This document shows, piece by piece, positions 1 to 61,494 of a stretch of DNA of 61,494 bases (within the stretch, counting starts at the first letter, position 1; the number at the start of each line of letters is the position of its first letter). The notes under the pieces were generated by a model, which saw only the letters and a list, made by a program, of their open reading frames with translations, was not told where the DNA came from and made no database searches. The DNA comes from Variovorax sp. (GTDB lineage: Bacteria; Pseudomonadota; Gammaproteobacteria; Burkholderiales; Burkholderiaceae_C): positions 1-61,494 of the forward strand of contig JAGIBP010000019.1 in NCBI GenBank assembly GCA_017744285.1. The letters are read 5' to 3'. The position numbers and the translations under genes were made by a program.

Positions 1-992
1 ACAAGCACGTCATCGTGGCCACCGGCTCGAACGCCCGCCCGCTGCCGGGCGCGCCGTTCGACGAGGAGAACATCCTCTCGAACGACGGCGCGCTGCGCAT
101 CGGCGCGGTGCCGAAGAAGCTCGCGCTGATCGGCTCCGGCGTGATCGGCCTGGAGATGGGCTCGGTGTGGCGCCGCCTCGGCGCCGAAGTGACGGTGCTC
201 GAAGCGCTGCCGACCTTCCTCGGCGCGGTCGACGAGCAGATCGCCAAGGAAGCCAAGAAGGCCTTCGACAAGCAGGGCCTGAAGATCCAGCTCGGCGTGA
301 ACGTCGGCGAAGTCAAGTCCGGCAAGAACGGCGTGAGCATCGCCTACACCGACGCCAAGGGCGAGGCGCAGAAGCTCGACGTCGACAAGCTCATCGTGTC
401 GATCGGCCGCATTCCCAACACCATCGGCCTGAACCCCGAGTCGGTGGGCCTGCAGCTCGACGAGCGCGGCGCGATCGTGGTCGACGACGAGTGCAAGACC
501 AGCCTGCCCAACGTGTGGGCGATCGGCGACGTGGTGCGCGGTCCGATGCTCGCGCACAAGGCGGAAGAAGAGGGCGTCGCGGTGGCCGAGCGCATCGCCG
601 GCCAGCACGGCCACGTCAACTTCAACACGATCCCGTGGGTGATCTACACCTCGCCCGAGATCGCGTGGGTCGGGCAGACCGAGCAGCAGCTCAAGGCCAG
701 CGGCCGGGCGTACAAGGCGGGCACCTTCCCGTTCCTCGCCAACGGCCGCGCCCGCGCGCTGGGCGACACGACCGGCATGGTGAAGATGCTGGCGGACGCG
801 AAGACCGACGAAATCCTCGGCGTGCACATCGTGGGCCCCATGGCCAGCGAACTGATCTCCGAAGCCGTCGTGGCGATGGAGTTCAAGGCGAGCGCCGAAG
901 ACATCGCACGCATCTGCCACGCGCATCCTTCGCTGTCCGAGGCGACGAAGGAAGCGGCGCTTGCCGTCGACAAGCGCACGCTGAACTTCTGA
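1..992 (+). CDS. lpdA: Dihydrolipoyl dehydrogenase (E3), 5' end cut by window
   Basis: This is the C-terminal 329 residues of a flavoprotein disulfide reductase that reoxidises dihydrolipoyl groups of a 2-oxoacid dehydrogenase complex with NAD+. The reading frame is open from base 3, so the real start and the N-terminal FAD motif and redox disulfide lie outside the window. Visible are the NAD-binding GSGVIG motif, the second FAD contact AIGDV, and the C-terminal dimer-interface HAHPSLSE with the catalytic His-Glu pair. A zapE gene follows after 4 bases, which in Burkholderiales usually marks the E3 gene of the 2-oxoglutarate dehydrogenase operon (odhL/lpdA); that assignment is from context. 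Confidence 0.93.
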
Positions 993-996
993 CGCC

Positions 997-2094
997 TTGA
1001 ACGTTCGTCAGGCTTACGACGCGGAACTGGCTGCGCGGGGTTTCAAGAGCGACCCCGCGCAGCTGCGTGCCGTGGAGGCCCTCGAGCGCTGCGCGCGCGA
1101 GTGGGCCGACTACAAGGCGCAGCGTTCCAATGCCTTCAAGAAGCTGATCAACCGGCCGGACATCCCGCGCGGGGTCTACATGTACGGCGGCGTGGGCCGC
1201 GGCAAGAGCTTCCTGATGGACTGTTTCTACAACGCGGTCCCGCTGCGTCGCAAGACGCGCCTGCACTTCCACGAGTTCATGCGGGAGGTGCATCGCGAAC
1301 TGGCCGAGCTGCAGGGCACGGTCAACCCGCTGGACGAGCTCGGACGGCGCATCGCCAAGCGCTACAAGCTGATCTGCTTCGACGAGTTCCACGTCGCGGA
1401 CATCACCGACGCGATGATCCTGCACCGCCTGCTGGCGGCGCTGTTCGACAACGGCGTCGGCTTTGTCACGACCTCCAACTTCAAACCCGACGATTTGTAC
1501 CCGGGCGGGCTGCATCGCGATCGCATCCTCCCGGCGATCAAGCTGCTCAACGACAAGCTCGAAGTCGTCAACGTCGACAACGGCACCGACTACCGCCGCC
1601 GCACGCTGGAGCAGGTGCGGCTGTACCTCACGCCCAATGGCGCTGCTGCCGACAAGGAAATGCGCGCGGCCTTCGAGCGCTTGGCGGAGTCGGCGGACGA
1701 GAATCCGGTGCTGCACATCGAGGCGCGCGAGATCCACGCGCTGCGCAAGGCCGGCGGCGTGGTCTGGTTCGATTTCAAGACCCTGTGCGGCGGGCCGCGC
1801 TCGCAGAACGACTACCTGGAGATCGCCACCCAGTTCCACACGGTGCTGCTGTCCGACGTGCCGTACATGCCGGTGCGCATGGCATCGGAAGCCCGACGTT
1901 TCACCTGGCTGGTGGATGTGTTCTACGATCGGCGCGTGAAGCTGATCATGTCGGCCGAAGTGCCGCCCGAACAGTTGTATACCGAAGGGCCGCTGTCCCA
2001 CGAATTTCCGCGCACCGTTTCGAGACTCAACGAGATGCAATCGGCCGAGTTCCTTGCCCTGGAGCGCCGTGTCGTCGATACCCGCCTGACATGA
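997..2094 (+). CDS. zapE: Cell division protein ZapE (AFG1-like ATPase)
   Basis: A 365-residue P-loop ATPase of the AFG1/ZapE family, which in E. coli acts on the Z-ring during constriction and stress. Walker A GGVGRGKS is at residues 64-71, and Walker B ends in CFDEF near residue 130. The start used is TTG at 997, only 4 bases after the upstream stop, and it gives the usual N terminus of the family; no ATG fits as well. The gene is probably co-transcribed with the E3 gene. Its stop overlaps the next start as ATGA. Confidence 0.92.
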   Translation: MNVRQAYDAELAARGFKSDPAQLRAVEALERCAREWADYKAQRSNAFKKLINRPDIPRGVYMYGGVGRGKSFLMDCFYNAVPLRRKTRLHFHEFMREVHRELAELQGTVNPLDELGRRIAKRYKLICFDEFHVADITDAMILHRLLAALFDNGVGFVTTSNFKPDDLYPGGLHRDRILPAIKLLNDKLEVVNVDNGTDYRRRTLEQVRLYLTPNGAAADKEMRAAFERLAESADENPVLHIEAREIHALRKAGGVVWFDFKTLCGGPRSQNDYLEIATQFHTVLLSDVPYMPVRMASEARRFTWLVDVFYDRRVKLIMSAEVPPEQLYTEGPLSHEFPRTVSRLNEMQSAEFLALERRVVDTRLT

Positions 2095-2768
2095 AGATTC
2101 CGTTCGTCGCCACGCTGATCGCGCTGTCCGCCCTGCCGCTGGGGGCGCAGACGATCGCGGCCTCCAGCGCCGATCTGGATGCGGAGCGCACGCGTCTCGC
2201 GAGCGAGCAGAAGGCGATCGACGACCGCTTCGTGAGCGAGCAGCAGGCATGCTACAAGAAGTTCGCCGTCGAGGACTGCCTGCAGGAAAGCCGCCGGCGC
2301 CGCCGGGCCGCGACCGACGATGTCAAGCGGCAGCAGGCGGCCATCAACGATATCGAGCGCAAGCGCCGGGGCGCGGCCGAACTGGAGAAGCTGGAACAGC
2401 AGAAATCGTCGCAGCGCGCGCAGGATGCCGATGCCCAGCGCGAGCAATCGCTGAAGTCGCAGCAGGAGCGCGAGCAGCGTGCGGCCGATCACGCGGCCAG
2501 CCGCGCGGACACGGCGGCGCGTGAGGCCGAGAACCGCCGCAGCTTCGAGGCCAAGCAGCGCGCCCATGCCAAGGAGCAGGCCGACGCGGCCGAGCGCAAG
2601 GCGAAAGCGCCCGAGGCGCGCGCCCAGTTCGACGAGAAGCAGCGCAAGGCCGCGGAACATCAGGCTGAACTCGCGCGGCAGCGGGCAGCGAACACCAAGC
2701 CGCGATCGGCGCCGCTGCCGGACCCTGGCGCGGCACCTGCCGCCCCCGCGGCGTCCACGAGCCCTTGA
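2091..2768 (+). CDS. Exported Ala/Glu/Arg-rich coiled-coil protein
   Basis: A 225-residue protein of unknown function. Residues 1-19 form a signal peptide ending near GAQT. The rest is almost entirely charged heptad-like sequence rich in Glu, Arg, Ala and Gln, so a long periplasmic coiled coil is expected, with a Pro/Ala-rich tail after about residue 200. Two cysteines near residues 53 and 62 are the only ones in the mature part and could form a disulfide. ATG 2091 overlaps the zapE stop (ATGA), implying translational coupling. Similar small proteins often follow zapE in related genomes (from memory). Confidence 0.75.
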   Translation: MKIPFVATLIALSALPLGAQTIAASSADLDAERTRLASEQKAIDDRFVSEQQACYKKFAVEDCLQESRRRRRAATDDVKRQQAAINDIERKRRGAAELEKLEQQKSSQRAQDADAQREQSLKSQQEREQRAADHAASRADTAAREAENRRSFEAKQRAHAKEQADAAERKAKAPEARAQFDEKQRKAAEHQAELARQRAANTKPRSAPLPDPGAAPAAPAASTSP

Positions 2769-2784
2769 GGCGGGCGGCGCCGCC

Positions 2785-3552
2785 TTACTCGGGCGGCAGG
2801 TCCTCGAGCTTGAGCACCACGATCGACAGGTTGTCGCCAGCGCCGCGTGCGCGCCGACGCGCTTCGGCGATCAGCAGTTCGACCGCTGCGCGCGGCGGCT
2901 GCTCGGCCAGGAGCGGCCCCATTTCCTCGGGCCTGAAGTAGTGCCAGAGCCCGTCGCTGCAGGCCATGAGCACGTCGCCGGCCTGCAGGTGCGGGATCAC
3001 GTGGACATCCACCGGCGGCGGCGTCGTGCGCATGCCGAGGCAGCCGAGAAGGATGTTGCTCTGCGGGTGCAGCGTGGCGTCTTCCTCGTCGATCTCGCCC
3101 CGATCGACCAGGACCTGCACGTACGAATGGTCCTTCGTGCGCTTGACGAGGCGTCCCGCATGGAAGTGGTAGATGCGCGAATCGCCCGCATGCACCCAGG
3201 CGCATTCGCCCTCCGGATTCATCAGGAAGGCGGCAAGTGTGCTGTGGGGCTCCTGCTCGCTGGACACCGCGGTGAGCTTGATCACCGTATGGGCGTCCTC
3301 GAGGATCTGGCGAAGGATGCCGACCGGCTCGTCGCGACCCGGCTTGTAGCGGGCGAACAGCTGGCGCGCGGTCATCAGGACCTGGTCGGAGGCCTTGCGC
3401 CCGCCACTGCGCCCGCCCATGCCGTCGGCGACCACGCCCAGCACACAGCCCGGCGCTCGGGGATGGGTGAGGATCATGACCTGATCTTGCTGATAGGGGC
3501 GGTCGCCCTGGTGAAGGCCGGTGGCGGCGGCGAGTCGAAAGCTTCGGGTCAT
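2785..3552 (-). CDS. PP2C-family serine/threonine protein phosphatase
   Basis: A 255-residue soluble metal-dependent phosphatase. Typical PP2C motifs are visible: GDRPYQQDQ (residues 16-24), ADGMGG (42-47) with the metal-binding Asp, HAGDSRIY, SDGLW and a C-terminal GDNLSIVV. ATG 3552 was chosen because the homologous region begins a few residues later; the longer frame upstream has no family similarity. No Ser/Thr kinase lies nearby, so its partner is unknown. It is convergent with the coiled-coil gene (16-base gap) and divergent from the DUF465 gene. Confidence 0.9.
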   Translation of the reverse strand: MTRSFRLAAATGLHQGDRPYQQDQVMILTHPRAPGCVLGVVADGMGGRSGGRKASDQVLMTARQLFARYKPGRDEPVGILRQILEDAHTVIKLTAVSSEQEPHSTLAAFLMNPEGECAWVHAGDSRIYHFHAGRLVKRTKDHSYVQVLVDRGEIDEEDATLHPQSNILLGCLGMRTTPPPVDVHVIPHLQAGDVLMACSDGLWHYFRPEEMGPLLAEQPPRAAVELLIAEARRRARGAGDNLSIVVLKLEDLPPE

Positions 3553-3592
3553 GCAGGCGCGCGGGCGCCGGTGGCGCGGTTTCTCATGCTTT

Positions 3593-3620
3593 TTGTGTCG
3601 GCGGGACGAGGACGTATTAT
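3593..3620 (+). promoter_or_regulatory. Candidate sigma-70 promoter for the DUF465-helicase pair
   Basis: A -35-like TTGTGT (3593-3598) and a -10 TATTAT (3615-3620) are separated by 16 bases in the gap between divergent genes. The predicted transcript starts near 3627. It would carry a perfect 6-bp hairpin, AGCTGC/GCAGCT (3633-3638 with 3645-3650), in the leader. The -10 is good and the -35 is weak. Confidence 0.45.
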
Positions 3621-3677
3621 CGAGTGAACCTAAGCTGCGCAAGAGCAGCTGTTCGTGCCGTTCGTGAATTGCGCCCG

Positions 3678-3881
3678 TTGGACTCCAATCTTCATTCCCT
3701 TTCGCGGCAGCTGATCGAGCTGCGCATCGAGCACGCCGACCTCGACGCCTCCATCGATCGCCTGTCCGACGCCGTCTCGCGCGACGAACTCCTGCTGCGC
3801 CGCCTGAAGAAGCGGCGCCTCGCGTTGCGCGACGAGATCGCGCGTCTCGAACGCCTCCTCGATCCCCAAGAGCCTGCCTGA
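3678..3881 (+). CDS. DUF465/YdcH-family small coiled-coil protein
   Basis: A 67-residue helical protein of the DUF465 (YdcH) family; its function is not established. It starts with the characteristic SNLHSLSRQLIELRIEH and is followed by a basic stretch RRLKKRRLALRDEI. The TTG at 3678 was chosen over the longer GTG frame at 3624. It matches the usual family length of about 70 residues, and the extra upstream codons fall over a predicted transcription start and leader hairpin. The stop overlaps the next gene (TGATG), so the two are translationally coupled. Confidence 0.82.
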   Translation: MDSNLHSLSRQLIELRIEHADLDASIDRLSDAVSRDELLLRRLKKRRLALRDEIARLERLLDPQEPA

Positions 3882-5896
3882 TGTCCCTTGAGCAAGAGGT
3901 GCGCGAAGCCTTCGCGCGGGATGGGGTGCTGTCGCAGGCCGCGGAGCAGTTCCGCGAGCGCGAGGGGCAGACGCAGATGGCGGTCGCCGTGGCGCGCACG
4001 ATCGCCGACGGGGGCGTGCTGGTCGTCGAGGCCGGAACCGGTGTCGGCAAGACCTTCTCGTACCTCGTGCCGGCGCTGCTGAGCGGCGAGCGCGTGGTGC
4101 TGTCCACCGCCACGAAGGCGCTGCAGGACCAGCTCTTCGGGCGCGACCTGCCGCGCCTGGTGGGCGCGCTGGGCCTGCCGGTGCGCACCGCCTTGCTCAA
4201 GGGGCGGGCCAGCTACCTGTGCCTGCACCGGCTCGATCTCGCGCGCCACGATGCATCGCCCGAGCGCGCCGCGGTGCGAACGCTGGCGAAGATCGAGCAG
4301 TGGTCGAAGGCCACGCGCACGGGCGATCTGGCCGAGCTGCCGGGCCTGGACGAGCGCTCGCCGCTGATTCCGCTGGTGACCTCTACCCGCGAGAACTGCC
4401 TGGGCGCCCAGTGTCCTCAGTTCAAACCCTGCCATGTGAACGCCGCCCGGCGCGAGGCGATGGCGGCCGACGTCGTCGTCATCAACCATCACCTGTTCTT
4501 TGCGGACCTCGCGGTGCGCGAATCGGGCATGGCAGAGCTGCTGCCCACCGTGCGCGTGGTGGTGTTCGACGAGGCGCACCAGCTCAACGAGACCGGCGTG
4601 CAGTTCCTCGGTGTCCAGCTCGGGAGCGGGCAGGCGCTGGATTTCGCCCGCGACGTGCTGGCGGCCGGCCTGCAGCATGCGCGCGGGCTGGTCGACTGGC
4701 AGCAGCTGGTGGGCGGGGTCGAGCAGGCGGCGCGCGAGCTTCGGCTGTCCGTTGGCAAGCAATACCCCGGCGCCAAACTGCGCTGGTCCGGCGACTCGCC
4801 GGAGGGGGTTCCGATGCACTCGTGGCAGTCGGCGCTGGAGGCGCTCGGCCACGCTTTCGCCGCGGCGGCGCGCGGGCTCGACACGGTGAGCGAACTTTCG
4901 CCGGATTTCGTTCGTCTCCACGAGCGCGCCGAGCAACTGGCCGAGCGCGCATCGCGGTTCGCGCAGGCGTGCCCGTCCGGGTCGGTGCGCTGGGTGGACG
5001 TGGGGTCTCACCTGCGGCTGATCGAGTCGCCGCTGGACATCGCTGAAGCGGTTCGCACGCGGGTGCTCAAGTCGGAAGGCACCGAGACGCAGGACGACGA
5101 TGGTCGCGCCTGGGTGTTCACTTCGGCCACGCTGGGCGACGATCCGCGGCTCAAGTGGTTCACCGAACCGTGCGGACTCGAGGACGCCGAAGTCCTGCGC
5201 GTGCGCAGCCCCTTCGACTATGCGCGGCAGGCGGCGCTCTACGTGCCGCGCCGCTTTCCGAAGCCCAACGACCCAATGCATGGCCAGGAGGTGGCACGTC
5301 TTGCGGCGCGGGGCGCGCGCCGGCTGGGCGGTCGCACGCTGGTGCTGACGACCACCTTGCGGGCCCTGCGCACGATCGGCGACGCCATCCGGCAGGATTT
5401 CGAGTCGCTCGAACCCGCGTTACGCCCCGAAGTGCTGGTGCAGGGAGAACTGCCCAAGCGCATGCTCATGGACCGTTTCCGCGAAGGCGCGGACGCCGGT
5501 CGCGTCGGCTGCGTGCTGGTGGCCTCGGCCTCGTTCTGGGAGGGCTTCGACGCACCGGGCGATGCCCTCCAGCTGGTGGTGATCGACAAGCTGCCGTTTC
5601 CGCCGCCCAACGATCCGCTGGTGGAGGCGCGCTCGCAGCGCCTCGAATCGCAGGGCCGTAGCGCCTTCAGCGACTATTCGCTGCCCGAAGCGGCCGTGGC
5701 GCTCAAGCAGGGGGCGGGCCGGCTGATCCGCCGCGAGACCGACACGGGCGTGCTGGTGATCTGCGACACCCGGCTCGTCGCGATGGGCTATGGGCGGCGC
5801 CTGCTCGCTGCGCTGCCGCCGATGCGGCGCATCGAGGACGAGGCGGGCTTCGAGGCGGCGCTGGCCGAGCTCCAAAACAAATTGCCCGGGGAATGA
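3881..5896 (+). CDS. yoaA: YoaA/DinG-type Fe-S DNA helicase
   Basis: A 671-residue superfamily 2, XPD-like helicase. Walker A GTGVGKT is at residues 52-58 and the DEAH box near 230-233. Four cysteines near residues 113, 172, 177 and 183 (SYLCLHR, then NCLGAQC and PCH) are placed as the [4Fe-4S] ligands of XPD/DinG helicases. C-terminal motifs FWEGFD and QGAGRLIR are present. There is no N-terminal exonuclease domain, and the length matches YoaA rather than long DinG proteins. A role in unwinding damaged DNA or replication intermediates is inferred from the family. The 3' end lies inside an inverted repeat shared with bamD. Confidence 0.88.
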   Translation: MSLEQEVREAFARDGVLSQAAEQFREREGQTQMAVAVARTIADGGVLVVEAGTGVGKTFSYLVPALLSGERVVLSTATKALQDQLFGRDLPRLVGALGLPVRTALLKGRASYLCLHRLDLARHDASPERAAVRTLAKIEQWSKATRTGDLAELPGLDERSPLIPLVTSTRENCLGAQCPQFKPCHVNAARREAMAADVVVINHHLFFADLAVRESGMAELLPTVRVVVFDEAHQLNETGVQFLGVQLGSGQALDFARDVLAAGLQHARGLVDWQQLVGGVEQAARELRLSVGKQYPGAKLRWSGDSPEGVPMHSWQSALEALGHAFAAAARGLDTVSELSPDFVRLHERAEQLAERASRFAQACPSGSVRWVDVGSHLRLIESPLDIAEAVRTRVLKSEGTETQDDDGRAWVFTSATLGDDPRLKWFTEPCGLEDAEVLRVRSPFDYARQAALYVPRRFPKPNDPMHGQEVARLAARGARRLGGRTLVLTTTLRALRTIGDAIRQDFESLEPALRPEVLVQGELPKRMLMDRFREGADAGRVGCVLVASASFWEGFDAPGDALQLVVIDKLPFPPPNDPLVEARSQRLESQGRSAFSDYSLPEAAVALKQGAGRLIRRETDTGVLVICDTRLVAMGYGRRLLAALPPMRRIEDEAGFEAALAELQNKLPGE

Positions 5897-5907
5897 CCCG
5901 GGCAATT
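5880..5907 (-). terminator. Hairpin terminator between convergent yoaA and bamD
   Basis: A perfect 11-bp stem, AATTGCCCGGG with CCCGGGCAATT, encloses the 6-base loop GAATGA, which contains the yoaA stop codon. On the minus strand the stem is followed by a T-rich run (TTTGTTTTG), so it should terminate bamD transcripts. On the plus strand there is no T run. Confidence 0.7.
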
Positions 5908-5932
5908 CACGAGATTCAGGGCGGCAAGCGAC

Positions 5933-6742
5933 CTACCAGACCTTCCACCAGGGATCGTCCTTGGCGCGGAAGCCGCGGCTCAGGAACTCGCTGGAGGGAT
6001 AGTTCTGGGTCAGCACCCGCTTGGCGTCGTCGCGCAGCTCGTTCATGCCGAGCTTGTCGTATGACATGAACATGATGTAGAGCGCCTCTTCGAGCGCAGG
6101 TACTTCGCGGTAGTCCGCCAGCGCGAGCTGCGCGCGGTTGATGGCTGCGAGGTAGGCGCCGCGATCGTAGTAGTAGCGCGCCACGTGCACCTCATACGCC
6201 GCCAGCGAATTGACGATGTAGTTCATGCGCTGGCGTGCATCCGGCGTGTACTTCGAGTCGGGGAAGCGGGTGATCAGCTCCTTGAACGACTCGAACGATT
6301 CCTTCGCGGCCTTCTGGTCGCGCTCCGAGAGGTCCTGGCGCGTCATGAACGAGAACAGGCCCAGGTCGTCGTTGAAGTTGATCACGCCCTTGAGGTAGAG
6401 CGCGTAGTCGATCGCGGGGCTGGCGGGGTGGAGCTTGATGAAGCGATCCAGGGTGGCGATGGCGGCCGCCTTTTCGCCCGACTTGTATTGCGCGTAAGCC
6501 TTGTCGATCTGTGCCTGCTGGGCCAGCGGCGTTCCGGCGGCGCGGCCTTCGAGCTTCTCGAACAGGGGCACGGCCTTGTCGTAGGCGCCGGAATCGGCCT
6601 CGTCCTTGGCTTCCGAGTAGATGCGGTTCGGGCTCCAGTTCGCGGTCCTGTCGGCATTGGTCGACGAACAGCCGGCCACCAGCCATGCGGCTGCGCACAG
6701 GGCCAGCCAGCCGGGGACAACCGATAATTTGGCGCGAAACAT
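5933..6742 (-). CDS. bamD: Outer membrane assembly lipoprotein BamD
   Basis: A 269-residue outer-membrane lipoprotein of the BAM complex, which inserts beta-barrel proteins together with BamA. The signal peptide ends in the lipobox LVAGC with Cys25. The mature part consists of TPR-type helical repeats, with the recognisable RFPDSKYTPDAR and the family C-terminal region YPSSEFL. ATG 6742 places the lipobox at the expected distance. The gene is head-to-head with rluD with only 14 bases between starts. A second BAM lipoprotein, bamB, lies 10 kb away on the other strand. Confidence 0.95.
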   Translation of the reverse strand: MFRAKLSVVPGWLALCAAAWLVAGCSSTNADRTANWSPNRIYSEAKDEADSGAYDKAVPLFEKLEGRAAGTPLAQQAQIDKAYAQYKSGEKAAAIATLDRFIKLHPASPAIDYALYLKGVINFNDDLGLFSFMTRQDLSERDQKAAKESFESFKELITRFPDSKYTPDARQRMNYIVNSLAAYEVHVARYYYDRGAYLAAINRAQLALADYREVPALEEALYIMFMSYDKLGMNELRDDAKRVLTQNYPSSEFLSRGFRAKDDPWWKVW

Positions 6743-6756
6743 CAAATAAGGCTTTC

Positions 6757-7782
6757 GTGAAACAGGTGCCCTCAATTATATCGGCGAGCCCCTCCGACGC
6801 CCTCCCGGAGGGGGCGGACCACGAGGAGGCCGGCGATCTCTCCGAGGCGAGCGAGATCCGCACCTTCCTGATCGGCCAGGCCCAGCACGGCGAGCGTCTG
6901 GACCGGGCGCTTGCCGCGCTGGTGCCCGAGTTCTCGCGCAGCTACCTCCAGCAGCTGATCGATGCCGGCATGGTGGAGATCGAGGGGCGGGTGGCCGCCA
7001 AGCCATCGGCGACGGTGCATGCCGGCGCGTCGGGGCGCATCGAGCTGCGCCCGACGCCGCAAAGCCAGGCCTTCCGGCCCGAGGCGATGCCGATCCAGGT
7101 GCTGCACGAGGACGAGCATCTGCGGATCATCGACAAGCCCGCCGGGCTGGTCGTGCATCCCGCGCCCGGCCACTGGAGCGGGACCCTGCTCAACGGCCTG
7201 CTGGCGCTCGACCCGCGGGCGGCGCTGCTGCCGCGTGCCGGGATCGTTCACCGGCTCGACCGCGACACGAGCGGGCTGATGGTGGTCGCGCGCAGCCGGG
7301 CGGCCATGGACGCGCTGGTCGCGCTCATCGCCGCCCGCGAGGTGAAGCGGCAGTACGTCGCGATGGCGCATCGCAGCTGGCAGGGTGCGAGCGCCCGACA
7401 TGTGGACAGCCCGATCGGCCGCGACCCGCGCAATCGCCTGCGCATGGCCGTGGTCGACCTGGAGCGGCATCCCGGCAAGCCGGCGCGAACGCTGATCGAG
7501 GTGCTCGACAGCAACGACCAGGGCTGCGCGGTGCGCTGCACGCTCGAGACGGGGCGCACCCACCAGATCCGCGTTCACATGGCGTCGATCGGCCATCCGC
7601 TGGTCGGCGACGCGTTGTACGGGGGCGCCGCGGCGGCCGGTCTCGCGCGCCAGGCCCTGCACGCCTTCAGGCTCGGGTTCGTGCACCCGGTCACGGGGCG
7701 CGAGATGGTGTTCCAGTCGCCGCCGCCGGCCGATCTCGTGCAGGGCATGTCGACCTGGGGGCTGGATTACAATCGCGCCTGA
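6757..7782 (+). CDS. rluD: 23S rRNA pseudouridine synthase RluD
   Basis: A 341-residue RluA-family enzyme that converts uridines of helix 69 in 23S rRNA (1911/1915/1917 in E. coli) to pseudouridine. An N-terminal S4 RNA-binding domain spans about residues 40-105. The catalytic motif HRLDRDTSG follows, with the nucleophilic Asp near residue 168, and then RTHQIRVH. GTG 6757 was chosen because it has an AAGG ribosome-binding site 6 bases upstream; the longer open frame runs through bamD in antisense. A -10-like GATAAT (6723-6728) lies inside bamD. Confidence 0.92.
   Translation: MKQVPSIISASPSDALPEGADHEEAGDLSEASEIRTFLIGQAQHGERLDRALAALVPEFSRSYLQQLIDAGMVEIEGRVAAKPSATVHAGASGRIELRPTPQSQAFRPEAMPIQVLHEDEHLRIIDKPAGLVVHPAPGHWSGTLLNGLLALDPRAALLPRAGIVHRLDRDTSGLMVVARSRAAMDALVALIAAREVKRQYVAMAHRSWQGASARHVDSPIGRDPRNRLRMAVVDLERHPGKPARTLIEVLDSNDQGCAVRCTLETGRTHQIRVHMASIGHPLVGDALYGGAAAAGLARQALHAFRLGFVHPVTGREMVFQSPPPADLVQGMSTWGLDYNRA
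6775..6780 (-). promoter_or_regulatory. bamD -10 element inside the rluD reading frame
   Basis: The plus-strand ATTATA reads as a perfect TATAAT on the minus strand, 32 bases before the bamD ATG, giving a predicted leader of about 25 bases. It lies inside rluD codons, because the rluD start is at 6757. No convincing -35 is visible at 16-18 bases. Confidence 0.45.
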
Positions 7783-7911
7783 CGGTCCCCAGGGGCCGCG
7801 CCGGCGACCTGATGTCGGCCTCGCGTTGCGTATGCCGCGTGCCCGCAGCGCCTTCTTCCATCCCTCTGAACAAGCGTCCCCCAAGACGCCTTTTCCCGGA
7901 TAACGCGAACC

Positions 7912-8673
7912 ATGAATACGGCGGATGCCAAGCGCATTCTCGAAACCGCCTTGATCTGTTCGACACAGCCGTTGCCGGTGCGCGAGTTGCGCGTGCTGTT
8001 CGACGACGAACTGGGCGCGGACACCATCAAGTCGCTGTTGAACGAGCTGCAGGAAGAGTGGACGCAGCGCGGCCTCGAACTCGTGAGCGTGGGCAGCGGC
8101 TGGCGCTTCCAGAGCCGGCCCGAGATGCGCGATCACCTCGACCGTCTGCACCCCGAGAAGCCGCCGCGCTACACCCGAGCGGCGCTGGAAACGCTGGCGA
8201 TCATCGCGTACCGCCAGCCCGTCACCCGTGGCGACATGGAAGACATCCGGGGCGTGACCATCAACTCGCAGATCCTCAAGCAGCTCGAGGACCGCAGCTG
8301 GATCGAGGTCATCGGCCACCGCGAAACGGTCGGCCGGCCCGCGCTCTATGCGACGACGCGCCAGTTCCTCGACGATCTCGGCCTCGCGTCGCTCGACCAG
8401 TTGCCGGTGATCGAGTCGCCGGCCCAGCAAGGCGCGCTGATCGACGCGCTGGACCAGGCCGCCGGCGGCGAACAGTCGGCCCTGCCCATCGACGAGCCGG
8501 CTGCTGCGGCGGAACCGCCGTCCGCGCCCGAGGTCGTGGCCGCGCCCGCGCCCGATGCCGTCGAACCCGCTTCCACGTCTTCATCCACCCCTGCCGCCAC
8601 CGAAGCCGCGCCTGAAGAGGCCGACACCCCCGCTGTCCTTCCGGAACCCGACCATGAGCCCCAACGATCCTGA
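7912..8673 (+). CDS. scpB: Segregation and condensation protein B (ScpB)
   Basis: A 253-residue protein whose first 165 or so residues form the two winged-helix domains of ScpB, the dimeric partner of ScpA in the SMC-ScpAB condensin. Typical stretches are [14 protein letters not shown] and IRGVTINSQ. After about residue 170 an Ala/Pro/Glu-rich disordered tail follows, as is common in Burkholderiales. No scpA is present in the window. The 3' end overlaps rluB by 20 bases, so translation is probably coupled. The preceding 129-base gap holds no feature I can define. Confidence 0.92.
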
Positions 8674-10339
8674 CGCTGCAGCAACGCTGCCGACCGAACC
8701 TGTTTCAGAGGAGCGCGGGGAGCTCGCGCCGGCTCCTGCCGGGGAGCCTGCCGCGGCCGCGGCCGCCGAAGGCTCGGGTGAAGCGCCGCGCAAGCGTCGG
8801 CCCCGGCGCCGCAAGCCGGCGGACGAAGCGCAGGCCCAGCCTCTGGAGGCGCAGGCCGTCGAAGCCGAAGCGCCTGCGCTGGAGGCGCCCGGGTCGCCGG
8901 TGCGGCCCGAGGTCGAGCCCGTGCCGGCGGCTGATGCGCCCGTGCAGGTCGAGGAGGCAGGAGATGACGAAGAAGACGACGAAGAGCCGGACGAGGACGA
9001 GGACGACCTGGATCGCGCGCGCCGCGCGGCCGAGCGCGAGCAGCGCAATGCGCCGCCGCCGGAGCCCATTCGGTTTGCCGACGTCATCTCGGGCCAGTTC
9101 GACGCCGACGAGGACAGTCCCGAGGTGCCGCCGCTCAAGCGCGTGCTGCTGCCCGAGGCCGATTCGCCGAAGCTGCACAAGGTGCTCGCGCAGGCGGGGC
9201 TCGGCTCGCGCCTCGAAATGGAGCAGCTCATCCTCCAGGGCCGGATCTCGGTGAACAACGAGCCGGCCCATATCGGCCAGCGCATCCAGTTCGGCGACCA
9301 GGTCAAGCTCAACGGCAAGCCGATCCGCTTCCGCATCGCGCCGCCGCCGGCGCGCGTGATCGCCTATCACAAGCCCGTCGGCGAGGTCGTCACGCACGAC
9401 GATCCGCAGAACCGGCCCACCGTCTTTCGCAAGCTGCCGAGGCTGCAGCAAGGCAAGTGGCAGTCGGTCGGCCGGCTGGACCTGAATACCGAAGGGCTGC
9501 TGCTCTTCACGAGCTCCGGCGAACTCGCGAACCGGCTCATGCATCCGCGCTTCGGCCTGGAGCGCGAATATGCCGTGCGGGTGCTCGGCGCGCTCAGCAG
9601 CGAGGAGCGGCAGCGCCTGCTCGACGGCGTGCGGCTCGACGACGGCATGGCCCAGTTCGGCACCATCGAAGAGGGCGGCGGCGAGGGGTCCAACTGCTGG
9701 TACCGCGTCACGATCTCCGAAGGCCGCAACCGCGAGGTGCGCCGCCTGTTCGAGTCGGTCGGGCACGCCGTGAGCCGCCTCATCCGGATCCGCTACGGCG
9801 CCATGGTGCTGCCGCGCGGGCTCAAGCGCGGGGCCTGGATGGAGCTCGACGAGCGCGACATCCGTTCGCTGGTCCAGGCGGCTGGCGGACCGGTCGAGCG
9901 GACCGGCCGCGCGGGCGGTGCCGGAAAGGCCCAGGAGGGCGGCGGACGCAACGGCCGCGGTGGCCGCAAGCGCCGCGGCAATCGCAACGGCAATGGCGAT
10001 GGCGGACCGCGAAGCGACCGCGGCGACCGCGAGGCGCCGATCCCGAATCCGCTGGCGCACGGCCCGGCGGCGCGCTCCGAACGCGGCGCCAAGGGGGCGC
10101 CCCAGGGGCGTCGAAGCCGGGGCGGGCAAGGGCAGGGCAAGGGGCGGCAGGCCGAGGACCGCGCCCAGGGCGGCGGCAACCAGCCCGATCCGATGAAGAC
10201 CTCGCTGGGCTACATCGGTGCCGACAGCTTCTCGCGCCAGCGCAAGGAGCAGCGGCAGGGATCCCGGCGCGGCGGCTCGTCCGGCGGCGGCGGCTTCGGC
10301 GGGCAGGGCGGCGGCGGTGGCCGCCGGCGCGGGCGCTGA
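8654..10339 (+). CDS. rluB: 23S rRNA pseudouridine synthase RluB with long disordered tails
   Basis: A 561-residue protein with a RsuA/RluB-type core. The S4 domain starts near residue 171 ([15 protein letters not shown]) and the catalytic GRLDLNTEG has its Asp near 274. E. coli RluB modifies U2605 of 23S rRNA. The first 170 residues are an Ala/Pro/Glu-rich extension with an acidic run near residues 104-120. The last 150 are a basic Gly/Arg/Asn-rich tail with RGG-like repeats. The tails make it nearly twice the size of the E. coli enzyme. Start ATG 8654 lies inside the scpB 3' end. Confidence 0.9.
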
Positions 10340-10364
10340 TATCCAGCCGGCGCCGCGGCGTTTT

Positions 10365-10382
10365 ACCCGCATTTTTGCGGGT
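10365..10382. terminator. Hairpin after rluB
   Basis: A perfect 7-bp stem, ACCCGCA with TGCGGGT, encloses a TTTT loop 25 bases after the rluB stop. No T run follows on the plus strand, so termination may be incomplete; a T run precedes it. Confidence 0.45.
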
Positions 10383-10400
10383 TGCCCCTGTCGCGCCGGT

Positions 10401-10406
10401 TAAAAT
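10401..10406 (+). promoter_or_regulatory. Candidate -10 element for ndk
   Basis: TAAAAT lies 84 bases before the ndk start, just after the rluB hairpin. No clear -35 is found at normal spacing. It is the only AT-rich hexamer in this 150-base gap. Confidence 0.35.
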
Positions 10407-10489
10407 CAAAGGCTTTGTCAAGGGCCGCAATCCCGTGTTGCGGCACTGATGGAACGCATTCAACTCCAAGCACTCAGGAAACTACTTCA

Positions 10490-10915
10490 ATGGCCATCGA
10501 ACGCACCCTCTCCATCATCAAGCCCGACGCCGTCGCCAAGAACGTCATCGGCAAGATCGTTTCCCGCTTCGAGGCCGCCGGCCTGAAGATCGTGGCCGCC
10601 AAGCTGGTGCAGCTCTCGCGCGCCGAAGCGGAGCAGTTCTACGCCGTCCACAAGGAGCGTCCCTTCTTCAAGGACCTGGTCGAATTCATGATCTCGGGCC
10701 CGGTCTTCGTGCAAGTGCTCGAAGGCGAAGACGCCATCGCCAAGAACCGCGACCTGATGGGCGCCACCGACCCGAAGAAGGCCGCCGCCGGCACCATCCG
10801 CGCCGACTTCGCCGACAGCATCGACGCGAATGCCGTCCACGGTTCGGACGCACCCGAAACCGCTCGCGCGGAAGTCGCCTTCTTCTTCGCTGGCCTCAAC
10901 GTCTACGCTCGCTGA
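10490..10915 (+). CDS. ndk: Nucleoside diphosphate kinase
   Basis: A 141-residue cytosolic enzyme that moves the gamma-phosphate of ATP to nucleoside diphosphates through a phosphohistidine. The catalytic His117 sits in NAVHGSD, and the N terminus [10 protein letters not shown] is diagnostic. The length is exactly that of the bacterial family. ATG 10490 was chosen; the open frame upstream has no similarity. It is the first gene of a block in which rlmN follows after 19 bases. Confidence 0.97.
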
Positions 10916-10934
10916 GGTCCGGGCTCCCGACGCA

Positions 10935-12092
<1,158 letters not shown>

Positions 12093-12096
12093 CCCG

Positions 12097-12933
12097 ATGA
12101 GCAAGGCTTTCCCGACTGCGCGCGAACCCGCGCTGCGAGCGCTTTTCGCCCTCGCCGCGGCCTTCCTGCTGGCCTCTTGCGCAACGAAGGACGGCGGCGC
12201 GCCGAGCACGGTGGGCAGCACCAATGCCTCTGCCATCGTGACCGAGTCGGACGAGAGCAATGCCCGCAAGCGCGCCAAGCTTCGCGTGGAGCTCGCGATC
12301 GGCTACTTCCAGCAGGGCCAGACGACTGTTGCGCTTGACGAGATCAAGCAGGCGGTGGCGGCGGATCCGACCTTCGCCGATGCGTACAACCTGCGCGGCC
12401 TGGTCTACATGCGCCTTGACGACGCCGCCGGCGCCGAGGACAGCTTCCGCCGCGCGCTGGCACTGAATCCCCGCGAGCCGAACGTGCTCCACAACTATGG
12501 CTGGCTGCTGTGCCAGCAGAACCGCTTTGCCGACGCGCAGCAGCAGTTCACCGCGGCCCTGTCGATCAGCAGCTACACCGATCGTGCCAAGACGCTCATG
12601 ACGCAGGGTGTCTGCCAGCTCAAGGCGGGCCAGCGCGCCGAAGCCGAGCGCAGCCTCACGCAGGCCTACGAGCTCGACGCGAGCAACCCGGTGATCGGCT
12701 ACAACCTCGCCTCCCTGCTCGCGCAGCGTGAGGAGTGGTCGCGCGCGCAGTTCTACATCCGGCGGGTCAACAACGGCCAGTCGGCCAGTCCCGAAACCCT
12801 TTGGCTGGGCATCAAGATCGAGCGCCAGCTGAACAACCGTGAGGCGGTGACGCAGCTGGGGGGCCAGCTGCAGCGCCGCTTCCCCCAGTCGCGGGAGGCG
12901 CTGGCCTTCGAGCGCGGAAATTTCAATGATTGA
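12097..12933 (+). CDS. pilF: Type IV pilus biogenesis lipoprotein PilF/PilW
   Basis: A 278-residue outer-membrane lipoprotein with tetratricopeptide repeats. PilF/PilW is the pilotin that helps the secretin PilQ assemble. The lipobox LLASC puts the lipidated Cys at residue 28. TPR-like helices run from about residue 60 onward (YFQQGQTTVALDEI, AYNLRGLVYMRL, VLHNYGWLLCQ). Placement between rlmN and rodZ/ispG is the classical proteobacterial context for this gene. It overlaps rodZ by 8 bases. Confidence 0.9.
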   Translation: MSKAFPTAREPALRALFALAAAFLLASCATKDGGAPSTVGSTNASAIVTESDESNARKRAKLRVELAIGYFQQGQTTVALDEIKQAVAADPTFADAYNLRGLVYMRLDDAAGAEDSFRRALALNPREPNVLHNYGWLLCQQNRFADAQQQFTAALSISSYTDRAKTLMTQGVCQLKAGQRAEAERSLTQAYELDASNPVIGYNLASLLAQREEWSRAQFYIRRVNNGQSASPETLWLGIKIERQLNNREAVTQLGGQLQRRFPQSREALAFERGNFND

Positions 12934-13825
12934 GCGGGCAAGCGAATTCGGGGCATCGGCAGCGGTGCCCCTGGTGGGTGGCGACAGTGCGAACATGAGC
13001 GCCGGCGACATGTTGCGCGAGGCCAGGGAGGCGCATGGCCTGCACATCGACGTGGTGGCGGCCGCCCTCAAGGTGTCGCCGCAGAAGCTGATGGCGCTGG
13101 AGTCCGACGACATCGAGGCCCTGCCCGACCCGGTGTTCGCCCGCGCCCTGGCGGCGAGCCTCTGCCGTGCCCTGCGGATCGACCCGGCCCCGGTCCTGGC
13201 CAAGCTGCCGGGCGCCCAGCGCCCGGGACTGGCGGAAGCCGACCAGACCCTCGGCAAGACGCTGCGTTCGGCGTCCCCGCGCGCCGGGGTCGGGGCGGGC
13301 GGCCGGCCCTCGCGGCCGCTCGTGGTCGTGGTCGTGCTGCTCTTGCTCGGCGCCGCGGTGCTGTTCTGGCTGCCCCAGTCGCTGTTCGACCAGGTGGGCG
13401 AGTCGATTTCGCGCATGACGCATCACGACGCATCCGGCGACCAGGCCGCCACTAAGCCCGAGGCGGCGCCTGCCGGTGCCCCGGCGGAGGCGGTCGCGCC
13501 CGCGGCCGCGCCGGAACCCGCGCCGGTCGCCGCCGCCCCCGAGCCGGCGCCGGAGGCCGCCGCGCCCGCCGCCGCCCCTCCCAGCGACCTCATCGTTTTC
13601 ACGGCGCGCGACGACACCTGGATTTCCGTCACCGAGGCCGGCGGCAAGCAGTTGCTGCATCGCACGGTCAAGGCGGGCGAGACCGTCGGCCTCAACGGCA
13701 CGCTGCCGCTGGTTGTCGTCGTCGGCCGCGCGGCGGGCGTGGAAGTGCAGGTTCGCGGCAAGCCTTTCGATCTGGCGCCGCTCACCCGTTCGGGCGGTGT
13801 GGCACGCTTCGACGTCAAACCCTGA
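12926..13825 (+). CDS. rodZ: Cytoskeletal protein RodZ
   Basis: A 299-residue bitopic inner-membrane protein that links MreB to the cell wall machinery. An N-terminal helix-turn-helix domain spans about residues 28-95 ([11 protein letters not shown] then SPQKLMALE). One membrane segment lies near 131-150 ([17 protein letters not shown]). A Pro/Ala-rich periplasmic linker spans about 175-220, and a DUF4115 domain closes the protein. The start overlaps the end of pilF. Its position before ispG is conserved in gamma- and betaproteobacteria. Confidence 0.9.
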
Positions 13826-13835
13826 GCGACGCAAC

Positions 13836-15128
<1,293 letters not shown>

Positions 15129-15139
15129 CCCCTCCATCC

Positions 15140-16492
15140 ATGGCTGAAAAACTCAATGCCGTCAAAGGCATGAACGACATCTTGCCGCCCGAATCGGCGC
15201 GCTGGGAATGGCTCGAAGCCACCGTGCGCGACGTGATGGCGCGCTTTGCCTATCGCAACGTCCGCACGCCCATCCTCGAGCACACGGCGCTCTTCGTGCG
15301 CGGCATCGGCGAGGTGACCGACATCGTCGAGAAGGAGATGTATTCCTTCCACGACCGCTCGGACAAGTACGGCGACAACGACCACCTGACGCTGCGGCCC
15401 GAAAACACCGCCGGCCTGGTGCGCGCCGTGGTCGAGCACAACATGCTCTACGACGGTGGCAAGCGCCTCTGGTACATCGGCCCGATGTTCCGGCGCGAGA
15501 AGCCGCAGCGCGGGCGCTTCCGCCAGTTCCACCAGATCGGCGCCGAGGCGCTGGGCTTCGCCGGCCCCGACGTCGACGCCGAACTGATCCTGCTGGCCCA
15601 CGCGCTCTGGAAGGCGATCGGCCTGACCGACGTGCGCCTGGAGCTCAACAGCCTGGGCCAGCCGGCCGAGCGCGCGCAGCACCGAGCGCAGCTGATCGCG
15701 CACTTCGAGCGCCATGCCGACCAGCTCGACGAGGACGCGAAGCGCCGCCTGCACAGCAATCCGCTGCGCATCCTCGATACCAAGAATCCGGCCATGAAGG
15801 ACATCGTCGAGTCGGCGCCCAGGCTGATCGACTTCCTCGGCGCCGAGTCGCTCGCGCACTTCGAAGGCCTGAAGGCCATCCTCGACGCCAACGGCATCGC
15901 CTACACGATCAATCCGCGGCTGGTGCGCGGGCTCGACTACTACAACCTCAGCGTGTTCGAGTTCGTGACCGACCGCCTGGGCTCGCAGGGCACCGTGTGC
16001 GCCGGCGGCCGCTATGACGACCTGATCGCGCAGATCGGCGGCAAGCCGGCGCCCGCGGTGGGTTGGGCCATCGGCGTCGAGCGGGTGCTCGAGCTGGTGA
16101 AGGAGCAGGGCACGGCGATCCCGCTGCCGGTGCCCGACGTCTACGCCGTCGTGCCCGATGCCGCCGCCATGCCGGTGGCGCTGCGCACGCTGCAGCAGCT
16201 GCGCGACGCCGGCGTGCGCGCGCAGATGCACGCAGCCACCGTGGACGGCCTGGGCAGCTTCAAGTCGCAGTTCAAGAAGGCCGACGCGAGCGGGGCGAGT
16301 TACGCCCTGATCTTCGGAGGCGATGAACTCGCCCGCGGCGAGGTCATGGTGAAGGCGCTGCGCGACGGCACCGGCGCGCAGACGGCCCGTCCGCTGGCCG
16401 ACGTGGCCGCCTGGGCTGCCACCCTACAATCCCCGGCTCCCAAGGAAACGGCGGGTCGCGAGCCGGCGTCCGCGGGCTCTTCAACCAACTGA
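15140..16492 (+). CDS. hisS: Histidyl-tRNA synthetase
   Basis: A 450-residue class II synthetase that charges tRNA-His. It starts with the family N terminus [13 protein letters not shown]. Motif 2 is visible as [15 protein letters not shown], and histidine-specific residues as VRGLDYYN, with an anticodon-binding domain after about residue 340. A 20-residue polar tail extends beyond the usual end. A paralogue-like hisZ lies downstream. It belongs to the ispG-hisS-yfgM-bamB-der block. Confidence 0.96.
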
Positions 16493-16498
16493 CAGCGC

Positions 16499-17191
16499 AT
16501 GGCCACCCATCTCGATCTCGAAGAACAGGAACAGCTCGACCAGCTCAAGCATTTCTGGAACACCTACGGCACCCTGATCACCTGGGTCGTGCTCCTCGTG
16601 GCCGGCGCCTTCGTGGCCTGGAACGGCTGGCAATACCTGCAGCGCAACAAGGCGGCGCAGGCCTCGGCGCTTTACGACGAGGTCGAGCGCAGCGCGCAGG
16701 CGGGCGATGCCGCGCGCATCGAGCGCGCGCTGGCCGACATGAAGGCCAAGTTCGCCGGCACCACCTACGCCCAGCAGGCCGGCTTGCTCGCGGCACGCAC
16801 GCTCTATGACAAGGGCAATGTCGACGCTGCCCGCGCCGCGCTCGCCTGGGTGGCCGACAACGCGGTCGACCCCGGCTACCGCATGGTCGCCAAGCTCCGG
16901 CTCGCCGCCGTGCTGCTGGAGGCCAAGTCTTACGACGAAGCGCTCAAGCAGCTCTCGGGCGAGGTCCCCAAGGAATTCGAGGCGCTGGTGGCCGATCGCA
17001 AGGGCGACATCTACCTGGCGCAGGGCAAGCGCGACGAAGCCAAGGCCGAGTACCAGAAGGCCTGGACCGCCTTCGAGCCGCGCTCGGACTACCGCCGTCT
17101 CGTCGAAATCAAGCTCAACGCCGTCGGCGTCGACACGAAGAGCCTGGCGCCGCAGACCGGCGCCGCATCTCCCGCCAAGAACACACCATGA
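16499..17191 (+). CDS. yfgM: Ancillary SecYEG translocon subunit YfgM-like
   Basis: A 230-residue membrane-anchored TPR protein. The N terminus THLDLEEQEQLDQLKHFW and a single membrane segment near residues 22-44 match YfgM. In E. coli YfgM sits near SecYEG with PpiD and hands exported proteins to periplasmic chaperones. Helical repeats fill the periplasmic part. It lies 6 bases after hisS and overlaps bamB by an ATGA, the conserved order hisS-yfgM-bamB-der. Confidence 0.9.
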   Translation: MATHLDLEEQEQLDQLKHFWNTYGTLITWVVLLVAGAFVAWNGWQYLQRNKAAQASALYDEVERSAQAGDAARIERALADMKAKFAGTTYAQQAGLLAARTLYDKGNVDAARAALAWVADNAVDPGYRMVAKLRLAAVLLEAKSYDEALKQLSGEVPKEFEALVADRKGDIYLAQGKRDEAKAEYQKAWTAFEPRSDYRRLVEIKLNAVGVDTKSLAPQTGAASPAKNTP

Positions 17192-18336
17192 ATTTCAAGC
17201 GCACCCTGACTTCGGCGCCCCTGCTGCTGCGCACCGGAGCCGCCATGGTCCTGATCGCCGCGCTGGCGGCCTGTTCCGGCACGGCGCGGCCCAAGCCCGC
17301 GGAACTGCCGGCCAACGTGGCCCTGATGGGCGTGAAGCAGGCCTGGGCCCTGAAGATCCCCGCGGTCAATTTCCCGCTATCCACCAATGTCAGTGGCGAC
17401 ATGGTGACGGTCGCCTCGAGCGACGGCACCGTGGCCGTGATCGACGCCCGCGCGGGCCAGGAAGTCTGGCGCGCCAACGTGGGTGCACCGCTGTCGGCGG
17501 GCGTCGGCAGCGACGGCACGCTGGTGGCCGTCGTCACGACCAACAGCGAATTGGTCGCGCTGCAGGGCGGCAAGGTGCTCTGGAAGCAGCGGCTGACCGC
17601 ACAGTCCTACACGCCGCCGCTGGTCGCGGGCCGCCGCGTCTTCGTGCAGGCCGCCGACCGGACCACGAGCGCCTGGGACGGCCAGAGCGGCCGGCGCCTG
17701 TGGGCGCAGCAGCGCAGCGCCGAGAACCTCGTGCTCAAGCGGCCCGGCGTGATGCTGGCGGTGGGCGACACGCTCGTGATCGGCGTGGGCGGCCGGCTGG
17801 TGGGCATCAACCCCGCCAATGGCACCTCGCGCTGGGAAGCCCCGATCGCCGCGCCGCGCGGCACGAACGACGTGGAGCGCCTGGTCGACCTGACCGGCAG
17901 CGTGAGCCGCGTGGGCGACAGCGTCTGCGCACGCGCCTATTCCGCCACCGTCGGCTGCGTGGACACCGCGCGCGGCGCGCTCGTCTGGAGCAAGCCCGCG
18001 GCTGGCGCGGATGGCGTCGGCGGCGACGACCGCTTCGTCTACGGGACCGAGGAGAACGGCGCCGTGGTGGCCTGGCGCCGCGCCGATGGCGAACGTGCCT
18101 GGCAGCAGCCGGACATGTTCAAGTACCGCATCCTGACGGCGCCGCTCGCCGTCGGCCGCTCGCTGGTCATCGGCGATGCCGCCGGCTTCGTGCACTTCCT
18201 GTCGCGCGACGATGGCGCGCCGATGAACCGCATCACGCCGGATGGGTCGCCCATCACGGTCACGCCGGTGATTTCCGGCAATACGGTCGTGGTCGTCACC
18301 CGCAATGGCGGCGTGTTCGGCTATCGGCCTGAATGA
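17188..18336 (+). CDS. bamB: Outer membrane assembly lipoprotein BamB
   Basis: A 382-residue outer-membrane lipoprotein of the BAM complex folding as an eight-bladed beta-propeller. The lipobox ALAAC places the lipidated Cys at residue 29. PQQ-like blade repeats are visible, such as GTVAVIDARAGQEVWRANVG and VYGTEENGAVVAWRRADG. The start overlaps the yfgM stop (ATGA). The der gene follows after 21 bases. Confidence 0.94.
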   Translation: MNFKRTLTSAPLLLRTGAAMVLIAALAACSGTARPKPAELPANVALMGVKQAWALKIPAVNFPLSTNVSGDMVTVASSDGTVAVIDARAGQEVWRANVGAPLSAGVGSDGTLVAVVTTNSELVALQGGKVLWKQRLTAQSYTPPLVAGRRVFVQAADRTTSAWDGQSGRRLWAQQRSAENLVLKRPGVMLAVGDTLVIGVGGRLVGINPANGTSRWEAPIAAPRGTNDVERLVDLTGSVSRVGDSVCARAYSATVGCVDTARGALVWSKPAAGADGVGGDDRFVYGTEENGAVVAWRRADGERAWQQPDMFKYRILTAPLAVGRSLVIGDAAGFVHFLSRDDGAPMNRITPDGSPITVTPVISGNTVVVVTRNGGVFGYRPE

Positions 18337-18357
18337 TTCGATGAGAGGGCGCCTTCC

Positions 18358-19698
18358 ATGAAGCCGGTCATCGCACTGGTCGGGCGTCCCAACGTCGGCA
18401 AGTCGACCCTGTTCAATCGCCTGACGCAGACGCGCGACGCCATCGTCGCCGATTTCGCGGGCCTGACCCGCGACCGCCACTACGGCAACGGTCGCCTGGG
18501 CAAGCACGAGTTCATCGTGATCGACACCGGCGGCTTCGAGCCGGACGCGGGCAGCGGCATCTTCAAGGAGATGGCCAAGCAGACGCGGCAGGCGGTGGCC
18601 GAGGCCGACGTGGTCATCTTCGTCGTGGACGCGCGCGAGGGCTTGTCGGCCCAGGACCATGACATCGCCAACGAGCTGCGGCGCCTCGGCAAGCCATGCC
18701 TGCTCGTCGCCAACAAGGCCGAGGGGATGCATGACAGCGCGAAGCTCGTCGACTTCTACGAGCTCGGCTTCGGCGAGGTGCACGGCATCTCCGCGGCGCA
18801 CGGCCAGGGCATCCGCGGACTGGTCGAGCTGGCGCTCGAGCCGCTCGCGCTCCCCGAGCCGGGCGACGACGAGGAAGACGATGTCAACAAGCCGGTCAAG
18901 CTCGCGGTCGCGGGCCGGCCGAACGTCGGCAAGTCGACGCTGATCAATACCTGGCTCGGCGAAGAGCGCCTGGTCGCCTTCGACATGCCCGGCACGACGC
19001 GCGACGCGATCATGGTGCCCTTCGAGCGCAACGGACAGCGCTTCGAGCTCATCGACACCGCGGGCCTGCGCCGCAAGGGCAAGGTCTTCGAGGCGATCGA
19101 GAAGTTCTCGGTCGTGAAGACGCTGCAGGCCATCGAGTCGGCCAACGTCGTGCTCCTCCTGCTCGACGCCACCCAGGGCGTGACGGACCAGGACGCGCAC
19201 ATCGCGGGCTACATCCTCGAGAGCGGCCGCGCGGTCGTGATCGCGGTCAACAAGTGGGACGCGGTCGACAGCTACCAGCGCGAACAGCTCCAGCGCCAGA
19301 TCGAGATGCGACTGCCGTTCCTCAAGTTCGCGGCGCTGCATTTCATCTCGGCGGCCAAGCGGCAGGGGCTGGGCCCGTTGTGGCAATCGATCGTGCAGGC
19401 GCACAAGTCGGCGACGCGCAAGATGTCGACGCCGGTGCTCACGCGGCTGCTGCTCGAGGCGGTCCAGTTCCAGTCGCCCAAGCGGTCGGGGATGTTCCGC
19501 CCCAAGATGCGGTACGCGCACCAGGGCGGCATGAACCCGCCGGTGATCGTGATCCACGGCAACTCGCTGGAACACGTCACCGACGCGTACAAGCGCTTCC
19601 TCGAAGGCCGATTCCGCAAGGAATTCGACCTCGTCGGCACGCCCTTGCGGATCGAGTTCAAGACCTCGCACAATCCGTACGCGGACAAGGACGCCTGA
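18358..19698 (+). CDS. der: Ribosome-assembly GTPase Der (EngA)
   Basis: A 446-residue protein with two tandem GTPase domains and a KH-like C-terminal domain, needed for maturation of the 50S subunit. Two Walker A motifs GRPNVGKST are visible, at residues 8-16 and near 184-193. Each is followed by DTGG/DTAG and NKAE/NKWD guanine-specificity motifs. The last gene of the hisS block, it is followed by a 143-base gap that leads into hfq. Confidence 0.97.
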
Positions 19699-19841
19699 GC
19701 CGAATGACGTCCGGGCGCCGCTGAGTGCCGATCTGCCAGAGGCTTTGTTTTTCGAAGGCTTTTGGACCTTTTTTGCTGCGGCGCAGAATCGCTGTGTTAA
19801 GGTGATCGGTTCAACAACAACTCTTGAACACGGAGAATATC

Positions 19842-20087
19842 GTGAGCAATAAAGGGCAACTTCTGCAAGACCCGTTTCTGAATACCCTGCGTCGCGAGCA
19901 CGTGCCGGTTTCGATCTACCTGGTCAACGGCATCAAGCTGCAAGGGCAGATCGAGTCCTTCGACCAGTACGTCGTGTTGCTGCGCAACACGGTGACGCAG
20001 ATGGTCTACAAGCATGCCATTTCCACCATCGTCCCGGGACGGGCGGTCAACTTCTCGGCCACCGAGAACGACGACACTGCCGCCTGA
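19842..20087 (+). CDS. hfq: RNA chaperone Hfq
   Basis: An 81-residue Sm-like protein that forms hexamers and pairs small RNAs with mRNAs. The Sm1 region [14 protein letters not shown] and the Sm2 motif YKHAIST are intact. GTG 19842 was chosen because it has GGAG 8 bases upstream and gives the usual [13 protein letters not shown] terminus; a TTG 18 bases earlier is in frame but unlikely. The gap to der (19699-19841) is T-rich and probably holds an hfq promoter, but I see no convincing -35/-10 pair. hflX follows. Confidence 0.97.
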
Positions 20088-20143
20088 ACGGCACGAGGGC
20101 GCGGTGGGCCACCCGCCGCGCTTTTCTTCCTACCTGATACCGA

Positions 20144-21316
20144 TTGTCTGAGCCAATTCCCCGCAAGGAAGGCGCCGTCGTTCTTGTCGGCGTGGACTTT
20201 GGTCTGCCCCATTTCGACAGCGAACTCGAGGAACTCGGCCTGCTCGCGCAAACCGCGGGGCTCGACCCCGTGGCGCGGCTCGTGTGCAAGCGAAAGGCGC
20301 CCGATGCGGCGCTCTTCGTGGGCAGCGGCAAGGCCGACGAGATTCGCGAACTCGCCGAACTGCACCGTGCCAGCGAGGTCGTATTCGACCAGGCGCTGAG
20401 CCCGGCCCAGCAGCGCAACCTGGAGCGCCACCTGGGCGTCGCGGTCTACGACCGTACCTTCCTCATTCTCGAGATCTTCGCCCAGCGCGCACGTTCGCAC
20501 GAAGGCAAGCTGCAGGTCGAGCTCGCCCGGCTGCAATACCTGAGCACCCGGCTGGTGCGCCGCTGGTCCCACCTGGAGCGCCAGCGCGGCGGCATCGGCA
20601 CGCGCGGCGGCCCCGGCGAAACGCAGATCGAACTGGACCGCCGGATGATCGGCGAGGCCATCAAGCGAACGCGCGAGCGCCTCGCGAAGGTGCAGCGCCA
20701 GCGCGGCACCCAGCGGCGCCAGCGCGAGCGGCGCGACACCTTCAACATCTCGCTGGTCGGCTACACGAACGCGGGGAAGTCGTCGCTCTTCAACGCCATG
20801 GTCAAGGCGCGGGCCTATGCGGCCGACCAGCTCTTTGCCACGCTGGACACGACCACGCGCCATCTCTACCTCGGCGACGCGCACCGCAAGGTCTCGCTGT
20901 CGGACACGGTGGGCTTCATCCGCGAGTTGCCGCACGGCCTGGTCGACGCCTTCAAGGCCACGCTGCAGGAAGCGGTCGATGCGGACCTGCTGCTGCATGT
21001 GGTCGATGCCTCCAACCCGCATCATCCCGAGCAGATGGCCGAGGTGCAGGCGGTGCTCAAGGACATCGGCGCGGACACCGTGCCGCAGATCCTGGTGTTC
21101 AACAAGCTCGACGCCATCGAGAGCACCCGCCAGCCCCTCCAGCTGCGCGACGAGGTCGACGTCGACGGCGTCCAGGTTCCTCGGCTCTTCGTGAGCGCGC
21201 GTTCGGGCGAGGGCATCCCGGCGCTGCGCGCGGAACTTGCGCTGCGCGCCCGCGCAACGAGCGACGACGGGATGACCCCAGAGGCCGGCACCGAATTGCA
21301 CGATGCCGCCAGTTGA
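20144..21316 (+). CDS. hflX: GTPase HflX
   Basis: A 390-residue ribosome-binding GTPase that splits stalled or stressed 70S ribosomes. The N-terminal HflX domain includes RGGPGETQIELDRR just before the GTPase domain. The G1 motif GYTNAGKSS lies near residues 205-213, DTVGFIR and NKLD follow. The only good start is TTG at 20144, 56 bases after hfq; no strong ribosome-binding site is visible. Gene order hfq-hflX-hflK-hflC is as in E. coli. Confidence 0.94.
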   Translation: MSEPIPRKEGAVVLVGVDFGLPHFDSELEELGLLAQTAGLDPVARLVCKRKAPDAALFVGSGKADEIRELAELHRASEVVFDQALSPAQQRNLERHLGVAVYDRTFLILEIFAQRARSHEGKLQVELARLQYLSTRLVRRWSHLERQRGGIGTRGGPGETQIELDRRMIGEAIKRTRERLAKVQRQRGTQRRQRERRDTFNISLVGYTNAGKSSLFNAMVKARAYAADQLFATLDTTTRHLYLGDAHRKVSLSDTVGFIRELPHGLVDAFKATLQEAVDADLLLHVVDASNPHHPEQMAEVQAVLKDIGADTVPQILVFNKLDAIESTRQPLQLRDEVDVDGVQVPRLFVSARSGEGIPALRAELALRARATSDDGMTPEAGTELHDAAS

Positions 21317-21358
21317 ATTGGGCACAATCAGCTTCACTGACTCAAGAACACAACCCGA

Positions 21359-22720
21359 ATGAATGCAAAGCCAGTGTGGAGACGGTTTCACGGCATGTTC
21401 AACCTGAACGACGGCCGCTGGGGCCGCGGCGACGATTCATCGTCGAACGGCGATCGTCCCGCCGCGAACCGGCCGGACGGCGAGCCCCCGGCGCCGCCGC
21501 CTTCTGGCAACCATCGGCCGCGCGGCCAGGGGCCGAACCAGGGACCGCCCGATCTCGATGAACTCTGGCGCGATTTCAACCGCAAGCTCGGCGGTCTCTT
21601 CGGCGGCCGCGGTGGCGGCGACCGGCCCAATGGCGGCAACGGCGGCGGCATGAAGCCCGACATGAAGAACGCGGGCTTCGGCATCGGCCTGGTGGCTGCG
21701 GTGGCCGTGCTGATCTGGCTCGGCACGGGCTTCTTCATCGTGAACGAAGGCCAGCAGGCGGTGATCACCCAGTTCGGGCGCTACAAGTCCACCGTCGGCG
21801 CCGGCTTCAACTGGCGGCTGCCTTACCCGATCCAGCGCCACGAGGTGGTGGTGACCACGCAGATTCGCTCGGCCGACGTCGGCCGCGACACCATCGTGCG
21901 CTCGACCGGCCTGCGCGAATCGGCCATGCTGACCGAGGACGAGAACATCGTCGAGATCAAGTTCGCCGTGCAATACCGCCTGAACGACGCGCGTGCCTTC
22001 CTGTACGAGAGCAAGGCGCCGAGCGAGGCCGTGGTGCAGGTCGCCGAGACCGCGGTGCGCGAGGTGGTCGGCAAGATGCGCATGGACGCCGCGCTGGCCG
22101 ACGAGCGCGACCAGATCGCCCCGCGCGTGCGCAACCTGATGCAGACCATCCTCGACCGCTACAAGGTGGGCGTCGAGATCGTCGGCATCAATCTGCAGCA
22201 GGGCGGGGTGCGTCCGCCCGAGCAGGTGCAGGCCGCGTTCGACGACGTGCTCAAGGCCGGCCAGGAACGCGAGCGCACCAAGAACGAGGCGCAGGCCTAT
22301 GCCAACGACGTGGTGCCGCGCGCCACCGGCACCGGTGCGCGCCTCAAGGAAGAATCCGAGGCCTACAAGGCGCGGATCATTGCGCAGGCGCAGGGCGATG
22401 CCCAGCGCTTCAGCTCGGTGCTGGCCGAATACCAGAAGGCGCCGCAGGTCACGCGCGACCGCATGTACACCGACGCGATGCAGCAGGTCTACAGCAGCAC
22501 CACGAAGGTGATGGTCGACTCCAAGCAGAACTCGAACCTGCTCTACCTCCCGCTCGACAAGCTGCTTCAGATGACCGGCCAGGCCAACGCCGCCACGCCG
22601 TCCGACGCCGCCAGCCCCAACGTGGCCGGCACGGCGCCGCCGCAGTCGTCCGTCATTCCCGTCGCGCCGAGCGACGCCCGGGCGCGCGATGGCCGCTCAC
22701 GTGACCGCGACGTGCGCTGA
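21359..22720 (+). CDS. hflK: FtsH protease modulator HflK
   Basis: A 453-residue inner-membrane SPFH/band-7 protein that with HflC encloses the FtsH protease. A Gly/Pro/Asn-rich cytoplasmic region spans about residues 13-105, with a membrane segment near 108-128. The SPFH domain starts at VNEGQQAVITQFGRYK. The second in-frame ATG at 21395 gives the more typical HflK start (FNLNDGRWGRGDD) and could be the real one; neither has an ideal ribosome-binding site. Confidence 0.94.
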   Translation: MNAKPVWRRFHGMFNLNDGRWGRGDDSSSNGDRPAANRPDGEPPAPPPSGNHRPRGQGPNQGPPDLDELWRDFNRKLGGLFGGRGGGDRPNGGNGGGMKPDMKNAGFGIGLVAAVAVLIWLGTGFFIVNEGQQAVITQFGRYKSTVGAGFNWRLPYPIQRHEVVVTTQIRSADVGRDTIVRSTGLRESAMLTEDENIVEIKFAVQYRLNDARAFLYESKAPSEAVVQVAETAVREVVGKMRMDAALADERDQIAPRVRNLMQTILDRYKVGVEIVGINLQQGGVRPPEQVQAAFDDVLKAGQERERTKNEAQAYANDVVPRATGTGARLKEESEAYKARIIAQAQGDAQRFSSVLAEYQKAPQVTRDRMYTDAMQQVYSSTTKVMVDSKQNSNLLYLPLDKLLQMTGQANAATPSDAASPNVAGTAPPQSSVIPVAPSDARARDGRSRDRDVR

Positions 22721-22731
22721 GGACCGAACCC

Positions 22732-23631
22732 ATGAACAGAATCGGATTCATCGTTTCCACGCTTCTCGTCCTGCTCGCGCTCGCCAGCTCGACGCTCTTC
22801 GTGGTCGACCAGCGCCAGTTCGGCGTGGTGTACGCCCTGGGGCAGATCAAGGAAGTCATCACCGAGCCGGGCCTGAACGTCAAGCTCCCGCCGCCGTTCC
22901 AGAACGTGTCGTACATCGACAAGCGCCTGCTGACGCTGTCGAGCCTCGATCCCGAGCCGATGCTGACGGCCGAGAAGCAGCGCGTGGTGATCGACTGGTA
23001 CGTGCGCTGGCGCATCACCAACCCATCGGAATACATCCGCAACGTCGGCCTCGACGAGAACGCCGGCGCCGTGCAGCTCAATCGCGTGGTGCGCAATGCA
23101 TTCCAGGAAAACATCAACAAGCGCACGGTGCGCGACCTGATCTCGGTGCGCCGCGAGCAGTTGATGGCCGATGTCCAGCGCGAGGTGCTCGAAGTGGTGA
23201 AGGGCAGCAAGCCGTGGGGCGTCGACATCGTCGACGTGCGGATCACCCGCGTCGACTACGTCGAGGCGATCACCGAGTCCGTCTACCGCCGTATGGAGGC
23301 CGAGCGCAAGCGCGTGGCCAACGAACTGCGTTCCACCGGCGTGGCCGAGGGCGAGAAGATCCGTGCCGATGCCGATCGCCAGCGCGAGGTGATCGTCGCC
23401 AACGCCTACCGGGACGCGCAGAAGATCAAGGGCGAGGGTGATGCCCGCGCCGCGAGCCTGTACGCCGACGCGTTCGGGCGCGATCCGCAGTTCGCGTTGT
23501 TCTACCGGAGCCTCGAAGCCTACAAGCAGAGCTTCAACAAGAAGAGCGACGTGATGATCCTGGACCCATCGTCGGACTTCTTCCGTTCGATGCAGAGCTC
23601 TGGGTCGACGTCCAACGCCCCGCGGCGCTGA
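22732..23631 (+). CDS. hflC: FtsH protease modulator HflC
   Basis: A 299-residue SPFH protein, partner of HflK in the FtsH-HflKC complex of the inner membrane. An N-terminal membrane segment lies at about residues 5-25 (FIVSTLLVLLALASSTLFVV). It is followed by VVDQRQFGVVYALGQIK and a C-terminal helical region with RMEAERKRVANE. It begins 11 bases after hflK and is surely co-transcribed. Confidence 0.95.
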   Translation: MNRIGFIVSTLLVLLALASSTLFVVDQRQFGVVYALGQIKEVITEPGLNVKLPPPFQNVSYIDKRLLTLSSLDPEPMLTAEKQRVVIDWYVRWRITNPSEYIRNVGLDENAGAVQLNRVVRNAFQENINKRTVRDLISVRREQLMADVQREVLEVVKGSKPWGVDIVDVRITRVDYVEAITESVYRRMEAERKRVANELRSTGVAEGEKIRADADRQREVIVANAYRDAQKIKGEGDARAASLYADAFGRDPQFALFYRSLEAYKQSFNKKSDVMILDPSSDFFRSMQSSGSTSNAPRR

Positions 23632-23664
23632 GCGCCGGCGATAGGGCGCGGGCCTGGGTCGGTC

Positions 23665-23853
23665 ATGGACTCCGACACTTTCTGGAACGCCATCGCGCTG
23701 GTGCTGGTGATCGAGGGGCTGCTGCCCCTCTTCTCGCCCGGCGGGTGGCGGCGCGGCTTCAGTCAGCTCCTGCAGCTGCGCGACGGCCAGCTTCGGTTCT
23801 TCGGTCTTTGCAGCATCCTGCTGGGGCTGTTCCTGCTCTGGATCCTGAGCTAG
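23665..23853 (+). CDS. DUF2065 family small membrane protein
   Basis: A 62-residue protein with two predicted membrane segments (about residues 5-25 and 40-61) joined by a short charged loop (GGWRRGFSQLLQLRDGQLR). DUF2065 (YjeT-like) proteins sit beside hflC in many proteobacteria; their role is unknown, though a link with HflKC is plausible from position. It starts 33 bases after hflC. Confidence 0.88.
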   Translation: MDSDTFWNAIALVLVIEGLLPLFSPGGWRRGFSQLLQLRDGQLRFFGLCSILLGLFLLWILS

Positions 23854-23887
23854 GCCAGGGCTTTCGCGGCCCCTTGCGTGGTGCCGG

Positions 23888-23893
23888 TAGAAT
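23888..23893 (+). promoter_or_regulatory. Candidate -10 element before hisZ
   Basis: TAGAAT lies 27 bases before the hisZ start in the 67-base gap after the DUF2065 gene. No -35 close to consensus is seen at 16-18 bases, so the call rests on the -10 hexamer and position. Confidence 0.35.
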
Positions 23894-23920
23894 CCCGGTT
23901 TAACCACGACCCCGATCCCC

Positions 23921-26436
<2,516 letters not shown>

Positions 26437-26457
26437 CCCCGCAGGAGACGACCTCCC

Positions 26458-26982
26458 ATGTTGACCGAAGACGGCAAGCACCTGTACGTCAGCTACGACG
26501 AATACCACAACCTGATCGAGAAGCTCGCGATCAAGGTGTACCAGTCGGGCTGGAAGTTCGACACCATCCTGTGCCTGGCGCGCGGCGGCATGCGCCCGGG
26601 CGACGTGCTCTCGCGCATCTTCGACAAGCCGCTGGCGATCATGTCGACCAGCTCGTACCGCGCGGATGCCGGCACCGTCCAGGGCCACCTGGACATCGCG
26701 CGCTACATCACGACGCCCAAGGGCGAGATCGCCGGCAAGGTGCTGCTGGTGGACGACCTCGCGGATTCGGGCCACACGCTGCACGCGGTGGTCGAGATGC
26801 TCAAGAGCAGCTACAAGCCCATCACCGAGCTGCGCAGCGCGGTGCTCTGGACCAAGGAGCTGTCGACCTTCACGCCGGACTACTCGGTCGAGTTCCTGCC
26901 GACCAATCCCTGGATCCACCAGCCCTTCGAGGGCTACGACTCCCTGGGTGCCGAGAAGCTCGTGGAGAAGTGGTCGGTCTGA
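26458..26982 (+). CDS. Purine-type phosphoribosyltransferase
   Basis: A 174-residue type I phosphoribosyltransferase. The PRPP-binding motif VLLVDDLADSGHTL lies at about residues 95-108, and the pyrophosphate loop region LARGGMRPGD is near 40. The family includes hypoxanthine, guanine and xanthine salvage enzymes; the base used cannot be told from sequence. It sits 21 bases after purA with an AGGAGA ribosome-binding site, which supports a role in purine salvage. Confidence 0.85.
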   Translation: MLTEDGKHLYVSYDEYHNLIEKLAIKVYQSGWKFDTILCLARGGMRPGDVLSRIFDKPLAIMSTSSYRADAGTVQGHLDIARYITTPKGEIAGKVLLVDDLADSGHTLHAVVEMLKSSYKPITELRSAVLWTKELSTFTPDYSVEFLPTNPWIHQPFEGYDSLGAEKLVEKWSV

Positions 26983-27045
26983 TCCCGCTCGAAGAACGAG
27001 CCCGATAGCTCGCGGCTCGGTCTCACGGTCGACTAGCATGGAGCC

Positions 27046-28239
27046 ATGCGCAAGCCCATCACCGACCTGATCCACCATTCCTATGTTCCCCCGGCGACGT
27101 TCGGGGCGCCCCAGCCGGGCGTGTACAAGGCTTCGACCGTGTTCTTCGCGGACGTGGCCGCGATGCGCGCCCGGGACTGGAAGACAAAGGCCGGCTACAC
27201 CTACGGCCTGCATGGCACGCCGACCACCTTCACGCTCGAGGAGCGGCTCGCCACGCTGGAGGGCGGCACCGAATGCCTGCTGGTCCCCAGCGGCCTCGCC
27301 GCGATCTCGCTGGTGTCGTTCGCGCTGCTGAAGACGGGCGACGAGGTGCTGATTCCCGACAACGCCTATGGCCCCAACAAGGCGCTGGCGACCGGCGAAC
27401 TCGCGAACTTCGGCATCACCCACCGGCTGTACGACGCAATGAACCCGTCGGATCTCGCGTCGAAGCTTTCCGAGCGGACCCGGCTCGTCTGGGTGGAGGC
27501 GGCCGGCTCGGTCACCATGGAGTTCCCGGACCTGCCCGCGCTGGCGGAACTCTGCCGCGCGCGCGGCGTCCTGGTGGCGCTCGACAACACCTGGGGTGCG
27601 GGGCTGGCCTTCGCGCCTTTCGACTTCAACGGCACGGGGCAGGGCGTCGACATCTCGATCCAGGCGCTGACCAAGTACCCGAGCGGCGGCGGCGACGTGC
27701 TCATGGGCAGCGTGATCACGCGCGATGAACGCCTGCACCGGGCGATCAAGCTGACCCACATGCGCATGGGCCTGGGCACCGGCGTGGGCGACGTCGAGAC
27801 CGTGCTGCGCTCGCTGCCCAGCATCGCGCTGCGCTACGAGGCGCACGACCGCAGCGCGCGCGAGCTGGCCCGCTGGCTCGCGGACCGCGCCGAGATCGCC
27901 CAGGTGCTGCACCCCGCGCTCGAAAGCTCGCCCGGCCACGCCAACTGGCTGCGGCTTTGCGGCGCCAACGACCTCGCGGCGGGGCTGTTCTCGATCGTCT
28001 TCGATGTGCGCTACGGCACGGAACAGGTCGACCGCTTCTGCGACAGCCTGACCCTCTTCAGGCTCGGCTATTCGTGGGGCGGCCCGATCAGCCTGGTGGT
28101 GCCCTACGACATCGGCCTGATGCGCGACGCGACGGTCGCGCCGTGGCCGCACAAGGGCACGCTGGTGCGCTTCTCGATCGGCCTGGAGGATGTGGACGAT
28201 CTGCGCGCCGACCTCGAGCAGGCCCTGTCGGCGCTCTGA
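27046..28239 (+). CDS. metC: Cystathionine beta-lyase-type PLP enzyme
   Basis: A 397-residue Cys/Met-metabolism PLP enzyme, most like MetC, which splits cystathionine into homocysteine, pyruvate and ammonia. The PLP lysine is near residue 210 in QALTKYPSGGGD. The substrate and cofactor region includes YTYGLHGTPTTF, and LDNTWGAG precedes the lysine. No Shine-Dalgarno is at a workable distance; instead TAGCAT lies exactly 6 bases before the ATG, which suggests a leaderless mRNA. A related lyase or gamma-synthase activity is possible. Confidence 0.85.
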   Translation: MRKPITDLIHHSYVPPATFGAPQPGVYKASTVFFADVAAMRARDWKTKAGYTYGLHGTPTTFTLEERLATLEGGTECLLVPSGLAAISLVSFALLKTGDEVLIPDNAYGPNKALATGELANFGITHRLYDAMNPSDLASKLSERTRLVWVEAAGSVTMEFPDLPALAELCRARGVLVALDNTWGAGLAFAPFDFNGTGQGVDISIQALTKYPSGGGDVLMGSVITRDERLHRAIKLTHMRMGLGTGVGDVETVLRSLPSIALRYEAHDRSARELARWLADRAEIAQVLHPALESSPGHANWLRLCGANDLAAGLFSIVFDVRYGTEQVDRFCDSLTLFRLGYSWGGPISLVVPYDIGLMRDATVAPWPHKGTLVRFSIGLEDVDDLRADLEQALSAL

Positions 28240-28315
28240 AGCCGGCCCGATATCGCGTACAGTCTGGCGATGCGCAGTCGCCGTGACTGCCTGCCGTTGG
28301 ATGGAAGGAGCAGCT

Positions 28316-28519
28316 GTGGCAACACCCAACTATGGCTATGAGAAGAGACAGAGGGAACTGGCCAAGAAGAAAAAGAAGGAGGACAAGGCCAGGGAAAAAG
28401 CGCAGCGCAAGCTCACGCTCAGCAGCGACGGCCTGGCGCCAGGCGATCCTGAAACGGATGTCGCATCGCTCGAACGGGATCCGCCGACCATTCCGGACCT
28501 TCCCACCAAGAACGGCTGA
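28316..28519 (+). CDS. Small Lys-rich protein of unknown function
   Basis: A 67-residue protein starting at GTG 28316 with an ideal GGAAGGAG ribosome-binding site 5 bases before. The N terminus NYGYEKRQRELAKKKKKEDK is strongly basic and helical; the C-terminal half is acidic and Pro-rich. Similar short proteins beginning with PNYGYEKRQR occur across proteobacteria (from memory) with no known role; nucleic-acid binding is only a guess. A strong terminator follows 24 bases after the stop. Confidence 0.75.
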   Translation: MATPNYGYEKRQRELAKKKKKEDKAREKAQRKLTLSSDGLAPGDPETDVASLERDPPTIPDLPTKNG

Positions 28520-28542
28520 GTCGTTCTCGATCTGTCAGAAAG

Positions 28543-28573
28543 AAGCCGCCGCGGGCTGTGCCCGCGGCGGCTT
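28543..28573. terminator. Strong bidirectional terminator
   Basis: A perfect 14-bp stem, AAGCCGCCGCGGGC with GCCCGCGGCGGCTT, encloses the loop TGT. It is flanked by A-rich sequence on the left and TTTCTTG on the right. It lies between the convergent small basic protein gene and tesA and should serve both. Confidence 0.9.
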
Positions 28574-28587
28574 TCTTGTTTGGCGGA

Positions 28588-29229
28588 TCACTTGGGCAGG
28601 AGCTTGCGCAGCGGCGGCCAGACGTTGTCGAGCATGCGCGGCTGCGCGGCGGCCGTGGGGTGGATGCGGTCGGCCTGGAACAGCATCGCCGCGTCGGGGC
28701 TGTCCGCCACGCCCTTCAGCAGAAAAGGCACCAGGGGCGCCTTGGTCGCACCGCTCACCTTGGCGAAGATCGCCTCGAAGCGGCGCGTGTAGTCGCTGCC
28801 GTAGTTGGGCGGCACCTGGATGCCGACCAGCAGCACCTGGGCGCCCGCGGCCTGCGCGGCCTTGGTCATCTGCAGCAGGTTGTCTTCGGTGGCGGCGAGC
28901 GGCAGCCCGCGCAGCGCGTCGTTGGCCCCGAGCTCGAGCACCACGTGCGTCGGCTGGTGCTGGGCGAGCAGGCCGGGCAGGCGCGCCCGCCCGCCGGCGG
29001 TGGTGTCGCCGCTGATGCTGGCGTTGATCACCGTGGCCGGGATCTTCTGATCGGACAGGCGCTTGTCGAGCAGCGGCACCCATCCGTCGCCGCGCTTGAG
29101 CCCGTATTCGGCGGACAGCGAGTCGCCGACGATCAGGATCACGGGCGCCTTGCCCGCGGCCGCGGCCGGAAATGCGGCCCAGGTTCCCGCGGCCCAGGTG
29201 CCGCCCACGATAAAGTGACGTCGATTCAC
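28588..29229 (-). CDS. tesA: TesA-type SGNH arylesterase/lysophospholipase, exported
   Basis: A 213-residue GDSL hydrolase of the TesA family (esterase, thioesterase or lysophospholipase in the periplasm). Catalytic blocks are GDSLSAEYGL with the Ser, GANDAL, and DRIHPTAAAQ with the Asp-His pair. GTG 29229 was chosen because GGAAGG lies 9 bases upstream. An ATG at 29247 would put the ribosome-binding site inside the gene. The N terminus NRRHFIVGG followed by a hydrophobic Ala-rich stretch looks like a Tat signal. It is divergent from ybbA, as in E. coli. Confidence 0.88.
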   Translation of the reverse strand: MNRRHFIVGGTWAAGTWAAFPAAAAGKAPVILIVGDSLSAEYGLKRGDGWVPLLDKRLSDQKIPATVINASISGDTTAGGRARLPGLLAQHQPTHVVLELGANDALRGLPLAATEDNLLQMTKAAQAAGAQVLLVGIQVPPNYGSDYTRRFEAIFAKVSGATKAPLVPFLLKGVADSPDAAMLFQADRIHPTAAAQPRMLDNVWPPLRKLLPK

Positions 29230-29245
29230 TTCGAAAAACCCTTCC

Positions 29246-29956
29246 ATGTCCTCAAACCGAACCGATGGTCCGTCCGATGCGATTGTTGCTGTCGAGCATG
29301 TCTTCAAGTCCGTCACCGATTCCACCGGAACGCTGGACATCCTGCGCGACATCGATTTCACGCTGGGGGCGAGGGAAACCGCCGCCATCGTCGGCGCGTC
29401 GGGATCGGGCAAGAGCACGCTGCTGTCGATCGTCGCGGGGCTGGACACGCCCACCCGCGGCACCGTGAAGCTCGCGGGGGAGGACCTGTTCGCCATCGAC
29501 GAAGACGAACGGGCGGCCCTGCGCGCGCAGAAGGTCGGGTTCGTGTTCCAGAGTTTCCAGCTGCTCGGCAACCTGAGCGCGCTCGAAAACGTGATGCTGC
29601 CACTCGAACTGGCAGACCGCAAGGATGCCCGCAAGGCCGCGACCGAGATGCTCGGCCGCGTCGGGCTCGGGCAGCGCCTGGGCCACTACCCGAAGGTGCT
29701 GTCGGGCGGCGAGCAGCAACGCGTGGCGCTGGCGCGCGCCTTCGTCGTGCAGCCCGCGCTGCTGTTGGCCGACGAGCCCACCGGCAGCCTCGATTTCGCC
29801 ACCGGCGAGCAGGTGATGGAACTCATGTTCGACCTCAACCGCGAGCTCGGCACCACGCTCGTGCTGGTCACCCACGACCGCGGCATCGCCGCGCGCTGCG
29901 ACCGGCGCATCACCATCGAGGCCGGCCGCGTGTCCGCCGAGGATCGCGGCGCCTGA
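29246..29956 (+). CDS. ybbA: ABC transporter ATPase YbbA-like
   Basis: A 236-residue ATPase of the LolD/MacB-type family. Walker A GASGSGKST, signature LSGGEQQRVA and Walker B LLLADEPTG are intact, followed by the switch His in LVTHDRG. In E. coli ybbA lies beside a large permease gene ybbP and opposite tesA. Here tesA is present but no permease follows; rlmB comes next after 20 bases. The start codon is 17 bases from the tesA start on the other strand, with no clear ribosome-binding site. Confidence 0.87.
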   Translation: MSSNRTDGPSDAIVAVEHVFKSVTDSTGTLDILRDIDFTLGARETAAIVGASGSGKSTLLSIVAGLDTPTRGTVKLAGEDLFAIDEDERAALRAQKVGFVFQSFQLLGNLSALENVMLPLELADRKDARKAATEMLGRVGLGQRLGHYPKVLSGGEQQRVALARAFVVQPALLLADEPTGSLDFATGEQVMELMFDLNRELGTTLVLVTHDRGIAARCDRRITIEAGRVSAEDRGA

Positions 29957-29976
29957 GCGCTCGCGATAATCCGAAG

Positions 29977-30723
29977 ATGTCTTCTCCCAAAGTGATCTTC
30001 GGCTTCCACGCCGTGGGCGTGCGCATCAAGACCGCGCCGAAATCCGTGATCGAGGTGCTCTTCGACGCCAGCCGGCGCGATGCGCGCATGCGGCAGTTCA
30101 TCGCGCGGGCGCAGGAAGCGGGCGTGCGGCTGATCGAGGCCGACGGCCTGCGGCTCGCGAAACTCGCGGGCAGCCACGGGCACCAGGGCGTGGCCGCGCG
30201 GGTCGAACCGGTGGCCCAGACCCGGTCGCTCGACGAACTGCTGGAAGGCCTCGAGGCGGCCGGCACCATGCCGCTCCTGCTGGTGCTCGACGGCGTGACC
30301 GATCCCCACAACCTTGGCGCCTGCCTGCGCGTGGCCGACGGTGCCGGCGCGCACGCGGTGATCGCGCCCAAGGACCACGCGGCGGGCATCAATGCCACGG
30401 TGGCCAAGGTGGCGAGCGGCGCGGCCGAGACGGTGCCGTACTTCATGGTGACCAACCTGGCGCGCACCCTGAACGAGCTCAAGGAGCGCAACATCTGGTG
30501 CGTCGGCACCAGCGGCGATGCGCCCGGCACGCTCTACCAGTGCGATCTCAAGCGCCCGCTCGCGCTGGTGCTCGGCGCCGAGGGCGAGGGCATGCGCCAG
30601 CTCACGCGCAAGACCTGCGACGAGCTCGTGAGCATCCCCATGGCGGGCGCCGTCGAAAGCCTCAACGTCTCGGTCGCCAGCGGCGTGTGCCTGTACGAGG
30701 CCATGCGCCAGCGCCTCGGCTGA
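29977..30723 (+). CDS. rlmB: 23S rRNA (guanosine-2'-O) methyltransferase RlmB
   Basis: A 248-residue SpoU/TrmH-type (SPOUT) enzyme, which in E. coli methylates G2251 of 23S rRNA. An N-terminal RNA substrate-binding domain (about residues 4-80) is followed by the knotted domain. The motifs are LDGVTDPHNLGACLR, LVLGAEGEGMR and SIPMAGAVESLNVSVASG. No ribosome-binding site is visible; GATAAT (29965-29970) ends exactly 6 bases before the ATG, so a leaderless transcript is possible. Confidence 0.94.
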   Translation: MSSPKVIFGFHAVGVRIKTAPKSVIEVLFDASRRDARMRQFIARAQEAGVRLIEADGLRLAKLAGSHGHQGVAARVEPVAQTRSLDELLEGLEAAGTMPLLLVLDGVTDPHNLGACLRVADGAGAHAVIAPKDHAAGINATVAKVASGAAETVPYFMVTNLARTLNELKERNIWCVGTSGDAPGTLYQCDLKRPLALVLGAEGEGMRQLTRKTCDELVSIPMAGAVESLNVSVASGVCLYEAMRQRLG

Positions 30724-30800
30724 GGCCCGCTTCGAGGCGGCCGGCGTTCACCGGCCACCCGCACCCCTCGGCGCCTCGCCTGCGTCTGCCGCCGGCCTCG

Positions 30801-30816
30801 TGACGGGCGCCCGTCA
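30801..30816. repeat. 16-bp perfect palindrome at the hsp20 3' end
   Basis: TGACGGGCGCCCGTCA is self-complementary and contains the stop codon of the downstream hsp20 gene. Together with a nearby GGCCGG/CCGGCC repeat it may form the termination structure between convergent rlmB and hsp20. There is no T run, so a terminator role is uncertain. Confidence 0.4.
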
Positions 30817-31218
30817 GGCGGCCTTCACCTCGATGCGCCGCGGCTGCGCGCGCTCGGCCTTCGGGATCCGCAGCGTCAGCACGCCATTGCTGAGCTGGGC
30901 CGACACCTTGTCGGTGTCCAGTTCCTTGCTGAGCGTGAAGACGCGGCGGAAGCGCGCGAGGCCCACCTCCGTGTGGCTCGACTGCAGCCCTTCGGGTACC
31001 GCCAGCGCCGACTCGGCCTCGATGGTGAGGGTGCCGGCCTCGATCTGCAGGTCCAGCTTGTCGCGCGAGACGCCCGGCAGGTCGGCGAGCAGGGTGATGC
31101 CGGTGGCGTCCTCGAAGACGTCGACCGGCGGGGTCAGCGCGGCGTCGCTGTAGCTGCTCCTGTCCTGGCGCGCGGGGGTCTGCGGCGAGGCGGACGTCGT
31201 GGTCTTGATGTCGTTCAT
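30814..31218 (-). CDS. Hsp20/alpha-crystallin small heat-shock protein (second gene)
   Basis: A 134-residue holdase chaperone. The alpha-crystallin domain spans about residues 28-130: it opens with PPVDVFEDATGITLLADLPG and ends in the conserved NGVLTLRIPK. ATG 31218 has GGAGG 8 bases upstream. It is 17 bases downstream of another hsp20 gene on the same strand, so the two form an operon. Paired small heat-shock proteins often co-assemble; that is inference here. Confidence 0.92.
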   Translation of the reverse strand: MNDIKTTTSASPQTPARQDRSSYSDAALTPPVDVFEDATGITLLADLPGVSRDKLDLQIEAGTLTIEAESALAVPEGLQSSHTEVGLARFRRVFTLSKELDTDKVSAQLSNGVLTLRIPKAERAQPRRIEVKAA

Positions 31219-31235
31219 GATCTGAGCCTCCTTCG

Positions 31236-31670
31236 TCACTGGATGTTGATGCGCCGCGGCTGTGCCGAAGCGTGGCGCTGGATCGTGATCTGGACCACGC
31301 CGTCGACGTAGCGCGCCTCGATGGCGTCCGGATCGGCATCCTCGGGCAGCGTGAGCATGCGGCGGAACGAGCCGGCGAAGCGCTCGTCGATGTGGACGGT
31401 GGCGGCCGTCTCTTCGGGCACGGCGCTCTTGCGCTCGCCCGCGATGGTCAGCAGCCCGCGATCGAGATGGATCTCGAGCGTCGCGGGGTCGATGCCGGGG
31501 GCGAAGGCGTAGACGTGGATGGCCTGCGGCGTGCTGCCGATGTTCAGGGCCGGGAAGCCTCCGCGGCCGAAGCCGCGGATGGTGGGCGATAGGTCGAAGG
31601 CCTGCTGCATGTCGCGCTGCAGGCGATCCAACTCGGCGAACATGTCGCGCGGGAACAGGGATCGATACAT
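31236..31670 (-). CDS. Hsp20/alpha-crystallin small heat-shock protein (first gene)
   Basis: A 144-residue small heat-shock protein with an N-terminal arm (YRSLFPRDMFAELDRLQRDM) and an alpha-crystallin domain from about residue 48 to 137 (IHVYAFAPGID to VDGVVQITIQR). ATG 31670 has GGAGG 8 bases upstream. The gene leads a two-gene operon behind a sigma-32-type promoter. The downstream member differs clearly in sequence, so this is not a recent duplication. Confidence 0.92.
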   Translation of the reverse strand: MYRSLFPRDMFAELDRLQRDMQQAFDLSPTIRGFGRGGFPALNIGSTPQAIHVYAFAPGIDPATLEIHLDRGLLTIAGERKSAVPEETAATVHIDERFAGSFRRMLTLPEDADPDAIEARYVDGVVQITIQRHASAQPRRINIQ

Positions 31671-31732
31671 GGCGGAGTCCTCCATTCGGGTTGAACGGAG
31701 CGCCGGAGACGCCTCCAGCGCTTCCGTGGACG

Positions 31733-31760
31733 AATTAGGAGCGCCGCGAACGATTTCAAG
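31733..31760 (-). promoter_or_regulatory. Sigma-32-type heat-shock promoter of the hsp20 operon
   Basis: On the minus strand a perfect -35 CTTGAAA (31754-31760) is followed after 13 bases by TCCTAATT (31733-31740), which resembles the heat-shock -10 CCCCATNT. The predicted transcript start is near 31725, giving a leader of about 55 bases. That leader can form a 10-bp hairpin (one G-U pair) with loop GCGU, ahead of the ribosome-binding site. Confidence 0.65.
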
Positions 31761-31796
31761 GCCCGACGAACACCGCTGCCGGTGTCGGTGCGGGGC

Positions 31797-32267
31797 CTAC
31801 AGCAGCGTGAAGAAGCGCATCACGACCTGCGCCGGATGCCGCATGCCCACGCCGACGAACAGGCGGTCGGCGATCCAGCCGAGCGCCTTCGACGAGGTCT
31901 CGAACCGGGGCTGGCAGCGGAAGTACACCTGCGACGGGTCGACCGGCTCGCCGCGCAGCAGCTTCGCCATCACCTCGGGCGGGGCGGCGCGCAGCGCGTG
32001 GTTCTGCACGTAGATCAGGTCGCCCGCGTCGGTTTCGAGGCCGTAGCGCGCGTCGAGCTCCGAGAGCGTGTCGCTCACGATGAGCTGGAAGTCGCTGCCG
32101 CCGGGCAGCACGCGCGCGGTCCAGCCGTGGCCGCGCGCCTGGCCGCCGAGGATCGGCACCACGCGGCGCATGCCGCGCGGGCCCTGGCTGAGCACCTGGG
32201 GCTGGGCGACCTCGACTTCGAGATCGGCGAAGTGGTCGAGTGAGGGCGGGGCGAGGGGGTCGAGCAT
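31797..32267 (-). CDS. DUF3237 domain protein
   Basis: A 156-residue soluble protein of the DUF3237 (UPF0311) family, with no known biochemical role. Family-like stretches are VLPGGSDFQLIVSDT, YGLETDAGDLIYVQNHALR and VYFRCQPRFET. ATG 32267 was chosen because GGAGG lies 7 bases upstream; an ATG two codons earlier overlaps the stop of the aldo/keto reductase gene. Tight coupling to that gene suggests a shared substrate. Confidence 0.82.
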   Translation of the reverse strand: MLDPLAPPSLDHFADLEVEVAQPQVLSQGPRGMRRVVPILGGQARGHGWTARVLPGGSDFQLIVSDTLSELDARYGLETDAGDLIYVQNHALRAAPPEVMAKLLRGEPVDPSQVYFRCQPRFETSSKALGWIADRLFVGVGMRHPAQVVMRFFTLL

Positions 32268-32269
32268 GT

Positions 32270-33226
32270 TCATGCCTCCGCGCTGGCCTGGTCGAGCATG
32301 GCGATGACCCCGGCGTCGAGCTCGAGCCGCGCCGCCGCGGCCAGTTCGTCGAGCTGCCCGATCGAGGTGGCGCTGGCGATCGGCGCCGTGATCGAGGGCC
32401 GCGCGATCTGCCATGCGATCGCGACCTGCCCCGGCGTGGCGCCGACCGCCTTCGCGGCCTGGTCGAGCGCGTCGAGGATGCGCAGGCCGCGCGGATTCAG
32501 GTACTTCTTGGTCGTGGTGGCGCCGCGTGCGCTCTTGGCCGCATCGGCCTCCGTGCGGTACTTGCCGGTGAGGAAGCCCGCCGCGAGCGCGTAGAAGTTG
32601 ATCACGCCGAGGCCGCGCGCGGTGCACAGCGGCTCCAGCTCCTTCTCGAACACGGCGCGGTCGTACAGGTTGTAGAGCGGCTGCAGGCTCTCGTAGCGCG
32701 GCAGGCCCAGCTGCTCGGCCACGTCGAGCGCCTCGGCCAGCCGCGGCGCGCTGAAGTTCGACGCGCCGATCGCGCGCACCTTGCCAGCCTTGATCAGGTC
32801 CGCGAACGCCTGCGCCGTCTCGGCCAGCGGCGTTTCGGCATCGTCGTCGTGCGACTGATAGAGGTCGATGTGGTCGCACTTCAGGCGCCGCAGCGAGGCG
32901 TCCACCGCCTCGCGGACGTACGCGGGCGAGAGGCCCGTCTTGCCCTCGCCCATCGGCTTGCCCACCTTGGTCGCGAGCACCACGCGGTTGCGCTTGCCGC
33001 TTTGCTGGAACCACTTGCCGATGATCGTCTCGGACTCGCCGCCGCTGTGGCCGGGGGCCCACCGCGAGTACACGTCGGCGGTGTCGATGAAGTTGAAGCC
33101 GGCGTCGAGCCAGGCATCGAGCAGGCGGAAGGACATGGCTTCGTCGACGGTCCAGCCGAAGACGTTGCCGCCAAAGGCGAGTGGGGACACTTGCAGGCCG
33201 GAGCGGCCGAGAGGGCGGAGTTGCAT
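32270..33226 (-). CDS. Aldo/keto reductase
   Basis: A 318-residue NADPH-dependent (beta/alpha)8 oxidoreductase. Catalytic residues are visible: Asp and Tyr in FIDTADVYS, and Lys in VVLATKVG. The usual His position in the fourth strand reads LYQSHD. It has the layout of the AKR11/12-like group that acts on aldehydes or sugars; the substrate is unknown. ATG 33226 has AAGGAA 6 bases upstream. It is followed immediately by the DUF3237 gene. Confidence 0.9.
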   Translation of the reverse strand: MQLRPLGRSGLQVSPLAFGGNVFGWTVDEAMSFRLLDAWLDAGFNFIDTADVYSRWAPGHSGGESETIIGKWFQQSGKRNRVVLATKVGKPMGEGKTGLSPAYVREAVDASLRRLKCDHIDLYQSHDDDAETPLAETAQAFADLIKAGKVRAIGASNFSAPRLAEALDVAEQLGLPRYESLQPLYNLYDRAVFEKELEPLCTARGLGVINFYALAAGFLTGKYRTEADAAKSARGATTTKKYLNPRGLRILDALDQAAKAVGATPGQVAIAWQIARPSITAPIASATSIGQLDELAAAARLELDAGVIAMLDQASAEA

Positions 33227-33255
33227 GGTTCGTTCCTTGGGTGGTCGATGGATGT

Positions 33256-33855
33256 TCACACGAAGCCGACGGCGCCGAGCAGGGCGCCCGTGCCGAGAAG
33301 CCACAGCAGATGAATCCGGGTGCGCCAGACGATGAGCGCCGAGATGCCGGTCAGCAGCCACAGGTGCCAGGCGGGCGCGGCCCCGGCCTGGTTGCCCAAG
33401 GCCAGCACCCAGCCCGTGGCGATCAGCAGGCCCACCACCACGGGAGCCATGCCTTGCTTGAAGGCGCGCACGCCGCGGCGGGTGCGGTTGCGGTGGCCCC
33501 ATCGCGTGGCGAAGTAGGTGAGCGTGGTGCTCGGCAGCATGATGCCGACCATCGTCACCGCGAGCCCGAACAGCCCCAGCAGCCAGGCGTGCGGGCCGGC
33601 GCCGATGCCGCCGCCCGCGTTGAGGCCGACGTTCCAGCCCATCAGGCCCACGAAAAGGACGTTGGGCCCGGGCGCCGCCTGCGCGATCGCGACCGAGGAG
33701 CTGAACTGCGCATCGCTCAACCATCCGTGCTGCGCCACGAGGTAGCGGTGCATGTCGGGCACGGTCGTGATCGCGCCGCTGATGGACAGCAGCGACAGCA
33801 TCAGGTACTGGGCAAGAAGCGCGAGCCAGTCGTGCCAGTGCATGGTGATGGTCAT
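33256..33855 (-). CDS. Chromate transporter, C-terminal-type half (ChrA family)
   Basis: A 199-residue membrane protein of the CHR family with about five or six hydrophobic segments. It carries the family signature AQAAPGPNVLFVGLMG. The start overlaps the stop of the upstream half by ATGA. The two genes together equal one classical two-domain ChrA, the split arrangement known as short-chain CHR pairs. Such pairs export chromate in some bacteria; the true substrate here is not shown. Confidence 0.87.
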   Translation of the reverse strand: MTITMHWHDWLALLAQYLMLSLLSISGAITTVPDMHRYLVAQHGWLSDAQFSSSVAIAQAAPGPNVLFVGLMGWNVGLNAGGGIGAGPHAWLLGLFGLAVTMVGIMLPSTTLTYFATRWGHRNRTRRGVRAFKQGMAPVVVGLLIATGWVLALGNQAGAAPAWHLWLLTGISALIVWRTRIHLLWLLGTGALLGAVGFV

Positions 33856-34439
33856 GCGTCCAGCTTCCACCAGGTCCAGGCGCAGGCCGCGCCGCCCAAG
33901 ACGATCAACACCCAGCCGAGCGGAATGCGCGCCAGCGCGATGGCGGCGAACACCAGGGCGATGAAGGCCAGGCAGGCGACGAAGCCGAGCGGATGCCGGC
34001 GCAGCGCCGGGATCAGCTTGATGCCGGTGGCCGCGATCAGGCCGCCGGCCACCGCGCCCATGCCGCGCAGCGCGCCGGCCACCTGCGGGTTGCCGGCGAA
34101 CTGCGCGTAGAGCACCGCCAGCACGAGGATCACGCCAAGTGGCACCGTCAGCATGCCGGCCACCGCCACGACGGCGCCGCGAAGTCCGAAGTAGCGGTCG
34201 CCGATCATGAGCGACAGGTTGATCACGTTCGGCCCCGGCAGCACCTGCGCGACGGCCCAGTCCTCGAGGAACTCGTCGGGCGTGAGCCAGCGCTTCTTCT
34301 CGACCACCTCGCGCTGCACGACGGCCAGCACCCCGCCGAAGCCCTGCAGCGCCAGCCAGGTGAAGGAAAGGAACAGGTCGCGCAACGACTGGGGGCGCGG
34401 CCGGTCGCTCGCCGGTTCCGCAAAGTGGGGCTGGTGCAT
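33852..34439 (-). CDS. Chromate transporter, N-terminal-type half (ChrA family)
   Basis: A 195-residue membrane protein, partner of the next gene. It has the CHR motifs FLSFTWLALQGFGG and VAQVLPGPNVINLSLMIG, followed by several membrane segments. The ATG lies 8 bases after a -10-like CATAAT on the minus strand and has no ribosome-binding site, so the leader would be almost absent. It is divergent from the BrkB-type gene across 63 bases. Confidence 0.87.
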   Translation of the reverse strand: MHQPHFAEPASDRPRPQSLRDLFLSFTWLALQGFGGVLAVVQREVVEKKRWLTPDEFLEDWAVAQVLPGPNVINLSLMIGDRYFGLRGAVVAVAGMLTVPLGVILVLAVLYAQFAGNPQVAGALRGMGAVAGGLIAATGIKLIPALRRHPLGFVACLAFIALVFAAIALARIPLGWVLIVLGGAACAWTWWKLDA

Positions 34440-34467
34440 CGCCGGCGATTATGGCGGCGAGTCGTGT

Positions 34468-34496
34468 TTCACGCCGCCGGGAAACGCTGCGACACT
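34468..34496 (+). promoter_or_regulatory. Candidate promoter for the BrkB-type gene
   Basis: TTCACG (34468-34473) and GACACT (34491-34496) are separated by 17 bases. The -10 ends 6 bases before the ATG at 34503, which would give a leaderless or nearly leaderless mRNA. No ribosome-binding site is visible. Confidence 0.4.
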
Positions 34497-34502
34497 GCGC
34501 TC

Positions 34503-35426
34503 ATGAAAGTCCTGCGCGCGCTTCTCGACCTCTGCAACCAGTCCTTCTCATCGTGGCGCGCCGACTACGCGCCCAGCATGGGGGCCGCGCTCGCCTACTA
34601 CACGGTGTTCTCGCTCGCGCCGCTGATCCTGATCGTGATCTCGGTGGTGGGCCTGGTGTTCGGCCGCGACGAGGCGCGCGGGGAGATCATGGAGCAGATC
34701 TCGGGCCTCATGGGCGCCGATGGCGCGCGCGCGGTGCAGGTCATGCTCGAACACCTCAACAAGCCGGCCCAGGGCATCATCGCCACGCTCGCCGGCCTCG
34801 TGCTGCTGGTGATCGGCGCGACCACGGTCTTCGGCGAACTGCAGGACGCCTTCGACCGCATCTGGCGGGCGCCGGCCCGCGCGCAAAGCAACGGCCTGCT
34901 CGACCTGGTGCGCGTGCGGCTGCTGTCGTTCAGCATGATCATGGGCATCGGCTTCCTGCTGATCGTCTCGCTCATCATCAACGCGGCGCTCGCGGCGCTC
35001 GGCGAATGGTGGGCGCCGTATTTCGGGGGCTGGGCCCGGGTGGCCCAGCACGTCAACTCGGGCTTCGGCTTCGCGACGGTGATGGTCGGTTTCGCGATGA
35101 TCTTCAAATTCATGCCGCGGGTGAGCGTGCAGTGGCGCGACGTGTGGATCGGCGCGCTCGTCACGGCGGTGCTCTTCACCATCGGCAAGTACCTGATCGG
35201 CCTGTACATCGGCAAGACCGGCATCGCCTCGGGCTACGGCGCCGCGGGCTCGCTGGTGGTGGTGCTGGTGTGGGTCTACTACTCGGCGCAGATCTTCCTG
35301 CTCGGCGTAGAGTTCACCTGGGTCTACGCGCACGAATACGGCTCGCTCAGGGGGCGCGTGCGGCCGGGGGCCCGCGCCTCGCCGATGCGCCCGGATGCCG
35401 TGCACGACGAGTCGCGCTCAGCCTGA
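34503..35426 (+). CDS. YihY/BrkB family inner-membrane protein
   Basis: A 307-residue integral membrane protein with about six membrane helices, of the YihY (formerly RNase BN/BrkB) family. Its function is unproven; the ribonuclease label is known to be wrong. Typical stretches are MGAALAYYTVFSLAPL, FGELQDAFDRIWRAP and SGYGAAGSLVVVLVWVYYSAQIFLLG. A basic, Arg-rich cytoplasmic tail ends the protein. Its 3' end overlaps the convergent DUF924 gene by 9 bases. Confidence 0.9.
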   Translation: MKVLRALLDLCNQSFSSWRADYAPSMGAALAYYTVFSLAPLILIVISVVGLVFGRDEARGEIMEQISGLMGADGARAVQVMLEHLNKPAQGIIATLAGLVLLVIGATTVFGELQDAFDRIWRAPARAQSNGLLDLVRVRLLSFSMIMGIGFLLIVSLIINAALAALGEWWAPYFGGWARVAQHVNSGFGFATVMVGFAMIFKFMPRVSVQWRDVWIGALVTAVLFTIGKYLIGLYIGKTGIASGYGAAGSLVVVLVWVYYSAQIFLLGVEFTWVYAHEYGSLRGRVRPGARASPMRPDAVHDESRSA

Positions 35427-35963
35427 GAAACCGCCTTCGTCGAGAAACTGGCGTTCCTCGGGCGTGGTGCTGCGTCCGAGCGTGGGGTTGCGATGCGGAA
35501 AGCGGCCGAAGCGCGCCACGATGTCGCGGTGCAGCACCGCGAAGCGCTGCGTGTCGGCGTCGAGCTCGGCGTTGAGCGCGACCGAGCGCTCCTGGTCGGC
35601 CAGCGATTCCGAATGCATGAAGGGCAGATAGAAGAAGGGCCGCAGCGAAGGCGCCACCTGGCGGTCGAAGCCGGCGTCGATCGCGCCCGAGGCGATGGCC
35701 CGCGCCTTGCCGTCGGTGGCGAACATGTGGCCGCTGCCGCGCCACGCATTGCGCGGGAACTGGTCGAGCAGGATGAGCAGGGCGAGCGCGCCTTCGGCAT
35801 CGGCGGCCCAGCCGTCGAGGGCGCCGGTCGCGGCGGCATGGTGGACCGCCTCGAAGCGGGACGTGAATTCGGCGTCGAAGGCGTCGTCCTTGGCGAACCA
35901 GCGCTGCGGGCCCGCTTCGTGCCAGAAGCGGACGATGTCGGGGGCACGGGGGAGGGTGTTCAT
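35418..35963 (-). CDS. DUF924 family protein
   Basis: A 181-residue soluble helical protein of the DUF924 family. It has the conserved LILLDQFPRN, FFYLPFMHSE, and RFGRFPHRN followed by LGR and TPEE near the end. Structures in this family resemble TPR-like folds, but no activity is established. ATG 35963 was chosen to begin near the conserved DIVRFWHEAGP. It ends inside the 3' end of the convergent YihY gene and is divergent from the CHRD gene. Confidence 0.88.
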   Translation of the reverse strand: MNTLPRAPDIVRFWHEAGPQRWFAKDDAFDAEFTSRFEAVHHAAATGALDGWAADAEGALALLILLDQFPRNAWRGSGHMFATDGKARAIASGAIDAGFDRQVAPSLRPFFYLPFMHSESLADQERSVALNAELDADTQRFAVLHRDIVARFGRFPHRNPTLGRSTTPEERQFLDEGGFSG

Positions 35964-36068
35964 GGGGCCGGGATCATGCCATCGCTGCATGGAATTCGAG
36001 TCGATGGCCGACAGCGCGCGGCGGGGATGCTTCCTATGCTGACCCTTCAACAACCAAGGAGTTCGCAC

Positions 36069-36521
36069 ATGACGACACGCTATGGCTTTCCCCTTCGCAT
36101 GGCTGTCGCGGCCGGCATCGCAACCGCGGCGCTCGTGGGCTGCGGGATGATGTCCAGGTCCAACACGGCCGCCTTCAGCGGCGCCATGAATGCGGCCAGC
36201 GAGGTGCCCCCCAACATGACGCGCGGCAGCGGCATGGCCGAGGCATGGCTGAACAAGGACACCAACGTGCTCAAGTACAAGATCACGTACGAAGGCCTGA
36301 GCGGACCGGCGACTGCCGCGCACTTCCACGGGCCGGCTGCCGCGGGCGCCAACGCCGGCGTGGTGGTGCCCTTCGCGAACCCCGCGAGCCCCATCGAGGG
36401 CACGGCGACGCTCACGCCCGCGCAGGCTGCCGACCTGATGGCCGGACGTTGGTACGCCAACGTGCACACCGCCGCGAATCCGGGCGGCGAGATCCGCGGC
36501 CAGATGCTGCCGAAGATGTAG
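36069..36521 (+). CDS. CHRD domain lipoprotein
   Basis: A 150-residue predicted lipoprotein: the signal peptide ends in ALVGC with Cys25. The rest is a CHRD domain (about residues 35-148) with the hallmarks GAMNAASEVPP, AAHFHGPA and YANVHTAANPGGEIRGQ. CHRD domains occur in chordin and in bacterial surface proteins, with no defined function. AAGGAG lies 9 bases before the ATG. The next gene starts 47 bases later. Confidence 0.9.
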   Translation: MTTRYGFPLRMAVAAGIATAALVGCGMMSRSNTAAFSGAMNAASEVPPNMTRGSGMAEAWLNKDTNVLKYKITYEGLSGPATAAHFHGPAAAGANAGVVVPFANPASPIEGTATLTPAQAADLMAGRWYANVHTAANPGGEIRGQMLPKM

Positions 36522-36568
36522 CGCGCTTGCGCCGCGGGGGCGGCGCCGGTCTGGTGTCCAATGGCGCC

Positions 36569-37786
36569 ATGGCCACGCAGAAAAAGTCCGCCTCCCGCGC
36601 ATCCGCCTCCGCCCGTCCGGGTTCCAGCTTCGATTTCGCGACCGTCAAGAAGGCCCTGGTCCTGCAGGGCGGCGGCGCGCTGGGCGCCTACCAGGCCGGC
36701 GTCTACGCAGGCGTGTTCGAGCGGCACAAGGGCCTCGACTGGGTCGCCGGCGTGTCGATCGGCGCCATCAACGCCGCGCTGATCGCCGGCAACGCGCCCG
36801 AGATGCGCGTGCAGCGGCTGCGCGAGTTCTGGAATCTCGTCTCCTCGGGCCCGGCGCAGCGCGTGCCGGCATGGTGGGGCCTGGACCGGGCCTCGTTCAA
36901 CCAGTGGAGCGCCAGCTCGACCGCGCTGTTCGGCGTGCCGGGCTTCTTCGAACCGCGCTGCGCGCCCTCGCTGCTCCTGGGCGGCGCGGCGCCGGCGCTG
37001 AGCTACTACGACGCCGCGCCGCTCAAGGCGACGCTGGAGCGGCTGGTCGATTTCGACCGCATCAACCACGACGGCGTGCGCTTCAGCGTCGGCGCCGTGA
37101 ACGTGCGCACCGGCAACTCCGTCTACTTCGACAACCGCGTGCAGCGCATCGGGCCGGAGCACGTCATGGCCAGCGGCGCGCTGCCGCCGGGCTTCGCGCC
37201 GGTGCACATCGACGGCGAGGACTACTGGGACGGCGGCATCGTCTCCAACACGCCGCTGCAGTACGTGCTCGACTCGCACCCGCGCAGCGAGCCGCTGATG
37301 GTGCTGCAGGTGGACCTCTTCAGCGCCCGCGGCGCGATGCCGCGCACGCTGGGCGAGACGATGGAGCGGCAGAAGGACATCTCCTACTCGAGCCGCACCC
37401 GCATGAACACCGACGCCATGGCGTCCAGCATGAACCTGCAGCAGGCGCTGGCGGATCTGCTCGGCAAGCTGCCTGCGGGCCTGCGCGACGATCCGAGCGT
37501 GGCCTCGTTGTGCGCCGCGCTCTCGCACAAGCCCATCGAGATCGTGCACCTCATCTACCGCGACAAGCCCTACGAACTCGAATCCAAGGACTACGAGTTT
37601 TCGCGCGCCTCGGTCGACGAGCACTGGGACGCGGGCCTGCGCGACATCCGCAACACGCTCGATCACCCGGAATGGCTCACCAGCGCCTCGCAGATGAACG
37701 GCGTGACCACCTTCGACCTGACCGAGCCGAACGCGCACCGCGTGCGCCATCCGATGAAGCTGCCGCAGATCCCGGCCGGTGAATGA
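36569..37786 (+). CDS. Patatin-like phospholipase with DUF3734
   Basis: A 405-residue lipid acyl hydrolase. The oxyanion loop is QGGGALGAY (about residues 33-41), the nucleophile Ser63 lies in GVSIG, and the catalytic Asp is near 221 in DGGIVSN. The C-terminal third matches DUF3734, a pairing common in Burkholderiales. No signal peptide is visible. There is no ribosome-binding site; TCCAAT ends exactly 6 bases before the ATG. The substrate is unknown. Confidence 0.9.
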   Translation: MATQKKSASRASASARPGSSFDFATVKKALVLQGGGALGAYQAGVYAGVFERHKGLDWVAGVSIGAINAALIAGNAPEMRVQRLREFWNLVSSGPAQRVPAWWGLDRASFNQWSASSTALFGVPGFFEPRCAPSLLLGGAAPALSYYDAAPLKATLERLVDFDRINHDGVRFSVGAVNVRTGNSVYFDNRVQRIGPEHVMASGALPPGFAPVHIDGEDYWDGGIVSNTPLQYVLDSHPRSEPLMVLQVDLFSARGAMPRTLGETMERQKDISYSSRTRMNTDAMASSMNLQQALADLLGKLPAGLRDDPSVASLCAALSHKPIEIVHLIYRDKPYELESKDYEFSRASVDEHWDAGLRDIRNTLDHPEWLTSASQMNGVTTFDLTEPNAHRVRHPMKLPQIPAGE

Positions 37787-37799
37787 GCGGGTGCCATTC

Positions 37800-38726
37800 A
37801 TGGAGCTGAGGCAACTGCGCTACTTCGTCAAGGTCTGCGAGCTTCACAGCATGGGGCGCGCCGCGCTCGAACTCGGCCTGGCGACCTCCGCGCTGAGCCA
37901 GCAGATCAGCCGGCTCGAAGGTGAACTCTCGACCCGCCTGCTGAACCGCAGCTCGACCGGCGTCGCGCCGACCGATGCGGGCCTGGCCTTCCTGCAGCAG
38001 GCCCATCTCATCCTGCGCCACGCCGACGAGGCGGTGCGCGCCGCGCAGCAGGCGCGCCTGTCGGGCCATGTGAGCATCGGGCTGCCGCCCACCACCGCCT
38101 CCGTGCTCGGCATGCCGCTGATGCAGGCGATGGCCAAGCGCTATCCGGACGTGCGGCTGCACCTGGTCGAGGCGCTCTCGGGCCATCTGGCGGCGATGCT
38201 CAACGCGCGCCAGCTCGACCTGGCCGTGCAGTTCCACACCGACACCGCGCGGCGCTGGAGCGTGCTGCCGCTGCTCGACGAGAAGCTGTTCGTCATCGGC
38301 CGTGCCGGACTGCCCGGCCTGCCGACGGGGCGGCAGGTGCGGCTGGCGCAGCTGGGCGCCTTGCCGCTGATCATGCCCAGCGCCACGCACGGCCTGCGCT
38401 CGACGCTGGAAGCCGCCTTCGCACGGGCGCGGGTGCGGCCGCGCGTGGTGGCCGAGATCGACGGCCTCGGGCTGCTGATGGACGCGGTGCGCGCCGGCCA
38501 CGGCGCCACCATCCAGCCCGGCGCGGCCACCGCGCGCCCGGCCCACGCGGAACTCGTGCAGGTGCGCATCGCGGATGCCCAGGTGGGCCGCCGCAACGTG
38601 CTCGCGAGCCTGTCGGACGACGAACTCTCGCCGGCCGCGCTGGCCACGCGCGTGGTGATCGCCGAAGTCGCGCGCGAGCTGGTGCGCGAAGGCCGCTGGG
38701 CCGGGGCGACCCTTCACGAAAACTGA
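37800..38726 (+). CDS. tcuR: LysR-type regulator, probably of the tcu genes
   Basis: A 308-residue LysR-family activator. The winged-helix DNA-binding domain covers residues 1-60 (MELRQLRYFVKV, then TSALSQQISRLEGEL) and is followed by a periplasmic-binding-protein-like effector domain. It lies 77 bases upstream of tcuA on the same strand, so control of the tricarballylate genes is likely. A GTG 7 codons earlier is possible but less typical. The tcuR name is from context. Confidence 0.85.
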   Translation: MELRQLRYFVKVCELHSMGRAALELGLATSALSQQISRLEGELSTRLLNRSSTGVAPTDAGLAFLQQAHLILRHADEAVRAAQQARLSGHVSIGLPPTTASVLGMPLMQAMAKRYPDVRLHLVEALSGHLAAMLNARQLDLAVQFHTDTARRWSVLPLLDEKLFVIGRAGLPGLPTGRQVRLAQLGALPLIMPSATHGLRSTLEAAFARARVRPRVVAEIDGLGLLMDAVRAGHGATIQPGAATARPAHAELVQVRIADAQVGRRNVLASLSDDELSPAALATRVVIAEVARELVREGRWAGATLHEN

Positions 38727-38739
38727 AGACCCCTTGCCT

Positions 38740-38757
38740 CGGGCGTTCTTTCGCCCG
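38740..38757 (+). terminator. Hairpin between the LysR gene and tcuA
   Basis: CGGGCG and CGCCCG form a 6-bp stem around TTCTTT, 14 bases after the LysR stop. There is no T run, so it may be a weak terminator or part of the control region. A -10-like TACAGT (38772-38777) follows before tcuA. Confidence 0.35.
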
Positions 38758-38803
38758 GCGCGCCGCCTGCCTACAGTGGTGCTCCTCACGAGGAGACAAC
38801 TGA

Positions 38804-40219
38804 ATGATCGATGTCCTGGTCGTCGGCGGCGGCAACGCGGCGCTGTGCGCGGCCCTGATGGCGCGCGAGGCCGGTGCCAGCGTCCTGCTGGTCGAAGCCT
38901 CGCCGCGCGAGTGGCGCGGCGGCAATTCCCAGCACACCCGCAACCTGCGCTGCATGCACGACGCGCCGCAGGACGTGCTGGTCGACGCCTATCCCGAGGA
39001 AGAGTACTGGCAGGACCTGCTCAAGGTGACCGGTGGCCTGACCGACGAGCACCTGGCCCGCATCGCGATCCGCGCCTCGTCCTCCTGCCGCGACTGGATG
39101 CGCAGCCATGGCGTGCACTTCCAGCCGCCGCTGTCGGGCGCGCTGCACGTGGCGCGCACCAATGCCTTCTTCATGGGCGGCGGCAAGGCGCTCGTCAATG
39201 CGTACTTCCGCAGCGCCGAGAAGCTCGGCGTGCAGATCCGCTATGACACGCCCATCGTTTCGGTCGAGCTCGACGGCGACCGCTTCGTCGCGGCGATCAC
39301 GGCGCGCGGCGAGCGCATCGAGGCGCGCAGCTGCGTGCTCGCCGCCGGCGGCTTCGAGTCGAACCGCGAATGGCTGAGCGAAGCCTGGGGCGTCAACGAG
39401 CGCGGCGAGCGGCCCGCCGAGAACTTCCTGATCCGTGGCACGCGCTTCAACGAAGGCGTGCTGCTCAAGGCCATGATCGAGGCCGGCGCCGACTCGATCG
39501 GCGATCCGACGCAGGCGCACATGGTCGCGATCGACGCCCGCGCGCCGCTCTATGACGGCGGCATCTGCACCCGCATCGACTGCGTGTCGCTCGGCGTGGT
39601 GGTCAACCGCGAAGCCAAGCGCTTCTACGACGAGGGCGAGGACTTCTGGCCCAAGCGCTACGCGATCTGGGGCCGCCTGGTGGCGCAGCAGCCGGGGCAG
39701 ATCGCCTATTCGATCATCGACCGCAAGGCCATCGGCCGCTTCATGCCGCCGGTGTTCCCGGGTACGGTGGCCGACAGCCTGCCCGAGCTTGCGCGCAAGC
39801 TGGGCCTACCCGAAGCGGACTTCGTGGCGACCCTCGACGCCTACAACGCGGCGTGCCGCGTCGGCACCTTCGACCACACCGCGCTCGACGATTGCCACAC
39901 CGAGGGCCTCGCCCCCGCGAAGACGCACTGGGCGCGCCCCATCGACATGGCGCCGTTCTATGCCTACCCCGTGCGACCCGGCATCACCTTCACCTACCTC
40001 GGCCTGCGGGTGAACGACAAGTCGGCGGTGCACTTCGGCGGCCGCCCGAGCCCGAACCTCTTCGTCGCGGGCGAAATGATGGCCGGCAACGTGCTCGGCA
40101 AGGGCTACACGGCGGGCGTCGGCATGAGCATCGGCACGGCCTTCGGCCGCATCGCCGGCACCGAGGCCGCGAAGGCCGCCAAGGAAGCACACAAGGAGAC
40201 CCGGCATGCGATCGCTTGA
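38804..40219 (+). CDS. tcuA: Tricarballylate dehydrogenase TcuA (FAD-dependent)
   Basis: A 471-residue flavoprotein of the fumarate reductase/succinate dehydrogenase type. In Salmonella TcuA oxidises tricarballylate to cis-aconitate and TcuB reoxidises it. The FAD motif VVGGGNAAL is at the N terminus, and the family run [11 protein letters not shown] follows near residue 40. The C-terminal FAD region is [25 protein letters not shown] lies 8 bases before the ATG. It overlaps tcuB by 14 bases. Confidence 0.92.
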
Positions 40220-41390
40220 TGCCCTGACGCGCGAAGCCGCGTCGCTCGCCAGCGGCGGCCGCGCCGTGATCCCGATCCTCGGCGAGCGCGAGGCCGAGGT
40301 CGGCCGCCAGATGCAGATCTGCAATGCCTGCCGCTACTGCGAAGGCTTCTGCGCGGTCTTCCCCGCGATGACGCGGCGGCTGGAGTTCGGCCGCGCCGAC
40401 ATCCACTTCCTGGCCAACCTCTGCCACAACTGCGGCGCCTGCCTGCACGCCTGCCAGTACGCGCCGCCGCACGAGTTCGCGGTGAACGTGCCGCGCGCCA
40501 TGGCCGAGGTGCGCGGCCAGACCTACGCCGACTACGCCTGGCCGCCGGCGCTGGGCCGGCTCTACCAGCGCAACGGCCTGACGCTGTCGCTCGCGCTGGC
40601 CGCGGGGCTGGCGCTGTTCCTCGCGATGGCGGTGGCGCTGAACGGCACGCTGTGGGGCGGGGCGCTGGAGGGCAACTTCTACCAGCTCTTCCCGCACAAC
40701 CTGCTGGTCGGCCTGTTCGCGCCGGTGTTCCTGTTCGTGGTGTTCGCGCTCGGCATGGGCGTTTCGCGCTTCTGGCGCGAGCTCAAGCCCGCGACCGGCG
40801 GTGCGCCGCTGAACGCGCCGGCCGCGGCCGAAGCGGCGGATGCGGTGTTGCGGCTCAAGTACCTCGACGGCGGCCACGGCGAGGGCTGCCACGACGAGGA
40901 CGACGCCTACACGCTGCGGCGCCGGCGCTTCCATCACTTCACCTTCTATGGCTTCCTGCTGTGCTTCGCGGCCACCTGCGTGGCCACGGTCTATCACTAT
41001 GCCTTCGGCTGGCACGCGCCGTATGCGCTGCCGAGCCTGCCCAAGCTGCTGGGCGTGGCAGGGGGCGTGAGCCTGATGATCGGCACGGCGGGCCTGTGGC
41101 GGCTCCATCGCCATCGCGCGCCGCTGCACGGCGACGCCGCGCAGAAGCCGATGGACCTGGGCTTCATCGCCTTGCTGTTCCTCACCAGCGCGAGCGGCCT
41201 GGCCCTGTGGCTGGGGCGCGCAACGCCGGCGCTCGCGCTGCTGCTGTGCCTGCACCTCGGCGCGGTGATGGCGCTCTTCGCCACCTTGCCCTACGGCAAG
41301 TTCGCCCACGGCATCTTCCGCACCGCCGCGCTGCTGCGCCATGCCATCGAAAAACGGCTGCCGAACCCGGTCGGGCTCGGGGCCGACTGA
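40206..41390 (+). CDS. tcuB: Fe-S membrane protein TcuB
   Basis: A 394-residue inner-membrane electron carrier that reoxidises TcuA and passes electrons to quinone. Two Fe-S motifs are visible, [11 protein letters not shown] near residue 39 and [11 protein letters not shown] near residue 75. After residue 120 about six membrane helices follow, with His residues that could bind heme. The start lies inside tcuA, so translation is coupled. It is also called citrate utilization protein B. Confidence 0.92.
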
Positions 41391-41412
41391 ATCACTACCG
41401 CAGGAGGACACG

Positions 41413-42390
41413 ATGAAGAAACCCCCACTTGCATGGCTGAGCGCGCTGGTCGCCGGCACAGGGCTCATGGCCGCCCCGGCCGGCGCCCAGGACTTTCCGC
41501 CGGCCAAGCCGGTCACGATGGTGGTCGGCTTCGCCCCCGGCGGCGCGGCCGACGCGGCGGCCCGGCTGATCGCCAAGCAGCTCGGCGACAACATCGGCCG
41601 GACCGTGGTCGTCGACAACCGCGCCGGCGCCGGCGGCAACATCGCGCACCAGTTCGTGGCGAACGGTCCGGCGGACGGCACGATGCTGCTCTTCGGCTCG
41701 ATCGGGCCGCTGACCATCGCGCCGCACATCATGAAGGTCAGCTACGACCCCTTCAAGGACCTCGCGCCGGTCTCGGGCGGCGTGAACTTCCCCAATGTGC
41801 TGGTGGTGCACAAGGGGCTGGGCGTGAAGACGCTGGCCGAGTTCGTGAAGCTGGCCAAGACCAAGGCTGGCGGCGTGGACTTCGCATCGACCGGCGCGGG
41901 CTCGGCCTCGCACCTGGCGGGCGAGCTGTTCAACCAGCAGGCGCGCATCAACATGGTCCACGTTCCGTACAAGGGCGGGGCGCCGGCCATGCAGGACCTC
42001 ATCGGCGAGCGCGTGGCCTCGTACTTCTCGGCGCCGCCCACCGCCATGCCGCAGGTGGAAGCCGGGCGGCTGATCCCGCTGGCCACGACCGGGCTGACGC
42101 GGCCCGCGTACCTGCCGAACATCCCGACGGTCGCCGAATCGGGCTACCCGGGCTTCGAGGCGCTGAACTGGTACGCCTTCGTCGCGCCGGGCAAGACGCC
42201 GGCGCCGATCCTCGACCGCTGGAACCAGGAGATCGTGAAGGTGCTCAATGACCCCGGCGTCAAGGAGGCGTTGAACAAGCACGGCCTCACGCCGCAGCCG
42301 ACCACGCGCGCCGAACTCACCGCCTTCATGAAGAAGGAAGATGCCAAGTGGGGCGGCATCGTGCGCGAGCGAAAGATCACGAACGAGTGA
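41413..42390 (+). CDS. Bug/TctC-family periplasmic binding protein
   Basis: A 325-residue tripartite tricarboxylate transporter (TTT) receptor. A signal peptide spans about residues 1-25 (ending GAQD). Family motifs are VVGFAPGGAADAAARLIA, NRAGAGGNIA and VPYKGGAPAMQDL. AGGAGG lies 6 bases before the ATG. It closes the tcu operon and probably binds the tricarboxylate substrate. No TctA or TctB membrane subunits are in the window, so it is an orphan receptor, as very often in this family. Confidence 0.9.
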   Translation: MKKPPLAWLSALVAGTGLMAAPAGAQDFPPAKPVTMVVGFAPGGAADAAARLIAKQLGDNIGRTVVVDNRAGAGGNIAHQFVANGPADGTMLLFGSIGPLTIAPHIMKVSYDPFKDLAPVSGGVNFPNVLVVHKGLGVKTLAEFVKLAKTKAGGVDFASTGAGSASHLAGELFNQQARINMVHVPYKGGAPAMQDLIGERVASYFSAPPTAMPQVEAGRLIPLATTGLTRPAYLPNIPTVAESGYPGFEALNWYAFVAPGKTPAPILDRWNQEIVKVLNDPGVKEALNKHGLTPQPTTRAELTAFMKKEDAKWGGIVRERKITNE

Positions 42391-43330
42391 GCTTCAGTTC
42401 CCAGGTCTCCCCGACGAGCTGCTGGCCGAAGCCTTCGTAGGGTTCGGACTTGAGCAGTTCGAAGCCGCGCGCCGCGTAGATCGCGCGTGCGGCCGTCAGG
42501 CAGCTGTTGGTCCACAGCACCATCTTGCGGTAGCCCTTGCCGCGCGCGAAGGCGATGCACTCGTCCGTGAGCCGGCCGCCGAGGCCGAGCCCGCGGGCCT
42601 GCGGCGCGAGGATCAGCATGCGCAGCTGCGCGGTGGTCGCCGACTTGCGCACCACGAAGACCGCGCCCACGCGCTCGCCGTCGAGTTCGGCGATCCAGCA
42701 GCGCTCCCATTCGGGCTGGAACTTGCGCAGGAACCGGCCCGCGATCTCGGCCACGAGCGCTTCGAACTCGCTGTTCCAGCCGTACTCGCGCGCATAGATC
42801 TCGCCATGCTGCTGGACCACCCAGCCGATGTCGCCGGGCGCCGGGTCGCGCAGCACCGCCGTCCGCGTCCTGGGGCGGGCCGGGGCTTCGGGGTCGAGCA
42901 ACTGCTGCAAGGTGCCGATGGCGCCGATCACCTGTGCGCGCTGCGGCGGCGAGAGCGGCGCGAGGAGGGCGGCCGCTTCCTCACGCGACTTCTGCTGCAG
43001 CGGCGCGAAGGCCTGGTGGCCGGATTCGGTCAGCCGCAGCAGGCTCTGGCGGGCATCGCGCGGGCTGGGCTCGCGCGTGAGCCAGCCCTGCGCTTCGAAG
43101 CGGCGCAGGATGCGGCTCAGGTAGCCAGCGTCCAGCTGCAGGTCGCGGCCGATGTCGCTCGCGACGTGGGCTTCGCGGTGCGCCAGCTCGTAGAGCACGC
43201 GCACGTCGGTCAACGACATGTCGCTGCCCAGGTAGGGGTCGAGCACGCCGATGCGGCGCGTGTAGAAGCGGTTGAAGCGGCGCAGCGCCTTGATGTCGGC
43301 GGCGTCCGGGGGGAGGGTGGTGGCGTCCAT
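42377..43330 (-). CDS. MarR-GNAT fusion protein
   Basis: A 317-residue two-domain protein. Residues 1-145 form a MarR-type winged helix (MSLTDVRVLYELAH, LDAGYLSRILRRFEAQGWL). Residues about 155-317 form a GNAT acetyltransferase with the acetyl-CoA loop APQARGLGLGGRL. Such fusions are widespread, but their targets are mostly unknown. ATG 43330 was used, though an ATG 3 codons earlier is possible. Its end overlaps the convergent Bug gene by 14 bases. An inverted repeat lies 26-50 bases upstream of its start. Confidence 0.9.
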   Translation of the reverse strand: MDATTLPPDAADIKALRRFNRFYTRRIGVLDPYLGSDMSLTDVRVLYELAHREAHVASDIGRDLQLDAGYLSRILRRFEAQGWLTREPSPRDARQSLLRLTESGHQAFAPLQQKSREEAAALLAPLSPPQRAQVIGAIGTLQQLLDPEAPARPRTRTAVLRDPAPGDIGWVVQQHGEIYAREYGWNSEFEALVAEIAGRFLRKFQPEWERCWIAELDGERVGAVFVVRKSATTAQLRMLILAPQARGLGLGGRLTDECIAFARGKGYRKMVLWTNSCLTAARAIYAARGFELLKSEPYEGFGQQLVGETWELKLTRS

Positions 43331-43355
43331 GCATGCCATTGTCAATCGATTGGTT

Positions 43356-43380
43356 GATGCAGGCAACTAATTACTGCATC
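43356..43380. promoter_or_regulatory. Inverted repeat upstream of the MarR-GNAT gene
   Basis: GATGCAG (43356-43362) and CTGCATC (43374-43380) are exact inverted copies separated by an AT-rich 11-base spacer. The site lies in the divergent region between the MarR-GNAT and YgiQ genes. Its size and position fit an operator for the MarR domain; that is inference. Confidence 0.45.
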
Positions 43381-43408
43381 TGGCCTGCATGCCGGAATGG
43401 CCTTGAAT

Positions 43409-43437
43409 GCGACAGGACCCCTGGGAAACCCTAAAAT
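43409..43437 (+). promoter_or_regulatory. Candidate sigma-70 promoter of the YgiQ gene
   Basis: GCGACA (43409-43414) and TAAAAT (43432-43437) are separated by 17 bases, giving a transcript start near 43444 and a leader of about 60 bases. Four of six -35 and five of six -10 positions match consensus. Confidence 0.5.
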
Positions 43438-43502
43438 CCGGGGTTGCCCACGGAGGCCCCTCCGGCCCGGCCCCACATGGCACCCTTGCTGCCCACCCCC
43501 CG

Positions 43503-45878
<2,376 letters not shown>

Positions 45879-45926
45879 CCCCCTTGGCCGGCAGACCGCG
45901 ATACCGCCGCCGTGTATGGTGTCGCC

Positions 45927-46835
45927 ATGAACAACCCGCTGGCCGCGCGCTTCGTCCGCCTCGCTTTCTGGTTCATGCTGGGCGCGGCGGCGCTGGCCTC
46001 GACCGATGTGCATGCCAGGCTCGAAGCCGGCTCCGCGCAGGCGATGCGCGAACTCCACGGCAAGCACGCCGAGGCGCTGGCCAACAGCCCGCTCAAGCGA
46101 CCGGTGGTCATCGACTCCGCGGAAACCGACGGCGGCCTGCAAGGCGACATCTATGCGGTGGTCGACCACCCCATCGACGACGTGCGCCGCGCGCTCGAGC
46201 GCTCTGCGCAGTGGTGCGACATGCTGGTGCTGCACATCAACAACCGGCGCTGCCGCGCGGTGCGTGCGCCCGAGGGCGAGAAGCTCACGCTCGCCGTGGT
46301 GCCGCGCTACGACAAGCCGATCGAGCAGGCCTTCGAGCTGACCTTCGCGCACCGCGTCGTGCATGCGGCGAGGGACTACCTGCAGGTCGAGCTCTTCGCG
46401 CAAGAGGGGCCGATGGGCACCAGCCAGTATCGCGTGATGCTCGAAGCGGTGCCGCTGGGCGAGCGCCAGACCTTCCTGCACTTCGCCTATGCCTACGATC
46501 ACAACGTGATCGCGCGCCTGGCCACCATGGCCTACCTCGCGACCTTCGGCAGCGACAAGGTCGGCTTCACCGTCGTGGGCAAGACGCCTGAAGGCAGGCC
46601 CGACTACATCAAGGGGTTGCGCGGCCTGATGGAGCGCAACGCGATGCGCTACTTCCTCGCGCTCGACGCCTATCTCGACGGCTTCTCCGTGCCTGCGCCC
46701 GAGCGCGCCGACAAGCGGCTGGACACCTGGTTCCGCGCCGTGGAGCAGCACCCCGTGCAGCTGCACGAGGTCGACCTCGCGACCTACCTCGCGGTCAAGC
46801 GCGAAGACCGCCAGCGCGACGCCGCGGCGCGCTGA
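45927..46835 (+). CDS. Exported protein of unknown function
   Basis: A 302-residue protein with a signal peptide of about 34 residues (FWFMLGAAALASTDVHA). The mature part has no motif I can name; its alternating hydrophobic stretches (GDIYAVVDHPIDDVRRAL, QYRVMLEAVPLGERQTFLHF) recall START/polyketide-cyclase-like folds, which is weak. Two Cys residues (SAQWCDM and NRRCRA) may pair. No ribosome-binding site is seen; TATGGT ends exactly 6 bases before the ATG. It lies 48 bases after the YgiQ gene. Confidence 0.72.
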   Translation: MNNPLAARFVRLAFWFMLGAAALASTDVHARLEAGSAQAMRELHGKHAEALANSPLKRPVVIDSAETDGGLQGDIYAVVDHPIDDVRRALERSAQWCDMLVLHINNRRCRAVRAPEGEKLTLAVVPRYDKPIEQAFELTFAHRVVHAARDYLQVELFAQEGPMGTSQYRVMLEAVPLGERQTFLHFAYAYDHNVIARLATMAYLATFGSDKVGFTVVGKTPEGRPDYIKGLRGLMERNAMRYFLALDAYLDGFSVPAPERADKRLDTWFRAVEQHPVQLHEVDLATYLAVKREDRQRDAAAR

Positions 46836-46847
46836 GGCCTGGTTCCG

Positions 46848-47294
46848 TCAGCGCAGCACCAGCACCGGCGTGTGCGAGTGGGTCAGCACGTGCAGCGTTT
46901 CGCTGCCCATCAGCAGGCGCTTGATGCCCCGGCGTCCGTGCGAGGCCATCACGATGAGGTCGCAGCGGTGCACGCGGGCGGCCTCGATGATGGCCTCGGA
47001 GATGAGCTCCGCGTTCACCACGATGGCGCGGGCGTTCTTCACGCCGCGCGCCGCCGCCTTGTCCTTGACGGCGTCGACCACGCGCTGAGCCTCGGCATCG
47101 GCGTGCTCGAGCAATTGCGAGACCTCGACCTGGCTGAGCAGCAGGGAGCCTTCGAAGTAGCTGGCGGGATACTGGTGCACCACCTTCACGGCGATCAGCT
47201 CCGCCTGCGTGAGCAGAGCCAGGTCGATGGCGCTGTTGACCGCCAGTTCCGACAGCTCGGAGCCGTCGGTGGCAACGAGGATGCGTGCATACAT
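46848..47294 (-). CDS. Universal stress protein UspA family
   Basis: A 148-residue Usp-fold protein. It starts with ILVATDGSELSELAV and ends with the ATP-binding pattern SHGRRGIKRLLMGS, then HTPVLVLR. These residues fit the nucleotide-binding Usp subgroup, with Ala in place of the first Gly. ATG 47294 has GGAG 8 bases upstream. It may act in stress survival; its regulation is not visible. A hairpin sequence lies about 85 bases upstream. Confidence 0.92.
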   Translation of the reverse strand: MYARILVATDGSELSELAVNSAIDLALLTQAELIAVKVVHQYPASYFEGSLLLSQVEVSQLLEHADAEAQRVVDAVKDKAAARGVKNARAIVVNAELISEAIIEAARVHRCDLIVMASHGRRGIKRLLMGSETLHVLTHSHTPVLVLR

Positions 47295-47378
47295 GGCGTT
47301 GCTCCCCGGGCGGGAGACGCCCGCCCGCGCAGCCAGCGTAATCCTCGGGCGCGCGCGGGGCAAGCGCGCGGCGAGCAT

Positions 47379-47396
47379 CTAGGCGCAACCGCCTAG
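47379..47396. terminator. Inverted repeat between the exostosin-like and Usp genes
   Basis: CTAGGCG and CGCCTAG form a perfect 7-bp stem with loop CAAC, just after the stop of the exostosin-like gene on the minus strand. No T run follows. It may end that transcript or serve as an operator for the Usp gene. Confidence 0.4.
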
Positions 47397-47402
47397 GGCT
47401 CG

Positions 47403-48401
47403 TCAGGCCGCCTTGGGCTGCCGCACGACCGCGGAGCGCATGCGCCGCCTGATCGCGCGCAGCCGGCTGCGGATGTAGTAGCCGCGCATGTCGGAAGCCA
47501 TGAGCTCGGCGTAGCGGCCGAGCAGTCGCGTGTCGCGCTGCGGCGCGTTCATCAGCATCTGCACCGACTCCGCCAGGTAGTGGAAGCAGTGCGGCTTGTC
47601 GATGTAGTTCTCGAAGGCGCGCCGCGCCGCGAGGCCCATCGCTTCGTAGGGCGCATCGGCCAGGATGCGCGGCAGTTCGTGAACCTGGTCCTCGCGGATG
47701 CGGATGCTGAACTCTTCCCACGGAATGAAGGGCGGCGGCACCCAGTCGTCGGCGATGATCACCGGGCAGCGGCCGAGCTCCATCGCCTCGTACAGCCGGT
47801 AGGTCGAAGGCCCGATGCCGCGCGGCGACAGCATGAAGCGGCTGCGTGCGCAGGTGCGGGCGTAGTCCTCCTCGTAGGCCGCGCGCGTGCCGGCATCGAG
47901 CGCCCAGGCATGCTTGCCGGAGGTGTCGGTCGCCACGGTGTCGGGCACCGAGAGGCGCAGGATGCTGTCGCGCACCGCGCAGTTGTTGGCGCCGACGAAG
48001 GAATACAGCAAGTCTTGCGCAAGCCGCAGTTCGCGCGCGCGGGCGATGGCCTTGTTCTCCTCGATGCGCGCGAGGTACACGCCGCCCGCTGTCAACCCTT
48101 CCTTGTGGTAGGGCGCGCGCAGCGACGGATAGATTCCCGGCATGAGGGGAAAGGCGTAGTCGTCGTCGTGATAGAGGAAGGTCTTCTCGAGATGGCGCCG
48201 CCGCAGGGGATGCCACACGGCGCGCTCCATGAAGGAGTCGCCCGGGTGGCCCTCCATGAAGAGGATGGCGTCGGCGCTGTCAGGATCGTCGACCACGGTG
48301 TGTGCGCCGTGCACGTCCTGGCGGGCCGCATCGCGCAGCCAGCCGGCCGCGTGGCCGCCCCAGGTCCAGTCGGGGTACGCGGTCAGAATCGCAAGTTTCA
48401 T
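47403..48401 (-). CDS. Exostosin-like (GT47-type) glycosyltransferase
   Basis: A 332-residue protein whose C-terminal half fits the exostosin/GT47 pattern: SRFMLSPRGIGPSTYRLYEAM, followed by GRCPVIIADDWVPPPFIPWEEF. This is the nucleotide-sugar-binding region of the family. The N-terminal half (ILTAYPDWTWGGHAAGW) is less conserved. No signal peptide is seen, so it is probably cytosolic. GGAG lies 6 bases before ATG 48401. No other polysaccharide genes are nearby, so its acceptor is unknown. Confidence 0.78.
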   Translation of the reverse strand: MKLAILTAYPDWTWGGHAAGWLRDAARQDVHGAHTVVDDPDSADAILFMEGHPGDSFMERAVWHPLRRRHLEKTFLYHDDDYAFPLMPGIYPSLRAPYHKEGLTAGGVYLARIEENKAIARARELRLAQDLLYSFVGANNCAVRDSILRLSVPDTVATDTSGKHAWALDAGTRAAYEEDYARTCARSRFMLSPRGIGPSTYRLYEAMELGRCPVIIADDWVPPPFIPWEEFSIRIREDQVHELPRILADAPYEAMGLAARRAFENYIDKPHCFHYLAESVQMLMNAPQRDTRLLGRYAELMASDMRGYYIRSRLRAIRRRMRSAVVRQPKAA

Positions 48402-48431
48402 GTCGAGCTCCGTGGCCTGAGACGGTGTCCC

Positions 48432-48452
48432 GGCCAGGACGGCGTCCTGGCC
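48432..48452. repeat. 21-base palindrome upstream of the exostosin-like gene
   Basis: GGCCAGGACG and CGTCCTGGCC are perfect inverted copies around a single G. It lies 31 bases before the exostosin-like start on the minus strand, where it could fold in the leader RNA or act as an operator. Confidence 0.5.
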
Positions 48453-48555
48453 CGGTGCGCCGGGAAATTCTATGCGGGGCCTGTTCCGGCACCGCCGGCC
48501 GCAGCGCACCGCACCTGCTTTTCCTGGCCACGCGAAATTTAAGGTTTGCTGAGGG

Positions 48556-48569
48556 ATTGCTTAAGCAAT
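48556..48569. promoter_or_regulatory. 14-bp palindrome upstream of the hemerythrin gene
   Basis: ATTGCTTAAGCAAT is perfectly self-complementary and sits in the AT-rich part of the 262-base gap, 95 bases before the hemerythrin-like gene. The half sites TTGCT/AGCAA recall, but do not match, FNR/CRP-type boxes. An operator role is inferred. Confidence 0.5.
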
Positions 48570-48663
48570 TCTTAGCGGCGCCGCAAGAGGCGCATTCCTA
48601 GACTTCTTCCCAGCAGGAGAGCGCACGGTGCGCCCGCCGCTGAACTGGAAAAGAAGGACTCCC

Positions 48664-49380
48664 ATGAACATCGATCAGCGCGAAATGCGCCAAGTCGCGG
48701 CCACCGCCGCCGCCCCACGCGTCGACATGTATGCCGGCATCCACAAGGCGCTGCGGGCCCTGATGGCCGACAGCCTGCTGGCCCTCGGCCGGATGGACCA
48801 CGATGACGCGCTCGAACTCGCGCAAACCACGCAGCGCGTGCTCGAACTGCTGGACTTCTGCCGCGCGCACCTCGCGCACGAGAACGACTTCATCCACGCC
48901 GCCATGGAGTCGCGCGCGCCCGGCTCCAGCGGCCGGATCGCGCACGAGCACGAGGAGCATCTCGCCGCGATCGAAGCGCTCGCGAACGAGACCACCGCGC
49001 TGCTGCAATGCGACGTGGCCGGGCGCGCCGAACGCGCGCTCGCGCTGTACCGTTCGCTGTCGCTCTTCATCGCCCACAACTTCGAGCACATGCACGTGGA
49101 AGAAACCGCGCACAACGCGGTGCTCTGGGCGCGCTATACCGATGCGGAACTCATCGAACTGCATGGCGCGCTCGTCGCCTCGATCCCGCCCGAGGAGATG
49201 ATGTTCGTGATGCGCTGGATGGTGCCGTTCCTGAACCCCGCCGAGCGCACCGCGGTGCTGGCCGACATGCGCGCCCATGCGCCGGCACCGGCCTTCGCCG
49301 CGGCGCTCGACGTGGTCCGCCCCCATCTGGACGAGCGCGAGTGGGCCAAGCTCGCCGCGAGCCTGGACCTGCCGGCCTAG
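48664..49380 (+). CDS. Hemerythrin HHE domain protein
   Basis: A 238-residue protein with a hemerythrin-like four-helix bundle over about residues 20-165. Candidate di-iron ligands are His27, His69/His72 with Glu73 (HLAHEND), His94/His96/His99 (HEHEEH) and a later FIAHNFEHMHVEE. The C-terminal 70 residues are a helical extension. Such proteins bind or sense O2 or NO, or protect from them. It converges on the GAF-domain gene with only 3 bases between stops. Confidence 0.87.
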   Translation: MNIDQREMRQVAATAAAPRVDMYAGIHKALRALMADSLLALGRMDHDDALELAQTTQRVLELLDFCRAHLAHENDFIHAAMESRAPGSSGRIAHEHEEHLAAIEALANETTALLQCDVAGRAERALALYRSLSLFIAHNFEHMHVEETAHNAVLWARYTDAELIELHGALVASIPPEEMMFVMRWMVPFLNPAERTAVLADMRAHAPAPAFAAALDVVRPHLDEREWAKLAASLDLPA

Positions 49381-49383
49381 GGG

Positions 49384-50742
49384 TCAGCCGGCGATCTCGG
49401 TAAGCGCGACCGGTCGCTCCACCCGCAGCCTGAAGCGCCCGCGTCCGGTCTTCTCGATGCGCAGGTGCGGGCTGTTCTCGGCCAGGCGCCGCTGCAGCAG
49501 CACCAGCCGCGCCTCCAGGTTGTCCGAGAGATCGGGCAGGCGGATCGACGGGTCGAGCCGCAGTTCGCGGTTGGAGAACTCGGTGCGCCCCTGCTGCGAG
49601 TACTCGCGCAGCAGCTTGCCGAGGATCGCGCCCGCCACGCCCTTGATCAGGTAGCTGTCGCCGATGAACACGCTGTTGTTCGCCAGGTAGTGCCGCACCG
49701 GCAGCGGCGCGCCGCTGGCGGAGGGCGGGGCGGGTGGTGCGGGTTCTTCGGCGGCGGCGGGTGCCGGCTCGTCGAGCGTGCGCAGCAGCTCGAGCGCCGC
49801 GCCCAGGTGGCCGGCGATGGCGACCAGCGCGTCCTCGTCCTCGAAGCCGAAGCGCATGTCCATCGGGCTTTCGACGAACAGCGCGCCCAGCAGCCGGCCG
49901 CCGGAGACGATCGGCACTGCCAGCTGGCTGTGTGGCTGCGCGAGTCCGGGGAAGGGGATCTCGGTGTCGAGCGCGATGCCCGGCTCGGTGGCGCGAAGGC
50001 TGCTGCGCACCGCGTGGCTGTAGCTCGCCGCGTTCGTCACGTGGCTGATGCGCACCGGCGTGCGCTCGCGCGCGGCCACGCCGATCACGCCGTGGCCGAT
50101 CTCGATCTCCGAGCCGATGCCCGAGGTGGCGTAGCCGCAGCTTGCCACGGTGTAGAGGCGCTGCGTGGCCGCATCGACCATCAGCACCATCGCGTGCCGC
50201 ACGTCGAAGTGGTCGCTGAGCGCCGCCAGCACGGTCTGCAGCAGCTCGTCGGTGGCGCCGCATGACGCCATGCGCTCGGCGCACCGGCGCACGCCCGCGA
50301 GCACCCCCAGGCGGGGCGGCGCGGGGGGCAGCCGCTCGCCCGGCACGCTCTCGATCGACTCGACCTCGTACACATCGGAGCCCAGCAGCCGGAACACGCC
50401 GGCCATGCCCGAATGCGAGGCGATGCCCGCGAGCTGCGCCTTCATGCGCTCGAACAGCGCGCCGCTGGACTCGGTGCGCAGGTAGCGCAGCTGCAGGCGA
50501 TGAAAGCACGCCGTCACCGGGTCGAGCAGCAGCACGTTGCCGTACGGATTGGCGAGGATGTTGGCGCGCGTCTTGTTGAAGAACTGATAGGACAGCGCCA
50601 CGTGCCGCTCGTCCACGTAGTGCACCTGCGAGATCAGCGCCACGTTGGGCGTGCCGTCCTCGGCGCAGGTCGCCATCATGGCCGGGATGGCGCCTTCGAA
50701 GCAGGCGCGGATGTCGTTGAGCGAGGGCACGGAAGCGTTCAT
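49384..50742 (-). CDS. PNPOx-GAF-winged helix sensor protein
   Basis: A 452-residue three-part protein. Residues 1-150 resemble the FMN-binding pyridoxamine-phosphate-oxidase fold (AIPAMMATCAEDGTPNVAL, then NPYGNVLLLDP). Residues about 165-320 are a GAF domain (LAVPIVSGGRLLGALFVES). After a Pro/Ala-rich linker, residues about 355-445 look like an OmpR-type winged helix (YLIKGVAGAILGKLLREY, TEFSNRELRLDP, GRFRLRV). It may sense a flavin, redox or ligand signal and bind DNA; the target is unknown. Confidence 0.8.
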   Translation of the reverse strand: MNASVPSLNDIRACFEGAIPAMMATCAEDGTPNVALISQVHYVDERHVALSYQFFNKTRANILANPYGNVLLLDPVTACFHRLQLRYLRTESSGALFERMKAQLAGIASHSGMAGVFRLLGSDVYEVESIESVPGERLPPAPPRLGVLAGVRRCAERMASCGATDELLQTVLAALSDHFDVRHAMVLMVDAATQRLYTVASCGYATSGIGSEIEIGHGVIGVAARERTPVRISHVTNAASYSHAVRSSLRATEPGIALDTEIPFPGLAQPHSQLAVPIVSGGRLLGALFVESPMDMRFGFEDEDALVAIAGHLGAALELLRTLDEPAPAAAEEPAPPAPPSASGAPLPVRHYLANNSVFIGDSYLIKGVAGAILGKLLREYSQQGRTEFSNRELRLDPSIRLPDLSDNLEARLVLLQRRLAENSPHLRIEKTGRGRFRLRVERPVALTEIAG

Positions 50743-50752
50743 CGCGCGGCGT

Positions 50753-51250
50753 TCAGGCGGCAGGCAGGGCGCTGCCGGCCTTGGGCCCCGGCGTCTGGTC
50801 GAAGGCCTCGGCGGGCGTGAAGCTGACCGCGACCAGGTCGTCGAGCCGGAACCCGAGCATGGCGCGCACGAAGGGCACGTCGTAGCCGACGGCGCCCACC
50901 TCCTCCTCCATCGAGGCCAGGTAGCGGCGCAGCACCGGCAGGTCGCCCTCGTCGGCCGCGCGCAGTTCCGCATGGCGCGCCTTGACTTGCACCGTGCGGT
51001 GGCTCAGCGGCTGGCTGAACACCACCGCGACCTGCCCGGTGGCAGCCACGTCCTGCAGGACCTGCGCCGCCTGGCTGCGCGAGAGGAATACCGTGATCCG
51101 CGAGCCGTCCGCCGAGACGCGGGTGCCGACCGAACGCATTAGGCTGGTCCGCAGCGCCGCATTGCGCGAGGCGACGATGGCCGAGACGCCTTTGTCGATC
51201 AGTGCGATGTGTTCGGGGCTCAGCAGCGGACGGGACGCGGTGTCGGGCAT
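50753..51250 (-). CDS. Pyridoxamine 5'-phosphate oxidase-like FMN-fold protein
   Basis: A 165-residue split-barrel protein of the PNPOx-like superfamily (TSLMRSVGTRVSADGSRITVFL, VAVVFSQPLSHRTVQVK). It is probably a flavin- or heme-binding protein rather than true PdxH. It is 10 bases upstream of the PNPOx-GAF gene on the same strand, so the two are one operon and may work together. No ribosome-binding site is obvious. Confidence 0.78.
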   Translation of the reverse strand: MPDTASRPLLSPEHIALIDKGVSAIVASRNAALRTSLMRSVGTRVSADGSRITVFLSRSQAAQVLQDVAATGQVAVVFSQPLSHRTVQVKARHAELRAADEGDLPVLRRYLASMEEEVGAVGYDVPFVRAMLGFRLDDLVAVSFTPAEAFDQTPGPKAGSALPAA

Positions 51251-51283
51251 GGGCGGCGCGGGGGAGGGATGCCGGATTGTGAT

Positions 51284-52300
51284 TCAAAAGTCCTCATTTT
51301 CGATGGGGTCTGCCGCGGCGGCCACGACCGCCCGCAGCATGGCTTCCCCCAGCGCCAGCTGCCCATGCATCGACAGGTGCGTGTCGTTCGGGAAATAGAA
51401 GTCCTGCATGCGGGCCTTCTGTTGCCGGGCGAAGGCGAAAAGATCCGGCCCCAGGCCGGCCTCGGCAAACGCGGTCACAAACTCTTTCGAATGATCCGGC
51501 GCCAGGTAGGTGGTGGTCTTGTTGGGGATCACCATCCACATGATCGAGCGCGCGGGATGCGCCTTCGAGAAGGCGCGCATCTGCTCGACGTGCGCCGTGG
51601 TGAGTTCGCCGTTGTCGTCGTCGTCCTTGAAGAACAGGGCCTGGTCGCAGAGGCGGTGGCTGAACATCGCGCAGCCGTCCGGCACCGGTCGTGACCAGGT
51701 CCGAGGGCCCAGCATCACCGGCCCGGCCGACTGCTTGGCGGCGCGCGTGTTGCGGTAGGTGATGTAGCCGGAGGTGAGCTTCGCCGACCCGTTGAGCGCA
51801 AACCCGGGCACGTGCTCCGGCGACTCGAAGAGCGGCCCGGGCCTGGAGGTGGGCGGGTGGCGCATGGCCGTGCACTGCCGGGTGCTGGCCAGGCGCCCGG
51901 CCAGAAGACGTTCGACGCTCTCGATCACCACGAGCTTGCCCTTGAAGCCGGCACGGTCGAGCCAGGCGTCGAAATCGTCGCAGAGCGTCTCGTGGAAGTC
52001 GCTCCAGTAGACGGTGGCGAAGCGGTGGCCGGCTCGCTTCAGCACCGACTGCCAGCGGTGCGTCGCGGAGAAGCTGTCGCCGATCACGAGGATGTCGGCC
52101 TCCGGGATCGGCGTGGCCTGGAGCAACGCGTGATCGACGTGCGGGGGTTCCCGGCGCCATCCGAATTCGTACTCCGAGACCTGCCCGATCCGCGAGAGGT
52201 CGCCGTAGGGAATCGGGGTGATCAGCGTGACGATCAGCAGGGCGGCGATGATGGCGAAGCCCGCCATGAACACTTGCAGCCAGAGTCTTGCCGGCGTCAT
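51284..52300 (-). CDS. Membrane-anchored SGNH hydrolase-like protein (AlgX/AlgJ type)
   Basis: A 338-residue protein with one N-terminal membrane helix (about residues 7-28), then a periplasmic domain. SGNH-type blocks are visible: VIGDSFSATHRWQS with the Ser, and NDTHLSMHGQLALG with the Asp-His pair. These fit the acetyltransferase/hydrolase group that modifies exopolysaccharides. No polymer biosynthesis genes are adjacent, so the substrate is unknown. It is divergent from the Tat-reductase operon over 200 bases. Confidence 0.78.
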   Translation of the reverse strand: MTPARLWLQVFMAGFAIIAALLIVTLITPIPYGDLSRIGQVSEYEFGWRREPPHVDHALLQATPIPEADILVIGDSFSATHRWQSVLKRAGHRFATVYWSDFHETLCDDFDAWLDRAGFKGKLVVIESVERLLAGRLASTRQCTAMRHPPTSRPGPLFESPEHVPGFALNGSAKLTSGYITYRNTRAAKQSAGPVMLGPRTWSRPVPDGCAMFSHRLCDQALFFKDDDDNGELTTAHVEQMRAFSKAHPARSIMWMVIPNKTTTYLAPDHSKEFVTAFAEAGLGPDLFAFARQQKARMQDFYFPNDTHLSMHGQLALGEAMLRAVVAAAADPIENEDF

Positions 52301-52500
52301 CTTGCTTGTGGGATGCGTTGCGAAGGGAGTCGCGGATTCTTCCCATCGCCCCCACGGGAGCCCATGGGAACCGTCTGAAACGGCGCTCAGCGATTCGCCG
52401 GCCTTCGGCTATGCGCCTGACCGGGGTTTGAAGCGGTGCGCTTGCAGGCGCCTGCGTGCGGGCAGATGATCCGCTTTCGCTGGATCCCCAGGAGGTTCCG

Positions 52501-53250
52501 ATGCTGCGACATTGCCATCCCGATCCCCTGCGCCGCGGCCTGCTCGCGGCGGGCGGCCTGGCGGTGCTGCTGGCGGCGCTCGCACCGCGCGGCGCGGCGG
52601 CGCAGGCGGCGGCGTCCGGCATGCGCATCGGCATCATCGGCGCGGGCCGCATCGGCGGCACCATCGGCGGGCTGTGGGTGAAGGCCGGCCATCCGGTGAT
52701 GCTGTCCTCGCGCCATCCCGAAGAGCTCAAGGACCTGGCCGCGAGCCTCGGTCCGCTCGCGAAGACCGGCACGGTGGCCGAGGCGATCGCCTTCGGCGAC
52801 GCGCTGTTCATCGCTGTGCCCTATGGCGCGCTGCCGCAGATCGGCAAGGACTACGGCGCGGCGATGAAGGGCAAGGTCGTGCTCGATGCCTGCAATGCGG
52901 TGGCCGGGCGCGACGGCAGCGCGGTCGCCGACGAGGTCGAGCAAGAAGGCATCGGCGTGGTGTCGCAGAAGTACCTGGGCGGCGCGCGGCTGGTGCGTGC
53001 GTTCAACACCATGTCCTATGCGATCTTCGCGCGAGAGGCGCATCGGCCCCCGCCCCGCCTCGCGATCCCGATCGCCGGCGACGACCCGGACGCGGTGAAG
53101 GTCGCCGCGGCCCTGGTCACCGATGCCGGCTTCGACCCGGTCGTCGTCGGCAAGCTGGCCGATGCGCGCAAGTTCCAGCGCGGCGGCCCGGGCTACGGCC
53201 AGTCGGTGAGTGCGGCGGAGCTCAGGCAGAAGCTGTCGCTGGCGCCATGA
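52501..53250 (+). CDS. Exported NADP-dependent oxidoreductase (F420 reductase-like)
   Basis: A 249-residue protein with a Rossmann domain of the NADPH:F420-oxidoreductase-like family: RIGIIGAGRIGGTIG, SSRHPEEL with the Ser/Arg pattern of NADP binding, and RAFNTMSYAIF. Unusually, it has an N-terminal export signal with twin Arg (LRRGLLAAGGLAVLLAAL) ending near AAAQA, which looks like a Tat signal. AGGAGG lies 5 bases before ATG 52501. The stop overlaps the transporter start by ATGA. Confidence 0.82.
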   Translation: MLRHCHPDPLRRGLLAAGGLAVLLAALAPRGAAAQAAASGMRIGIIGAGRIGGTIGGLWVKAGHPVMLSSRHPEELKDLAASLGPLAKTGTVAEAIAFGDALFIAVPYGALPQIGKDYGAAMKGKVVLDACNAVAGRDGSAVADEVEQEGIGVVSQKYLGGARLVRAFNTMSYAIFAREAHRPPPRLAIPIAGDDPDAVKVAAALVTDAGFDPVVVGKLADARKFQRGGPGYGQSVSAAELRQKLSLAP

Positions 53251-54566
53251 GCCGGGGCGCGTCCGACGAGCCCTGGCTGCGCCGCGTGGTGCCGGCCACG
53301 CCCCAGGAGCTGGCGGCTGCGCTGTGGTCCTTCGGCTATTTCTTCGCGCTGCTCGCGGGCTACTACGTGCTGCGGCCGCTGCGCGACCAGATGGGCATCG
53401 CGGGCGGCACACGGGCGCTGCCGTGGCTCTTCAGCGCCACCTTCGTGACGCTGCTCGCGGCGCAGCCGCTCTATGGGGCGCTGGTCGCGAAGCTGCCGCG
53501 GGCGCGCTTCATTCCGGTGGTCTACCACTTCTTCGTGGTCAACCTCGCGGTCTTCTGGTGGCTGCTCGCGCAGGACATCGCGCCCGTGATCGTGGCGCGC
53601 GTGTTCTTCGTCTGGGTCAGCGTGTTCAACCTGTTCGCGGTGGCGGTGTTCTGGTCCTTCATGGCGGATCTGTTCACCAGCGAGCAGGCCAAGCGTCTGT
53701 TCGGCTTCATCGGCGCGGGCGGCACGGCCGGCGCGCTGCTGGGGCCGATGATCACGATCGCGCTGGCGGTGCCGCTCGGGCCGCACAACCTGCTGCTCGC
53801 GGCCATCGTGTTCCTGGAGATCGCGGTGTTCTGCGCGCACCGGCTCGAACGGAGCGCGGGCGGGCGGCAGGGCGGGCCGCGCGAGGTGGCGCGCGTGGGC
53901 GGCAGCGCGTTCGCGGGCATCTCGAAGCTGTTTCGTTCGCCCTATCTGGTGGGCGTGGGCGCGTGGGTGAGCCTGCTGTCGTTCGGCGCGACCATGCTGT
54001 ACTTCATGCAGGCGAACGTGGTCTCGGCCACGGTCCACGGCGCGGGCGAGCAGACCCGCATCTTCGCGAGCATCGATCTCGCGGTCGGCCTGCTCACGCT
54101 CGCGACACAGGTCTTCGCCACGGGGCGTTTCCTGCAGCGCTTCGGCACCGGCATCGCGGCGGGGGCGCTGCCGGCGGTTTACGTCGTCGGCTTCCTGGCG
54201 ATCGCGTGGTCGCCGGGGCTGGCGGTGGTGCTGGTCTTCCAGGTGCTGCAGCGCTGGATGAACTTCGCCATCGCGAATCCGGCGCGGCAGGTGTTCTTCA
54301 CGGTCATGGACCGCGAGGACAAGTACAAGGCCAAGAACCTGATCGACGTGGTGGTCTACCGCGGCTCCGACGCGCTCTACGGCTGGGTCTACGACGCGCT
54401 GCACGCGGCGGGGCTCAAGCTCGGTGCGATCGCGCTGGTCGCGCTGCCGGTCGTGCTGGCGTGGCTCGTGCTGTCGGGCGCGCTCGGCCGCACGCAGGAG
54501 CGCCGCGCATCGAAGATCGCCGGCGAGGCGCCGGCCCCACTGGGAGAACCCTCATGGCATCGATGA
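53247..54566 (+). CDS. ATP/ADP translocase-like MFS-type transporter
   Basis: A 439-residue membrane protein with about twelve helices, similar to the TLC/NTP-NDP exchange group (YVLRPLRDQMGI, YFMQANVVSATV, KYKAKNLIDVVVYRGSDALYGW). Plastid and Rickettsia/Chlamydia members carry ATP, other nucleotides or NAD; members in free-living proteobacteria are uncharacterised. It overlaps the genes on both sides, by 4 and 13 bases, so the three proteins are translationally coupled. Confidence 0.82.
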   Translation: MSRGASDEPWLRRVVPATPQELAAALWSFGYFFALLAGYYVLRPLRDQMGIAGGTRALPWLFSATFVTLLAAQPLYGALVAKLPRARFIPVVYHFFVVNLAVFWWLLAQDIAPVIVARVFFVWVSVFNLFAVAVFWSFMADLFTSEQAKRLFGFIGAGGTAGALLGPMITIALAVPLGPHNLLLAAIVFLEIAVFCAHRLERSAGGRQGGPREVARVGGSAFAGISKLFRSPYLVGVGAWVSLLSFGATMLYFMQANVVSATVHGAGEQTRIFASIDLAVGLLTLATQVFATGRFLQRFGTGIAAGALPAVYVVGFLAIAWSPGLAVVLVFQVLQRWMNFAIANPARQVFFTVMDREDKYKAKNLIDVVVYRGSDALYGWVYDALHAAGLKLGAIALVALPVVLAWLVLSGALGRTQERRASKIAGEAPAPLGEPSWHR

Positions 54567-55450
54567 CACGACGAAGCTTTTCAACGCTCGCGGCGGCGGC
54601 GCTGTGCCCCGTCGCGGGCTGGCCCCAGGGCCAGGAGGCCGCGCTCCTCACGCGGGCCATTCCGTCGAGCGGCGAGCGCATCCCGGCCGTAGGCCTGGGC
54701 ACGGCCATCGTGTTCGACAACGACGACGCGAAGACCCGCGAGGCGGCCACGCAGATCCTGCGCACCTTGCTCGAACAGGGTGGCAGGCTGGTCGACACCG
54801 CCTCGGCCTACGCGGACGCCGAACTGGTGCTGGGCCACGCGATGCCGGCCGCCGCGTCGCGCGAGAGGTTCTTTGTCGCGACCAAGCTCGAATCGCCCGA
54901 CGCGGCCGAACTGGAGCGTTCGCAGACCCGGCTCGCGACGCGGCGCCTCGACCTGCTGCAGCTTCACAACGTGCGCGATCCGGCGCAGTCGCTGGCGAGG
55001 TTCAGGGAGTGGAAGACGCAGGGCGTGTGCCGCTACGTCGGCATCACCTCGACGTCCCGGCGTGCCTACGAGGCGGTCGAGTCGGTGCTGCGGCGCGAGA
55101 AGCCCGACTTCGTGCAGATCGACTATTCGATCGACAACCGCGAGGCGGAGGAGCGCATCCTGCCCGCGGCTGCCGAGGTCGGCGCCGGCGTGCTGACCGC
55201 GCTGCCCTTCGGCCGCGCCCGGCTGTTCCGCGCGGTGCGCGGCAAGCCGCTGCCCGACTGGTCGACGGCGTTCGCCCAGAGCTGGGCTCAGTTCTTCCTG
55301 AAGTACCTCCTGGGCGACGAGCGCGTGACCGCGGTGATTCCGGGCACCTCCGATCCGGCGCACATGGCGGACAACCTCGGCGCCCTGCGCGGCCGCTTGC
55401 CCGATGCGGCCGAGCGCCGGCGGATGGTGGCCTTCGTCCAGAGCCTTTGA
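54554..55450 (+). CDS. Tat-exported aldo/keto reductase
   Basis: A 298-residue aldo/keto reductase-fold protein. The N terminus TRRSFSTLAAAAL is a textbook twin-arginine signal, cleaved perhaps near residue 30. The barrel starts at IPAVGLGTAIVF; catalytic positions include LVDTASAYADAE and FFVATKLES, and the C-terminal VIPGTSDPAHMADN is the NADP(H)-binding part. The start overlaps the transporter gene by 13 bases; an ATG 3 codons later is also possible. A periplasmic NADPH-type reductase is unusual. Confidence 0.85.
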   Translation: MASMTRRSFSTLAAAALCPVAGWPQGQEAALLTRAIPSSGERIPAVGLGTAIVFDNDDAKTREAATQILRTLLEQGGRLVDTASAYADAELVLGHAMPAAASRERFFVATKLESPDAAELERSQTRLATRRLDLLQLHNVRDPAQSLARFREWKTQGVCRYVGITSTSRRAYEAVESVLRREKPDFVQIDYSIDNREAEERILPAAAEVGAGVLTALPFGRARLFRAVRGKPLPDWSTAFAQSWAQFFLKYLLGDERVTAVIPGTSDPAHMADNLGALRGRLPDAAERRRMVAFVQSL

Positions 55451-55518
55451 GGCCCGCCGTGCGCTGAACTCGGGTGGCCGGGCTGAAGTCCAAAGGGGGA
55501 TTTCAGTGGAGGTGCGCC

Positions 55519-55902
55519 ATGCAGAGACTCTCACGCGCCCTGATGGTGGCTGCCGTGGCGGGCGGCCTGGCGATGAGCGGGCAGGCCTTCAACGGCATGC
55601 AAGGGAGCGGCGGCAGCGGTGGGGCACGTGGCATGCACGGGGGCGGCGCGCGTTTCGCGGCCGTCGCGCCGGGGCAGCACGCGTTTTTCGGCCATCCGGG
55701 CTTCGCGGGGCGGCCGGTGTTTCTTGCCCGCCGCGGTGTCCCGCTCCACCGGGTCGTGGTGGTCGGGGGGCCGGTGTTCTTCGGGCCGCCGCCGGTGGTG
55801 TTCGTGAGCGGCGTTCCGGCGATCTGGTATTGCCAGAACCCGATCGGCTATTTCCCGACGATCCAGGCCTGCCCCGTCGGCTGGATCGAGATGACGCAAT
55901 AG
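55519..55902 (+). CDS. Small exported Gly/Phe/Val-rich protein
   Basis: A 127-residue protein with a signal peptide (about residues 1-23, ending GQAF). The mature part is rich in Gly, Val and aromatic residues (GMHGGGARF, HRVVVVGGPVFFGPPPVVFV). It ends with two Cys residues in IWYCQNPIGYFPTIQACPVGW, a C-terminal pattern seen in many small secreted proteobacterial proteins of unknown role. GGAGG lies 6 bases before ATG 55519. It follows the reductase operon after 68 bases. Confidence 0.78.
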   Translation: MQRLSRALMVAAVAGGLAMSGQAFNGMQGSGGSGGARGMHGGGARFAAVAPGQHAFFGHPGFAGRPVFLARRGVPLHRVVVVGGPVFFGPPPVVFVSGVPAIWYCQNPIGYFPTIQACPVGWIEMTQ

Positions 55903-55903
55903 C

Positions 55904-56779
55904 TCAGTCCGCCAGCGTGAGCAGCGGCACGTCGCGCTCGCGCGCCAGGGTCTCCAGTTCGGCGCGCGTGCGCTGGGCGATCCAGCGCGCGATCGCTTCA
56001 TGCGTCTCGGCCGACGCCATGTCTTTCGACGCCGCGCCCGCCGCCTCGCACAGGCGCGCGGCGAAGTGCGGCTCCAGCGCCGCCACCGCCACGCGGCCGT
56101 CGGCGCACCGGTAGACGCGATAGCCCGCATGCGCGCCCCCCACGGCGCCCCCTGGCGCGGTGAGGCCCCAGGTGCGCGGCAGCGCGAGCCAGTCGGCGGC
56201 GGCGTTGAGCGCGACTTCGAGGTACACGCCCCGCGAGCGATCGGGGCGCAGCGCGGCCTGGAGCACGGCTTCGCTCGCTAGCAGCGCACCGCCCATGTCG
56301 GCATAGAGCGTGGGCGGCAGTTCGGTGCCGGTGACGAGGCCGCTCTCGGCGAGGTAGGTGAGGTCGTGCCCCGGCTCTTCCGCGCGCACGCCCGGCGCGC
56401 CGACGATCGCGACCTGCGAGAGCCCGGGGTGACGCGCATGCAGCACACGCCAGTCGAGCCCGAGCTTCGCGAGCGCCGAAGGCCGGAACGAAGTCAGCAG
56501 CACGTCGGTGGATTCGAGCAGGCGATCCAGGTGCCGGCGGCCGTCCTCGGTCTTGAGGTCGGCGACCTCGATGGCGACGCCTTCGTGCAGCGCCGCGTAG
56601 GCGGCGCGGTTGTAGTGGCCCATGGGATCGCCTGCCGGCGGTTCGAGCTTGGTGCAGGCGGCACCCATGGCGCGGCAGCGCATCAGCGCGGCGGGGCCGG
56701 GCAGGTTGAGCGCGAGGCTCAGCACGCGAAGGCCGGCCAGCGGCGCGAAGGCGGCGTCGGCGGAAGAGGGCACGGACAT
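55904..56779 (-). CDS. CaiB/BaiF family III CoA-transferase, short
   Basis: A 291-residue protein of the family that moves CoA between acids (or racemises alpha-methylacyl-CoA). The N-terminal part has LRVLSLALNLPGPAA and the CoA region KLEPPAGDPMG. The catalytic Asp is placed in TLYADMGGALLASEAVL. It is about 80-100 residues shorter than typical members (about 380-400), but both ends look natural, as in the short AMACR-like subgroup. The substrate is unknown. It is divergent from the DECR-like gene over 110 bases. Confidence 0.87.
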   Translation of the reverse strand: MSVPSSADAAFAPLAGLRVLSLALNLPGPAALMRCRAMGAACTKLEPPAGDPMGHYNRAAYAALHEGVAIEVADLKTEDGRRHLDRLLESTDVLLTSFRPSALAKLGLDWRVLHARHPGLSQVAIVGAPGVRAEEPGHDLTYLAESGLVTGTELPPTLYADMGGALLASEAVLQAALRPDRSRGVYLEVALNAAADWLALPRTWGLTAPGGAVGGAHAGYRVYRCADGRVAVAALEPHFAARLCEAAGAASKDMASAETHEAIARWIAQRTRAELETLARERDVPLLTLAD

Positions 56780-56889
56780 GGATCGGATCCCCGGAATGAA
56801 AACCTGGCCGGGAGCTTACCGGTTCGCAGGCGCCGATCTACGATGCGCGCTGCACATCCGATCCACCCGACGAATCCAAGGAGACCCGC

Positions 56890-57792
56890 ATGTACCAATC
56901 CGATCTCATGGCCGGCCAGCGCATTCTCGTGACCGGCGGCGGCACCGGCCTCGGCCGCGCCATGGCCGAGCGCTTCCTCAGCCTGGGCGCCGACGTCGCG
57001 ATCTGCGGCCGCCGCCAGAGCGTGGTCGAGGAGACCGCGAGCGCCTGGCGCGCGCAGTTCCCGGGCCGGCGCGCCGACGCCTTCGGCGTGGACATCCGCA
57101 ACGCGCAGGCGGTGGAAGAGATGGTGGAGGGCCTCTGGCAATCCGGCGGCCTCACGGGGCTGGTCAACAACGCGGCGGGCAACTTCGTCTCGCCGACCGA
57201 GGCGCTCTCGCCTCGCGCCTTCGACGCGATCGCGAACATCGTCTTCCACGGCACGTTCTACGTCACCCAGGCGGTGGGCAAGCGCTGGATCGGCGAGGCC
57301 AAGGCAGGCCAGTGGAAGCAGGGCGATCCCTACCGCAGCGTGATGAGCATCATCGTGACCTGGGTCGACAACGGCGGCCCCTACGTGGTGCCTTCGGCGA
57401 TGAGCAAGGCCGGCGTCGAGGTGATGACCAAGTCGCTGGCCACCGAGTGGGCACGCTACGGCATCCGCCTCAATGCGGTCGGTCCGGGCGAGATCCCGAC
57501 CGAGGGCATGAGCAAGCGCCTGAACCCCGGCGAGGAACCCGGCGCGCGCAGCAAGGCCTTCAACCCGATGGCGCGCACCGGCGAGATGAGCGAGCTGCAG
57601 AACCTCGCGACCTTCCTCATGGCGCGCGGCCAGTGCGACTGGCTCAACGGCCAGAGCATCATGATGGACGGCGGCGGCGCGCTGGCGACCGGCGGCAACT
57701 TCTACGAGCTGCGCCAGTGGAGCGATGCCGACTGGCTCGCCGCGCGCGAGCGCATCGAGGCGCAGAACCAGAAGGACAAGGCGCAGCGCTGA
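56890..57792 (+). CDS. SDR-family 2,4-dienoyl-CoA reductase-like enzyme
   Basis: A 300-residue short-chain dehydrogenase. The NADP-binding motif TGGGTGLGRAMA is near residue 15 and NNAAGNF near 95. In place of the classical YxxxK it reads PSAMSKAGVEVM, with Ser at the Tyr position. This is the hallmark of the mitochondrial-type 2,4-dienoyl-CoA reductase (DECR) subgroup used in oxidation of unsaturated fatty acids. AAGGAG lies 6 bases before the ATG. It abuts the convergent EamA gene with no gap. Confidence 0.87.
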   Translation: MYQSDLMAGQRILVTGGGTGLGRAMAERFLSLGADVAICGRRQSVVEETASAWRAQFPGRRADAFGVDIRNAQAVEEMVEGLWQSGGLTGLVNNAAGNFVSPTEALSPRAFDAIANIVFHGTFYVTQAVGKRWIGEAKAGQWKQGDPYRSVMSIIVTWVDNGGPYVVPSAMSKAGVEVMTKSLATEWARYGIRLNAVGPGEIPTEGMSKRLNPGEEPGARSKAFNPMARTGEMSELQNLATFLMARGQCDWLNGQSIMMDGGGALATGGNFYELRQWSDADWLAARERIEAQNQKDKAQR

Positions 57793-58722
57793 TCAGGCAC
57801 GCTTCGGCCCGCGCAGCGAGGCCAGGGCGCGCAGGCCGATGCCCTGGTTGATCATCAGGCCCAGCAGCACCGCCGCGGTGCCGGCCCACTGCGCGGCGCT
57901 CGGATGCTCGCCGAAGCAGGCGGCGGCAGCGGCCAGTCCGACCACCGGCACCAGCAGCGAGAACGGCACCACGCGGCCGGCCGGATGGCGTTGCAGCAGC
58001 CGCGTCCACAGGCTGTAGGCCAGCAGCGTCGCGAACCACGCGAGATAGAGCACCGACAGAACCGCGCCGAGGTCGAGGTTCGCGAGCTGGTGCGCCACCG
58101 CCGAGGGGCCTTCCATGGCCAGCGCGAAGACGGCGAAGGGCACGATCGGCACCAGGCTGCTCCACACGATGAAGCCGAAGGCGTCGTAGGCCGGCGCCGC
58201 GCGCGTCGCGAAGCGCACCACGATGTTCGAGCCCGCCCACATGAAGGCCGCCGAGAGCGTGAGGACGAAGCCGATCAGCGTCATCTGCCCCGGTCCTTCG
58301 CCGTGCGCGGTGGCGATCAGCAGGAGGCCGCCCAGCGCGACCGCGATGCCGATCCATTGCCGCCGATGCGCGCGCTCGCCCAGCAGCGGCGCCGCGAGCA
58401 GCAGCGTGAAGAAGGCCTGCGTCTGCATCACGACCGAGGCCATGCCGGCGGTCATGCCCAGCTTGATGCCGAGGAAGAGAAAGCCGAACTGGCCCAGCCC
58501 CTGCGCGAGCCCATAGGCCAGCAGGTAGCGCGGCGGCAGCGCCGGCCTGCGCACGAAGAGAAGCAGCGGCAGCGAGGCCGCCGCGAAGCGAAGGGCGCCC
58601 AGCAGCATCGGGCTCAGCTCGCGCAGGCCGAGCTTCATGACGACGAAGTTCAGGCCCCAGATCACCACCACGGCCAGGGCGCGGCCGAGGTCGGCGCGGC
58701 TCAGCCCGGCTGGTGCGCTCAT
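57793..58722 (-). CDS. EamA/DMT-family transporter
   Basis: A 309-residue membrane protein with ten predicted helices made of two EamA repeats, like the exporters of amino acids and small metabolites (VVIWGLNFVVMKLGLRELSP, then AFMWAGSNIVVRFA). No substrate can be deduced. ATG 58722 overlaps the stop of the epimerase gene (ATGA), making it the last gene of a four-gene minus-strand operon. Confidence 0.9.
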   Translation of the reverse strand: MSAPAGLSRADLGRALAVVVIWGLNFVVMKLGLRELSPMLLGALRFAAASLPLLLFVRRPALPPRYLLAYGLAQGLGQFGFLFLGIKLGMTAGMASVVMQTQAFFTLLLAAPLLGERAHRRQWIGIAVALGGLLLIATAHGEGPGQMTLIGFVLTLSAAFMWAGSNIVVRFATRAAPAYDAFGFIVWSSLVPIVPFAVFALAMEGPSAVAHQLANLDLGAVLSVLYLAWFATLLAYSLWTRLLQRHPAGRVVPFSLLVPVVGLAAAAACFGEHPSAAQWAGTAAVLLGLMINQGIGLRALASLRGPKRA

Positions 58723-59735
58723 GAGGAGGCCTCCGTGCGCCGCACCGCGGCGCGAGCGCCCTGGGTGTCGCGCGCCGCCTTGAACGCCAGGAAGGCTTCG
58801 AGGCTGGTCTTGCGCGGCACGTAGCCGAACTCTTCTTTCAGGCGCCGGTTCGCGAGGACCGGGCGGTAGCGCAGGAAGTCGAGCTGCTCGGGCCCGTAGC
58901 GCGTCAGGCCGAGTTGCGAGCCGATCGCGAGCGCGGCCTTCAGCAGGGGCGCCGGCAGCACCAGCATCGGCTTGCGCAGGATCGAGGCGATCTGCGGCAG
59001 CGTGAGCGCGCCGTCGCCCGCGACGTTGAAGCAGCCGGCGCGGCCGCTGGTGATCGCGTGGACCACGCAGCCGGTCACGTCCTCGTCCCAGATGAAGACG
59101 AAGGGACTGTCGCTGCCGCGGATGGCGAGGATGCGCGGCTTGTCGAACAGCGCCGTGATCTGGTTGTGTACGTTCTCGCCAAGGATGGTGCCGATGCGCA
59201 GCACCGTCTGGCGCAACGCCGGATGCGAGACGCGGTAGGCCGCGAGCATCTCCTCGACCAGCCGCTTGTGGTGCGCATAGGCGAAGGCGGGGTTGCCGCG
59301 CAGCGCGTCGCCCTCGTCGATCCAGGCCGGGTTGTCGGCGTGGTAGCCGTAGGCCGCGCCGCTGGACGACACCACCACGTGGCCCACGCCGTGCGCCACG
59401 CAGGCTTCGAGCACGTTGCGCGTGCCGAGCACGTCGACCGAGTATTCGAACTGGCGCGTGCTGCCGCGGCCCGGCGTCACGATCGAGGCGAGGTGGACCA
59501 CGGTGTCGATCGCATGCTCGGCGAAGAGGGCGCCGATCTGCGGCGTGCGCACGTCCTGCTCGGCATAGACCACGCCGGGCAGCCGCCGCGCGGCGGGCAC
59601 CTCGCGCACGTCGAGCGCGACCACGTGCTGGATGTCGGGCAGGCGCGCGAGCGCGGCGACCACGGTGCGGCCGAGAAAACCGTCGGCGCCGGTGACGAGC
59701 ACGCGCCGCGCCGCGAGGGGTGGGGAGACTTCCAT
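58719..59735 (-). CDS. NAD-dependent epimerase/dehydratase family protein
   Basis: A 338-residue extended SDR. The nucleotide-binding motif VTGADGFLGRTV is near residue 12. The catalytic triad region is SSSGAAYG, then YAHHKRLVEE with the YxxxK. It may act on a sugar nucleotide or on a sterol- or flavonoid-like substrate; the context does not decide. It lies 14 bases after the symporter gene and overlaps the EamA gene. Confidence 0.87.
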   Translation of the reverse strand: MEVSPPLAARRVLVTGADGFLGRTVVAALARLPDIQHVVALDVREVPAARRLPGVVYAEQDVRTPQIGALFAEHAIDTVVHLASIVTPGRGSTRQFEYSVDVLGTRNVLEACVAHGVGHVVVSSSGAAYGYHADNPAWIDEGDALRGNPAFAYAHHKRLVEEMLAAYRVSHPALRQTVLRIGTILGENVHNQITALFDKPRILAIRGSDSPFVFIWDEDVTGCVVHAITSGRAGCFNVAGDGALTLPQIASILRKPMLVLPAPLLKAALAIGSQLGLTRYGPEQLDFLRYRPVLANRRLKEEFGYVPRKTSLEAFLAFKAARDTQGARAAVRRTEASS

Positions 59736-59749
59736 GGAAAAGGGTCGAT

Positions 59750-60670
59750 TCAGGCCGAACGCACGGCGGGGGCGGAGAGAGGGCGGCGGGCCCACCAGGC
59801 GGCGAGCCCGAGCCCGGCGATGATGTCCCAGAAGCCCCACACGCCGGCGACCACCGCCATGCCGCCGAGGCCGCCGAAGAAACTGAAGATCAGCACCAGC
59901 CCGAGACCCGCATTGCGGATGCCGACCTCGAAACTGACTGCACGCCGATCGTACTCCGCCAGCCCCGTGGCCCTCGCGCAGGCGTAGCCGGTGGCGAAGG
60001 CCAGCGCGTCGTGCAGCGCCACGGCCAGCAGGACGAGCCCCACGTAGTCGATGAAGTAGCGCCAGTTGCCCGCGATCGCGGCGAGGATGAAGCCGATCAG
60101 GCAGATGAAGCTCAGGATGCGCGCCGGCTTCTTGATGCGTTCGGTGAGCTTCGGCAGGACGTGCGCGAAGGCGATCCCGATCACGAAGGGCGCGCCGATG
60201 ATCGCGACGATGTGCACCACCATCTCCGCCGGGTCGAGCGCGATGGTCTTGAGCAGCGGCGCCGCCGTCGGATGGATGCCGCCCCAGAACGCGAAGTTCA
60301 GCGGCATCACCACGATCGAGAGCAGGTTCGACAGCGCGGTCATCGAGACCGACAGCGCCACGTTGCCGCCCGCGCGGTGCGTGAGGATGTTCGACACATT
60401 GCCCGGCGGGCAGCAGGCCACCAGGATCATGCCCAGGGCGATGCTCGGCGCCGGCTTGAGCAGCAGCGTCAGCACGAAGGTCACGGCCGGCAGCACGATG
60501 AACTGCGCCGCGACGCCGACCGCCATCGCGACCGGCATGCGCATCACGCGCCGGAAATCGGCGATGCGCGTGTCCAGCGCGATGCCGAACATCAGGAAGC
60601 CGAGCACCGCGTTCAGCAGCACCAGCGAGGCCGGGTTGAAGTTGAGGCGCACCTCGTCGACTGGGAGCAT
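59750..60670 (-). CDS. Bile acid:sodium symporter (BASS) family transporter
   Basis: A 306-residue membrane protein with about nine or ten helices. Family signatures are FGIALDTRIADFRRV, CCPPGNVSNILTHRAGGN and FEVGIRNAGLGLVL. Members import organic anions with sodium, not only bile acids. GAGGAA lies 5 bases before the ATG. It is 29 bases downstream of the chimeric monooxygenase frame. In its normal context it may import the substrate of that monooxygenase. Confidence 0.9.
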   Translation of the reverse strand: MLPVDEVRLNFNPASLVLLNAVLGFLMFGIALDTRIADFRRVMRMPVAMAVGVAAQFIVLPAVTFVLTLLLKPAPSIALGMILVACCPPGNVSNILTHRAGGNVALSVSMTALSNLLSIVVMPLNFAFWGGIHPTAAPLLKTIALDPAEMVVHIVAIIGAPFVIGIAFAHVLPKLTERIKKPARILSFICLIGFILAAIAGNWRYFIDYVGLVLLAVALHDALAFATGYACARATGLAEYDRRAVSFEVGIRNAGLGLVLIFSFFGGLGGMAVVAGVWGFWDIIAGLGLAAWWARRPLSAPAVRSA

Positions 60671-60699
60671 GGCGATTCCTCGTGAGCCTCGTGGCGCGG

Positions 60700-61392
60700 T
60701 CAGGCCAGCGCGGCGCTGGCCTGGCGCACCGCGCGGCGGTAGGTGTCCTTGTGAACGTAGTAGGACATGCGCTCGAGCTGCAGGTAGTTGTAGCCGCCGG
60801 AGAGGTCGGGCGTCGGCCCGCACTTGGCCTTCTTGAGCGCCGCGGCCGCCGGCCGGCCCTCGGCCTGCGCCTTGAAATAGCGCGCCACCAGTTCGGCCTG
60901 CTCGTAGCGGCCCTGCCAGCCGATGCCGCTCGCCTCGATCATGCCGAGCACAGCGAGGTTGTCGAAGCCCGGCGCGAAGATGTTGAGATACAGCTTCGGC
61001 GCCATGCCCTGCCAGTTGAGCCAGGTACGGTCGATGAACGGGTAGTGCAGCTTGTAGCCGGTGGCGCATAGGATCAGGTCGTAGTCGCGCGCGCTGCCGT
61101 CCTTGAAGTGCACCGTGTCGCCGTCGAGGCGCGCGATGTCGCCGCGCACGCCGATGTCGCCGTGGCCGATGTGGTGCAGCACCAGCGAGTTGACCACGGG
61201 GTGCGACTCGTACATCTTGTAATCGGGCCGGGGCAGGCCGAAGCGCGAAGGATCGCCGGTGAACCAGCCCAGCACGAGGGTGTCCATCTTCTGCAGGTCT
61301 TGCTGGTTCATGCCCACCGGCAGGCACAGTTGCCCCATGCTGCAAGTGGAGCAACGGGGCGACATCTCGGTGACGGGAATGGATGTTAGCAA
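60700..61392 (-). pseudogene. Chimeric frame: FNR N terminus fused to C-terminal half of flavin monooxygenase
   Basis: A 230-codon open frame made of two unrelated parts. Codons 1-40 (61392-61273) read as the start of an FNR-type regulator: CSTCSMGQLC gives the CxxCxxxxxC [4Fe-4S] ligands at residues 14, 17 and 23, followed by LPVGMNQQDLQKMDTLV. From about codon 41 (61272) the frame continues as the C-terminal part of a flavin-containing monooxygenase (LGWFTGDPSRFGL, LILCATGYK, GIGWQGRYEQAELVARYF). The FAD- and NADP-binding GxGxxG motifs of the monooxygenase and the CRP domain of FNR are both missing, so neither function can be intact. Start is TTG 61392. Confidence 0.8.
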
Positions 61393-61434
61393 TTGGAACC
61401 TGCTTGTAATGGGCGGCGAGGGCGCAATGTATGC

Positions 61435-61440
61435 ATTTTA
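61435..61440 (-). promoter_or_regulatory. Candidate -10 of the FNR-type gene start
   Basis: TAAAAT on the minus strand lies 42 bases before the TTG start of the FNR-like N terminus, in clearly AT-richer DNA than the rest of the window. No good -35 is seen. A separate TTGACA (61472-61477, plus strand) points out of the window and may be the -35 of a divergent gene. Confidence 0.35.
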
Positions 61441-61494
61441 ACGCGCGATGTGATGCGGTAGGGAGTTGCAGTTGACATTTGGTGTGCTCGTCAG

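Follow-up and report, generated by a model that had tools for sequence, protein, structure and literature searches.

The right edge of the window (by which we mean the whole stretch of DNA analysed, 61 494 nt) carries a minus-strand open reading frame, 61392..60700, with a TTG start and 230 codons. Its product would begin with the N terminus of an FNR regulator (~40 residues) and continue with the C-terminal sequence (~190 residues) of a flavin-containing monooxygenase (FMO). The FNR part has the N-terminal cluster motif C-x2-C-x5-C in the form C14-x2-C17-x5-C23, and the Pfam scan of the frame gave only PF00743 (profile positions 267–396 of 532; 43.6 bits against a cut-off of 22). This confirms the original prediction that an FNR N terminus runs without a stop into the last part of an FMO. 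The window is one complete contig, C18 (1–61494), from a draft genome with 107 contigs and 4.09 Mb (completeness 69%, contamination 2.2%); it therefore ends on the right where the contig ends, and the fusion sits at the contig tip.

Several elements needed by either parent protein were looked for in the 230-aa frame. No fourth cluster cysteine was found: the FNR part ends at residue ~40, and the later cysteines (109 and 191) fall in FMO sequence. In PMC4214427 the cluster of E. coli FNR is described as held by four cysteines, Cys122 among them; in a Cupriavidus FNR (P0121) the position of the fourth is taken by C116. The cNMP-binding-type and Crp HTH domains, both present in a Cupriavidus FNR, were absent from the frame in the Pfam scan. 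In FMOs, GxGxxG motifs are the FAD and NADP motifs, and FxGxxxHxxxY is a further FMO motif. The motif search found no FxGxxxHxxxY in the frame and no GxGxxG at the proper place for either cofactor; these motifs are located on another contig of the same draft, C71. Two GxGxxG strings do occur in the frame (residues 76 and 156), at places other than those of the FAD and NADP motifs, and the string of residue 76 recurs in C71 beside the two true motifs. The absence of a CRP-like domain and of the N-terminal FMO motifs had been foreseen, and both searches agree with it.

With the fourth cysteine, the CRP-like domain, the DNA-binding domain and both cofactor motifs of the FMO (FAD and NADP) all missing, we would expect no function of the 230-aa product, were the frame present in a cell at all. 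A functional fusion of FNR and monooxygenase that responds to O2, rated much less likely than other readings in the original prediction, has the open frame with its C-x2-C-x5-C motif to recommend it. Such an enzyme would nevertheless have to manage without an equivalent of E. coli Cys122 (PMC4214427) and without CRP-type domains, with its GxGxxG and FxGxxxHxxxY motifs outside the frame, and it was not seen among the 133 protein hits examined; judged from sequence, it is extremely improbable.

The outer part of the tip, 61295..61494 (minus strand), is probably foreign DNA of a Cupriavidus-type fnr gene, comprising the promoter region and the first ~33 codons; the fnr-like DNA extends to the last bases of the window. 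A search with 61270–61494 in a sample of 399 genomes from across the order gave matches in 17, the own genome included; besides the own genome only two, G350 and G194, matched at length (77–79%). Both belong to genus g100 in f32, a family other than that of the window. When 299 genomes of f32 were sampled, 59 had a match, with the highest identities in G718 (94%), G642 (94%) and G698 (92%), all of g100, over 221–223 of the 225 bases with the promoter included. The FNR protein of G642, used as a query in named genomes, led to 40 loci; in C. pinatubonensis HN-2 and Cupriavidus sp. UYMMa02A the identity to the fnr-like tip was 95.6% over 226 bases. Overall, the tip and the nearest fnr loci of Cupriavidus, upstream DNA included, have 92–96% identity over 221–226 bp, in agreement with the suggestion that the DNA upstream looks like an fnr promoter region.

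At the protein level the FNR half (residues 1–44) matched 13 proteins, 10 from Cupriavidus, one from Burkholderiaceae bacterium 16 and two without an organism name; all 13 carry CRP/FNR domains only. The likeness to Cupriavidus Fnr (e.g. of C. numazuensis, C. laharis and C. pinatubonensis) covers the promoter region and the first ~40 codons, whereas the real protein has 241 aa with PF00027, PF13545 and PF00325, and the frame described here leaves FNR after ~40 residues.

Within the own genus, 27 of 61 genomes hold a protein 47–50% identical to Cupriavidus FNR; the remaining matches are at 30–38% (the own genome's best at 32%), and in 12 of the 61 genomes no match was obtained at E 1e-20. No counterpart of the outer ~220 bp of C18 was found elsewhere in the 69%-complete assembly of the own genome, and none of the contig ends compared in this draft had an exact match of at least 21 bases from the C18 tip. 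The own genome may hold a closer FNR outside its assembled part; because of this incompleteness, a missing second fnr copy says little.

The inner part, 60700..61173 (minus strand), is the 3′-end of an FMO gene (PF00743) native to C18, as indicated by identity within the genus, by gene order in relatives and by Pfam. Sixteen of 36 other genomes of the genus matched the FMO part at length (81–89%), and each of these matches ends at query positions 567–595, the zone of the join. With the full-length FMO of one relative, G019, as a query, the top named match among the best 120 of 5004 was from Variovorax sp. J2P1-59 (92%), and many further Variovorax proteins were among the named matches near the top, which makes Variovorax the probable genus of the window. 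The FMOs of Variovorax and relatives resemble the frame over the C-terminal ~190 residues; unlike it, they have ~440 aa, with the N-terminal nucleotide-binding motifs that here stand on C71. Among plasmid records, 27 gave an FMO-type match; the one ranked first has 40% identity, and two records fall in the 60–80% band. Solved structures matching the full-length FMO were general FMO and Baeyer-Villiger relatives only and have no bearing on the fusion.

The missing half of the FMO gene was found on C71, which terminates at base 23466 within an FMO gene whose N-terminal ~314 residues (start assumed) contain GAGPSG, GAGNSG and FNGELMHTSAY. The last 97 bases of C71 are identical to 61077..61173 (minus strand) of the window, an exact terminal overlap. 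Next to this overlap, on the side of 61292–61174, 102 bases have about 79–80% identity to C71, and in the ungapped alignment there is no similarity beyond the join. In G019 the segment 55902–61275 of C18 corresponds to 5043–10415 of locus L194, and 19409–23466 of C71 to 14307–10217 of the same locus; the two are neighbouring and overlapping parts of one locus, in which the FMO frame is open throughout. The same arrangement was observed in G024 and G027. When the two halves were searched separately, as had been proposed, a full-length Cupriavidus Fnr and a complete FMO locus in relatives were both recovered.

The original prediction left a choice between a deletion, a recombination and an assembly mis-join. 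Of these, a simple deletion within one genome was rejected, since its two halves point to different taxa: that of fnr resembles Cupriavidus (92–96%), whereas the closest FNR proteins of the own genus are only 47–50% identical to Cupriavidus FNR. The other two are weighed below; a mis-join, or chimeric tip, is favoured.

The join had been placed near 61272. This position falls inside what we found to be a zone of ~25 bp, 61270..61294 (minus strand), rather than a point, the zone fitting both parents in the same frame. We compared the 25-mer 61294–61270 with 11 fnr and 25 FMO loci. Mismatches to the 25-mer number 2–4 in five close Cupriavidus fnr loci and 6–8 in four more distant ones, places that bear two names (L067/L270 and L069/L269) being counted once; among the FMO loci, L259 and L260 have 3 mismatches, three others 4–5 and the remaining 20 of 25 have 6–9. 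The closest fnr and FMO copies (L272 and L260) are identical to each other in 22 of the 25 positions, and 13 bases is the longest run without a mismatch between them. Random 25-mers of the window, compared with their best place in L260, gave 5–10 mismatches in 60 of 60 trials. The reading of the join as a very short microhomology was dropped, as there are FMO relatives that match through 61294.

The join zone encodes QKMD-x-LV in both FNR and FMO in the same phase, and any join within it would be seamless; no selection has to be invoked for the open frame. The retention of the frame, which a random join would produce one time in three, is a point against an artefact. A natural in-frame fusion of an FNR Fe-S N terminus and an FMO C-terminal part, formed by recombination via this common 25-bp coding stretch in an unsampled Burkholderiales strain, has only a very slight chance of being correct. 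The same fusion in independent strains, which the original prediction took as evidence against an artefact, was absent from all 133 public protein hits examined (13 to the FNR half and the best 120 of 361 to the whole frame); none of the 120 whole-frame hits has C-x2-C-x5-7-C.

Between the join zone and the native FMO part lies an FMO stretch, 61174..61269 (minus strand), which probably comes from a second source, its nearest relatives being FMO genes from other genera within the family. The segment 61292–61174 is 87% identical to L259, L260 and L261, FMO genes of other genera, and 77–83% identical to the seven nearest same-genus FMO genes (93–101 alignable bases), with values of up to 86% for some same-genus genes that are more distant. 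Farther inside, the relation is reversed: 61173–61077 has 89–96% identity to the seven nearest same-genus genes versus 77–82% to those of other genera, and 61076–60703 has 87–90% versus 80–84%. Some more distant same-genus FMO genes reach 85–87% in 61275–61174, and the second FMO source (the third source overall) is for this reason uncertain. The simplest reading of these identities is that the tip changes source twice within ~320 bases; it looks like a mosaic of three sources. Cupriavidus was rejected as the origin of the FMO stretch at the join: a search of 60 genomes of that genus with 61160–61290 gave only two matches, of 26 bp.

We also compared the contig ends of the draft genome with each other (186 of 214 ends; 24 reading N and 4 others were left out). 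Twelve of the 186 ends, in six pairs (C84/C72, C76/C14, C75/C77, C7/C20, C38/C90 and C28/C30), share exactly 119 bp at their tips. We take such exact sharing to point to a graph assembler that used 119 as its k-mer size, and the six pairs resemble forks that a de Bruijn graph assembly left unresolved. A number of further ends are, like those of C71 and C18, identical to another contig over 77–103 bases before the two part; in C70/C27, C62/C14, C57/C85 and C79/C30 the identity to another contig covers 31–103 bases. Strain-variant or chimeric sequence may thus be present at further tips of this draft as well.

Given a Cupriavidus-like fnr on the outside, the other FMO half on C71, a locus unbroken in three relatives and no fusion in 133 protein hits, we consider the fusion to be very probably a chimeric contig tip and not a real gene. 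C18 would break within an ordinary FMO gene, and its last ~320 bases would probably derive from other organisms, the chimera having arisen in a metagenome-type assembly or in library preparation. A foreign FMO branch may have entered at the conserved stretch near 61173, from a mixture of strains or species, and the step into fnr may have passed through the ~25-bp stretch 61294–61270, nearly identical in Cupriavidus fnr and this type of FMO. This second step could be a short k-mer link made by the assembler or a template switch in the library.

Two observations weigh on the assembler variant. The longest exact run between fnr and FMO in the join zone is 13 bp, and the usual smallest assembler k-mers are longer than that; a pure k-mer link therefore needs true parents closer than those compared, while a library chimera would not. 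Also, the overlap of C71 and C18 is 97 bp and not the 119 bp of the six pairs, a point against a graph-type link. K-mers common to different species are given as one cause of chimeric contigs in a review (PMC7299287). By comparison of sequences, the tip resembles the metagenome chimeras described there, in which a single contig combines several species that meet at common sequence; parts of different taxonomic origin stand at the tip, and the partner half lies elsewhere in the assembly.

A real recombination or horizontal transfer would have put a Cupriavidus-type fnr beside a truncated FMO gene in some bacterium of the sample, yielding a pseudogene. The seamless, in-frame join agrees with this, and the ~25-bp stretch common to the parents could have supported such an event. 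Still, the foreign fnr DNA amounts to only ~220 bp and reaches the contig end, a third source is seemingly present in the tip, the partner half of the FMO gene was found at C71 and no other example appeared in the 133 protein hits; we regard recombination as very unlikely, and keep to the chimeric tip.

One could draw a caution from this case: where two unrelated genes of different organisms have a short coding stretch in common, and in the same phase, a stop-free in-frame fusion can arise from it at a contig end. The taxonomy of each half, a search for the partner half at other tips and the gene order in relatives are cheap to obtain, and they expose artefacts without reads.

Being adjacent in three relatives, C71 (14000–23466, locus L005) and C18 (window 55900–61275) would scaffold together. 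By eye, the FMO seems to be preceded on C71 by a short-chain dehydrogenase gene and followed on C18 by a gene for a membrane symporter.
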